A DNA stretch of 42,012 bases. Origin: a bacterium. GTDB lineage: Bacteria > Patescibacteriota > Minisyncoccia > Moranbacterales > UBA2206. Shown piece after piece: positions 1-42,012 of this stretch. Under the pieces are notes generated by a model. It had not been told where the DNA came from. It worked only from the letters and a program-made list of their open reading frames with translations, and made no database searches. The stretch spans positions 1 to 42,012 of the forward strand of contig JAJYDG010000005.1 in the NCBI GenBank assembly GCA_021777675.1, read 5' to 3'. The translations under genes were made by a program, and so were the position numbers. The stretch's first letter is position 1; every line of letters begins with the position of its first letter.

Positions 1-1
1 G

Positions 2-130
2 TGCAGTCAATATACCTACGAGGCAATTGATCGTTTTGGCGTTTTAAGAGGTGGCTGGCTGGGCTTAAAAAGAGTTTTGCGTTGCCATCCATGGAGCGAT
101 GGCGGTTATGATCCTGTTCCAAAAAAATAA
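2..130 (+). CDS. yidD: YidD membrane protein insertion efficiency factor, C-terminal part (5' truncated by window edge)
   Basis: Reading frame 2 is open from the first bases to a TAA at 128-130 and encodes 42 residues, beginning [17 protein letters not shown] and containing [14 protein letters not shown]. The motif order C-S-x-Y, G-W-x-x-x-R-x-x-R-C-(H/N)-P, G-G-x-D-P-V-P is the hallmark of YidD, a small inner-membrane-associated protein that helps YidC/Sec insertion and usually sits in the rpmH-rnpA-yidD-yidC neighbourhood. Here the gene precedes obg with a gap of only 19 bases. The N-terminus lies outside the window. It is absent from the supplied ORF track because it has no in-window start. 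Recognition is strong for its size; the function is family knowledge. Confidence 0.9.
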
Positions 131-149
131 TTGGTTAATAAATAAAATT

Positions 150-1115
150 GTGTTTACCGATGAAGTTAAAATAAAAGTTATCGCCGGTCAAGGAGGAGAT
201 GGCGTAGTAGCTTTCAATAAAATTAAAATGAGTCTTGGCCCAACGGGCGGAAAAGGTGGCAACGGTGGAAATGTCTATTTTGAGGGTGTATCCAATTTAT
301 CAGCACTGAATAAATATAAACATAAAAATGAGTATTGTGCTGAAAACGGGCAAAACGGAAAAAAAGACAACTCCGAAGGCAAAAGTGGAAAAGATTTGGT
401 TTTAACCGTTCCGATTGGCAGTGTTTTGCATAATATGCAAACAAGAGAAGAAATCGATATTACTCAGGTTGGTCAAAAAATACTTGTGGCAAAAGGTGGA
501 ATTGGCGGCCGGGGAAATTTTAGTTTTCGTTCTCCAACCAATACTTCTCCCAAAGAAAGAGAGCTGGGCAAGCCGGGAATGGAATTTGATTTTTATATCG
601 AGCTAAGATTTATTGCCGATATTGGCTTAATCGGTTTGCCTAATGCGGGAAAATCATCCTTACTTAATGAGCTTACGAAAGCTGATGCTAAAGTGGGAAA
701 TTATAACTTTACCACCTTGGAGCCTAATTTGGGCGTGATGGATGGATTGATTTTGGCTGATATCCCCGGATTGATTGAAGGTGCTTCGCTGGGTAAAGGC
801 TTAGGAATAAAATTTTTGCGCCATATCCAAAGAACGAAAATTTTAGCGCACTGCATTAGCTTGGAATCGAATGATTTATTTGGCGATTACGAAATCATTA
901 AAAAAGAATTGCAAAATTATGATCAAAAATTAGCAAAAAAGAAAGAAGTGATTTTATTGACAAAATCAGATATGTTTGATGAAAAATCAGTCAAAAAAAA
1001 GATTGAACAAATAAAAAAAGAAAAAAGTGGTTTGGAGATATTTGCTATTTCCGTTCATGATCAGGACGGCTTGGAGAATTTGAGAAGAAGACTTTTAACG
1101 ATGCTAAAAAAATAA
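150..1115 (+). CDS. obg: GTPase Obg/CgtA (ribosome assembly GTPase)
   Basis: The protein has the glycine-rich Obg fold at the N-terminus (VIAGQGGDGVVAFNK, GGKGGNGGNVYFEG) followed by a GTPase domain with G1 GLPNAGKSS, the switch region NYNFTTLEPNLG, G3 DIPGLIEGAS and G4 TKSD. Obg binds the large ribosomal subunit and acts in late 50S maturation and stress signalling. The track starts the ORF at an ATG at 99, but that region overlaps the end of yidD and encodes a non-Obg extension ([11 protein letters not shown]). The GTG at 150 gives MFTDEVKIKVIAGQGG, which matches the usual Obg N-terminus, so I prefer it (321 residues). The C-terminal OCT domain of some Obg proteins is missing, which is common. 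There is no Shine-Dalgarno site before the GTG. Confidence 0.95.
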   Translation: MFTDEVKIKVIAGQGGDGVVAFNKIKMSLGPTGGKGGNGGNVYFEGVSNLSALNKYKHKNEYCAENGQNGKKDNSEGKSGKDLVLTVPIGSVLHNMQTREEIDITQVGQKILVAKGGIGGRGNFSFRSPTNTSPKERELGKPGMEFDFYIELRFIADIGLIGLPNAGKSSLLNELTKADAKVGNYNFTTLEPNLGVMDGLILADIPGLIEGASLGKGLGIKFLRHIQRTKILAHCISLESNDLFGDYEIIKKELQNYDQKLAKKKEVILLTKSDMFDEKSVKKKIEQIKKEKSGLEIFAISVHDQDGLENLRRRLLTMLKK

Positions 1116-1118
1116 TTT

Positions 1119-1850
1119 ATGTATTGGATTTTTTCCATTTTATTTTTATTTGCCGTTATGATTCCGGATATTATCCGTGGGCCGGTTTATTTTCTCAAAG
1201 AAGAGCGGGCGGAGGAATTAATGATTTTTATTTTAGGCTCAATCGCTTTTTTGACTTTTATCCGCAATGAGCGACGCGTTGTGGCTCAAAAAAAAGAGAA
1301 AGAGAACGCGCAAAAAAAAATTGATCAAACAGTCAAGGATTTAGTTGATTCTTACAGTTATATTGGAGAAGTGAATCGTAAAATGGATATTTTAATGGAG
1401 GTGGCATTGGGCTTGACAGATCGTTCATTATTGGATGCGAAAAAAGAAAAAGAAGTTTATGAATCGATTGTGAATGCTGCTAATTTTCTTTTGAAGGCCA
1501 ATTCAACAATGTTGCGTTTTGTTAATTTGGAAACAAAAAAAACTGAACAAGAGTTTAAGGTTTTGGAAAAAGCAAAAACGCATATTTCAAATAAAGACTT
1601 GATAGAAATGCCTGAAAATGTTAATATAAAAAAGCAAAAAAAATGCTTGATCGTGTCTTCTCCGCAAAAAATCAATCAAATAAGGAGTTATTTCGTAATT
1701 GACGGTTATGATGAAAAAGAGGAGAAAAAACCGAAAAATTTGGAGATTTTAAAACTATTCGTTTCCCAAGCTATATTTTTATATGCCTATGTGAAGAAAA
1801 ACGAGATTGTTGATTGTGATTGTGCAAAAAGTGAAAAGGTTAATAATTAA
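1119..1850 (+). CDS. Hypothetical membrane-anchored coiled-coil protein
   Basis: I do not recognise this 243-residue protein. Residues about 1-15 (YWIFSILFLFAVMI) and 34-47 (LMIFILGSIAFLTF) are hydrophobic enough for two membrane segments. They are followed by a highly charged Lys/Glu helix (about 50-80) likely to form a coiled coil, then a soluble part with the stretch SIVNAANFLLKANSTMLRFVNLET. That stretch has the length and pattern of a GAF-like sensor core, but the resemblance is too weak to assign. The gene starts three bases after the obg stop and ends 14 bases before groES, so it is probably co-transcribed with them. An anchored cytoplasmic sensory or scaffold protein is one possibility; nothing more can be said. 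Confidence 0.75.
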   Translation: MYWIFSILFLFAVMIPDIIRGPVYFLKEERAEELMIFILGSIAFLTFIRNERRVVAQKKEKENAQKKIDQTVKDLVDSYSYIGEVNRKMDILMEVALGLTDRSLLDAKKEKEVYESIVNAANFLLKANSTMLRFVNLETKKTEQEFKVLEKAKTHISNKDLIEMPENVNIKKQKKCLIVSSPQKINQIRSYFVIDGYDEKEEKKPKNLEILKLFVSQAIFLYAYVKKNEIVDCDCAKSEKVNN

Positions 1851-1864
1851 TTTTTTATAAATAT

Positions 1865-2140
1865 ATGGAAAAAGAAAAAATTAAACCATTAGGTGAAAAT
1901 TTATTAGTAAAATTGGCCAAGGCGGATAAAAAAACAAAATCAGGTATTTTTTTGCCTGACACGGCTAATGCCGATCGTCCGCAAGAGGGAATTGTTGTTG
2001 CGATTGGAGAAAGCGATAAGATTAAAGTTAAAAAAAATCAAACAGTGCTTTTTGCAAAATATTCCGGAACAGAAATTAAAATAAATGGAGATGATTTTTT
2101 GATTCTTAAAGCGGAAGATATTTTAGCGGTAATTGAATAG
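1865..2140 (+). CDS. groS: Co-chaperonin GroES
   Basis: The 91-residue product has the GroES layout. The N-terminal strand IKPLGENLLVKL matches IRPLxDRVLVK, followed by KKTKSGIFLPDTA (the region before the GroEL-contacting mobile loop), GIVVAIG, KKNQTVLFAKYSGTEIKINGDDFLILKAEDILAVIE at the end (quoted in part). GroES caps the GroEL folding chamber. Size and C-terminus are normal. The usual groEL partner does not follow; the next gene is convergent on the minus strand, so the chaperonin must be encoded elsewhere if present. The gene is 14 bases behind an unknown membrane protein in the obg operon. The leader is A/T-rich without a Shine-Dalgarno site. Confidence 0.93.
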   Translation: MEKEKIKPLGENLLVKLAKADKKTKSGIFLPDTANADRPQEGIVVAIGESDKIKVKKNQTVLFAKYSGTEIKINGDDFLILKAEDILAVIE

Positions 2141-2168
2141 CTCTTATTTGATTCGTAATAAAAACAGT

Positions 2169-3008
2169 TTATTTTGCTGTTTCAAAACCTTTTTGTTTCC
2201 ACGCATCGATTCCATTTGAAAGTGAAAAAACATTAAAAAATCCAAGATCGAAAAGTCTCACCGTGCCCTTGAATGAATCAATGCCGGTTTTGTCGCAGAG
2301 AATGATTTTTTTGTTGGAATTTATTTCCAATCTTCTTTTTTCCAGTTCGGAAAGAGGAATATTAATGGCATTATTGAGGTGCTCTGAAGCGAAGTCTTGA
2401 CTTGCCCGAACATCAATAATCAGGATATTTTTTTGATCAATTATTTTTTTCAAATCTTCCGGAGTGATATAATTTACTTTTGCCTGATCAGAAAAAGAAG
2501 TTGGATTTCCTGCGCTCACAGTAGGGCTGAAGCTATTTTTCCATTCAGCAAAACCGCCTCCAAGATAATAAATATTTTTATAGCCATTGGATGATAAAAA
2601 ACTGGCTATAGAGTTGAGAGTGGTGGCATCTGCGGTATAATCAATAAAAACACAGGGTTTATTTTTATCCAATTTTCCAAGAAAAGCGGATATGTTGGAA
2701 AGGGGGATGTTTTGAGAATCTGCAATATGCTCTGTCGCATAATCAGGCTCATTGCGTAAATCAATAAGGCTTATTGCTTCTCCGGCTTGAATTTTTTTCA
2801 TTAAGTCTTGCGGTGTTATTTTGTTGATTTTGGATATGTCGATGGTTTCGATTTTTGTTTCCGGGCTGATTTTTGTTGTTGCTTGATTGGAATTTCTCAC
2901 GGTATAAAATTTAAAAATAGTGATCACCGCAACGAAAACAATTAAAGCAAATCCAATTGCTAAAATTTTGAGATTTTCTTTTTCTTTTTGATATTGATTG
3001 TTTTGCAT
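2169..3008 (-). CDS. Membrane-anchored tandem rhodanese-like protein
   Basis: 279 residues. One N-terminal hydrophobic segment (about 14-33, ILAIGFALIVFVAVITIFKF) follows a charged start, so the rest should lie outside the membrane. Two rhodanese-like domains follow (about 63-160 and 180-277), each with the typical pattern PQDLMKKI / PEDLKKII, IDLR or IDVR, EHI..SQNIPL or EHLNNAINIPL, and GGFAEWK or NGIDAWK. The active-site loop is altered. In domain 1 the loop reads FIDYTADATT with Thr where Cys is expected. In domain 2 it reads IILCDKTG with a Cys one position early relative to the canonical loop. Sulfurtransferase activity is therefore uncertain and a binding role is possible. It is the last gene of the priA-def-fmt operon, 15 bases after fmt. 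Confidence 0.85.
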   Translation of the reverse strand: MQNNQYQKEKENLKILAIGFALIVFVAVITIFKFYTVRNSNQATTKISPETKIETIDISKINKITPQDLMKKIQAGEAISLIDLRNEPDYATEHIADSQNIPLSNISAFLGKLDKNKPCVFIDYTADATTLNSIASFLSSNGYKNIYYLGGGFAEWKNSFSPTVSAGNPTSFSDQAKVNYITPEDLKKIIDQKNILIIDVRASQDFASEHLNNAINIPLSELEKRRLEINSNKKIILCDKTGIDSFKGTVRLFDLGFFNVFSLSNGIDAWKQKGFETAK

Positions 3009-3023
3009 AAATTAAATCAATGA

Positions 3024-3986
3024 TTATTTTAGAATACTTCCGATAAAATCAACATTTCCGTTAATGAATTCTTTTATGTTTAAATTATTCTTACTTTCTT
3101 TTTGTATTTCTTGCGGAAAAATCAGACCATCTCCGGTTTGAATGGCAATTTTTTCTTCCATTTGAAAAACTTCTCCCAGATGCTTTTTTTCTGTTGCGTT
3201 TGCATTGGAAAAGGTAATTTTATTTAATTTTATTCGCAAAATGGAACCATCCTTTTCCCAATAAGTAAAAATACCCGGCCATGCAAAAAAAGCGCGATAG
3301 CGGTTATAAATCGATTGAGCCGAGTCGGACCAAATTATTTTTCCATCACTTCTTTCAATTAATTGACAAAGAGTGGCCTTTTTTTCATCTTGAGGAGTTG
3401 ATTTTATCTTTCTTTCAATCCAAAGTGGTATACTTTCCAGTATGAGTTTGATTGATAATGCGGATAGTCTTTGGGATAATTCGATAACGGTTTCATTATT
3501 ACCGATGGCGAGTTCTTGTTGTTTGATTATTTCACCTGTATCAATTCCTTTATCCATAAGCATAAGCGTTATACCGGTTTTTTTCTCTCCATTTAGAAGG
3601 GCATTTTGAATTGGTGATGGTCCGCGATAATTTGGGAGTAACGATGCATGGATATTGATTGCTCCAAATCCTGGGAGTTTTAGAATTGATTCGGGTAGGA
3701 TTTTGCCATAGGCGGCGACAATCAACAAATCAGGCGCTTGCTCTTTTAATTTTGCAATTTCTTCCTCGTCAAGTTTTGATGGTGAAAAAACGGGAATATT
3801 GTATTTTTCCGTTGTGATTTTTACCGCCGTTTTTTCTAGGGTTTGTTTTCGCCCGACTTTTTTATCCGGTTGAGTGTATACCCCGATTAAATTATATTTA
3901 TTTTCAATTAGTGCAATCAGGATTGTGTTGGCAAATTCCGATGTCCCCATAAAAATTGTGCGTAATTTAACTGATTTTTGGTGCAT
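3024..3986 (-). CDS. fmt: Methionyl-tRNA formyltransferase
   Basis: The 320-residue protein transfers a formyl group from 10-formyl-THF to initiator Met-tRNA. It carries the N-terminal TIFMGTSEFANTIL (family: IVFMGTPEFAVPxL), VYTQPDKKVGRKQ, the catalytic region INIHASLLPNYRGPSPIQ with the Asn and His of the formyltransferase fold, and LMDKGIDTGEI with the Asp. The C-terminal domain (about 205-320) has FAWPGIFTYW. The only reasonable start is the ATG at 3986, which overlaps the def gene by 20 bases, a normal arrangement for def-fmt pairs. No Leu or Val codon just before FMGTSEF offers an alternative NTG start. Together with def it completes the formylation/deformylation cycle. Confidence 0.95.
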   Translation of the reverse strand: MHQKSVKLRTIFMGTSEFANTILIALIENKYNLIGVYTQPDKKVGRKQTLEKTAVKITTEKYNIPVFSPSKLDEEEIAKLKEQAPDLLIVAAYGKILPESILKLPGFGAINIHASLLPNYRGPSPIQNALLNGEKKTGITLMLMDKGIDTGEIIKQQELAIGNNETVIELSQRLSALSIKLILESIPLWIERKIKSTPQDEKKATLCQLIERSDGKIIWSDSAQSIYNRYRAFFAWPGIFTYWEKDGSILRIKLNKITFSNANATEKKHLGEVFQMEEKIAIQTGDGLIFPQEIQKESKNNLNIKEFINGNVDFIGSILK

Positions 3987-4455
3987 ATTTTTTTGGTTTT
4001 GTTAATTTTTTAGTTTTTGAGTGTTCAATATATAAAATTCCATCAAGGTGATCTATTTCATGCTGAAAAGCCCTGGCTAGGATTCCGGTTGCCTCAATAG
4101 TGATTTTTTTGGCATTTTTCCCAATTGCTTCAACAATAACTTTTTTGGATCTTTTTATCGGAATAAATTGACCGGGAAAGGATAGGCAACCTTCCTCAGC
4201 GGTTTCTTTGCCCCAAGATTTTAATTTGAATTGTGGATTGATAAGTACATAAATTTTTCTTTCATATTTAATTACGCAAAGACGAAGCGATTTTCCTATT
4301 TGCGGAGCAGCCAAGCCCATGCCATTGTTCGCTTCCATTGTTTCTATCATATCCAGAATTAATTCTTGAATTTGAGGATCGGAGGGGTCTTTAATGATTT
4401 CAGTTTTTTGCTTAAGAATGGGATCCGGATAGAGTTTTATTGGTAAAATAGTCAT
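3967..4455 (-). CDS. def: Peptide deformylase
   Basis: 162 residues with the three deformylase motifs. Motif 1 is GMGLAAPQIG (about 45-54). Motif 2 is EEGCLSFPG (about 88-95), with the metal-binding Cys90. Motif 3 is QHEIDHLDG (about 131-139), with His132 and His136 as the other metal ligands and Glu133 as the catalytic base. The enzyme removes the N-formyl group from nascent proteins. Length and residue set are complete, so it should be active. It lies between priA (15-base gap) and fmt (20-base overlap) in one minus-strand operon. Confidence 0.96.
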   Translation of the reverse strand: MTILPIKLYPDPILKQKTEIIKDPSDPQIQELILDMIETMEANNGMGLAAPQIGKSLRLCVIKYERKIYVLINPQFKLKSWGKETAEEGCLSFPGQFIPIKRSKKVIVEAIGKNAKKITIEATGILARAFQHEIDHLDGILYIEHSKTKKLTKPKKYAPKIS

Positions 4456-4470
4456 TTTTTTTAAAAAAAA

Positions 4471-6474
4471 TTAAATAATAGAAATTGGATCAATATCAAT
4501 AATCCAATTGGAAGAAAGTGAGGCTAGAACAGTCGCAATTTTTTTTTCCAAAAAGGAATCAAACTTGATGATCAGTTGTTTGCGAAATTTTCCTCTTATT
4601 TTTGCAGAAAAACAATCTTGCGGGGCAGTTATTTTCAATCGGTTATCAATGGAAATGAGCAGTTGATAAACTTTTTCAGTTTCCAAATCAACTCTTTTTT
4701 TATTATAATCTTGAAAAATCAACTTGGCAATTTTATTAAAAGGGGGATATGACAGTGTTTTTCGATCAAATATTTCTTGTTCATAGAAGTCCATATAATT
4801 CTTTTCAGAAACGGATTTGAATAATTTATTTTCCGGATGGTAGGTTTGAATGATAACCGTTCCGGGAAATATCGCTCCCGGACGAGAAACGCGTCCGGAA
4901 ATTTGCATTAAATCTTGCCAAGCCTTTTCTTGAGTGTTCCAAGATGGGAGGGTAAGCATATTGTCGGCATCGATAATTCCAACCAAGGACATTTTTGGAA
5001 AGTCCCAGCCCTTAGTAATCATTTGTGTTCCGATTAAAATGTCCACCTCGCCTTGTGAAATTTTTTGATATATTTTTTTATGAAAATCTTTTTCTTTCGC
5101 ATTTTCCGTATCAATACGAAAAATTTTGGCTGCTGGGAATAGCATGCTTATTTCTCTTTCCACTTTTTGCGTGCCTAATCCAATATTTTTGAAAACAATT
5201 TTTTTGCATTTTGAACATTCAGGAATGGCAGGAGAAAGATAGGAGCAAGAAGGACATTTATAATTTCCGAAATTATTATAGATTAGAGCATGATCACAAC
5301 GGGGACAGCGAAGCACTGTTTTGCAGTTATCGCAAATCGAAAAAGCACTCATTCCTTGTCGATTGATAAATAGAAGGCTTTGTAATTTGTTTTTAAGCGA
5401 ATAAGTAATTTCTGCTTTTAGTTTCTTGGAGATGCAAGAATAATTTTTTACCCATTGCTCTTTTCGCATATCAACTATAGTTGTTGCGAGGGGTGGTTTT
5501 TTAAGATTTTTCAATTCTAATTCCGGTAATTCTAACAGTTGACGTTGATTGATTTGTGTTTGATAAAAAGAAGCTATGCTTGGTGTGGCTGATCCGAAAA
5601 CTATTTTGCAATTATTTATTTTGGCCAATTTTTCCGCTGCAGTTCTTGCATCATAACGAGGTGTTTTCTCCCATTGTTTAAAAGACATATCTTGTTCTTC
5701 GTCGATTACAATTAGCGCTAATTGTTTAAAAGGGGCAAAAACAGACATTCGCGTTCCAACAATTATTTTAGCTTTTCCCGATTTTATATTTTGCCAGTTG
5801 GAATACAATTCACTATTTTTTAGGCTACTGCTAAAAAGGACGATTTCTGCCGGATTAAAATATTCGCTGTATCTTTCCAATGCTTGGGGGGTCAGTGTTT
5901 TTTCCGGTACCAGAACTAAAAATTGATTTTGCGAATCACGTCTTTTTAGCTCGAGAATGGAGTGAATGTATATTTCTGTTTTGCCAGATCCCGAAGGACC
6001 ATGAAGCAAATAGGAGAGTGGTTCGTTTTTTTTAATATTTTTCGTAATGGCGTTCACTGCTTTTTTTTGAGCAAGAGTCAAATCGATAATCGGCAAATTG
6101 ATTGTTTTTTTTGTATTTTTTTTCGTTGTTTTAATTTTTGACTTAGTTCTTTTGACGATAAAATTTTTGATCACCGTTCCCAGCGAAGCAAAATAATATT
6201 CAGAAAGATATTTTGCTAATGTGATTTGTTGCGAAGTCAAAAAATCTCTTTCCAGAATTTTATTGATGTTTTTTAGATTTTTTTTTGGCGAAATTTTTTT
6301 TTGGGAAATATTTTCAATGACAATACCCTCGATGATTCTTGCGGAAAAGGGTATCAAAACCAGTGATCCGATGGAAATATTTTCAGTTGATAAGTAACAA
6401 AAAAAAGGCTCTCTATTGAGTGGAATCTTAGTTAATGGAATGATATTTAGGATGTATTCAGTTTTTTTTGGCAT
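4471..6474 (-). CDS. priA: Primosomal replication restart helicase PriA
   Basis: 667 residues. Walker A is GPSGSGKTE (about 159-167). The helicase DEEx box reads IDEEQD, where PriA usually has DEEH. A zinc region follows with four CxxC pairs (CDNC, CPRC, CPSC, CSKC). The later helicase motifs IGTQMITKGWDFP and SGRVSRPG are typical of PriA. The protein recognises forked DNA and reloads the replicative helicase. The N-terminal DNA-binding part is present but shorter and Lys-rich (KRTKSKIKTTKKNTKK at about 108-123 as a linker). The His-to-Gln change in the DEEH box is a minor oddity. It is the first gene of the priA-def-fmt-rhodanese operon. Confidence 0.94.
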   Translation of the reverse strand: MPKKTEYILNIIPLTKIPLNREPFFCYLSTENISIGSLVLIPFSARIIEGIVIENISQKKISPKKNLKNINKILERDFLTSQQITLAKYLSEYYFASLGTVIKNFIVKRTKSKIKTTKKNTKKTINLPIIDLTLAQKKAVNAITKNIKKNEPLSYLLHGPSGSGKTEIYIHSILELKRRDSQNQFLVLVPEKTLTPQALERYSEYFNPAEIVLFSSSLKNSELYSNWQNIKSGKAKIIVGTRMSVFAPFKQLALIVIDEEQDMSFKQWEKTPRYDARTAAEKLAKINNCKIVFGSATPSIASFYQTQINQRQLLELPELELKNLKKPPLATTIVDMRKEQWVKNYSCISKKLKAEITYSLKNKLQSLLFINRQGMSAFSICDNCKTVLRCPRCDHALIYNNFGNYKCPSCSYLSPAIPECSKCKKIVFKNIGLGTQKVEREISMLFPAAKIFRIDTENAKEKDFHKKIYQKISQGEVDILIGTQMITKGWDFPKMSLVGIIDADNMLTLPSWNTQEKAWQDLMQISGRVSRPGAIFPGTVIIQTYHPENKLFKSVSEKNYMDFYEQEIFDRKTLSYPPFNKIAKLIFQDYNKKRVDLETEKVYQLLISIDNRLKITAPQDCFSAKIRGKFRKQLIIKFDSFLEKKIATVLASLSSNWIIDIDPISII

Positions 6475-6676
6475 AAGTTTATTTTAGTGTGATTGCATGA
6501 TTTTAGCAAGCAAGCAGAGATATTTTTTTATTAATTTACCATCCACCGTAAACAGTCAATAGCTAAATTTATTTTTTTGTGTTAGAATTAAAATGGTTAA
6601 AAAATAATTGGTAAAATAGAATAATCGCGCATTCAAAAAGAACGCGATAATTGAAAAATTAAGATAAATCAAATTT
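6475..6676. promoter_or_regulatory. Divergent promoter region between priA and pilD
   Basis: This 202-base gap separates priA (-) from pilD (+). For pilD, an extended -10 TGtTAGAAT is seen at 6580-6588 with a poor -35 (TAGCTA, 6560-6565). For priA, the minus strand reads TGCTAAAAT (plus-strand 6500-6508), also an extended -10 with no convincing -35. The pilD leader contains a small hairpin, ATCGCG/CGCGAT at 6624-6629 and 6643-6648, with a 13-base loop. These are readings by eye and only tentative. Confidence 0.4.
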
Positions 6677-7468
6677 ATGTTGGCGATTTTTTTTGTTTTC
6701 GGTCTTATTATCGGTAGTTTTCTTAATGTGGTGGTTTATCGTACCAATTTGGCGGAAACGCTCTTGGGGCGATCGCATTGTCCAAAATGCAAAAAAAAGA
6801 TTCGCTGGTATGACAACATTCCGGTTTTAAGTTTTGTGCTTTTGAAATTTCGTTGTCGCGATTGCGGGGAGAAAATTTCTTGGATTTATCCGTTAGTCGA
6901 ATTGCTAACCGGAGTAGTTTTTGCTTTTCTGGGAACGAAGTTTTTTGTGCTTTTTGATTCGATAACTTGGTTTTCCACCTCCTTTTATCTGACAATCGCG
7001 TCTATTTTAATTGTGATTTTTGTTTATGATTGGTTGTATATGGAAATTCCCGGTCTTGTGCTTTGGTTGGGGGTTGGAATTGCAATTTTTGGCAATTTGG
7101 TCATTGATTTGCAAAAAAACGCTTTTAGTACAGGAATTTTAAATAGTCTAAGTTATTCAGGAGTGCTGGCGGCTTTTTGCGCTTTTGTTTTTTTCTTTAT
7201 GCTTTCTAAGTTTTCCAAAGAAAAATGGATGGGAATGGGCGATGTTTTTTTGGTAATTCTTTTGGGTTTGATTCTCGGTTGGCCAAAAATTCTTTTGGGA
7301 TTATTTTTGGCTTTTGCAATTGGCGCGATTTGTGGTATGATTTTGATAGTGATAAGAAAAAAGAAAATGAATAGTCAAATTCCTTTTGCGCCTTTCTTGG
7401 TTTTAGGAACGATTATTACAATGCTTTACTATGAGCCATTAATCGGCTGGTATTTGCGTTTTTTTTAG
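6677..7468 (+). CDS. pilD: Prepilin peptidase (type IV leader peptidase, PilD/GspO family)
   Basis: 263 residues with many membrane segments. The N-terminus [12 protein letters not shown] is typical, followed by the two cytoplasmic CxxC pairs (Cys35/38 and Cys60/63) of bifunctional PilD. The two catalytic aspartates of the GxGD-type peptidase are in [11 protein letters not shown] (Asp118) and WMGMGDV (Asp189). The enzyme cuts prepilin leaders at Gly|Phe and usually N-methylates the new end. It is the first gene of the pilin cluster, followed 19 bases later by eight prepilin-like genes, its obvious substrates. The assembly ATPases PilB/PilT and platform PilC are not in the window. Confidence 0.95.
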
Positions 7469-7487
7469 GAAACGATATTTTTATTGT

Positions 7488-7910
7488 ATGTCAAAAAAAA
7501 TAAGAGGGTTTACTTTAGTTGAGATATTGATTGTTATCGCCATTCTGGCTGTTCTGAGTGTTGTTTCATGGTCTAATTTGAATAATTCGAAAAAAGCTAC
7601 TGATGTTGGAAATGCTTGTTCGCAGGTAGCGGCCTATATTAATAAAGCTCGAAATTATGCGGTTTCTGGTAATGCAAAATCAGTATCAGTAAACGTGACG
7701 GGAAAAGAAATCAACGTTTCAATCATATCTAGTTCCGGAGCGAATTCCCAAGAAAATTATATGCTCAAAGGCGATGTTTCTTGTTCATCATCATCATTTT
7801 CATATTTAGCGCCCAACGGAGTTGGCAGTAACGGAACAATAGTTTGTTCATCATCTAACGGAAGCAATAAAACTGTTACGGTTACGCCCTATCAAGCGGT
7901 TTGTGACTAG
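7488..7910 (+). CDS. Type IV prepilin-like protein, GspH/FimT-like (cassette 1, gene 1)
   Basis: 140 residues. The short basic leader MSKKIRG is followed by the class III signal G|FTLVEILIVIAILAVLSVV, with Glu at +5 and a continuous hydrophobic helix. The soluble part (about 30-140) begins NNSKKATDVGNACSQVAAYINKARNYAVSG, the pattern of GspH/FimT minor pseudopilins, then becomes Ser-rich with paired cysteines (Cys105, Cys121, Cys139 region). It should be processed by PilD and inserted into the pilus or its tip. It is the first of four genes whose order is repeated at 10923-12982. Confidence 0.88.
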   Translation: MSKKIRGFTLVEILIVIAILAVLSVVSWSNLNNSKKATDVGNACSQVAAYINKARNYAVSGNAKSVSVNVTGKEINVSIISSSGANSQENYMLKGDVSCSSSSFSYLAPNGVGSNGTIVCSSSNGSNKTVTVTPYQAVCD

Positions 7911-7933
7911 AATTGATTAAAAAATAAATTAAA

Positions 7934-8479
7934 ATGGGAAAAAAAAATAAAAACGATAAGCAAAAAATATTTGTCAGAAAAAAAGGTTTCATGATGGTCG
8001 AGGCGGTTTTTTCTATTTTTATTACGGGGATTGCACTGGTGGCTTTTTTAAATGTTTTGGGGATTATGTATAAAGCAGAGTTCAATAAAAGAGACTATGT
8101 TATTGCCACTAATTTGGCACAAGAAGAGATTGAATTAGTAAGAAATGTTAGGGATAATAATTGGAAAATATCAGGAAAGGCTTTTGATTGCCCAGGAAAT
8201 CCGTCTGGTTGTTATAGTTTTCCGTCAAATGGAAATTTATGCATAGATTATTCTATGGAACATTCGTTTCCTTGTGGTACTGATGATAGCAGGCAATTGT
8301 ATATTAATAATGATGAGTTTTATCAATACGGCAGTTTAAATGCTCACGCAACAAAGTTTTACAGATATTTTATTCTTTCCGGTAGTGGCGATTCAAGAAC
8401 AATAACGGTTGATGTGATTTGGGATAATAATAAAATCGAAGTCCAAGATGTTTTATATGCGTGGGCTGATGCTTCGTAA
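7934..8479 (+). CDS. Prepilin-like protein, PilV-like (cassette 1, gene 2)
   Basis: 181 residues. The leader ending RKKG is followed by FMMVEAVFSIFITGIALVAF, a class III pilin signal with Glu at +5. The helix continues into NLAQEEIELVRNVRDNNW, a segment typical of PilV/GspI-like minor pilins and almost the same as AQEGTELVQSLRDNN in the gene at 11433. The C-terminal domain holds CPGNPSGCYSF and later cysteines that may form disulfides outside the cell. It is 23 bases behind the previous pilin gene, with an A-rich leader and no Shine-Dalgarno site. Confidence 0.86.
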   Translation: MGKKNKNDKQKIFVRKKGFMMVEAVFSIFITGIALVAFLNVLGIMYKAEFNKRDYVIATNLAQEEIELVRNVRDNNWKISGKAFDCPGNPSGCYSFPSNGNLCIDYSMEHSFPCGTDDSRQLYINNDEFYQYGSLNAHATKFYRYFILSGSGDSRTITVDVIWDNNKIEVQDVLYAWADAS

Positions 8480-8497
8480 CAAAATAAAAAAATAAAA

Positions 8498-8965
8498 ATG
8501 CAAGAAATATTTAAAAAAAAGAGCGGACTGACTTTAATTGAAATGCTAGTGGCTATTTTTGTTTTTTCTGTAACAATCGCTGCCAGTATGGCTGTAGCCG
8601 CAACATATCTTAAGAGTAGCTATGCTATTAAGAAATATCAAGAGAATAGCGAAGAGTTGTCTTTGGCTCTAAATTATATTTCTAAAGATATCCGAATGAG
8701 CAATGCTTTAGGTGGCGCTAATAATGGGAAAGTTGCGAGTATTAACTTGACACCTAACAGCGAAAGCACTCCGGTGTCGTACGCCTTTGATAATAACTCG
8801 AATGTTTTAACTAAAAATGGAAGCCCGATTGTTAACAATATTAATGGTTATTTTTATATAAAAAATTTTTCAGCCATTCCAAGTATCACAATCATTATTT
8901 GGAAAAAAAATTTTTCCGGTTTTCCTGTTCAGACAACAGTTTCAATGCGTAGTGGCTATAAATAG
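8498..8965 (+). CDS. Prepilin-like protein, PilW/GspJ-like (cassette 1, gene 3)
   Basis: 155 residues. The leader MQEIFKKKSG is followed by LTLIEMLVAIFVFSVTIAAS (class III signal, Glu at +5). The following part, EELSLALNYISKDIRMSNAL, is the conserved helix of PilW/GspJ-type minor pilins (compare TAIEIMAKNIRMSRKL in the gene at 11981). The rest is a short beta-rich domain without cysteines. It probably belongs to the minor-pilin complex that primes pilus assembly, as inferred from the family and the gene order. Confidence 0.85.
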   Translation: MQEIFKKKSGLTLIEMLVAIFVFSVTIAASMAVAATYLKSSYAIKKYQENSEELSLALNYISKDIRMSNALGGANNGKVASINLTPNSESTPVSYAFDNNSNVLTKNGSPIVNNINGYFYIKNFSAIPSITIIIWKKNFSGFPVQTTVSMRSGYK

Positions 8966-8982
8966 AAATGAAATAAAAAAAT

Positions 8983-10890
8983 ATGAGGAATAAAAGAAAA
9001 TTTTATCAAAAAGGTTCAATGCTTGTGGGCGTATTAATTGTATTTTTAATGATTTCAATGGTGGCGATTGCGATTATTAATCGCTCGCTTCAAGGGGCGG
9101 TTCTTACGGCTGATTCCAAAAAAGGCTATGCAACATATCAAAATTCAGATTCAAGTGCGGAAAGTTTTTTGAATAAGTTTAAAAATTTGGACAATGAAAC
9201 ATCTAATCAAATTCCTGAAAATACATTAGCCTCAAGTTTTTGTGGTGCTACATTGTGTTATAAAAAAGACGGGATAACTGAGCTTAATTCCGCAGGAAGT
9301 GTTAGTGATATTTTTAATTTCAAAGCCAGTGTCACAGTAAATGGCGTCACCAGAACAATCTTTGCTCCGGTACCGGATAGAATTGATGGAAGGTTGGGTA
9401 TGGGTGATTTGGAAGTAAAAAAATGTGATGGTTCATATGCTCCGTGTAATGGATCATATAATAAATGCGATATAGGTATTAAGGTGAATGCCAGTGGTTT
9501 TGATCCAATAACAATGCTTAACTATGAAGTTAGAAAATCAATCAATCCATCTTTGACATATGGAGCGTCTAACGGAGATTACTATGGCTGGCAAAGAGTG
9601 CCCCAAGGGAATGCTGCTCAATTTTTTGCAAAAGATGGGGCAACATTGCTTAAAAATGGCGATAGTTCGCTTAAAGATCAATATGGCCAAACATATTATT
9701 TTAGTATTAAAGCTAGACACAAAAATCCTTTCAGTTTGGATTCGCTGTATTTGGATGATGGAAATGGAAACGCTCCATCAAATGTCAAATTGGATTCAAA
9801 TCCGTCATGTAGTGGAAGTGTTAGCATCGGCGGAGTGGAATATAAAGCGTTAAATAGCCTGGGATGCGTTACTTCAGACAAACAACCGGCAGGGACGGAA
9901 ACATTCAAGAGTTCATATAATTGTTGCAATGGAACTGAATGTTATATGCCCAGTCCGCACTGGACAAATAATACAGATAGCACATGCGCATTGGAGAAAT
10001 GTGATAATGTCATTTTGGATGGCTACACGGATAATGTTGATAACTATCCTTCTGGAGAAACTTCTGGTTACTGGAATGGCGTTTCTGATCCAGGAGGAGG
10101 TTATTGTGGCAGTTCGCAAAAATGTGTTCCCAGTAATGATTGCAAGTATCCCTATCGCACAGTGGGATATTGCACTAGTCTGCCTGCTCCAAGTTCGCAA
10201 AATTCGTCATTTCTTCCTGATACCAAATGGAAATTTAATAATTATGTTGATGTGGATATGAATGCTAACAGAAATGCTAATACTCAACCTCGTTGCACAT
10301 ATCATACTTGTCCGTCTTCGACGTTGACTTATAAACCTACGCCATTTGGAGGCGTAGCACCTGTTCCTGTCTGTGGCATTCCTGACGGAGGACGCGGATT
10401 CTTTAGCGCAAGTTTGATTTGTAAAAACACGACAAATTGCGGTCCATATACGGCAACGGTTTCGTGCAATTTGTCTTGTGACTCAGGCTATTATCCGGCG
10501 GAAACTAAAGCGGGATCAAATATTAACCAGGTAACGGTTAATTATTCAAATAATTGTTGTTACGAAAGCCAACCCGGACCTGCGCCAACATGCGCGAGTG
10601 CCGGATATGGTTGTGGGGCATCCGCAATATGGATACCTACTTGCGGTGGAGGACATTGGGATTATAGCGGATGCTGGCAACCTTATGGATGCGGAAGTGA
10701 TCCAGTTTGTTCTTGCGGTATGACGGGAAGTTGCACAAATACTTGCATTGGAGCTAATGATACGAGAGTTTGTAATCCAACAAAAACTTGTACGGGAACA
10801 AGAGAATATCCGTGCGTGACAGGGAAAGACAAGAAAGGAAATGATATAATGGGTACATGTAGCGAACTCTATACATATGCTTGTTGCTAA
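8983..10890 (+). CDS. Large cysteine-rich PilX-like minor pilin / candidate tip adhesin (cassette 1, gene 4)
   Basis: 635 residues. The N-terminus KFYQKG|SMLVGVLIVFLMISMVAIAI is a prepilin-type signal without Glu at +5, as in PilX/GspK-like minor pilins, and it is followed by the typical helix SAESFLNKF. The remaining ~550 residues are unlike ordinary PilX: I count 40 cysteines, all after about residue 85, many in CC or CxxxxC spacing, with Gly/Ser/Asn/Pro/Tyr-rich segments towards the C-terminus (CGGGHWDYSGCWQPYGCG). The ectodomain is probably disulfide-bonded and exposed at the pilus tip, a likely adhesin by analogy with other large tip minor pilins. The C-terminal half may contain degenerate cysteine-rich repeats. 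No known domain is recognised. Confidence 0.8.
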   Translation: MRNKRKFYQKGSMLVGVLIVFLMISMVAIAIINRSLQGAVLTADSKKGYATYQNSDSSAESFLNKFKNLDNETSNQIPENTLASSFCGATLCYKKDGITELNSAGSVSDIFNFKASVTVNGVTRTIFAPVPDRIDGRLGMGDLEVKKCDGSYAPCNGSYNKCDIGIKVNASGFDPITMLNYEVRKSINPSLTYGASNGDYYGWQRVPQGNAAQFFAKDGATLLKNGDSSLKDQYGQTYYFSIKARHKNPFSLDSLYLDDGNGNAPSNVKLDSNPSCSGSVSIGGVEYKALNSLGCVTSDKQPAGTETFKSSYNCCNGTECYMPSPHWTNNTDSTCALEKCDNVILDGYTDNVDNYPSGETSGYWNGVSDPGGGYCGSSQKCVPSNDCKYPYRTVGYCTSLPAPSSQNSSFLPDTKWKFNNYVDVDMNANRNANTQPRCTYHTCPSSTLTYKPTPFGGVAPVPVCGIPDGGRGFFSASLICKNTTNCGPYTATVSCNLSCDSGYYPAETKAGSNINQVTVNYSNNCCYESQPGPAPTCASAGYGCGASAIWIPTCGGGHWDYSGCWQPYGCGSDPVCSCGMTGSCTNTCIGANDTRVCNPTKTCTGTREYPCVTGKDKKGNDIMGTCSELYTYACC

Positions 10891-10922
10891 ATTTTTTTTG
10901 ATTTATCTTTAGTGGAGAAATT

Positions 10923-11432
10923 ATGAATAAAAATCAAATAAAAAAAAACAAGCAAAAGCAAAGTGGCTTTACGCTTATAGAGATATTGCTCGTTGTGGCA
11001 TTGATTGGTATTTTGAGTGTTGTTACGATTAATTCAATGAAATCTGGTCAAAATCAAAATAAGCTTAAAGCGGCGCAGGCTGAAACGGAAGCAATTATTA
11101 AGCTTGCACAGAGTTATGCGCTTCAAGGTAGAAAACAGGGAAATATTGTGCCAAAATATTATGGCGTTAAATTTTCAGTAGATGGAAAAAGTTATTCTTT
11201 CTGTAGTAATTTAAATGATGCTGATGTTGATTGCAATAATCTGATAGAAAGTTATCAATTCAAAAACGGAGTGATGCTTAGCGCCGGACAAGGAACGCAA
11301 GTGTCTTTTGATGTTCCCTTTGGCAATTGTCGATTGAGTTCAGCTAGCGATAATCTGACATTGACATTTAAATTTGATAATAATTCACGGGGAATATTAA
11401 TCAATAAAGGCGGTGCGATTACAGAAAATTAA
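10923..11432 (+). CDS. Type IV prepilin-like protein, GspH/FimT-like (cassette 2, gene 1)
   Basis: 169 residues. The basic leader (KNKQKQSG) precedes FTLIEILLVVALIGILSVV with Glu at +5. The mature N-terminal helix runs into KLKAAQAETEAIIKLAQSYALQG, the conserved helix of GspH/FimT-like pseudopilins. The C-terminal domain has three or four cysteines (for example FCSNLNDADVDC). It starts a second set of four pilin genes in the same order as 7488-10890. The start ATG at 10923 has AGTGGAG a few bases upstream, a weak Shine-Dalgarno site. Confidence 0.87.
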   Translation: MNKNQIKKNKQKQSGFTLIEILLVVALIGILSVVTINSMKSGQNQNKLKAAQAETEAIIKLAQSYALQGRKQGNIVPKYYGVKFSVDGKSYSFCSNLNDADVDCNNLIESYQFKNGVMLSAGQGTQVSFDVPFGNCRLSSASDNLTLTFKFDNNSRGILINKGGAITEN

Positions 11433-11990
11433 ATGAAAACAAGAGCAATAAAATTAAGAAAATACGCAGCTTTTTCTTTTGTTGAAGTAATGCTTTCCGT
11501 GACAATATTATCAATTGGCATAGTTGGTGTGATGCCTTTGTTTATTTCCAATTTAAGGGTTTCCATGGATAGCCGCGATCAAATTATGGCTGATATGTTG
11601 GCACAGGAAGGAACGGAATTAGTGCAAAGTTTGCGAGATAATAATTTGGTAAGCGGGGCAAGCGGAGGAATTTTTGATAGCGCAACATTTCCCGGTTCAA
11701 GTTCGACTAATTGTAAAATCAGTTATGATACGGATAAAATAATTTGCGATGGAACATATCAACTTAATTTAGATGCGAATAAATTCTATACTCATAATGC
11801 GGGAACGGTTGTTACAAAATTTCAACGAAAAATAAGTATAACATACAGTCCGAATTCAGATAATTTGAGCGCTACAAAAGCGGAAGTTATAAGTATGGTA
11901 ATTTGGGGAAATAGTTTTTCAGATGTGGGAAGTTGTAATGCAAGCAACAAATGCGCTTACACTAAATTAATTTTAACCAAATGGAATTAG
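11433..11990 (+). CDS. Prepilin-like protein, PilV-like (cassette 2, gene 2)
   Basis: 185 residues. The leader ends YAA and is followed by FSFVEVMLSVTILSIGIVGV, so Ala rather than Gly sits at -1 of the predicted PilD site, with Glu at +5. MADMLAQEGTELVQSLRDNN follows and matches the same position of the gene at 7934. The gene begins immediately after the stop of the preceding gene (TAA then ATG) and overlaps the next by 10 bases, so translation is probably coupled. Cysteines in the C-terminal domain may form disulfides. Confidence 0.85.
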   Translation: MKTRAIKLRKYAAFSFVEVMLSVTILSIGIVGVMPLFISNLRVSMDSRDQIMADMLAQEGTELVQSLRDNNLVSGASGGIFDSATFPGSSSTNCKISYDTDKIICDGTYQLNLDANKFYTHNAGTVVTKFQRKISITYSPNSDNLSATKAEVISMVIWGNSFSDVGSCNASNKCAYTKLILTKWN

Positions 11991-12541
11991 AGAAGCGAAA
12001 AAAAAATAAAAAAAAATATGCTGGTTTTTCTCTTTTGGAAATAGTTATTGCTATGAGTATTTTTGTTATAGTCGTGATGGTTGCAACGATTTCTTTTTCC
12101 AATGCTTTTTTTTCCGGACAAAAAACAGAAACAGTGCGAAAGAATTTGGAAAATGGCAGAACGGCAATAGAAATAATGGCAAAAAATATTCGTATGAGCA
12201 GAAAACTCGTTGGAATAACTAATGGAATAAAAATGTTCAATAATTCTCAGGGAAAATGCATCGCGTATGTTTTTGGTAGCGGAAAATTGCAAAGTATTGT
12301 TTACGCTCCCAGTGACATTGAAACAGACTCCACTTTTCCAACTTGCTCCGACCCTGACATGAACAATGCTTCCGATCTAATTTCATCAGGAGTTAGCGGT
12401 TCTTTTTCGATAATTCAAACTTCAATAGTAGCTCCCAAAAAGATAGGCAAAGCGACTATTTTAATTAAAATCGGAACCGGCAATGATATTCAATATATGC
12501 AAACAACCGTTTCCTTTCGTGATTTTAGGGGTATTTTATAA
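11981..12541 (+). CDS. Prepilin-like protein, PilW/GspJ-like (cassette 2, gene 3)
   Basis: 186 residues. The Lys-rich leader ends KKYAG and is followed by FSLLEIVIAMSIFVIVVMVA (Glu at +5). The helix ENGRTAIEIMAKNIRMSRKLVG corresponds to the PilW/GspJ family and to NYISKDIRMS in the gene at 8498. Both cassette members end with a similar strand, TTVSFRDFRG here and TTVSMRSGYK there. It overlaps the previous gene by 10 bases. It probably acts in the minor-pilin initiation complex. Confidence 0.85.
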   Translation: MELEKRKKNKKKYAGFSLLEIVIAMSIFVIVVMVATISFSNAFFSGQKTETVRKNLENGRTAIEIMAKNIRMSRKLVGITNGIKMFNNSQGKCIAYVFGSGKLQSIVYAPSDIETDSTFPTCSDPDMNNASDLISSGVSGSFSIIQTSIVAPKKIGKATILIKIGTGNDIQYMQTTVSFRDFRGIL

Positions 12542-12559
12542 ATATAGTCCGATAAAACT

Positions 12560-12982
12560 ATGTCAAAAAAAATAAAATACAAAGCATCAGCGCTTATTAT
12601 TACGATGATAATTTTAGGGATTATGTTGATTACGGCGCTTTCCGCTTCCATCGTTTCAATTCGAGAAAAAAAAGCATCGATGGGTGAAAATATTTCCGGA
12701 CAAGCCTTTCAAGATGCCCAAAGCGGAGTGGAATTGGTAATGCGAAATATTTTAACCGGTGGACTCACAACAGTCAGTCAACTTTCTAATTGCGAAAAAA
12801 ACACTTCATCTCCGAATTATGGGTTCATTGTAGACACTAGCGTTCCATATATCGTTGAGCTTGAAGATGTCAGCGGTAATAAAATAAATTGTGATTCTGC
12901 GGCTCTAATTTCCAGCATTGCTTCACTTAAATCAGCGGGAACCTCCGGTGATAGCCAAAGAGCGATTCAAGCAATAAGATGA
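12560..12982 (+). CDS. Prepilin-like protein, PilX/GspK-like N-terminus (cassette 2, gene 4)
   Basis: 140 residues. The N-terminus KYKASALIITMIILGIMLITALSAS resembles the PilX start (GSALIV...), with Ala at the cleavage position and no Glu at +5. It is followed by SGQAFQDAQSGVELVMRNIL, typical of PilX-like helices. The C-terminal part is short compared with the 635-residue PilX-like protein in cassette 1, so the fourth position is the one where the two cassettes differ most. Two cysteines (NCEKN, NCDSA) could pair. It is the last gene of the pilin cluster. Confidence 0.8.
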   Translation: MSKKIKYKASALIITMIILGIMLITALSASIVSIREKKASMGENISGQAFQDAQSGVELVMRNILTGGLTTVSQLSNCEKNTSSPNYGFIVDTSVPYIVELEDVSGNKINCDSAALISSIASLKSAGTSGDSQRAIQAIR

Positions 12983-13120
12983 TATAGAATGCCGATAATG
13001 CGTGCAAATATTCGGTAGTTTTGAGTTGTCGAAAATTTTTTATAATTTTTTTTATATTTTCCCTTGTATTTGTTTTTGGTGAAGTGTTGCAATTATTTCT
13101 TGAATTATCTTTGTCACTAT

Positions 13121-13149
13121 TTGACTTGAATGAGATTATTTGCTAATTT
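13121..13149 (+). promoter_or_regulatory. Sigma70-like promoter with extended -10
   Basis: -35 TTGACT (13121-13126), a 17-base spacer, and -10 TAATTT (13144-13149) preceded by TGC, an extended -10. It would start a transcript near 13157 that carries both leader hairpins and the gene at 13291. Confidence 0.6.
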
Positions 13150-13171
13150 TTTTTAGTAGTTCTTAAAAATA

Positions 13172-13200
13172 TTTCTCCGAACATTGAATCTGCGGAGAAA
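13172..13200 (+). repeat. Leader hairpin 1 (8-bp perfect inverted repeat)
   Basis: TTTCTCCG (13172-13179) and CGGAGAAA (13193-13200) are perfectly complementary around a 13-base loop. The hairpin lies about 15 bases after the predicted transcription start. Function unknown; it could be part of a cis-acting leader. Confidence 0.6.
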
Positions 13201-13210
13201 ACCTTTGAAG

Positions 13211-13262
13211 AAAAAAGTTATTTCACTTTGTGAATTGTTCGCAGAGTGAAACTTCTTTTTTT
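13211..13262 (+). terminator. Terminator-like leader hairpin 2 / possible attenuator
   Basis: AAAAAAGTTATTTCACTTTG (13211-13230) pairs imperfectly with CAGAGTGAAACTTCTTTTTT(T) (13242-13262), giving a long stem that ends in a T run 28 bases before the ATG at 13291. The left arm also contains the smaller perfect hairpin TTCAC-TTT-GTGAA (13222-13234), which would compete with the long stem. A terminator lying between a promoter and its gene, with an alternative fold, suggests attenuation, though it could also be a read-through terminator of the pilin operon. Confidence 0.45.
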
Positions 13263-13290
13263 ATGAACAAAGATAAGGGATTATTGAAAA

Positions 13291-13797
13291 ATGGGAAAAT
13301 CACTGGGATTTTTAAGAAGCGGAGAAGAAGTTTTTGATCGAGAAAATTCTCACTTAAAATTAAGCGATGAATTGATCAAGGAAGTTCTCGGAAGAATTTC
13401 CTCTGAGGGGAGAAGTTTTATTGAAAGAGAAGTGGAGTTTGGGGAAATTGTCGGACAAACAATTTGTGTCGAGACAAAAGCATTTGATAAAATTGTATAT
13501 GCAAGAAGACCAAAAAGAATTGGTCATTCGAAATTTGTCTTGGGACATTCTTCGGAATTTTGTTCGTCAGTTTTTGTCGCATTAAAAGTTGGCAACAAAT
13601 GGGGAGAATATATTCTTTGTACTGGTTTTGTAGGGGAAAAACCACAACCGGAACCATGGGATTGGAAGTATTTTTCCAAACAAAAAAATCCCCAAGAAGC
13701 AAAAGAGAAGGCAATTGATTTTTGGAAAAATCATGCCTTGGTTTGGGGTAGTGAAGAGGTTATCACGGGGACAGAAGTTATAGTCTGTCCTTGGTAA
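13291..13797 (+). CDS. Hypothetical protein, stand-alone transcription unit
   Basis: I do not recognise this 168-residue soluble protein. It has no signal peptide or membrane segment. Noticeable patches are VEFGEIVGQTICVETKAFDKIVYARRPKR (a run of predicted strands with a basic patch, quoted in part), the Cys-containing CSSVFVALKVGNKWGEYILC, the Trp/Pro-rich EPWDWKYF and the C-terminal FWKNHALVW. The alternating strands with a basic patch would fit a small RNA- or nucleotide-binding fold, but this is only an impression. It has its own promoter, a structured leader and a near-perfect terminator, and codon use like its neighbours. It is likely a real and separately regulated accessory gene. Confidence 0.75.
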   Translation: MGKSLGFLRSGEEVFDRENSHLKLSDELIKEVLGRISSEGRSFIEREVEFGEIVGQTICVETKAFDKIVYARRPKRIGHSKFVLGHSSEFCSSVFVALKVGNKWGEYILCTGFVGEKPQPEPWDWKYFSKQKNPQEAKEKAIDFWKNHALVWGSEEVITGTEVIVCPW

Positions 13798-13808
13798 AAG
13801 CGTTTGTT

Positions 13809-13846
13809 CAAGGGATTTTTTCGAATGAAAAAATCCCTTGTTTTTT
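13809..13846 (+). terminator. Rho-independent terminator
   Basis: CAAGGGATTTTTTC (13809-13822), loop GAAT, GAAAAAATCCCTTG (13827-13840), then TTTTTT. This is a 14-bp perfect stem with a four-base loop and a T6 tail, located 11 bases after the stop at 13797. It is one of the clearest terminators in the window. Confidence 0.92.
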
Positions 13847-13849
13847 AAA

Positions 13850-14000
13850 ATGGTTGATATGTCGATTGGATTGGAGCTTTCTTTTGTGCGTGACGAGAAT
13901 ATAAAGGCACGGGTTTTGGAAAATAGATTGGTTGTTTGAAGAAAAAATATTAGATAAACGCAGAAGGAGGCTTGAAAATGAATCTACTTCGAGCATTTGA
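13850..14000 (+). pseudogene. Possible short decayed reading frame
   Basis: A 29-codon ORF starts at ATG 13850 (MVDMSIGLELSFVRDENIK) and stops at 13939. A neighbouring frame, open from 13905, continues as DWLFEEKILDKRRRRLENES and stops at 14000. Joined by one frame change, the two would make a charged, protein-like sequence of about 50 residues. This could be a broken small gene or chance open frame in A-rich DNA. No function can be suggested. Confidence 0.2.
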
Positions 14001-14016
14001 CAAAAAGCGCACCTAA
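13978..14016 (+). CDS. Micro-ORF with strong Shine-Dalgarno upstream of the Wzz-like gene
   Basis: AAGGAGG lies seven bases before an ATG at 13978 that opens a 12-codon frame, MNLLRAFDKKRT, ending at TAA 14014-14016. The strong Shine-Dalgarno stands out because the nearby pilin and polysaccharide genes have none. It ends 45 bases before the Wzz-like start, the position expected for a leader peptide. It could equally be a chance ATG after a purine run or a relic of the possible decayed gene here. Confidence 0.25.
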   Translation: MNLLRAFDKKRT

Positions 14017-14061
14017 TGCTACAGTTAGCTGTTAAATTTTAATTGTGTTTAATTGAAAAAT

Positions 14062-14808
14062 ATGACATTGGAAAATTTTTTTAAACTACTTAGAAATAAT
14101 TTTAAGAATATTTTATTAGCCGGGATATTTTTAGCGGCGACATCTTTTGTTGTTTTAGTCTTCACGCAAAAGAGTTATCGCGCCGGCACCGATCTTTTGC
14201 TTGTGCAAAATCAACAAACGACAACCGATTATTACGCATTGTCAAAATCAACAGATTATTTAAGCGGAATTTTAATGGAGGCGGTGTATAGTGAAAAATT
14301 TTTGGAAGAAATTAAAAATGCCAATCTTGTTTCAACTAATTTTTTACCAACCAATGAAGCTGATCGCCTAAAAGAATGGCAAAAAATCGTGAAGTTGAAA
14401 AAAAATGCCAATGTCGGAATTATTACCGTGGATGTTTATGCCGATTCGCAAAAACAAGGAGCGGAGATTTCTAACGCGATAGTGGATGTATTGACTAACA
14501 AATACTCTCTCTTTTTGGGGCAAGGGCAAAATATTGAGATCCGAGTGCTTAGCGGTCCGATTGTGGAAAAAAATCCAAGCGTCATTCAAATTTTGGCAGT
14601 TATTTTTGGCGGTTTTGCTATCGGGTTTATATTGGCATTTATGTTTTTTTATTATAAATCCGAACAAGTTGAAAAAGGAAGCAGTCTTGATATTTTTGGT
14701 AAAAATACTTTCACGCATAATTTTTTCGGTAATGATAAAGAAAGTGATTATCTTGATGAAAATAGCGATTATTGGAAAAGTAAATTGGCGGAAAAAAACC
14801 AGAAGTAA
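14062..14808 (+). CDS. Wzz/capsular polysaccharide chain-length determinant-like protein
   Basis: 248 residues from ATG 14062; the track starts it three codons earlier at a TTG. It has the Wzz layout: a short N-terminal cytoplasmic segment (TLENFFKLLRNNFKN), membrane segment 1 at about 17-37 (ILLAGIFLAATSFVVLVF), a periplasmic-type domain starting SYRAGTDLLLVQNQQ, and membrane segment 2 at about 178-200 (ILAVIFGGFAIGFILAFMFF). A Pro before segment 2 (VEKNPSV) is also typical. Such proteins set the length of surface polysaccharides. No tyrosine kinase domain is fused. It fits functionally with the O-antigen-ligase-like gene 3.4 kb downstream, from which it is separated by the secreted-protein island. 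Confidence 0.85.
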   Translation: MTLENFFKLLRNNFKNILLAGIFLAATSFVVLVFTQKSYRAGTDLLLVQNQQTTTDYYALSKSTDYLSGILMEAVYSEKFLEEIKNANLVSTNFLPTNEADRLKEWQKIVKLKKNANVGIITVDVYADSQKQGAEISNAIVDVLTNKYSLFLGQGQNIEIRVLSGPIVEKNPSVIQILAVIFGGFAIGFILAFMFFYYKSEQVEKGSSLDIFGKNTFTHNFFGNDKESDYLDENSDYWKSKLAEKNQK

Positions 14809-14819
14809 TCGTTTTTTGT

Positions 14820-14875
14820 CCAGTTTCGTTTTTTCGAAATTGGCATAAGATTGTTATGGATTGTCCATTAACAAT
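14820..14875 (+). repeat. Two inverted repeats between the Wzz-like gene and the island
   Basis: First repeat: CCAGTTTCG (14820-14828) with CGAAATTGG (14835-14843), loop TTTTTT, one G-T pair. Second repeat: ATTGTTATGG (14850-14859) with CCATTAACAAT (14865-14875), loop ATTGT, one bulged base. Neither has a following T run, so they look like leader structures or operators rather than classic terminators. Confidence 0.45.
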
Positions 14876-14916
14876 TGAATAGTTAGAAAAAAATACTGAA
14901 ACAGGAGGAATGGCAG

Positions 14917-15882
14917 ATGAGAAAGGTAATTCAGAAATTGGTATTGTTTATAGTGATAGCTGCCATTTTTTCAAGTTGCGCGGCTACAATGGAAATGAAA
15001 AACATCAAAACCAATCCGCTCAGTTCGCTTTCCAAGATGGAGCAGAGTGGAAAGGTGGAGATGCTAATCCAGCCCCATCAGACTTTGGGGCTTGAACCCA
15101 CCCCGGCAATTTGCCGTGGAGATATTTCGACCTATTTAGTTGTTTTTCCAAAGCGACTCTTGGGCGAATATTTTCCGGGCACTTTACGCTGGAATGTCTG
15201 GGTCGTCAGAGATGACGACACTGAGTCGTTCGGGCAAGTACTTTTTTCCGGAATTCATCCGTCGGGTTATTTTTTCGGAACAGCTGTGCTTGACGGCAAG
15301 ATCACGGATGGGCAAATGGCGATCCTATCGACGGACATGCGGTTTATTTACAGTCCGTTCGAGAGAGAAATGCCGGTGGAGAGGGATAAGTTTTTGACTG
15401 ATCCTGTCTATCGGAAAAAAATGGTAAAGGAAGTGAATAAATCGGTTGACGGGAAGGATTTTAATATCAGCTCGTTGACCTCGGTTCCGGATTTTCAAAG
15501 TGTGATAAAATCTTGGAATCAGATTCGTTTTCCGGAGGGGTATCTATTATCCCCATACGGCGTGGATGAAGTTGCCCTTATTCGGGGTAAGAATCCGCAA
15601 TATTCCTATTTTGAAAAGCTAGTTGGCACAGGTCGATTCGCAATTCGAGTGGGGGTTAATCCAATCGGCATGGCGATAGTAAATGCCGCCGGGATTGCAA
15701 TGGATTTGATTCGCGCGACTGGAGCGCCATCCAAAGGAAGAGACTTTTCTTCTGAAGTAAGCAGGAGAGAGGAATCTTTCACTATTGAGTACTTATTGAC
15801 ATTGGCTCAGAACGAGATAAAAAAACGGAATGAGGTCAATGTTCAGCTATACAACCTAGTAAACGAAAGGAGCTCACCATGA
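14917..15882 (+). CDS. Predicted lipoprotein of unknown function (island gene 1)
   Basis: 321 residues. The N-terminus MRKVIQKLVLFIVIAAIFSSC is a lipoprotein signal: basic start, hydrophobic core and the lipobox IFSS-C at Cys21, so the mature protein would be lipid-anchored on the outer side of the membrane. The rest is soluble, with TYLVVFPKRLLGEYFPG and WNVWVVRDDDTES; no known domain is recognised. A canonical Shine-Dalgarno (AGGAGG) lies upstream, unlike the surrounding pilin and glycosyltransferase genes. Its stop overlaps the start of the next gene (ATGA), indicating translational coupling. The base composition is visibly richer in G+C than the flanks. Probably acquired together with the two genes behind it, and probably acts with the LysM protein at the cell surface. 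Confidence 0.8.
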   Translation: MRKVIQKLVLFIVIAAIFSSCAATMEMKNIKTNPLSSLSKMEQSGKVEMLIQPHQTLGLEPTPAICRGDISTYLVVFPKRLLGEYFPGTLRWNVWVVRDDDTESFGQVLFSGIHPSGYFFGTAVLDGKITDGQMAILSTDMRFIYSPFEREMPVERDKFLTDPVYRKKMVKEVNKSVDGKDFNISSLTSVPDFQSVIKSWNQIRFPEGYLLSPYGVDEVALIRGKNPQYSYFEKLVGTGRFAIRVGVNPIGMAIVNAAGIAMDLIRATGAPSKGRDFSSEVSRREESFTIEYLLTLAQNEIKKRNEVNVQLYNLVNERSSP

Positions 15883-17435
15883 AAAAGTACGCAGTAATGG
15901 TAATGTTCCTGGTGGCAATGTTCTTTTCGAGCGTAGCCTTTGCAGGGACAGGGACATATTCATATTCGGTCAGGGCAGGCGATACCCTTTCGGGAATCGC
16001 CAAAAAAAGAGGGGAATCATTGGCTGACCTAAAGTCTTTGAATCCCCAAATCAAAAATTTCAACAAGATTTGGCCCGGGCAAGTCATCAACACACCTTCT
16101 GACAAGCTTTCCACGACGCATATTAAACTGGTGGTTAGCAAAACGGTTTTGCAAAAAACTGCCAGACCTTGGAATCCCGGGAGTAATCCCTGGTGTCTGA
16201 GTAAAGCAGAAGGTGTCAGAAGACTCCACTTCTCTCCTTCCGGAGAGAGGGATTTTTTGAATGCGCTCAGCAGCAAACACTTTTCCATTGCTCGTATCTA
16301 TAAGAATGGTCAAGTATTTGATGATTTTGGCAACGAGTATCGCATGCTCAAAATGGGTTTCGGGAAAGGAAGTTTTTTTCAGCCCATTCCAGCGTGGAAA
16401 GATGAGTTGCATGCTGAGGCCGGATGGATGTATAAGTCGGGAAATGAGTATTTGGTCTTTCCCTTCAAATGCGGAAACCCGACATCTCTGGAGCTGGTCA
16501 AGGCCACTGAGGTGAAAACCAAAAGCGTCCAAAAATTAGCTCCAACTACGCCAAAATCCCAACCAGAGAAAAAATCCGAACTGCCTTCAATTTTTAAGGA
16601 GGTGCCGGTGGAAAAGCAGTGTGTCACATCTGAACACGAGCTTGATGCTGGTGGTGGTGTTTGGCGAAATCAAGATTCCTCTAGCAAGGGGGATTGGTGG
16701 TTTCTTCAATATAAGTGGTACCTGCGAAGCTGTCAGAATGAAACTAAAGCTTTCGGAGGTACTTTAACGCCTGTCATTGGCGCTTTCGCCAAGGGTGACC
16801 GAGGCAGCACCGATGCCGGGTACGATTGGAATAACTGGGGGGTTGGTCCACAGGTCGGCTTTATGTGGGATAGCGCGACAGATAAAGGCTATCCTCAACA
16901 AATCCAGTTTATGCTTCGTGCAATTTATTTTCATATGCACGGGCAGAACGGCTGGTCCGGATATTCCAAGGAACAAGAACATATTTTGGTTGGATATTAC
17001 ATCGAATATCTTAGGAGGTTCCATCCAAAATATATGACCATCCTGTATTCTGAGGGGTGGTTTGATGTTAACAAAAATTTCAATTCTACGTGGAGCGGTG
17101 ACAAAGTCAATGACATGACACAGTTTGTCATTGGCGCTAAGCTTCATCGAGATTTAACGGATAGCTGGGCGGTCAGACTTGGACCGCAATTCGGCTATCA
17201 AATTGATGAAAACCGTCTTGGCGCAACTTTTGTTGCCGAGTTGCGCTATGATGACTGGCTGATTTTCGGGCCAAGCTTTGACTATTGTATCAGTTCTAAT
17301 GCAATAAACGAAGCTGGTGGCTGGGCGGCAGGTGTATTTGCCAGGGTGGAGTTACACAAGCAAATCACCAAAAAGTACACTGAATATCGGATGCAAAAAG
17401 TAACTACGTCCGATAAACAACTGCTTAAGTATTAG
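15879..17435 (+). CDS. Secreted LysM protein with beta-barrel-like C-terminal region (island gene 2)
   Basis: 518 residues. The signal peptide has a cleavage site near SVAFA|GTG (about 22). A LysM peptidoglycan-binding domain at about 27-73 contains YSVRAGDTLSGIAKKRG and LNPQI...WPGQVI. A middle domain at about 95-215 is Trp/Phe/Gly-rich, followed by a Lys/Pro/Ser linker at about 220-250. The final ~250 residues have repeated amphipathic strands with aromatic and Gly residues (WNNWGVGPQVGFMWD, WAVRLGPQFGYQ, WLIFGPSFDYC, WAAGVFARVEL), the look of an outer-membrane beta-barrel. That is surprising for a supposedly single-membrane CPR cell. A secreted beta-sandwich would be an alternative. Shine-Dalgarno AAAGGAG is strong, and the start overlaps the lipoprotein stop by four bases. 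Confidence 0.82.
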   Translation: MKKYAVMVMFLVAMFFSSVAFAGTGTYSYSVRAGDTLSGIAKKRGESLADLKSLNPQIKNFNKIWPGQVINTPSDKLSTTHIKLVVSKTVLQKTARPWNPGSNPWCLSKAEGVRRLHFSPSGERDFLNALSSKHFSIARIYKNGQVFDDFGNEYRMLKMGFGKGSFFQPIPAWKDELHAEAGWMYKSGNEYLVFPFKCGNPTSLELVKATEVKTKSVQKLAPTTPKSQPEKKSELPSIFKEVPVEKQCVTSEHELDAGGGVWRNQDSSSKGDWWFLQYKWYLRSCQNETKAFGGTLTPVIGAFAKGDRGSTDAGYDWNNWGVGPQVGFMWDSATDKGYPQQIQFMLRAIYFHMHGQNGWSGYSKEQEHILVGYYIEYLRRFHPKYMTILYSEGWFDVNKNFNSTWSGDKVNDMTQFVIGAKLHRDLTDSWAVRLGPQFGYQIDENRLGATFVAELRYDDWLIFGPSFDYCISSNAINEAGGWAAGVFARVELHKQITKKYTEYRMQKVTTSDKQLLKY

Positions 17436-17488
17436 CAGTGGAATTTAATTTCCAAAACTTTAATTAGTTTTATTTAATTATTCCACTG
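17436..17488 (+). repeat. Inverted repeat directly after island gene 2
   Basis: CAGTGGAAT (17436-17444) and ATTCCACTG (17480-17488) are perfect 9-bp complements around an A/T-rich 35-base loop. The repeat begins one base after the stop codon, so it may form the 3' end of the two-gene mRNA, but no T run follows the right arm. Confidence 0.5.
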
Positions 17489-17611
17489 CCGAGAGGGTGG
17501 TTGAGCGTTCACACTGTCTGCAATATTTTGCAGGCTTTGAATGAATTGCGGGGATGATGAATATAAAACGTATTAAATTTTTTGTGAAAAAATTCTTTGT
17601 GAAAAATTTAT

Positions 17612-17649
17612 CCATCGTTTGAAAATATTTAGGTATTGACAAACGATGG
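17612..17649. promoter_or_regulatory. 10-bp palindromic operator candidate overlapping a promoter
   Basis: CCATCGTTTG (17612-17621) and CAAACGATGG (17640-17649) are perfect 10-bp inverted arms with an 18-base spacer. The right arm starts inside the -35 box TTGACA (17636-17641). The position suits a dimeric repressor or activator site; no known regulator motif is recognised. Confidence 0.45.
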
Positions 17650-17663
17650 TGAATTGATATATT
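17636..17663 (+). promoter_or_regulatory. Consensus sigma70-like promoter for island gene 3
   Basis: -35 TTGACA (17636-17641), a 16-base spacer, and -10 TATATT (17658-17663). This is the best -35 match in the window. Transcription would start near 17670, about 75 bases before the ATG at 17744. Confidence 0.7.
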
Positions 17664-17743
17664 ATGAAATGTTTTCGAGTAAGGCATGGCATAGTGTTGT
17701 GCTTATCGACGAAAATAGAACCTTTAAAAAAGGGAGGAAAGAC

Positions 17744-18127
17744 ATGCATAAAATTATGGCGAGTTTGTTAATGGGAATGGCGCTGGTCTGCGTAGTTTGC
17801 GGACCAGTATTGGCAGAAACTGAGATGTTGCCGGAAGGCGCCAAAGTATCGGCGACCATCTCTGGCGATGTCGCCACCGTGACTATCACGGGAGTAACTC
17901 CAGAAGATGTGGAGTTTTACTCCTACAAAAAAGTCGTTCATCTTGGACCGGTGACGACTTTCAAAGTCAACATTAACCAGGGCTACCGCTTCAACCTTAA
18001 ATTCGGTGGGGGATTTTATGCCCTGTTGACGCCAGAAATGGCGGAAAGGCTCCCGAAGTTTTTCGGTCCGGGAGTCGGCCTTGATTGTAAAAACCAGGCT
18101 GGGTGTTGTTTCATGATCCAGCCATAA
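17744..18127 (+). CDS. Small secreted protein of unknown function (island gene 3)
   Basis: 127 residues from ATG 17744. The track's longer ORF (17636) would begin inside the promoter, while the ATG at 17744 follows a strong Shine-Dalgarno (GGGAGGAAAGAC) and gives a clean signal peptide, MHKIMASLLMGMALVCVVCG, with cleavage at PVLA|ETE. The mature part (~103 residues) reads as short beta strands (KVSATISGDVATVTITGVTP), then GYRFNLKFGGGFYALL, and ends with a small cysteine cluster, CKNQAGCC. No domain is recognised. It has its own promoter and terminator and the G+C-rich composition of the island. Confidence 0.8.
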   Translation: MHKIMASLLMGMALVCVVCGPVLAETEMLPEGAKVSATISGDVATVTITGVTPEDVEFYSYKKVVHLGPVTTFKVNINQGYRFNLKFGGGFYALLTPEMAERLPKFFGPGVGLDCKNQAGCCFMIQP

Positions 18128-18140
18128 CTTTAACCTTAAC

Positions 18141-18160
18141 CCGGGCTAGTAATAGTCCGG
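18141..18160 (+). repeat. Short hairpin before the terminator
   Basis: CCGGGCTA-GTAA-TAGTCCGG can form an 8-bp stem with one G-T pair. It sits between the stop of island gene 3 and its terminator, so it probably adds to 3'-end stability. Confidence 0.4.
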
Positions 18161-18162
18161 CC

Positions 18163-18204
18163 CAAGCCCCAAGGATCAATGATCCAAGGGGCTTGATTTT
18201 TTTT
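18163..18204 (+). terminator. Rho-independent terminator of the island
   Basis: CAAGCCCC-AA-GGATC, loop AAT, GATCC-AA-GGGGCTTG (18163-18195), followed by A and eight T (18197-18204). The two stem parts (8 and 5 bp) are perfect and separated by an AA/AA internal loop. It ends the secreted-protein island and overlaps the next promoter. Confidence 0.92.
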
Positions 18205-18221
18205 ATGAAATGTGCTATAGT
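18193..18221 (+). promoter_or_regulatory. Promoter overlapping the terminator
   Basis: -35 TTGATT (18193-18198), a 17-base spacer, and -10 TATAGT (18216-18221) preceded by TGC (extended -10). The -35 lies in the right arm and T tail of the terminator. Initiation near 18228 would exclude the track's upstream starts for the next gene and supports ATG 18259. Confidence 0.6.
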
Positions 18222-18258
18222 GGCTGGTTATAAAAGTTTGATTGTGGATAAGGCAATT

Positions 18259-19710
18259 ATGCTAAATTTGGAACAAAAAAAGCCAATTCAGCCGGAAGTT
18301 ATCAGTGCAATTTTCAGTATTGTTTTTTTGACTGCGTTCATCATGGTTAATTTTTTGGCCGGCTTTGTTTTGCCGCTTTATTTGTTGGCGGCAGGCGTTG
18401 TTTTTATTTTGACGGTAGCTTATCCGGCAAGCGGATTGTTTGTGCTGGTTTTTTTAACAATGATTTTTGAACGCTTTTTCACACTTGCTCCGCTTGTCAT
18501 CGGAAAAGCGGAATATAAAATATTTTTGCCGGATATTATTATTCTAGGAATGCTTTTGGGATTATTTTTTAAATATTTTAGAAAAGACGGAAAGTCATCA
18601 AGAAAAATACAAGCAGCTGATATTATTCTTGCAACTTTTATGGGGCTTAATATTTTATATTATTTTTTAAGCGTTTATATTTTTAACTCCGATGCTTATT
18701 TGTCTTTTAGTTCGCTTAAAAATTACGTTTTTTACGGTTTGCTTTATTTTTTGACTTATCTTGCCATAGATAATCGCGAGCGATTAAAGTATTTTTTTAA
18801 GTTTTATTTTACCGGAGCAGTTTTGATTTTGGGTTTTGTCGCGTTTGGAATTTTTAATGGTGAAGGATTATGGACGGAGTTTACACCCCTTTCCACCGAA
18901 GGCGTGCGAATTTTGGCTTTTCCCCATGGCCTCTATTTGAGTTTGATTTTTATTCCGATTTTGCTTTTTGGTATTTTTAGAAGAAAGCGTTATTTGTTTT
19001 TTCTTGAGCTATTTTTTTTAGTAGGAATTATTGGCACAATGATGCGCCATCTTTGGGTGGCTTTAATGCTAGCCTTTGGCGCGGTTTATTATTTTTTGAA
19101 AAAAGAGCAAAGAACTGCCATTAGAAAATTGATTGGGAAAATATTTTTTTCGTTTGCCATTTTTGGTTTATTATTTTTCTATTTGGCGTTGATGTCTCCG
19201 CAATCAAAGCTAAATGATTTATTTTCCGGTGTCGGGCAGGCTCTTTCGCAAAGAGGCATTTCTATTGCCAATGCCAATCAAGATGACAGTTTTATTTGGC
19301 GAACGATTGTGTGGAAAAGTGTTTGGGAAAAATATCAAAAAAACTTAATTTTTGGCATTGGCACCGGGCAAGTTGTTTCCATTGAAAATGGAACATATCA
19401 TGCTTTTGTGGAAGTTAGAAATGCGCATAATTCTTTCTTGGCGATTCTTGTGCAATTTGGAATTTTAGGTTTTGGTTTATTTTGCGCTTTTGTTTGGATG
19501 CATCTCGCGATGTTGATTCGAGCGGATGATTTTAGTTATAATTTTTATAAATTAGCGTTGTTTAGTGTTTTGGTCATCTATTTGGTGGCGTTTGCGTTTC
19601 AACCATATCTGGAAACAAATTTATTATCAATGTTTTTTTGGATTGGGCTTGGACTTATTCGATCTATGCAAAAAGAAGGAAAAAATTATGAAAATTTTGG
19701 AGATAAATAA
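18259..19710 (+). CDS. O-antigen ligase/polymerase-like membrane protein (Wzy/WaaL superfamily)
   Basis: 483 residues from ATG 18259. The track begins it at 18103, which runs through the island's terminator and promoter and cannot be right. The protein is made of about 10-12 hydrophobic segments with a larger loop holding GEGLWTEFTPLSTEGVRI, and the Wzy_C-type motifs MMRHLWVALMLAF and AHNSFLAILVQFGILGFGL. Members join or polymerise lipid-linked glycans on the outer side of the membrane. It overlaps the following glycosyltransferase by 23 bases and, with the Wzz-like gene at 14062, suggests a surface-polysaccharide locus. Substrate unknown. Confidence 0.85.
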   Translation: MLNLEQKKPIQPEVISAIFSIVFLTAFIMVNFLAGFVLPLYLLAAGVVFILTVAYPASGLFVLVFLTMIFERFFTLAPLVIGKAEYKIFLPDIIILGMLLGLFFKYFRKDGKSSRKIQAADIILATFMGLNILYYFLSVYIFNSDAYLSFSSLKNYVFYGLLYFLTYLAIDNRERLKYFFKFYFTGAVLILGFVAFGIFNGEGLWTEFTPLSTEGVRILAFPHGLYLSLIFIPILLFGIFRRKRYLFFLELFFLVGIIGTMMRHLWVALMLAFGAVYYFLKKEQRTAIRKLIGKIFFSFAIFGLLFFYLALMSPQSKLNDLFSGVGQALSQRGISIANANQDDSFIWRTIVWKSVWEKYQKNLIFGIGTGQVVSIENGTYHAFVEVRNAHNSFLAILVQFGILGFGLFCAFVWMHLAMLIRADDFSYNFYKLALFSVLVIYLVAFAFQPYLETNLLSMFFWIGLGLIRSMQKEGKNYENFGDK

Positions 19711-20881
19711 ATATAATTATGCCAAAGGCGGCGCGGATCGGCATTTTTTAGATGTTGTGTCACTGCTTGAATCAGCCGGGCATAGCGTGGCGATTTTTTC
19801 AATGGAAAGTTCAAAAAATATTTTTTCACCTTGGCAAAAATATTTCATTAGCTATGTCGGATACAATGAAAATGATTCGACACCTTGGCAAAAAATAAAG
19901 GGCATATTTCGAATGTTTTATTCTTTTGAAGCGAAAAATAAGATAAAAAAAATATTGGCGGATTTTCAGCCGGAAGTTGCGCATTTTCATAATATTTATC
20001 ATCAAATTTCTTTTTCAATTATTAAAGAAATAAAAAAGAAAAAAATTCCCTTGATAATGACAGTGCATGATTATGCGCTTATTTCTCCCGATCGCGATGA
20101 ATATCTTGAAGCGGTTGACAATAAATATTGGAAATTTATTTTTTTGAGCAAAAAGTACACAATGTTAAAAAGAATAATTTTAGTTTTAGAAACTTACTTT
20201 GAAGATTTTATTGACTGGAAAAGCGCGGTGGATATATTTATTGCTCCCAGTCAATTTGTGGCGGAAAAATTAATCAAAGCGGGAATTACAAAAGATAGAA
20301 TTGTTATTATTCCGCATTTTATTCTAGATATTGCTCCTAATGAATGCTCAGAAAAAAAGGAAGCTGATAATACTTCGGAACAGTATGCTTTTTATTTTGG
20401 TAGAATCTCCAAGGAAAAAGGCGTACCGGAAATGCTGGATATTTTCAGGAGAATTGGTAAAATGAAATTGCTTATAGCCGGGGAGATAGAGGATGACACT
20501 GAAATACTTTCGGATGATCAGATTGTTTATCTGGGTTATCTGAATCAAAAACAACTTGGAGCATACTTAAATAGAGCCAATTTTTGTGTGTCATTTTCTC
20601 ATTTGCCGGAAACTTTTGGACTTATCGCCATGGAATCCATAGGTGCGGGAAAGCCTTTTTTCGGACTTGATAGTGGTGCTTTCGCGGAGATAATCGAACA
20701 GAAAAAAGCCGGTTTTATTTGTGAGGATATTTTTGAGCTTGAAACCAAAATCAAAGAAATGATTGAAGGAAAAATCAGTTTTTCCAAAAAAACGATAAAA
20801 AAAGAAGCGCATGAAAAGTTTGGTCAGGAAAAATATTTGGAAAAAATAACAAATCTTTTTAAATCTTCTATTTGCCATTGA
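19688..20881 (+). CDS. GT4-family glycosyltransferase
   Basis: 397 residues from ATG 19688, which gives MKILEINKYNYAKGGADRHF, the normal start of a GT-B glycosyltransferase. The track's earlier start lies inside the upstream gene in another frame. Features: the N-terminal GGADRH loop, VAHFHNIYHQ, VTVHDY, the hinge IIPHF, FYFGRISKEKGVPEML, and the E-x7-E motif in PETFGLIAMESIGAGKP. It should add a sugar from a nucleotide-sugar donor to a lipid-linked glycan on the cytoplasmic face. GAAGGA just before the ATG is a fair Shine-Dalgarno. It overlaps the O-antigen-ligase-like gene and is likely co-transcribed with it. Confidence 0.92.
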   Translation: MKILEINKYNYAKGGADRHFLDVVSLLESAGHSVAIFSMESSKNIFSPWQKYFISYVGYNENDSTPWQKIKGIFRMFYSFEAKNKIKKILADFQPEVAHFHNIYHQISFSIIKEIKKKKIPLIMTVHDYALISPDRDEYLEAVDNKYWKFIFLSKKYTMLKRIILVLETYFEDFIDWKSAVDIFIAPSQFVAEKLIKAGITKDRIVIIPHFILDIAPNECSEKKEADNTSEQYAFYFGRISKEKGVPEMLDIFRRIGKMKLLIAGEIEDDTEILSDDQIVYLGYLNQKQLGAYLNRANFCVSFSHLPETFGLIAMESIGAGKPFFGLDSGAFAEIIEQKKAGFICEDIFELETKIKEMIEGKISFSKKTIKKEAHEKFGQEKYLEKITNLFKSSICH

Positions 20882-20905
20882 CTAAAGCTTTTTTTGTGCT
20901 ATGCT
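20878..20905 (+). promoter_or_regulatory. Promoter for the zinc-finger-like gene
   Basis: -35 TTGACT (20878-20883), a 16-base spacer, and -10 TATGCT (20900-20905) with TGC in front (extended -10). It overlaps the stop of the preceding glycosyltransferase and would start transcription about 30 bases before the ATG at 20945. Confidence 0.55.
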
Positions 20906-20944
20906 GGATAGGTATTTTATTTATGGCTTATAAATTAAATAAAT

Positions 20945-21259
20945 ATGCTAAAAAAAAGAAAAAATTTGGATTTGGCACTAAATTGTTCTGTTTGCTCAAC
21001 TACATTTGATGATCAAAAAATTATTTTGGTTGGTGAGCGGGAAAATGGTACGATTTTTCATGCAACTTGCCAAAAATGCCTCACTTCGGCTTTGATTTTT
21101 CTTTCCCAGACGGAACAAGGCATGATGAGTATTGGAATGATAACAGACTTAAATGGAATTGAAGTGCGCGATATATTTAGCAAAAAAGCGATTGATGCTG
21201 ATGATGTATTAGAAATTTATCGTATAACGCATAACAAAAAAACTGTTTTGGATAATTAA
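20945..21259 (+). CDS. Small zinc-finger-like hypothetical protein
   Basis: 104 residues. CSVC near residue 15 and HATCQKC near residue 39 form a C-x2-C ... H-x2-C-x2-C pattern, a plausible single zinc site. The C-terminal half (MMSIGMITDLNGIEVRDIFSKKAI, quoted in part) is predicted to be mixed alpha/beta and ends with a region rich in Ile/Asp. I do not recognise the family; similar small proteins next to translation genes are common in this lineage as far as I recall. It has its own promoter and sits 59 bases before rplY. Confidence 0.75.
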   Translation: MLKKRKNLDLALNCSVCSTTFDDQKIILVGERENGTIFHATCQKCLTSALIFLSQTEQGMMSIGMITDLNGIEVRDIFSKKAIDADDVLEIYRITHNKKTVLDN

Positions 21260-21285
21260 TTTTTTAATCCGCTTGAGAGGTTTCA

Positions 21286-21291
21286 TATAAT
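21286..21291 (+). promoter_or_regulatory. Possible -10 element before rplY
   Basis: A perfect TATAAT lies 27 bases before the ATG at 21319. The matching -35 position (TTTAAT) is poor, so this is a tentative promoter. Confidence 0.35.
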
Positions 21292-21318
21292 AAATGAAGC
21301 AGGTAGAGCGAAAAAATA

Positions 21319-21999
21319 ATGGAAAAAATTTTATTGGAAGCATCTGTAAGGGATGTTTTGGGGAGAAAGACCAATAAGGGTAGGCGAGAAGGATTAATTC
21401 CGGCTGTTGTGTATGGACGGGGAATTGAGTCAAAGAATATTTGGGTTAGCGCGCTGGATTTTAAAAGATTAATCAGAAAATCCGGAGAAAGTACAATAAT
21501 TGATCTTAAAATCGACAAAAAAGATGATCGAAATGTTTTGATCTATGACACGCAAAAAGATCCAATCAAGGATAACTATATTCATATTGATTTTTTTCAA
21601 GTGAAAATGGATGAGGAAATTGAAACGGAGGTTGAGTTGGAATATATTGGAGAATCTTTGGCAGTGAAGACGGCTGGGGGAGTTTTAGTTAAAAACTTGG
21701 ACATGATTGAGGTAAGATGCTTGCCGGCAAATTTGCCTTCAAGTATAGAGGTGGATATTTCAGTTTTAAGTACTTTTGAAGATCATATTTGTATTAAAGA
21801 TTTAAAGATTTCCAAGCAGGTTAAGGTTATGGCTGATCCGGATACCGTAGTGGCATTGGTTGCTCCTCCAAGATCGGAAAATGAATTATCGCAGTTGGAA
21901 GATAAAGTCGATGCTGATGTTACTAAAGTCGATGGTGTCGTTAAGGCTGTCGAGCCTGAAAATGCTTCCGGAGCAAAGGATGAAAAAAAGAATAAATAG
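21319..21999 (+). CDS. rplY: Ribosomal protein bL25 (TL5/CTC type)
   Basis: 226 residues. The N-terminal 5S rRNA-binding domain contains LEASVRDVLGRKTNKGRREG and LIPAVVYGRG, followed by YIHIDFFQVKMDEEIETEV, where the C-terminal CTC/TL5 beta-domain begins (about 95-185). The last ~35 residues are an acidic/lysine-rich tail (EPENASGAKDEKKNK). bL25 binds 5S rRNA in the large subunit; the two-domain CTC form is linked to stress in some bacteria. The length is normal for the long type. A clear terminator follows. Confidence 0.94.
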   Translation: MEKILLEASVRDVLGRKTNKGRREGLIPAVVYGRGIESKNIWVSALDFKRLIRKSGESTIIDLKIDKKDDRNVLIYDTQKDPIKDNYIHIDFFQVKMDEEIETEVELEYIGESLAVKTAGGVLVKNLDMIEVRCLPANLPSSIEVDISVLSTFEDHICIKDLKISKQVKVMADPDTVVALVAPPRSENELSQLEDKVDADVTKVDGVVKAVEPENASGAKDEKKNK

Positions 22000-22023
22000 A
22001 GGCTGGAATTTTTAGAATTTTTC

Positions 22024-22057
22024 AAAAAAACACTTCAAGAAACAGGAGTGTTTTTTT
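22024..22057 (+). terminator. Rho-independent terminator after rplY
   Basis: AAAAAAACACT (22024-22034) and AGTGTTTTTTT (22047-22057) are perfect complements with a 12-base loop; the right arm ends in a run of seven T. The stem is A-T rich but suits a terminator. Confidence 0.8.
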
Positions 22058-22096
22058 ATTGTGGATAACTTAGATTTTTCGCTTAAAGCAAGTCGC

Positions 22097-22124
22097 TTGC
22101 CAAGTATTTTACTTGTGGTATAAT
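22097..22124 (+). promoter_or_regulatory. Promoter of the nrdR-nrdD operon
   Basis: -35 TTGCCA (22097-22102), a 16-base spacer, and -10 TATAAT (22119-22124) with TGG in front. The -10 lies inside the palindrome TTGTG-GTATAAT-CACAA (22113-22129), a second possible operator besides the NrdR box. Confidence 0.75.
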
Positions 22125-22135
22125 CACAATTAGTT

Positions 22136-22151
22136 ACACTATATATAGTAT
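22136..22151 (+). promoter_or_regulatory. NrdR box
   Basis: ACACTATATATAGTAT matches the known 16-base NrdR-box consensus (acaCwAtATaTwGtgt) at nearly every conserved position. It lies just after the -10 box and 15 bases before the nrdR ATG, where binding would block transcription. NrdR boxes normally occur in pairs; I could not find a second good copy. It indicates autoregulation of nrdR and control of nrdD by nucleotide-loaded NrdR. Confidence 0.75.
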
Positions 22152-22166
22152 AAAATAATAAATATT

Positions 22167-22616
22167 ATGAATTGTCCTTTTTGTAACAACACGGAAACAA
22201 AAGTTATTGATTCACGGGAAACTAACGAAGGAAAAATTACTCGGCGGCGTCGTGAGTGTTTGAAATGTTCTTCTCGGTTTAGCACTTATGAAGAAATTGA
22301 GCTTTTGCGGTTGAGTGTTATCAAGAAAAACGGGACAAGAGTGGAATATGATAAGTCAAAAATTGAAGCGGGAATAAGAAAAGCATTGGAAAAAAGACCG
22401 ATAAATGAAGAAAAAATCTCTCAATTTATTGGAGAAATAGAATATGAAATTCGTACAAAAGAAAAACCGGAAATAACTTCAAGAGAAATTGGAAAAATTA
22501 TTCTTAAAAAATTGCGACTGTTGGATGAAGTGGCTTATGTAAGATTCGCCAGCGTCTACAAATCTTTCGGTAGCATTGAGAGTTTTAAAAAAGAATTAGA
22601 CACATTTGATAAATAA
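22167..22616 (+). CDS. nrdR: Transcriptional repressor NrdR
   Basis: 149 residues of normal length. The N-terminal zinc ribbon MNCPFCNNTETKVIDSRE ... CLKCSSRFSTYEEIE supplies CxxC twice. An ATP-cone domain follows (about 46-136: VIKKNGTRVEYDKSKIEAGI). NrdR senses ATP/dATP through the cone and represses ribonucleotide reductase genes. Its own promoter has an NrdR box, and the next gene is the anaerobic reductase nrdD, 17 bases away, so the target is obvious. Confidence 0.96.
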   Translation: MNCPFCNNTETKVIDSRETNEGKITRRRRECLKCSSRFSTYEEIELLRLSVIKKNGTRVEYDKSKIEAGIRKALEKRPINEEKISQFIGEIEYEIRTKEKPEITSREIGKIILKKLRLLDEVAYVRFASVYKSFGSIESFKKELDTFDK

Positions 22617-22633
22617 ATTTTTAAAAAAACTGT

Positions 22634-24817
22634 ATGAAAATTAAAAAGAAAAACAATAAGAAGAAGCAATCTGAAGCACCCAGATTAAGTGAAATTAAAA
22701 TTAAAAAAGTGATCAAGCGTGATGGCAAGCTAGCCAATTTTGATCAGCGCAAGATAACCAGTGGCGTTCTCAAGGCGTTAATTTCAACAAAAGAAGGCAA
22801 GGCGGAAGATGCTAAAAAAATAACTGAGAAAGTGGTAAGGTTGCTTTCCCAAAAACATAAGGAAGGTTATGTTCCGGAGATTGAAGAAATTCAAGACTTA
22901 GTGGAAAGAGTTTTGATGATTTTGGATTTTGAAGAAACGGCCAAGGCCTATATTCTTTATCGGGAACAACACAGAAAAAATCGTGAAGCAGAGCAATCAT
23001 TGGATGAAGCGGTTGATTTGGTGGATAAATATATTCAAGGGATGGATTGGAAAGTTAAAGAAAATGCCAATATGGCATATTCTCTTCAAGGACTTAATAA
23101 TTACATATCTTCCATTGTGAGCGCTAAATATTGGATGAATAGAGTTTATACGAAAGAAATTCGCCAGGCGCATGAAGGCGGTGATTTTCATATCCATGAT
23201 TTGCAACTTTTGGCGGCTTATTGTTGCGGTTGGGATTTGCAAGACTTGCTGCGTCGTGGCTTTACGGGAGTGTCGGGAAAGGTAGCATGCAAACCAGCTA
23301 AACATTTAGGAGCAATCCTTGGACAAATGGTTAATTTTACCTATACAACTCAGGGCGAAGTGGCTGGAGCACAAGCTTTTTCCAATTTTGATACTTTATT
23401 GGCGCCATTTGTTCGTTATGATAAATTGAATTACGATCAAATTAAACAGGAAATCCAGTCTTATGTTTTCAATATGAATGTTTCTACGCGCGTGGGATTT
23501 CAAACGCCATTTTCCAATATTACTATGGACATTACTTGTCCGAAAAACTTGGCAAAAGAGTCGGTAATTATTGGCGGGGTTCCGCAAAAAGAAACCTATG
23601 GAGAATTTCAAGAAGAAATGAATATGATCAACCGCGCTTTTGCGGAAGTGATGACAGAGGGTGATGCTAACGGTAGGATTTTTACTTTTCCTATTCCAAC
23701 TTATAATATTGGCAAGGATTTTGACTGGAAAGACAAACGGTTTGATGCAATTTGGGAAATGACGGCAAAATACGGTATTCCCTATTTTGCTAATTTTATC
23801 AATTCAGATATGGATCCAGATGATGCTCGTTCGATGTGTTGTCGTTTGCGTCTGGATAATCGTGAATTGCACAAACGAGGCGGTGGTTTATTTGGGGCCA
23901 ACCCTTTGACCGGTTCGATAGGCGTGGTAACGATCAATTTGCCTCGCTTGGGTTATGTGGCTAAAAATAAAAAAGAATTTATTGAAAAACTTAATCGTTT
24001 AATGGATTTGGCAAAGGAAAGTTTGGAAACAAAAAGAACGATGGTGGAAAAATTGACCGAAGGAGGTTTATATCCTTATACTAAATTTTATTTAGCGCCG
24101 ATTAAATTGCGTCGCGGACAATATTGGGCGAATCATTTTTCTACAATCGGTTTGATCGGAATGAATGAAGCCTTGCTAAATTTAATCGGAAAAGATATCA
24201 CTACTCCGGCAGGACAAAAATTGGCTGAAGAAATTTTGACGCATATGCGGGAAAGAATTATAGGATATCAAAAAGAGACCGATAATTTATACAACCTGGA
24301 GGCTACGCCAGCAGAAGGTACGGCTTATCGTTTGGCGAGAATAGATCAAAAAGATTATCCCGGAATTATTTTTGCTAATAATAAAAATGTGAAAGAAGAT
24401 AGCGCCGAGCCGTATTATACTAATTCATCGCAATTGCCGGTTAATTTTACCGAAGATATTTTTGAAGCGTTGGATTTGCAAGATAATTTGCAAACAAAAT
24501 ATACCGGAGGAACAGTGTTGCATGGTTTTTTAGGTGAGCGAATTTGGGATATTGAGATGACTAAAAAGTTAGTTCGCAAAATCGCCGAAAATTATGCATT
24601 GCCTTATTTTACACTTACCCCGACCTTTAGCATTTGTCCGGTGCATGGTTATCTCGAAGGAGAGCACCAATTTTGTCCAAAATGTGTTGTGGAGCAAAGA
24701 ACGGAAATTTATTCACGCGTAGTGGGCTATATCCGTCCAATAGCGCAATGGAATGATGGAAAACAAGCCGAATTTTCTGATCGCAAAGAATTTAAGGTAA
24801 AAAACGGTAGTCGTTAG
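22634..24817 (+). CDS. nrdD: Anaerobic (class III) ribonucleoside-triphosphate reductase
   Basis: 727 residues. An N-terminal ATP-cone (about 26-117, VIKRDGKLANFDQRKI) gives allosteric control. The catalytic barrel includes HIHDLQLLAAYCCGWDLQ and SMCCRLRLDNREL. Near the end is the zinc region CPVHGYLEGEHQFCPKC, and then the glycyl-radical motif RVVGYIRPIAQWNDGKQAEF. The enzyme makes deoxynucleotides from ribonucleoside triphosphates only without oxygen, because the glycyl radical is oxygen-sensitive. This points to an anaerobic life. A Lys-rich N-terminal extension (KIKKKNNKKKQSEAP) precedes the cone. It is co-transcribed with nrdR and followed by its activase. Confidence 0.96.
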   Translation: MKIKKKNNKKKQSEAPRLSEIKIKKVIKRDGKLANFDQRKITSGVLKALISTKEGKAEDAKKITEKVVRLLSQKHKEGYVPEIEEIQDLVERVLMILDFEETAKAYILYREQHRKNREAEQSLDEAVDLVDKYIQGMDWKVKENANMAYSLQGLNNYISSIVSAKYWMNRVYTKEIRQAHEGGDFHIHDLQLLAAYCCGWDLQDLLRRGFTGVSGKVACKPAKHLGAILGQMVNFTYTTQGEVAGAQAFSNFDTLLAPFVRYDKLNYDQIKQEIQSYVFNMNVSTRVGFQTPFSNITMDITCPKNLAKESVIIGGVPQKETYGEFQEEMNMINRAFAEVMTEGDANGRIFTFPIPTYNIGKDFDWKDKRFDAIWEMTAKYGIPYFANFINSDMDPDDARSMCCRLRLDNRELHKRGGGLFGANPLTGSIGVVTINLPRLGYVAKNKKEFIEKLNRLMDLAKESLETKRTMVEKLTEGGLYPYTKFYLAPIKLRRGQYWANHFSTIGLIGMNEALLNLIGKDITTPAGQKLAEEILTHMRERIIGYQKETDNLYNLEATPAEGTAYRLARIDQKDYPGIIFANNKNVKEDSAEPYYTNSSQLPVNFTEDIFEALDLQDNLQTKYTGGTVLHGFLGERIWDIEMTKKLVRKIAENYALPYFTLTPTFSICPVHGYLEGEHQFCPKCVVEQRTEIYSRVVGYIRPIAQWNDGKQAEFSDRKEFKVKNGSR

Positions 24818-24830
24818 ATTTAAAAGATAG

Positions 24831-24863
24831 TAAGCCATTCCGCTTTTTAAGCGGAATGGCTTA
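24831..24863 (+). repeat. Perfect 15-bp hairpin between nrdD and nrdG
   Basis: TAAGCCATTCCGCTT, loop TTT, AAGCGGAATGGCTTA form a perfect 15-bp stem filling most of the gap. There is no T run after it, so it is not a standard terminator in this direction. It could lower nrdG expression relative to nrdD or protect the mRNA end. Confidence 0.8.
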
Positions 24864-24874
24864 GTTTAAATAAT

Positions 24875-25579
24875 ATGTATATTTCCGGTCAACAAAAATT
24901 AACACTGATTGATTTTCCAGGACATTTGGCAACTACAATTTTCACTTCCGGTTGTAATTTTCGTTGCCCTTTTTGTCATAACCCGGAATTGGCCATGGGA
25001 AGAATTGAAAAAATATCATCATCTGAGCCTGAGAGTGAAACGAATTTTTTTAAGTTTTTATCGGCGCGTAAAGGAAAAATAGAGGGGGTTTGTATTACGG
25101 GAGGAGAGCCGACATTGCAACCCGGTTTGATTGATTTTATAAAAAAAATAAAAACCTATGGATTTTTTGTAAAATTGGATACCAATGGAACAAAACCCGA
25201 TGTTTTGAAGTATTTGTTGGATTTAAAATTATTGGATTTTGTAGCAATGGATATTAAAAACAGTCCGGAAAAATACAGTGAAACAGTTGGCGTGAAAGTT
25301 GATATTGAGAAGATAAAAACTAGCGTTGAATTGATTAAAAACAGTTTTATTGATTATGAATTTCGCACAACAGTTGTGCCGGGAATCCATGATTATAGCG
25401 ATTTTTTAGCGATTGCCAATTGGTTGTCCGGATCCAGGGCATATTATTTGCAAGAATTCAGAGATGTGGTTATCTTAGATGATAATTTAAGAAAAAAAAT
25501 AAAAAATAAAAAAATTAATTTGGAAAAAATAAAACAAGCTATTGAACATAATTTTCAAAAAATGGGAATCAGAAGCTAA
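24875..25579 (+). CDS. nrdG: Anaerobic ribonucleotide reductase activating protein (radical SAM)
   Basis: 234 residues. The radical-SAM motif is in SGCNFRCPFCHNPEL (CxxxCxxC) near residues 27-34, followed by GVCITGGEPTLQPGL (the GGE motif that holds SAM), KLDTNGTKPDVL and VAMDIKNSPEKY. The protein uses a [4Fe-4S] cluster and SAM to put the glycyl radical on NrdD. It is of the longer pyruvate-formate-lyase-activase-like type rather than the short E. coli NrdG. It follows nrdD directly and ends 10 bases before a DUF167 gene. Confidence 0.93.
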   Translation: MYISGQQKLTLIDFPGHLATTIFTSGCNFRCPFCHNPELAMGRIEKISSSEPESETNFFKFLSARKGKIEGVCITGGEPTLQPGLIDFIKKIKTYGFFVKLDTNGTKPDVLKYLLDLKLLDFVAMDIKNSPEKYSETVGVKVDIEKIKTSVELIKNSFIDYEFRTTVVPGIHDYSDFLAIANWLSGSRAYYLQEFRDVVILDDNLRKKIKNKKINLEKIKQAIEHNFQKMGIRS

Positions 25580-25589
25580 CCTTTTTGCT

Positions 25590-25811
25590 ATGCGAATTTA
25601 TCTCAAAGTTATTCCTCGCGCTTCCGTTAATAGTTTGGAAAAAATTAACGAAGGCGAATATAAAGCGAAATTGACCGCTTCTCCAGTAGATGGAAAGGCT
25701 AACTTGGCTTTAATAAAACTTTTGTCGGAATATTTTGGAATTTCCAAGCACGCAATAACAATCATTGGCGGAAAGACTGCCAGAATAAAAATAGTTGATG
25801 TGGATTTGTGA
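25590..25811 (+). CDS. DUF167/YggU family protein
   Basis: 73 residues from ATG 25590 (MRIYLKVIPRASVNSL). The track's start at 25542 overlaps nrdG and adds a non-family extension. The pattern V-x-P-R-A-S, LTASPVDGKANLALIKLLSEYF and ITIIGGKTARIK is the typical DUF167 signature (family: PGAkkn, APPvDGKAN, GxtsRxK). The family is small, widespread and of uncertain function. It is the last gene of the nrd operon. Confidence 0.88.
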   Translation: MRIYLKVIPRASVNSLEKINEGEYKAKLTASPVDGKANLALIKLLSEYFGISKHAITIIGGKTARIKIVDVDL

Positions 25812-26058
25812 TTTTTCTTTGTGGGCGTTGCCCTTGGAAATTAAAAAGCGAATATTTTTAATTTACCTTAGGAGTACAATAGGTTTTGAATGCGCTGATT
25901 TTTACAGACACTTGCCAAAAAATAAAAAGATGATTATACTGTAAAAGTAACAGAATCTTTAATTTGATATAAATCCTAGTTAGTTCATATTCTCGCAAGA
26001 ATCGCCCGAATGTGTTTTGGTGCGGTTTATTGCGTTTTTTGTTTTATTTAGCAAGAAA
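25812..26058 (+). other. 247-base gap with promoter for the complex I-like operon
   Basis: No gene is supported. The main element is the promoter at 25912-25940. The leader from about 25947 to the ATG at 26059 is ~110 bases; no strong hairpin was seen in it. Confidence 0.5.
25912..25940 (+). promoter_or_regulatory. Promoter of the hydrogenase-related operon
   Basis: -35 TTGCCA (25912-25917), a 17-base spacer, and -10 TATACT (25935-25940). Good spacing and box quality. It is the only promoter seen before the six-gene cluster 26059-33337. Confidence 0.65.
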
Positions 26059-26607
26059 ATGTTAAAATTATACTCAAAAATTTTTTCTACGCCAAAGACC
26101 GTAATCGATGCGGATGAATTATTTGTCGATAATGACATAGAAATAATCGGAAAGCGTTTGACAAAAAAAATAAAAGATATTTTTCAAGGATCGTTGGCTA
26201 TTCGCGAGGTTGATGCTGGATCAACCAATGCTTGTGAGCAAGAATTAACAGCTTTGAGTAATGCTTATTATGATGTCGAGAGATTTGGAATTCATTTTGT
26301 TGCATCTCCCAGGCACGCGGATATGCTTATGGTTACAGGGGCTGTTTCGCGTAATATGCGACAAGCGCTGATAAAAACATACGAAGCAACGCCTAATCCA
26401 AAAATTGTAGTGGCAGTAGGCGATGATGCGATTGATGGCGGAATATTCAAAGGTTCATATGCTGTTTTGGATGGAGTGGATAAGGTTATTCCTGTTGATT
26501 TTAAGATTCCCGGTGATCCGCCTTCTCCAAGAATAATCATCCAGCATCTTCTGATAATTCTTGATTTGGTTGAAAAGAGAAATAGAGAAAGCGTAAAAAA
26601 AGTGTAA
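26059..26607 (+). CDS. NuoB/HyfI-like small subunit lacking three of four cluster cysteines
   Basis: 182 residues from ATG 26059; the track's TTG start at 26017 adds a doubtful hydrophobic leader. The protein clearly belongs to the 20-kDa/[NiFe]-hydrogenase small-subunit family: SPRHADMLMVTGAVSRNM, PKIVVAVGDDAIDGGIF, YAVLDGVDKVIPVDFKIPG. In this family a [4Fe-4S] cluster is held by Cys in SCNxC, GxCA and PGCPP. Here the same places read GSTNACE (only Cys59 left, Thr56 first), GDDA (Asp123) and PGDPP (Asp153). A normal cluster therefore cannot form. The fold-related residues are kept, so the gene is not decayed. It is the first gene of the six-gene operon. It is best compared with Ehr-type complexes. 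Confidence 0.85.
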   Translation: MLKLYSKIFSTPKTVIDADELFVDNDIEIIGKRLTKKIKDIFQGSLAIREVDAGSTNACEQELTALSNAYYDVERFGIHFVASPRHADMLMVTGAVSRNMRQALIKTYEATPNPKIVVAVGDDAIDGGIFKGSYAVLDGVDKVIPVDFKIPGDPPSPRIIIQHLLIILDLVEKRNRESVKKV

Positions 26608-26639
26608 AGTAAGTTTTTTTTGTTTCAATATTATTAAAT

Positions 26640-28670
26640 ATGTTTAATCTCAGTTTTGTTCAAATGAATTTTTTTATAGCATTATTGCTGTTATTTGTTG
26701 GTGCATTTGGTTCATTGTTGATGAGAAAAAATGATGCATTAGCAAACTGGTGGAGTGGTGTAGCGACAATTTTTGCAGCTTGTTTTGGTCTGGTAGTAGC
26801 TATTTCGGTGTTATTTTTTGGAATGACTGCTAATTTTAGCACTAATTCCACATTGCCACTTTTAACTTTTTCCTTAAAAATCGATCCTCTTTCCGCTTTT
26901 TTTATCTTCATTATTTCATTGATTACAATCCTAGCTTCTGTTTATGGCATTGATTATGTAAAACATTATTATGGAAAATACAGCATTGGAACGTTAGGAT
27001 TTTTTTATAATTTATTTATTGCCGGAATGCTTCTGGTTGTAAGTGCTAATAATGCTTTATTTTTTTTGATTGCTTGGGAGATTATGTCTTGCGCTTCTTA
27101 TTTCTTGGTTATTTTTGAAAACAAGGAAATTGACAATGTGCGCGCTGGCTCTCTTTATTTTATTATGACGCATATCGGCACGGCTTTTATTATGCTGGCA
27201 TTTTTGTTGCTTTATTCAGTTAGCGGTTCTTTTGATTTTACGATAATAAAAGAAAACATAGCAACAATTTCACCATTAATGAAGGATGCTGTTTTTTTAT
27301 TGATGTTGATCGGGTTTGGCACTAAAGCGGGAATCATCCCTTTGCATATTTGGCTTCCTCGCGCACATCCGGCTGCTCCGAGTCATGTCAGCGCTTTGAT
27401 GTCCGGAGTTATGATTAAGACCGGAATTTATATGTTTATTCGAATTTTTATTGATATTTTACCTGGTATTCCATTATGGTGGGGTGAACTGGTTTTGTTA
27501 ATTGGCGCTATCTCTGCCTTGGCGGGAGTTTTGTATGCGCTTACCGAACATGATATCAAAAGACTTTTGGCATACCATAGTATTGAAAATATCGGAATTA
27601 TTCTTTTAGGCGTAGGAAGCTCTTTGATTTTTTTAGCGCTTAATCTTAAAGAATTAGCAATATTAGCTTTAGCGGCGGCACTTTTTCATACATTAAATCA
27701 TGCAATTTTTAAATCATTGCTTTTCATGGGTGCCGGATCGGTTATATCAAAAATGCATACTCGCAATATGGAAGAGTATGGCGGTATAATCAAATATATG
27801 CCACAAACCGCTTTCTTTTTTTTAATCGGGTCATTAGCCATTTCTGCTTTTCCTCCGTTTAATGGATTTTTTAGCGAGTGGATGACTTATCAATCTTTGT
27901 TTTCCGGCATTGCCAATTTAAACAGTTCAGCTCAATGGATATTCATTTTAGCGACTGGCTCATTGGCTTTTACCGGCGGATTGGCAGCGGCTTGTTTTGT
28001 TAAGGCTTTTGGGGCGATATTTTTGGCTCGTTCGCGTAATAAAAAAGTTGAAAAAATAAAAGAATCAGGCGTGATGTCGCGTATCGGTATGGGCGTATTG
28101 GCGATTTTCACTTTGATTTTGGGAGTTTTTGCTTATCCCGTTTCAAAAACCATACTAAATATTGTCAGTAGCTTGACTGTTTTTGATGCAAAAAATATTG
28201 AAAGCAACTCAATTATTCAAGCAAAAATGGAAAGCGTTTCAATGCCGGTAATTTTTTTGAGTATTGCGTGTGTGCTAATCTTAGTATTTATTTCAATCTA
28301 TGCGTTAACAAAAAAAAGAAAAGTGCAGACTGGTTGTACTTGGGATTGCGGAACGGAACTTACTCCAAGAATGGAGATTACAGCAACCGGATTTTCTCGT
28401 TCAATAGTGGTTATTTTTCGAGGGATTTTGCGTCCGACAAAACAAAATACGATTGAATATCGCGATGCCGATATGCGCTATTTTGCCAAGAAAAATCTAG
28501 TTAGACTAGAAATTGAGGACTTTTGGGGAACATGTATTTATTATCCGGCGCAAAATTTAGTGGCAAGGATGTCTAATCGGGTTAAATTATTGCAAAGTGG
28601 AAATATCAATGCCTATATTTTATATATTTTTTTAACATTGTTATTATTGTTATTATTTTTAGTAATTTGA
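26640..28670 (+). CDS. HyfB/NuoL-like antiporter-type membrane subunit
   Basis: 676 residues with about 16 hydrophobic segments. The proton-pumping residues of the Mrp/NuoL family are in place: Glu147 in FFLIAWEIMS, Lys229 and His236 in GFGTKAGIIPLHIWLP, His249 in AAPSHVSALMSG, Lys307 in HDIKRLLAYHS. The C-terminal part has TWDCGTELTPRMEITATGFS and the last membrane helix after LLQSGNINAYILYIF, both typical of HyfB/HycC of group 4 hydrogenases rather than NuoL. It would translocate H+ or Na+. It starts 32 bases after the small subunit and ends one base before the next gene. Confidence 0.92.
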   Translation: MFNLSFVQMNFFIALLLLFVGAFGSLLMRKNDALANWWSGVATIFAACFGLVVAISVLFFGMTANFSTNSTLPLLTFSLKIDPLSAFFIFIISLITILASVYGIDYVKHYYGKYSIGTLGFFYNLFIAGMLLVVSANNALFFLIAWEIMSCASYFLVIFENKEIDNVRAGSLYFIMTHIGTAFIMLAFLLLYSVSGSFDFTIIKENIATISPLMKDAVFLLMLIGFGTKAGIIPLHIWLPRAHPAAPSHVSALMSGVMIKTGIYMFIRIFIDILPGIPLWWGELVLLIGAISALAGVLYALTEHDIKRLLAYHSIENIGIILLGVGSSLIFLALNLKELAILALAAALFHTLNHAIFKSLLFMGAGSVISKMHTRNMEEYGGIIKYMPQTAFFFLIGSLAISAFPPFNGFFSEWMTYQSLFSGIANLNSSAQWIFILATGSLAFTGGLAAACFVKAFGAIFLARSRNKKVEKIKESGVMSRIGMGVLAIFTLILGVFAYPVSKTILNIVSSLTVFDAKNIESNSIIQAKMESVSMPVIFLSIACVLILVFISIYALTKKRKVQTGCTWDCGTELTPRMEITATGFSRSIVVIFRGILRPTKQNTIEYRDADMRYFAKKNLVRLEIEDFWGTCIYYPAQNLVARMSNRVKLLQSGNINAYILYIFLTLLLLLLFLVI

Positions 28671-28671
28671 T

Positions 28672-29607
28672 ATGAATATTTTAACAATTATTATCTGGAC
28701 AATTCAGTTAATTTTAATTCCGGTTGTTTCGCCACTATTTATCGGATTGGTGCGAAAAGTTAAAGCGCGTTTGCAAAATAGAGCTGGCGCGAGTATTTTT
28801 CAACCTTATTTTGATCTTTGGAAATTGTTTCATAAAGATGAAGTTATCAGTACTGACGCTTCTTGGATTTTTCGTTTTGCGCCATATCTTATTTTTTCCA
28901 TCACATTGATTATCGGTGCCAGTATTCCGCTTTTCAGCACAGTGTTTTCGAATAATAATATGAGCGATTTTTTAGTTATTGTATATTTGGTGGCACTAAG
29001 TACATTTTTTTTGGCGCTTGCCGGGATGGATGTTGGTAGCGGATTTGGCGGATTTGGTGCGAGTCGGGAAATGACGGTTGCAGCGCTAACCGAAGGTGGC
29101 TTAATCCTTTCTCTTTTGGCGGTGGCCTTTGTTGCTCACTCGACTAATCTTTTTGTTATCTCTGAGTTTATTTCGCAAATGTCTTTATTTTCGTTCGCTC
29201 CGATTTTTTTAGCTTTTTCCGCTTTTGTGATTGCGATGCTTGCGGAAACCGGTCGTTTTCCCTTTGATAATCCTGCCACACATTTGGAATTGACAATGAT
29301 TCACGAAGCGATGATTTTGGAGTATTCCGGCAAGCGTCTTGCACTGATCGAATGGTCCGCTGCTAATAAGTTTTTAATTTTTTTGGCGCTGGGAGTCAAT
29401 TTATTTTTTCCATGGGGAATTTCCGGAACATTTGATTTGCAAAATAGCATATTTGCGCTAATAATATTTTTTGTAAAAATCGGTGCAATGAGCTTGGCTG
29501 TGGCTGTTTTGGAATCAACTATCGCTAAAATGCGTTACTTTCGCTTGCCTGATCTTTTGGCTGTATCTTTTATTTTAAGTGTAATTGCCATTATTTTAAT
29601 AATTTAA
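28672..29607 (+). CDS. HyfC/NuoH-like membrane subunit
   Basis: 311 residues with about eight membrane segments. Motifs of the NuoH/HycD/HyfC family: VKARLQNRAGAS near the start, GFGGFGASREMTVAALTEGG, and AETGRFPFDNPATHLELTMIHEAM, which carries the conserved charged cytoplasmic loop at the junction with the soluble arm. The Glu-rich HLELTMIHEAMILEYSG is the group 4 hydrogenase version. In complex I this subunit couples the quinone site to the pump; in hydrogenases it anchors the catalytic subunits. All of these residues are intact. Confidence 0.93.
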   Translation: MNILTIIIWTIQLILIPVVSPLFIGLVRKVKARLQNRAGASIFQPYFDLWKLFHKDEVISTDASWIFRFAPYLIFSITLIIGASIPLFSTVFSNNNMSDFLVIVYLVALSTFFLALAGMDVGSGFGGFGASREMTVAALTEGGLILSLLAVAFVAHSTNLFVISEFISQMSLFSFAPIFLAFSAFVIAMLAETGRFPFDNPATHLELTMIHEAMILEYSGKRLALIEWSAANKFLIFLALGVNLFFPWGISGTFDLQNSIFALIIFFVKIGAMSLAVAVLESTIAKMRYFRLPDLLAVSFILSVIAIILII

Positions 29608-29613
29608 AATTTT

Positions 29614-30273
29614 ATGAATTCCAATTTCGCGCAAATTTTATTTTTTTTGGAAGCGATGATTTTTTCAGCAGTGATTTTCATGCATCTTTCCAAGAAAAGC
29701 TCATCGGTAGTTAATTTATATATGTTGCAATCTTTGGCAATTTCAATTTTATTATTTAGTTCCATATTGGAAAAACCATCATTGCTGTTGATTTTTGCTG
29801 TAGGGATAACTTTTGCGGTTAAAGCAATAATTGCTCCGCATTTTTTTCATAAACTAATTTCCAGAAACCACATAAAATTTTCTGCCAGTACATATTTAAA
29901 CGCCCCATTTACTTTAATTGTCGTAGCTGTTTTAACAGCTTTTTCCTATTCGCATTTATTTCATCCGCTTACAGTTATTTTTTCTCAAAATGCCGATGCT
30001 ATTCTTCTAGCTGTTGCCACTATGCTAAGTTCTATTTTTCTTTTGATCAATCGCAAAGGAGCGATGTCGCAAGCGATCGGAATTTTATCATTGGAGAACG
30101 CTATTGTTTCGTTCACTTTTTTAGCTGGATTGGAGCAATCCCCAGCTTTGCAATTGGGAATTATTTTTGATATTCTAGCGTGGATATTTATTGCCGGCAC
30201 CGTAGCTATGATGATATTTCGACATATCGATTCGTTTGATGTAAGCAGTATGAAACGTTTAAAAGAAGATTAA
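29614..30273 (+). CDS. HyfE-like membrane subunit
   Basis: 219 residues, about six or seven hydrophobic helices and almost no soluble part. GITFAVKAIIAPHFFHKLISR is the signature of HyfE-type subunits (a fused, NuoK-related protein). The Lys in FAVKA is conserved in the family. The gene is six bases after the HyfC-like gene and 10 before the HyfF-like gene, the same order as in hyf operons minus hyfD. Confidence 0.85.
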   Translation: MNSNFAQILFFLEAMIFSAVIFMHLSKKSSSVVNLYMLQSLAISILLFSSILEKPSLLLIFAVGITFAVKAIIAPHFFHKLISRNHIKFSASTYLNAPFTLIVVAVLTAFSYSHLFHPLTVIFSQNADAILLAVATMLSSIFLLINRKGAMSQAIGILSLENAIVSFTFLAGLEQSPALQLGIIFDILAWIFIAGTVAMMIFRHIDSFDVSSMKRLKED

Positions 30274-30283
30274 TTTAAAAAAT

Positions 30284-31729
30284 ATGATGCTATTATTGAT
30301 TATTTTGACACCATTGGTTGCTTCGGGACTCTCGTTCTTTGTTAGAAAAAACAGTACTGTTTTTTTAAATACCGTGGCTGTCTTATCAGCTTCAATAGAG
30401 TTAATCGCAGTTATGAATATTGTTTTTTCTGTTGTTAAAAACGGTGAATATGTCCTAGCTTCTTATTTGGCGGTTAATTCAATCGGAGCTATTTTAATTA
30501 TGATTATTGCTATAGTTAATTTTTCAGCTTCAATTTATTCTGTTAGCTACCTAAAAGTGGAGGTTCGTAAGGAAATAATCGGAATTTCTCGTGTGCGGGA
30601 GTATTTTTCGTTGTTGCATTTATTTGTTTTGGCGATGTTTTTTTCTGTTATCACGACAAATCCGATTTTAATGTGGATTGCCATTGAAGCAACAACACTT
30701 TCCACTGTATTTTTAATTAGTTTTTATAACAAACCATCAGCTACGGAAGCAACTTGGAAATATATGATTATTAATTCTTTGGGGTTGCTTTTGGGGTTTT
30801 TCGGTACGGTAATTTTTCTTTATCCATCATTGCGTTCTGGTCATCTGGGATTGGTTAACTGGCAAACAATATCGGCTGGCGCCGGAAATTTTGATCCTTT
30901 TGTTGTCAAAATGGCTTTCATTTTTGTTTTAATTGGCTATGGAACAAAAGTGGGTTTTGTTCCTATGCATACTTGGCGTCCCGATGCTTATAGTAAAGCG
31001 CCCATTCCAATCGTTGCCTTGCTTTCAGGATCACTTTTGAATGTGGCTTTTTTAGCGATACTAAGGTTTAAAATGGTTGTTGATTTGGCAGTTGGGAAAG
31101 ATTTTTCACAAAACTTATTTATTTTTTTCGGAATTATTTCCATTGTAATTGCATCTTTTCATATGTTTGGGCAAAAAAATTATAAACGCTTATTGGCTTA
31201 TTCCAGCATTGAACATGCCGGAATTTTGGCGCTTGGTTTTGGCTTTGGCGGGTTGGCAATATTTGCCACCCTATTACACATGATCTATCATGCGTTGGTA
31301 AAGTCGATTTTATTCCTTTCGGCCGGTAATGTTTTTTTGAAATACAGTTCTACAAAAATTTCTAAAATAAAAGGAATGCTTGAGGTGTTGCCTGTTACGG
31401 GAGTGCTTTTTATGATTGGGTTTCTAGCAATTGTCGGCGTCCCACCTTTTGGAACATTCCTGACGGAATTTACTATTTTTTCCGTTGGAATAAAGACGCA
31501 TCCCATTGTTGTGATTATTGCATTAATGGCATTGATTTTGGTTTTTGTCAGTTTTCTCCGGCATATTTCTGGAATGCTTTTTAATGAAAAAGAAGAGGGT
31601 ATTTCTATTGGAGAATCTGGCGCCTGGACGACATTACCTATTTTATTTTTGGTCGTAATATTTATTTTTTTGAGTTTTTATTTGCCACAGTTTATGACTA
31701 TATTGCTTAATAAGGCAGCGTTATTTTAG
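30284..31729 (+). CDS. HyfF/NuoN-like antiporter-type membrane subunit
   Basis: 481 residues, about 14 membrane helices. Key residues of the pump family remain: Glu135 in LMWIAIEATTLS, Lys222 and His229 in GYGTKVGFVPMHTW, Lys238 in YSKAPIPIVALLSG, Lys301 in QKNYKRLLAYSSIE. The pattern MWIAIEATTLSTVFLISFYN is characteristic of HyfF of group 4 complexes. With the HyfB-like protein, the complex has two antiporter-like channels. Confidence 0.92.
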   Translation: MMLLLIILTPLVASGLSFFVRKNSTVFLNTVAVLSASIELIAVMNIVFSVVKNGEYVLASYLAVNSIGAILIMIIAIVNFSASIYSVSYLKVEVRKEIIGISRVREYFSLLHLFVLAMFFSVITTNPILMWIAIEATTLSTVFLISFYNKPSATEATWKYMIINSLGLLLGFFGTVIFLYPSLRSGHLGLVNWQTISAGAGNFDPFVVKMAFIFVLIGYGTKVGFVPMHTWRPDAYSKAPIPIVALLSGSLLNVAFLAILRFKMVVDLAVGKDFSQNLFIFFGIISIVIASFHMFGQKNYKRLLAYSSIEHAGILALGFGFGGLAIFATLLHMIYHALVKSILFLSAGNVFLKYSSTKISKIKGMLEVLPVTGVLFMIGFLAIVGVPPFGTFLTEFTIFSVGIKTHPIVVIIALMALILVFVSFLRHISGMLFNEKEEGISIGESGAWTTLPILFLVVIFIFLSFYLPQFMTILLNKAALF

Positions 31730-31759
31730 CTTATTATAATCTATTACCATATTTATATT

Positions 31760-33337
31760 ATGAATCAAAAAGAAGTTAGTAAAAAATATATTCCATCCGG
31801 ATTTGATGTCGAAGAACATAAAAATATTTTTAGTTTTATTGTTTCAAAAGAAGAAATTGGGACCGTTTGCCAAAAACTTTATTTTAATGATGGCTTGCAA
31901 TTAAAAACGATTACAGCTATTGATGAAAAAAAAAGTTTTGGACGGTATCGTATTTTTTATGTTTTTGGAATTCCCGGAGAAAATATTTTTTTAGCTCCTT
32001 ATATTGTTGTAAAAAATTCAGAAGAATTCCCATCAATTACAAAAATAATTCATGAGGCGTCTTCCTATGAAAGGAAAATATGGTCATTTTTTGGTCTTAA
32101 ACCGATTGAGCATCCTAATTTAAGAGGCATGCTTTTGCATGAAAATTGGCCTAATGACGTTTTTCCTTTGCGAAAAGATTTTGATTGGAGGAATCGACCG
32201 AAAGAGGCGACCGGAAAATATGAATTTTCAAAAGTGGACGGAGAGGGGATTTATGAAGTTCCTGTCGGTCCGGTGCATGCCGGAATTATTGAGCCGGGAC
32301 ATTTTCGCTTTAGTGTTGCTGGTGAAGAAGTGCTTAATTTGGAAGCAAAGCTTGGCTATAAACATAAAGGAATTGAAAAATTATTTGAGGTTTTTCCGAT
32401 GGAGGAAAAATTGCGCTTATCAGAAAGAGTTTCCGGAGACACTTCATTCACTCATTCAATGGCTTTTTGTCAAGCGATTGAATCATTTGCTGATGTGTGT
32501 GCTCCGAAGAGGGCACAGCATTTACGGATGTTTTTTTCCGAAATGGAAAGATTGACGAACCATTTTAATGATATTGGATTTATTATGCTTGACGCCGGTT
32601 ATAGTTTTGGAGGAAGCAATTGCGCACGTATTCGTGAAAAAATTATGCAATGGAATGAAAAATTAACAGATAGTCGTTTTTTGCGGGGTGTTAATGTGTT
32701 CGGTGGAGTAATGAAAAATATTTCAGCGGAAACATGTCATAAATTAAAAAAAGATCTAGAAAAAATTCAAAAAGATTTTTCACAGGTAATCAGTATTTCC
32801 GGGGAAAGCAGTTCATTGTTAAATCGTTTGCAAAGTACGGGAAAATTGGATCGTCAAATTGCGATTGACCATGGCGTGCTGGGTGTTGCCGGAAGAGCTA
32901 TTGGATTGGAGCATGATGCTAGAATTGAATATCCCTACGCTGATTACGCTTCTATGCATTTTGAAATGGCGTTGGAAAAAAGCGGTGATGTGTATGCCAG
33001 GTTGCATGTTCGTATTAAAGAAGTCCATTCTTCAATGAAAATTTTAAAACAAATCTTAGATAAATTAACAGAAAAAGAAAATTCAGAGATTATTACTGAA
33101 AAAGAGTTTGTTTTTGCTAAAAATAGTTTATCGATTGGCATTGCGGAAGGCTGGAGAGGAGAAATTGTTTATTTTGTGGTTACTGATGAAAAAGGAAATA
33201 TCTCCAGAGTTGATGTGCGTGATCCTTCTTTTGTGAATTGGACGGTTTTGGGTTATGCCGGAAGAGATAATATTATTCCTGATTTTCCCTTAATCAACAA
33301 GAGCTTTAATTTGTCATATTCGGGTAATGATTTATAG
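31760..33337 (+). CDS. HyfG/NuoCD-like large subunit without NiFe ligands
   Basis: 525 residues. The first ~150 form a NuoC-like 30-kDa domain (YERKIWSFFGLKPIEHPNLR), followed by the large-subunit domain (VPVGPVHAGIIEPGHFRFSV, GYKHKGIEKLF). The first metal motif, RxCGxC in hydrogenases, reads ERVSGDTSFTHS (Ser225 and Thr228 replace Cys). The C-terminal motif DPCxxC reads NLSYSGNDL (Ser519 and Gly522 replace Cys). No NiFe centre can be bound. The protein ends at that motif, so there is no C-terminal extension for maturation-peptidase cleavage and none is needed. It is the last gene of the six-gene cluster. It is not a NuoD of ordinary complex I, because FRFSVAGEE and the membrane partners are of the hydrogenase type. 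Confidence 0.9.
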   Translation: MNQKEVSKKYIPSGFDVEEHKNIFSFIVSKEEIGTVCQKLYFNDGLQLKTITAIDEKKSFGRYRIFYVFGIPGENIFLAPYIVVKNSEEFPSITKIIHEASSYERKIWSFFGLKPIEHPNLRGMLLHENWPNDVFPLRKDFDWRNRPKEATGKYEFSKVDGEGIYEVPVGPVHAGIIEPGHFRFSVAGEEVLNLEAKLGYKHKGIEKLFEVFPMEEKLRLSERVSGDTSFTHSMAFCQAIESFADVCAPKRAQHLRMFFSEMERLTNHFNDIGFIMLDAGYSFGGSNCARIREKIMQWNEKLTDSRFLRGVNVFGGVMKNISAETCHKLKKDLEKIQKDFSQVISISGESSSLLNRLQSTGKLDRQIAIDHGVLGVAGRAIGLEHDARIEYPYADYASMHFEMALEKSGDVYARLHVRIKEVHSSMKILKQILDKLTEKENSEIITEKEFVFAKNSLSIGIAEGWRGEIVYFVVTDEKGNISRVDVRDPSFVNWTVLGYAGRDNIIPDFPLINKSFNLSYSGNDL

Positions 33338-33353
33338 AAAAGTGTTTGGTGAA

Positions 33354-33372
33354 AGCTGAATCTAAAAAAGAT
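33354..33372 (+). terminator. Weak terminator after the complex I-like operon
   Basis: CTGAATC/GATTTAG can pair (7 bp, one G-T) around an A-rich loop, followed by the T/G-rich TTTGGTTTTGGTTTTTTG. It is weak by eye, but it lies in the 87-base gap before the carbonic-anhydrase-like gene. Confidence 0.35.
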
Positions 33373-33424
33373 TTAGTTTGGTTTTGGTTTTTTGACAACT
33401 TAATAAAAAAGGAGAAAATTGTTT

Positions 33425-34348
33425 ATGTGGTGCGAAACGAATTTGCAAGAAAGAGTTTTATCGACCGTTCCGTTTAGATTTAAAAATATTCACAATTGTT
33501 CAGCAGTAGCTATTCTTCCTCAGAGTTACAATTTTACAGCCCCGATTATTCAATGCATGGAAGATTCTTTTGGACACAATGCCTTTGATACATTTGTCGT
33601 TCCGGGATTTTCCAGCAAGCTTTTCAAGGAAAGTAAAACTATTTTGGAGACGCTTGATCTTTCCTATGAAAAGCATTTTGTTGAAGAGGTGGTTATTTTT
33701 CAGCATACTGATTTTCATAACAATGGACATTCAACCAGATTTGTGTCTGCAATAGAAGAGGACTGCTATCACAAAAACGGATTAATTTCTTCTCTCAAGA
33801 TGCTTCGTAGGCGCTACCCAAATCTTAATGTAAGATTGGTGTATGTGCGGTTAATTGATGAACAGCGAGAAATGGAATTTTCGGAAATATTTGAGTGTGG
33901 ACGGGAAAGAGTGCGTATGATTGCACCTTATAAATTTAAGGGAGTCTTAGGGTGTGATGTCGCGGTTATTATGTGTTTGGATTTTAGATTCAGAAAAGAA
34001 AGTCGTGCTTGTGTTCGCGATTCTTTGAAAATTCCAAATTTCGATTTAATCGGGATTCCGGGAGCGACAAAGAGCTTTCTTGAAAATGCGAAAGTTGCAT
34101 GGAAAGCTGTCAATGTGTCATATGAAAAACATAATTGTCGGAAATTTATCGTCATCCATCATATGGATTGCGGTGCTTATGGAGGATCATCGGTTTTTTT
34201 AAATGCTTTTATGGAAGAGTCATATCATTATGAGCAGATGCGCTCTTTTGAAAAAAAAATGTTTGAGCAATATCAAGATGTTAAGGTAGAGAGAATTTTT
34301 GCTCGCTTGACGGATGATCGAACAAAAATTCAGTTCATTGAATATTAA
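33425..34348 (+). CDS. Tandem beta-carbonic-anhydrase-like protein (active-site residues only in C-terminal half)
   Basis: 307 residues from ATG 33425; GGAG at 33411-33414 serves as Shine-Dalgarno, and the track's TTG at 33419 lies too close to it. The C-terminal half (about 176-307) shows the beta-carbonic anhydrase zinc motifs: CLDFR (Cys184, Asp186, Arg188) and HHMDCGAYGG (His246, Cys249). The N-terminal half (about 24-150) repeats the same layout: AVAILPQSYNF, FDTFVVPGF, LSYEKHFVEEVVIFQHTDFHNNG. There the metal and catalytic residues are Pro32, Ser34, Asn36 and Phe97; only His94 remains. It is thus an internal duplication with one degenerate half. The whole is short for a carbonic anhydrase (each unit ~150 residues), so activity is unproven. 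It follows the hydrogenase-related operon. Confidence 0.75.
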   Translation: MWCETNLQERVLSTVPFRFKNIHNCSAVAILPQSYNFTAPIIQCMEDSFGHNAFDTFVVPGFSSKLFKESKTILETLDLSYEKHFVEEVVIFQHTDFHNNGHSTRFVSAIEEDCYHKNGLISSLKMLRRRYPNLNVRLVYVRLIDEQREMEFSEIFECGRERVRMIAPYKFKGVLGCDVAVIMCLDFRFRKESRACVRDSLKIPNFDLIGIPGATKSFLENAKVAWKAVNVSYEKHNCRKFIVIHHMDCGAYGGSSVFLNAFMEESYHYEQMRSFEKKMFEQYQDVKVERIFARLTDDRTKIQFIEY

Positions 34349-34357
34349 TTTATTATT

Positions 34358-34390
34358 AGCCACCTTGAAATATGCAAGGTGGCTTTCTAT
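34358..34390 (+). terminator. Terminator-like hairpin after the carbonic-anhydrase-like gene
   Basis: AGCCACCTTG (34358-34367) and CAAGGTGGCT (34375-34384) form a perfect 10-bp stem with a seven-base loop, followed by TTCTAT. The stem is strong and the T run is imperfect. It separates the gene from the rpmF promoter. Confidence 0.75.
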
Positions 34391-34419
34391 TTGCCAAAAA
34401 ACAAAATTAGTGGTACATT
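34391..34419 (+). promoter_or_regulatory. Promoter of rpmF-nusB-rnc-smc
   Basis: -35 TTGCCA (34391-34396), a 17-base spacer, and -10 TACATT (34414-34419) with TGG in front (extended -10). Transcription would start about 24 bases before the rpmF ATG. A TATAGT a few bases downstream lacks a matching -35. Confidence 0.55.
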
Positions 34420-34450
34420 GTATAGTAGTTAACTATTTATTTTTTAAAAT

Positions 34451-34657
34451 ATGCCAGTAGCAAGAAAGCGCCACACTAAGGCAAGAAGAGACAGGGCTCG
34501 AGTTTTTTATAAATTAAAGCCGAAGAATCTAGTTGAGTGTTCCATTTGCAAAGCGCAAATTGAATCACACACTGTTTGTATTAATTGCGGAAAATATAAA
34601 GGCAAGGAAGTGATTGATACTACAAAAAAATTAACTAAAAAAACTAAAAAGAAATAA
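34451..34657 (+). CDS. rpmF: Ribosomal protein bL32
   Basis: 68 residues. [17 protein letters not shown] is the basic N-terminus of bL32 (family: MAVPKRRxSKSRRDxRR), followed by [18 protein letters not shown] and [14 protein letters not shown] with the zinc-binding CxxC pairs (Cys-x2-Cys twice). A Lys-rich tail ends the protein. It is the first gene of a translation/RNA-processing operon; nusB follows 11 bases later. Confidence 0.93.
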
Positions 34658-34668
34658 TTTTTTTAATT

Positions 34669-35133
34669 ATGTCTAATCGACATTTGTCAAGATCGGTCGC
34701 AATGCAATCACTGTATGAGTGGGATTTTAAAGGAAAGGATGATGCGATGATTGCTGATATCGTGCACAGAAATATTTTCGAGTTTGCTCCGGGTATGGAT
34801 AATACTTCTTTTGTGCGCAATCTTGTCGATATAACAATTAAAAATCGAGATAAAATTGATCCGTTAATAGAAAAATGTGCGCCAGAGTGGCCGCTGGAAC
34901 AGGTAACGATCGTTGATCGCAATATTTTGCGTTTGGGAATTTGTGAGTTGTTGTTTGGAAATTATGAAGAAGTTCCTCCAAAAGTGGCAATTAATGAAGC
35001 GATTGAATTGGCAAAATCTTTTGGTGGAGAATCTTCCGGTCGTTTTGTGAATGGAGTTCTCGGTACGATTTATCGTGAATTGGGCGAGCCGATGAAAGAT
35101 GACGAAAAAAAAGACAAGAAAAATAAAAAATAA
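34669..35133 (+). CDS. nusB: Transcription antitermination factor NusB
   Basis: 154 residues, all-helical. [18 protein letters not shown] is the usual start (family: R..AR..a.QaLYq.d), then [54 protein letters not shown], the C-terminal NusB signature (quoted in parts). NusB with NusE binds boxA RNA in rRNA transcripts. The tail is acidic then Lys-rich ([11 protein letters not shown]). It sits between rpmF and rnc, a sensible grouping. Confidence 0.94.
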
Positions 35134-35208
35134 TTTATTAACTTATTTATTTTTTTCAATTCCCAGTTTCGATTAATCGTGATTGAGAATTGTAAATTTT
35201 ATGTTTTT

Positions 35209-35898
35209 ATGGTTGAAGAATTGATGGATAAAATAGGCGTGAAGTTTAATGATTTGGATTTGTTGAAACAAGCATTGACACACCGATCATATTTAAATGA
35301 ACATAGAGAATACAAATTGGAACATAATGAACGCTTGGAATTTTTAGGTGATGCTGTTTTAGAGTTGGTTGTGACGGAATATTTATATAAAAATTATTCC
35401 AATCCTGAAGGGGAGATGACAAATTGGCGAGCAGCATTGGTTTGTGGTGAGATGTTAGCTAAAATATCAAAAGAATTGGGTGTGGAAGATTATCTGATGA
35501 TGAGTAAGGGAGAAGCTAAGGATGTTGGAAGAGCGAGGCAATATTTACTTGCTAATGCGTTTGAAGCGATTATTGGAGCAATTTATTTGGATCAAAAAGA
35601 AAAAGGTTACGCTGTTTGCAAAGAATTTATTTCTAAAAAAGTGATTACTCGCTTACCGGATATTATAGAAAAAAAACTTTATTTGGATCCGAAAAGCCAT
35701 TTTCAAGAAGAGGCGCAAGAAAGAGTCGGAATAACTCCAGCATATCGAGTGCTGGAAGAAAGCGGACCTGATCATGACAAGAGATTCGTAATGGGAGCTT
35801 TTTTGGGGGATGAAATGGTTGCCAAGGGAGATGGTCTTTCCAAGCAAGAGGCGCAAAGAAGCGCCGCTGAAAAAGCGATAGAAAGCAAGGGCTGGTAG
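35209..35898 (+). CDS. rnc: Ribonuclease III
   Basis: 229 residues from ATG 35209 (MVEELMDKIGVKFNDLDLLK); the track's GTG start at 35179 adds ten residues with no family support. The nuclease signature HNERLEFLGDAVLELVV carries the catalytic Glu/Asp, and NAFEAIIGAIYLDQ has the later acidic residues. A double-stranded-RNA-binding domain is at the C-terminus (DPKSHFQEEAQERVGITPAY ... KQEAQRSAAEKAI). The enzyme matures rRNA and cuts structured mRNAs. It precedes smc, a common order. Confidence 0.95.
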   Translation: MVEELMDKIGVKFNDLDLLKQALTHRSYLNEHREYKLEHNERLEFLGDAVLELVVTEYLYKNYSNPEGEMTNWRAALVCGEMLAKISKELGVEDYLMMSKGEAKDVGRARQYLLANAFEAIIGAIYLDQKEKGYAVCKEFISKKVITRLPDIIEKKLYLDPKSHFQEEAQERVGITPAYRVLEESGPDHDKRFVMGAFLGDEMVAKGDGLSKQEAQRSAAEKAIESKGW

Positions 35899-35929
35899 AA
35901 AATCAGACTATTTTATTTAAAAATAAAAA

Positions 35930-38266
35930 ATGCTTCTCAAAAAATTGGAAATAAATGGATTTAAGTCTTTTGCAACAAAAACAGTGTTGGATTTTTCTAT
36001 GTCCAATAACGAAGATGGAATCAGGGGTATAACCGCAATTGTTGGCCCTAATGGAAGCGGGAAGTCGAATATTGCCGATGCGATGCGTTGGGTAATCGGC
36101 GAGCAATCAATGAAAAATTTACGAGGCAAAAAAGCGGAAGATATTATTTTTTCCGGTTCGGGTAAAAAAGCAAGATTGGGAGGAGCGCAGGTGTCTCTCT
36201 ATTTTGATAATAGTAAAAAAATAATTCCATTAGAATTTGAAGAAGTTGTAATCACTCGTAAAATTTTTCGTAGTGGAGAAAGTGAATATTCAATAAATGG
36301 TTCGCGAGTAAGATTGCAAGATGTGGTGGATATTTTGGCAAAAGCCGGTGTAGGAAAAGAAAGTCATGCCATTATTAATCAGGGAATGGCGGATGCAATT
36401 TTGAGTGCTACTCCGCTGGAGCGCAGGTTTGTGATTGAGGAAGCGGCGGGAGTCAAACAATATCAAATTAAAAAAGAAAGAGCCTTGCGCAAATTGGAAG
36501 TAACTAAAGAAAATTTAGCGCGCGTCGGTGAGTTAATAGAAGAAATCCGTCCTAATCTTAGATTTTTAAAGCGTCAAGCGGAAAGAGCGGCGCAAAGTGA
36601 AGTGGTTGCAAAAAATCTGAAGGAAAAACAAATGACACTTTATTCTTATTTTTGGAATAAATTTACGCAAGAAAAAATCAGCTTAAGCGAAGAAAAAAAC
36701 GCGTTAGGTATAAAAATGATGAATGCCCAACGCGAAGCAGATGGATTGGCGGATGAAGTAAATAGCCGACCAAAAGAAGAAGGAAGCGATGAAAAAATGG
36801 TTGAGCTGGGAAAAAAACAGCAAGAAAAAAGGAATGAGTTAAATGAGTTGGAGCGAGAAATATTGATTTTATCCGGTCGCATTGAAATTGAAAAAGAAAA
36901 ACAAAAAAGCATTCAGATTATAGAAGAAATAAAAATTAAAAGTCAGCCGGTCGATTTAGCTTATATTAAGGATAACTTAAAAAAAATCAGAATTGATCAA
37001 GAAATACTTATTGAAAAAGTAAGTAAGGCGGAAAATTTGAATGATTTGAAAAAAATAAAGGAATTGGCTGTGTCGATTGGAAAAAGACTTGATGAATTGA
37101 GGGTCGATATTGATAAGGGAAAAAAAGAAGAAAAAAATCTGGAAATAAAGCCAAAAGAAATTGAATTGCCAAAAGTTGATTTACCGGTTGTTTTGGAATT
37201 TCAAGCAAAGATTGAAAGAATGCGTCAAAAAAGATATGAACTGGAAAAAGAATTGCAGAAAATTTTTGATAATATGCAAATTGAAGCAAAAGCGGATCGT
37301 GATCGTCGTCAACATTTTTTTCAGCTGGAAAGGGAGTTGCGCATGAAGCAAGATTCATTAAGCAGTTTAAAGGATAAGTACAATGAATTTAAGGTTTCAT
37401 TGGCAAAAAATGAAGTGCGTGAAGAAGATTTGAGGGTAAAAATTTTAGAAGAATTGAAAATCAATGTCGATTGTTTATATAAAGAAGTAGATATGAATGT
37501 TGATCATTTTAATTTGGAACGAGAAATTACCAAATTAAAATTCCAAATGGAGCAAATTGGAGGCATTGATCCTTTGGTAATAGCAGAATATGAAGAAACT
37601 AATAAGCGATTTGAATTTTTAAGTAAAGAATCTTTGGATTTGGAAAATGCTATGGAGTCATTGAAAGAGGTAGTTAGAGAAATGGAAGATCGAGTGGAAG
37701 AAAAATTCCATGCGACATTTGATGAGATAAACAAAGAATTTTCCAAATATTTTCGTATAATTTTTGGCGGAGGAGATGCGCGTTTGACTAAAATTAATGT
37801 CCGTTCGAAAAAAGCGAAAGAAGCAATGATTGGAGATAAGAGCGAAGAAGAAAATGATGAAAATAATAACCAAGAGCAGGGAGGCAAAGAGGAGAATAGC
37901 GAAACCGGCATTGATATTTTTGCTTGCCCTGCAGGAAAAAGAATTAATAATCTTTCAATGCTTTCCGGAGGAGAGCGATCACTGACGTCGCTGGCTTTGC
38001 TTTTTGCGATAATTGCTCATAATCCGCCACCATTTTCCATTTTAGATGAGGTTGAGGCGGCACTAGACGAAGCAAATTCAAAGCGGTTTAGCGGAATAAT
38101 TCGTGATCTTTCTTCGCATACGCAGTTTATTGCAATTACGCATAATCGCGAAACAATGCGTCAAGCATCCGCTTTATATGGAATAACAATGGGCGAGGAC
38201 GGAGTTTCTAAATTATTGTCGGTTAAGATTGATCAAATTGGTCGAGGCGGAAAAATCATTCAATAA
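35930..38266 (+). CDS. smc: SMC-family chromosome partition ATPase, short form without a recognisable hinge
   Basis: 778 residues, against about 1,150-1,200 in ordinary bacterial SMC. The N-terminal head is intact (LEINGFKSFATKTVLDF; Walker A GPNGSGKSN at about 39-47; IINQGMADAIL; EEAAGVKQY). The C-terminal head has LSMLSGGERSLTSLALLF (signature at about 678) and Walker B FSILDEVEAALDEAN. The middle, about 165-600, is Lys/Glu coiled coil. No globular hinge with the usual Gly-rich motifs is visible; only a Pro-containing break (KPKEIELPKVDLPVV, about 400) marks a turn. An acidic Asn/Glu-rich insert (SEEENDENNNQEQGG) precedes the signature. Both heads are in one ORF, so it is not a fragment. 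It should load on DNA as a condensin, but the dimer contact is unclear. Confidence 0.88.
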   Translation: MLLKKLEINGFKSFATKTVLDFSMSNNEDGIRGITAIVGPNGSGKSNIADAMRWVIGEQSMKNLRGKKAEDIIFSGSGKKARLGGAQVSLYFDNSKKIIPLEFEEVVITRKIFRSGESEYSINGSRVRLQDVVDILAKAGVGKESHAIINQGMADAILSATPLERRFVIEEAAGVKQYQIKKERALRKLEVTKENLARVGELIEEIRPNLRFLKRQAERAAQSEVVAKNLKEKQMTLYSYFWNKFTQEKISLSEEKNALGIKMMNAQREADGLADEVNSRPKEEGSDEKMVELGKKQQEKRNELNELEREILILSGRIEIEKEKQKSIQIIEEIKIKSQPVDLAYIKDNLKKIRIDQEILIEKVSKAENLNDLKKIKELAVSIGKRLDELRVDIDKGKKEEKNLEIKPKEIELPKVDLPVVLEFQAKIERMRQKRYELEKELQKIFDNMQIEAKADRDRRQHFFQLERELRMKQDSLSSLKDKYNEFKVSLAKNEVREEDLRVKILEELKINVDCLYKEVDMNVDHFNLEREITKLKFQMEQIGGIDPLVIAEYEETNKRFEFLSKESLDLENAMESLKEVVREMEDRVEEKFHATFDEINKEFSKYFRIIFGGGDARLTKINVRSKKAKEAMIGDKSEEENDENNNQEQGGKEENSETGIDIFACPAGKRINNLSMLSGGERSLTSLALLFAIIAHNPPPFSILDEVEAALDEANSKRFSGIIRDLSSHTQFIAITHNRETMRQASALYGITMGEDGVSKLLSVKIDQIGRGGKIIQ

Positions 38267-38275
38267 CTTTTTTCA

Positions 38276-39943
38276 ATGATAATAAAAAAGAATAAAATAT
38301 TTTATTTATTGATTGTTTTGATTCTCGCTGCGGGAATTTTTTTGCGTTTCTGGAAGCTTGGTTCAATTCCTCCCGGTATTCAATATGACGAAGCTTACAA
38401 TGGAATCAATGCTATTCAAGCGAATGAAACCGGTGATTATAAATTATTTTATCAAGAAAATACCGGACGTGAAGGTTTTCATATGGATGTGATCGCGATT
38501 TTTATTAAACTATTCGGGGTCAGTAATTATTCTTTGCGCATAGCTAATGCAATGTGGGGATCTTTGACTTTGATTGGTTTTTATTTTCTCCTGCGAGAAT
38601 TGAGGTTATCTAAATTATCCGTTTTGCTTGGCGTGTTTATGCTTAGTTTTTCATTTTGGCATTTGGATTTTTCACGCACAGCTTTCCGAGCGATTATGGT
38701 GCCAATGGTCATCGTTTGGTCGCTTTATTTTTTATTAAAAGCCTTGCATTGCAAGAATAAGCGAAAAGGCTACTTGTTTTTTCTTATTGCGGGGGCTTGT
38801 TTGGGTTTTGGAATTTATACTTATATCGCTTTTCGCGTCGCGCCTCTCATTTTTATTTTATTCGGCTTGGCATATGCGTCGTTTGAAAAAAATTGGCTGA
38901 AAAAAAACTGGTCAGTTATGATTTTTTTTATTGCAACATCAATTCTTTGTGCGTTGCCAATTTTGATTTATTTTTATTTTCATAGCAATGATTTTTGGTC
39001 TCGCGCTGATGCTGTATCAATATTTAATTCTGCCAAAATTTCCCCAATTAAAGCTTTTTTAAAGAGCCTTATTTATCACTTGCGCGCTTTTTTTGTTGAT
39101 GGAGATCCGAATCCGCGTCATAATTATGATAACCAGCCATTGATTCCTGCCGGCTGGATGGCTTTTTTAGCGCTAGGCTTTATTATTGCAACAAAAGAAA
39201 TCGTTGAGAATATTGTAAAAAAAATAAAATTCAAAAAAATAAATGCCAAAAGCATCTTTAGGCCATCGGGATTGTTTTATCCTTCAGTTATTGCGCAAAG
39301 TATTTTTTGGGTAATGTTAATTCCGGGAGCGCTTAGTATTGAAGGTATCCCGCATTCTTTGCGCATTATCGGGATGATTCCGGGTGTTTTTATTTTATGT
39401 ATTTTGCCAATGGAATATATTTTGAAAATTTATCGCAAAATGCGTGATTCATCAGATATTTCCTTGCAAAAAACAGGAACAAATTTGACATTGACTTTTG
39501 TTTTGGGATTGACAATGGTAATTATTGCCAGTGGTTTTTTTCAGGCATATGTTTATTTTGATCTTTGGGCGAATGACTTGCGAACAGCCAGCGGATTTGA
39601 AAGAAAGCTTTATTTGATGGGTCTTTTAATTAAAGAAATGGATGTTCATAAAAATAATTATATTATTACCGCATATAATACAGCTATTTATGCTGACAGA
39701 AAAACATCCAGTCTTAAAACGGTTGAATTTATTGCTTATCCGAAAATAAAAAATTATTTATTTTATCATCCGCTTGATGGTATAAATAATATCAATTGTG
39801 ATGACGCACAAATTATTTTTCAAGAGTCGGATCAGTGGTTGCGAAATCAATATCGCGACAAATGTCCAGGAATGCACACGGATAAATATAGCTATACTAA
39901 AGGAAAATATGTTTTTTTTGTAATGCTTAGCCAAAAAGAATAA
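38276..39943 (+). CDS. GT39/ArnT-like membrane glycosyltransferase
   Basis: 555 residues with about 11-12 membrane segments. The first extracytoplasmic loop contains IQYDEAYNGINA, the Asp-Glu motif of polyprenyl-phosphate-dependent mannosyl/aminoarabinosyl-transferases (GT-C fold, PMT_2-like), followed by YSLRIANAMWGSLTLIGFYF. The C-terminus is a small soluble domain ending HTDKYSYTKGKYVFF. It would use a lipid-phosphate sugar donor outside the cell to modify proteins or glycans. It follows smc by nine bases and is convergent with the RtcB-like gene (seven-base gap). Confidence 0.87.
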   Translation: MIIKKNKIFYLLIVLILAAGIFLRFWKLGSIPPGIQYDEAYNGINAIQANETGDYKLFYQENTGREGFHMDVIAIFIKLFGVSNYSLRIANAMWGSLTLIGFYFLLRELRLSKLSVLLGVFMLSFSFWHLDFSRTAFRAIMVPMVIVWSLYFLLKALHCKNKRKGYLFFLIAGACLGFGIYTYIAFRVAPLIFILFGLAYASFEKNWLKKNWSVMIFFIATSILCALPILIYFYFHSNDFWSRADAVSIFNSAKISPIKAFLKSLIYHLRAFFVDGDPNPRHNYDNQPLIPAGWMAFLALGFIIATKEIVENIVKKIKFKKINAKSIFRPSGLFYPSVIAQSIFWVMLIPGALSIEGIPHSLRIIGMIPGVFILCILPMEYILKIYRKMRDSSDISLQKTGTNLTLTFVLGLTMVIIASGFFQAYVYFDLWANDLRTASGFERKLYLMGLLIKEMDVHKNNYIITAYNTAIYADRKTSSLKTVEFIAYPKIKNYLFYHPLDGINNINCDDAQIIFQESDQWLRNQYRDKCPGMHTDKYSYTKGKYVFFVMLSQKE

Positions 39944-39950
39944 GTTTTTG

Positions 39951-41441
39951 CTAATACATTAAAACGGCTAGCGGCTCCATTTTTGCCACAACCCTTATAA
40001 TTTCATTGTCTTCCATTCCGGTAATGACTTCATTGATGTCTTTATAGTAGGCGCTATCTTGCATTATTACTCCGCTTGATTTGGCATTATAGAGTTTAAT
40101 GTTTTTGGTTTTCATTTTTTGAAAAAGAGCTTCTTTTGTTGTCGCTTTATCTTCGGAAGGATCTTTCTTTTTGCCTGTTCCATGCGCGGAAGAAAAAAAA
40201 GTCGATTCATTATTATCTGTGCCAACAGCTAAATAAGCAGGTGTGCTCATTGAGGATGGAATAAAAGCCGGCTCTCCCGTTTGAGAAAAAATCGGATGAC
40301 CGGTCATTTTTTTTGGACCAAAAGCGCGGGATGCATTATTTCTGTGTACCCAGACTTTTTTACCAAAATGCTCCTCCTGGTCGATGAAAACATGTGGCAT
40401 ATCATAAAGTAAATCCAATTCAGGATCCTTTCCCAGCGTTTTTTCTATTGTTGCGTAGAGGTTGTTTGTCAAAATCGTTCTATTGGCAAATCCATGGTTA
40501 GCGGAGGCTCGATGGGCGGTAATGAATAATTTTCCTTCCGGGCTATTTTGATCATAGGCGATATATTCCGATTTGGTTTTGTAGTCGCTAATTTTTTTTT
40601 CTAATGCCTGATGCGTTGCAGATTGACTTGAATTGAAAGTTAATTTTCCCAACTCTAAAATAATTTGCTGACTCAGATGTTCTTTCTTTTTTGGAGTATA
40701 AAAGTAGGAGGCATATTGACCAAAAAGACCGGATCCGGTATGCATAAGAAAAATATATTGGCCAATATAAATTCCGAATTTTTTTGCTATGACAGGATCT
40801 TTCAATTCAGTTATTTTCATTAAATCCAAGAAATGATTCCCCGCTGCGCCTAAAATTCCCAATCGATATTTTCCAATATGTAAAAAAAGTTTGGGAATTG
40901 AGTCAAGAATATCTTTTTCTGAAACATTTTCAGAAAAATTTCCTGATTTAAAAGTATTTTCTAGCTCATTTTTTGTTTTTGTCTTAAAATATTGCATTGC
41001 TGGCTCTATGCCTTTTCGACAAATATCCATAACTAAAGAGTAGGGGATTTTTGTCCCGACATAGGTTTTGGTGGGAATTTGTTTAATGAGTGCTTCAAAC
41101 AATTTATCAATATTCTCTGACGTAAGATCGGCATCGGTCAAATTGGATTTTAAAAAACGCATTCCGCAATTAGGCGCTGTGTCATTGATTTGCGGCAAGA
41201 AAAAATTTTCCGTGGCAATAACCGTACCGGCTGGATTTTTCCTGCCTTTTTTGCTGTGAACATCGGAAAGAGCGGCGAAATGATGAAATAGATATCCGGA
41301 TGAGGCAGTTTTTTCAATTTCTTCAAGCGTCGCATTGCCAGGCATTAAATCATCAGAAACATGCAAAACAGCTGGAACTTGCATTACATCGGTTTGAAAT
41401 TTTTTTTTATGAGAGGAAAGAGTGTTGACTTGATAGGACAT
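39951..41441 (-). CDS. Divergent RtcB-like RNA ligase family protein
   Basis: 496 residues from ATG 41441. The track's start (41492) overlaps the upstream gene's end; ATG 41441 lies 14 bases after that stop in an A-rich leader. RtcB features are readable: SDVHSKKGRKNPAGTVIAT (family PDVHxGxG...G.V.AT), NCGMRF (Cys ligand), AAGNHFLDL (His), LMHTGSGLFGQ (His), RNNASRAFGP, PSSMSTPAYLAVGT, SSAHGTGKK (the guanylylated His), and the end VVAKMEPLAVLMY. The manganese-binding Asp of D-x-N-C is replaced: the sequence reads TAPNC. RtcB joins 2',3'-cyclic-phosphate and 5'-OH RNA ends in tRNA splicing or RNA repair. This variant may have altered metal use or lost activity; I am sure of the family but not of the function. 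Confidence 0.82.
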   Translation of the reverse strand: MSYQVNTLSSHKKKFQTDVMQVPAVLHVSDDLMPGNATLEEIEKTASSGYLFHHFAALSDVHSKKGRKNPAGTVIATENFFLPQINDTAPNCGMRFLKSNLTDADLTSENIDKLFEALIKQIPTKTYVGTKIPYSLVMDICRKGIEPAMQYFKTKTKNELENTFKSGNFSENVSEKDILDSIPKLFLHIGKYRLGILGAAGNHFLDLMKITELKDPVIAKKFGIYIGQYIFLMHTGSGLFGQYASYFYTPKKKEHLSQQIILELGKLTFNSSQSATHQALEKKISDYKTKSEYIAYDQNSPEGKLFITAHRASANHGFANRTILTNNLYATIEKTLGKDPELDLLYDMPHVFIDQEEHFGKKVWVHRNNASRAFGPKKMTGHPIFSQTGEPAFIPSSMSTPAYLAVGTDNNESTFFSSAHGTGKKKDPSEDKATTKEALFQKMKTKNIKLYNAKSSGVIMQDSAYYKDINEVITGMEDNEIIRVVAKMEPLAVLMY

Positions 41442-41454
41442 ATTTTTTTTATGG

Positions 41455-42012
41455 TTAAGATTGGTTATAGATTTTTTCATATTTTTCGGCAACTTTTTTT
41501 ATGTCAAAATGTTCCAAGCAAAATTTTCTTCCTTCGATGCCAATTTCTTTTCTTTTTTGTTTGTTGGCGCGGAGTTCGAGGATAGCGGAAGAAAGCTCGG
41601 AAACAGAGTTTCTTTTTATGATAAGCGAATTTTTTTTATTTGCGAATTCTTTTAAAATTGGCAAATCGGAAAGGATGAGTGGTTTTTCGCAGGCCATCGC
41701 TTCAATTGCTGCTAAAGGAACATCAAATTTTCCATGCATATTTTGGACGGGAAAAAGACTGATGTCGCAAAGATTATAAATATCGGACATCTGAAATTTT
41801 CCATTATCATGGAAAGAAACCTTGTTAAGCAAGCCATTTCTTTTTAATTGAGAAATGACCAATTCTTTTTTTTGCGCGTCTTTTTCGTTTTTTATTCGCA
41901 CGGCCAAGGAAAGCTTAATGTCAGAATTTTTTTTAGCAAGTGCGATAAAGCTGTCGATAATATTATCAATTGCGCCAAGTCGAGTGTATTCTCCGGTAAA
42001 ATTGAGTACAAA
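41455..42012 (-). CDS. GT4-like glycosyltransferase, C-terminal part (5' end outside window)
   Basis: The minus-strand frame is open from the window end (FVLNFTGEYTRLGAIDNII) to a stop at 41455, 185 residues in all; the track shows only the piece after an internal TTG. The Rossmann-like nucleotide-sugar domain is clear: LVISQLKRNGLLNKVSFHDN, DIYNLCDISLFPVQ, VPLAAIEAMACEKPLILSDL and the usual C-terminal helices. The first Glu of the E-x7-E motif is not present at its usual place (KFDVPLAAIEAM). It likely builds surface glycans. It is upstream of, and probably co-transcribed with, the RtcB-like gene. Confidence 0.88.
   Translation of the reverse strand, partial: FVLNFTGEYTRLGAIDNIIDSFIALAKKNSDIKLSLAVRIKNEKDAQKKELVISQLKRNGLLNKVSFHDNGKFQMSDIYNLCDISLFPVQNMHGKFDVPLAAIEAMACEKPLILSDLPILKEFANKKNSLIIKRNSVSELSSAILELRANKQKRKEIGIEGRKFCLEHFDIKKVAEKYEKIYNQS

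Follow-up and report, generated by a model that had tools for sequence, protein, structure and literature searches.

A tandem Pro_CA_2 protein with one predicted active site, encoded next to an Ehr operon, suggests a link between carbonic anhydrases and the ion circuit of a CPR bacterium

A gene encoding a tandem Pro_CA_2 protein of 307 aa (positions 33425-34348, plus strand) is found immediately downstream of an operon encoding a complex I-like Ehr (energy-converting-hydrogenase-related) complex in the window, i.e., the whole stretch of 42,012 nucleotides of a tiny uncultured bacterium analysed here. The explanation that best accounts for the data, to which we assign a probability of about one in two, is that this protein is a carbonic anhydrase (CA) with one active site that works with the ion circuit of the cell. 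An earlier note on this DNA had considered such a layout to be without a known example among carbonic anhydrases of this size, but CsoSCA and its shorter 'non-cso' relatives provide a precedent (PMC11086599), and it is the genomic company of the tandem CA that is novel. Our results suggest that the Ehr pump of the window may be linked to CO2 chemistry instead of to electrons.

The open reading frame of 307 aa starts with an ATG at 33425, immediately preceded by AGGAG, and an alternative in-frame TTG at 33419 is also possible. The encoded protein comprises an N-terminal half with a pseudo-active site (33425-33934, plus strand) and a C-terminal half in which the beta-CA-type motifs CLDFR and HHMDCG are intact (33935-34348, plus strand; residues C184-x-D186-x-R188 and H246-x-D248-C249). 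When the two halves were compared by BLASTP, they aligned without gaps over 136 positions (71.6 bits, 26% identity), the repeat unit being a domain of ~140 aa present in two gap-free copies. In Pfam, both halves matched PF20393 (Pro_CA_2, 'Putative carbonic anhydrase'), the C-half with 3.4e-14 and 53.6 bits and the N-half with 5.4e-7 and 30.3 bits, barely above the curated cut-off of 30 bits; the whole protein scored 79.7 bits, and the same Pfam search gave no match to PF20686 (CsoSCA_cat). These results bear out the earlier note, which had proposed an internally duplicated mini-domain of the carbonic anhydrase family in a CPR host, with the zinc and dyad motifs in the C-half and the Cys, Asp, Arg and Cys missing from the N-half.

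At the structural level, an hhalign comparison with E. coli Can/CynT aligned both motifs in thin alignments (E 2.8e-4, probability 41%), the best match to a solved structure in the PDB was weak (0.03), and AlphaFold run on the single tandem sequence gave a pLDDT of 36. The pseudo-dimer fold is predicted from profile similarity and by analogy with the CsoSCA precedent, and we consider it very likely that the tandem protein is a CA pseudo-dimer with one active site. Such a fold would make this protein a second, independent evolution of the one-active-site CA pseudo-dimer.

We compared six tandem proteins, which come from four genera in three families. Residues C184, D186, R188, H246, D248 and C249, which include the zinc ligands and the Asp-Arg dyad, were invariant in all six, with the exception of one D to E substitution. 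In the N-half of the window's protein, Pro, Ser, Asn and Phe take the places of the first Cys, Asp, Arg and second Cys, respectively, and the same positions are occupied by P/S, S/N/A, N/Q/K and F/A in the set of six. Since neither the two cysteines nor the Asp-Arg dyad survive in any of the N-halves (replaced in 6/6), conservation of the dead half is a trait of the subfamily. The N-half retains the H of the zinc motif, and its HTDFH segment contains an extra, invariant His, the corresponding residue of the catalytic half being Gly or Ala. Identity among relatives is slightly lower in the N-half than in the C-half; in a comparison with an 88%-identical relative, dN/dS was 0.05 over the first 65 codons of the N-half, whereas part of the C-half gave 0.13 and HyfG gave 0.10. 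Judging from these sequences, the N-half is conserved and under purifying selection, and is not a decaying remnant. The half-to-half alignment and the purifying selection rule out a chance tandem-like open reading frame or a decaying pseudogene.

The distribution of single-domain and tandem forms, which the earlier note had proposed to examine, was determined by a class-wide search. Full tandem proteins were found in 5 of 384 genomes, all from the order of the window, and all other matches were single-domain proteins that aligned to the C-half. A phylum-wide search did not reveal further tandem proteins, and the viral contigs searched yielded no relatives. In a maximum-likelihood tree, the N-halves formed one clade (100/100) and the C-halves another (90/80), both separate from 36 single-domain proteins (99/94). 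This topology points to a single duplication followed by decay of the active site in the first copy. Two adjacent single-domain Pro_CA_2 matches were observed in two genomes of the phylum, G658 (C10:106396-107201) and G659 (C11:10549-11443), and it is possible that these pairs represent independent steps towards a tandem form. The order includes Candidatus Moraniibacteriota, since genome G081 of the order was identical to DNVR01000016.1, a contig of that group, at three sampled 300-base stretches.

Six genes located immediately 5' of the tandem CA gene (26017-33337), all on the plus strand, encode a NuoB/HyfI-like small subunit (26017-26607), a HyfB-like antiporter-like subunit (26640-28670), a HyfC/NuoH-like subunit (28672-29607), a HyfE-like membrane subunit (29614-30273), a HyfF-like antiporter-like subunit (30284-31729), and a HyfG-like large subunit of the fused 30 + 49 kDa type (31760-33337). 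These subunits are Hyf/FHL-like and HyfG is devoid of the NiFe-binding Cys, which assigns the operon to Ehr. A terminator-like hairpin lies directly 3' of the CA gene (34358-34384, plus strand, -16.8 kcal/mol, z -4.1), and only a weak AU-rich hairpin that was not significant (z -1) was detected between HyfG and the CA gene. It is thus probable that the CA gene is the final gene of the Ehr unit.

The NiFe Cys of HyfG was absent from all 19 loci of the order (0/19). The small subunit of the window has also lost the Cys of cluster N2, only one Cys being left (STNACE); by eye, the first two ligand positions read STNAC in the window and STNAE in most loci. At two tested positions, the N2 Cys was found in 0/21 loci of the order and in 0/9 loci of other CPR, and was retained in 45 of the 48 remaining loci, the three exceptions being a Methanosarcina MAG, a Melainabacteria MAG, and a duplicate of G081. 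In the Methanosarcina MAG (L153, 11649-12161) the lost ligands leave GDDA/PGNPP, and in the Melainabacteria MAG (L157, 11539-12084) GDGA/PGNPP. The Ehr operon of the window lacks a gene for a ferredoxin-like subunit. The Glu/Lys/His proton-path residues are kept in both antiporter-like subunits, and the dN/dS of HyfG (0.10) indicates purifying selection. The Ehr complex has no recognisable redox centre and retains its ion path. An active hydrogenase or formate hydrogenlyase associated with a CA is ruled out, because the NiFe and N2 ligands are absent.

The loss of metal-binding Cys in the large subunit of CPR Ehr has already been published (Jaffe et al. 2020, PMC7304191), and CPR Ehr was considered in published work to be likely unable to interact with hydrogen. 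The paper of Jaffe et al. makes no mention of a carbonic anhydrase, and its accessible part does not mention the loss of the N2 Cys of the small subunit. The function of CPR Ehr is puzzling, as the full ion-pumping arm is kept and the N2 cluster ligands are missing as well. Its recurrent pairing with CAs from different families provides a concrete, testable partner.

Such a pairing was found in a survey of 94 genomes (that of the window and its relatives), 21 of which contain Ehr. Three of these (G004, G025, and G038) were left out of the adjacency count owing to contig breaks, and a CA adjoins Ehr in 12 of the 18 assessable loci. Three CA families are involved. The tandem Pro_CA_2 gene lies 3' of HyfG in G000, G037, G058, and G069; genes for CsoSCA-like proteins (about 340-380 aa) are located 5' of NuoB in G003, G028, G031, and G037 and 3' of HyfG in G053, G081, and G092; and a gamma-CA is encoded 3' of HyfG in G003, G047, and G087, that of G003 being closest to CcmM (3e-31). 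The CsoSCA-like proteins of G003, G028, G031, G037, and G053 scored above the PF20686 cut-off, and those of G081 and G092, for which the match was below threshold or absent, were placed in this group by aligning them with the other five. On a separate contig of G004 that begins with the tandem gene, the downstream neighbours match those of the window, and on contig L105 (88%-identical) the tandem gene begins after HyfG. Two genomes with an unassigned protein containing a CA-like motif beside Ehr (G009 and G013) were counted as having no CA, and four Ehr loci of the order have no adjacent CA at all (G026, G049, G071, and G085). No adjacent CA was found at the Ehr loci of other CPR groups.

At the level of whole genomes, a tandem, CsoSCA-like or gamma CA was present in 16/21 genomes with Ehr and in 10/73 without (p 1.2e-7), and the inclusion of single-domain CAs gave 16/21 versus 23/73 (p 3e-4); these p-values are nominal because the genomes are related and not independent. 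The adjacency of CA and Ehr is in agreement with the report by Pulsford et al. of non-carboxysomal CsoSCA relatives near hydrogenase genes (PMC11086599). In a Thiobacillus MAG (L164, 11232-13344), a CsoSCA-like gene lies after an Ehr locus whose N2 Cys is intact, showing that the pairing of Ehr and CA is also present outside CPR. Unassigned proteins that carry CA-like motifs (CSDGR..SHEDCG; CSDRH..HAPCG) or resemble such proteins, and that have no Pfam match, occupy the atp/Ehr slot at L048:7285-8076, L079:2-580, and L044:9827-10414, and possibly represent further CA-like families.

Carbonic anhydrases were also found at the ATP synthase operon. Of the 94 genomes, 17 encode a single-domain Pro_CA_2 protein, and the gene is behind the ATP synthase operon in 17/17, including three in which it is close behind atpD and atpC was not called by the crude gene finder, and one in which a GGDEF gene intervenes. 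None of the 21 Ehr genomes carries a single-domain Pro_CA_2 (the chance of zero overlap being 0.008), and Ehr itself frequently occupies the slot after atpC. CA genes beside atp genes were found outside the order in 7/21 loci of the class and in about 12/28 loci of the phylum (~nine families). A link between small CAs and ATP synthase operons across Patescibacteria was undescribed in the literature that was searchable. In one class genome (G206; L201, 464-3448), a single-domain Pro_CA_2 is encoded within the ATP synthase operon, in the atpA/atpG interval. In genomes without a CA, other genes were found in the slot after atpC, namely, that of a small SnoaL-like protein in G005 (L267:1032-1463, by eye) and that of a GGDEF-like protein in G010 (L273:1956-2804), suggesting that this slot is a variable site.

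The presence of both CAs and Ehr at the atp operon suggests a general association of CAs with the ion circuit, of which Ehr is a part, and it is likely that the tandem CA is a functional partner of the Ehr/ATP synthase locus. Part of the linkage may stem from shared position, as the slot after atpC is favoured by Ehr as well as by CA. However, pure hitch-hiking of the CA on the ATP synthase locus is weakened by the lineage of the window and by G037, in which atpC is elsewhere with no CA directly behind it, and Ehr and the tandem CA are kept together.

These loci also bear on a plausible but less likely alternative, namely, that the protein is an ordinary soluble CA used for pH buffering or bicarbonate supply, its proximity to atp and Ehr genes reflecting a co-expressed housekeeping or bioenergetic island and no coupling. 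The 17 single-domain relatives behind an ATP synthase operon without Ehr and the phylum-wide loci that adjoin atp genes fit this explanation, as do two genomes of the window's genus, G002 and G006, where the tandem CA gene lies 3' of the ATP synthase operon and Ehr was not detected, so that the tandem CA can serve without Ehr. However, the repeated recruitment of different CA families to the same slots exceeds what a loose link predicts, Ehr and the tandem CA stay together off the atp operon in two lineages, and the dead N-half is conserved as though it binds something.

Alternatively, the redox-less Ehr may be either a relic or a simple Na+/H+ antiporter of the Mrp type, the adjoining CA being unrelated to its work. 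Ion-path residues are indeed retained by the antiporter-like subunits, and Ehr occurs without an adjacent CA in other CPR groups, but the co-occurrence and adjacency of Ehr with three CA families and, in the case of a relic, the unexpected purifying selection on its subunits make this explanation unlikely. A zinc-binding regulator, or a beta-CA-fold enzyme acting on another substrate (e.g., hydrolysing COS or CS2), is highly improbable: enzymes of this fold are known to have switched substrate, the name of the family carries the qualifier 'putative', and solved structures give weak matches, but no Zn-ligand or dyad residue is missing from the C-half and CcmM-like gamma-CAs, alike solely in CO2 chemistry, fill the same operon position elsewhere.

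Returning to a one-active-site CA that works with the ion circuit, the gene product would be a soluble beta-type carbonic anhydrase folded as a pseudo-dimer. The C-half would hydrate CO2 or dehydrate bicarbonate, and the dead N-half would give the partner surface for which ordinary beta-CA dimers use a second subunit, and may have a docking role. We infer catalytic activity, docking, coupling, and its direction, as well as the pseudo-dimer fold. Most likely, the CA would trade CO2 for bicarbonate and H+ on the cytoplasmic side of the Ehr ion path. By analogy with DAB, CO2 hydration and proton flow via Ehr (and the ATP synthase) could influence each other, and with a CA at the peripheral arm of a redox-less Ehr, CO2/bicarbonate chemistry could replace electrons. 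We propose direct vectorial coupling of CO2 hydration to ion flow only tentatively. We also regard as rather unlikely the broader scenario of a complex I-like machine that lost all its redox function and was repurposed, with interchangeable CAs (tandem Pro_CA_2, CsoSCA-like, and gamma) serving its energy-coupling arm. The outcome would be either an ion pump coupled to CO2/bicarbonate or a vectorial CA that is driven by the pmf and linked to the ATP synthase, in cells that lack RuBisCO. If the coupling were true, CO2/bicarbonate chemistry would offer a non-redox route to drive or use ion gradients without a respiratory chain.

RuBisCO was absent from all 94 genomes searched, making a carbon-concentrating role unlikely in this order and ruling out CO2 concentration for RuBisCO. 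The remaining roles would be pH control, generation of a gradient from fermentation CO2, or bicarbonate supply.

Compared with known systems, the closest domain is the single-domain PF20393 Pro_CA_2 of Patescibacteria (~150 aa), which has the same CxDxR and HxDC motifs, whereas the tandem protein consists of two fused domains with a dead first site. CsoSCA and its 'non-cso' homologues likewise contain a beta-CA domain that has been duplicated and a single zinc site in each pseudo-dimer, and CsoSCA-like genes are found at the Ehr operons of sister genomes; however, they belong to another sequence family, and their catalytic half comes first, whereas it is last in tandem Pro_CA_2. The Ehr of Jaffe et al. 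is the same complex as that encoded by the operon of the window. The combination of a complex I-like machine with a CA module is found in cyanobacterial NDH-1MS with Cup proteins, where CO2 hydration and a complex I-like pump are coupled (cited in PMC13144422), and in plant complex I with gamma-CA, but these carry redox centres, whereas the Ehr of the window is without N2 and NiFe ligands. In DAB, which consists of the beta-CA-fold DabA and the NuoL-like DabB and for which pmf-driven vectorial CO2 hydration was proposed (PMC13144422), DabA inserts a finger into DabB, whereas the window has a small soluble CA and a six-subunit Ehr complex, and no DabA-like gene was seen in its Ehr operon. In both cases, a beta-CA-type protein is paired with a NuoL-like proton-conducting membrane protein, the pairing being a genomic one in the window.
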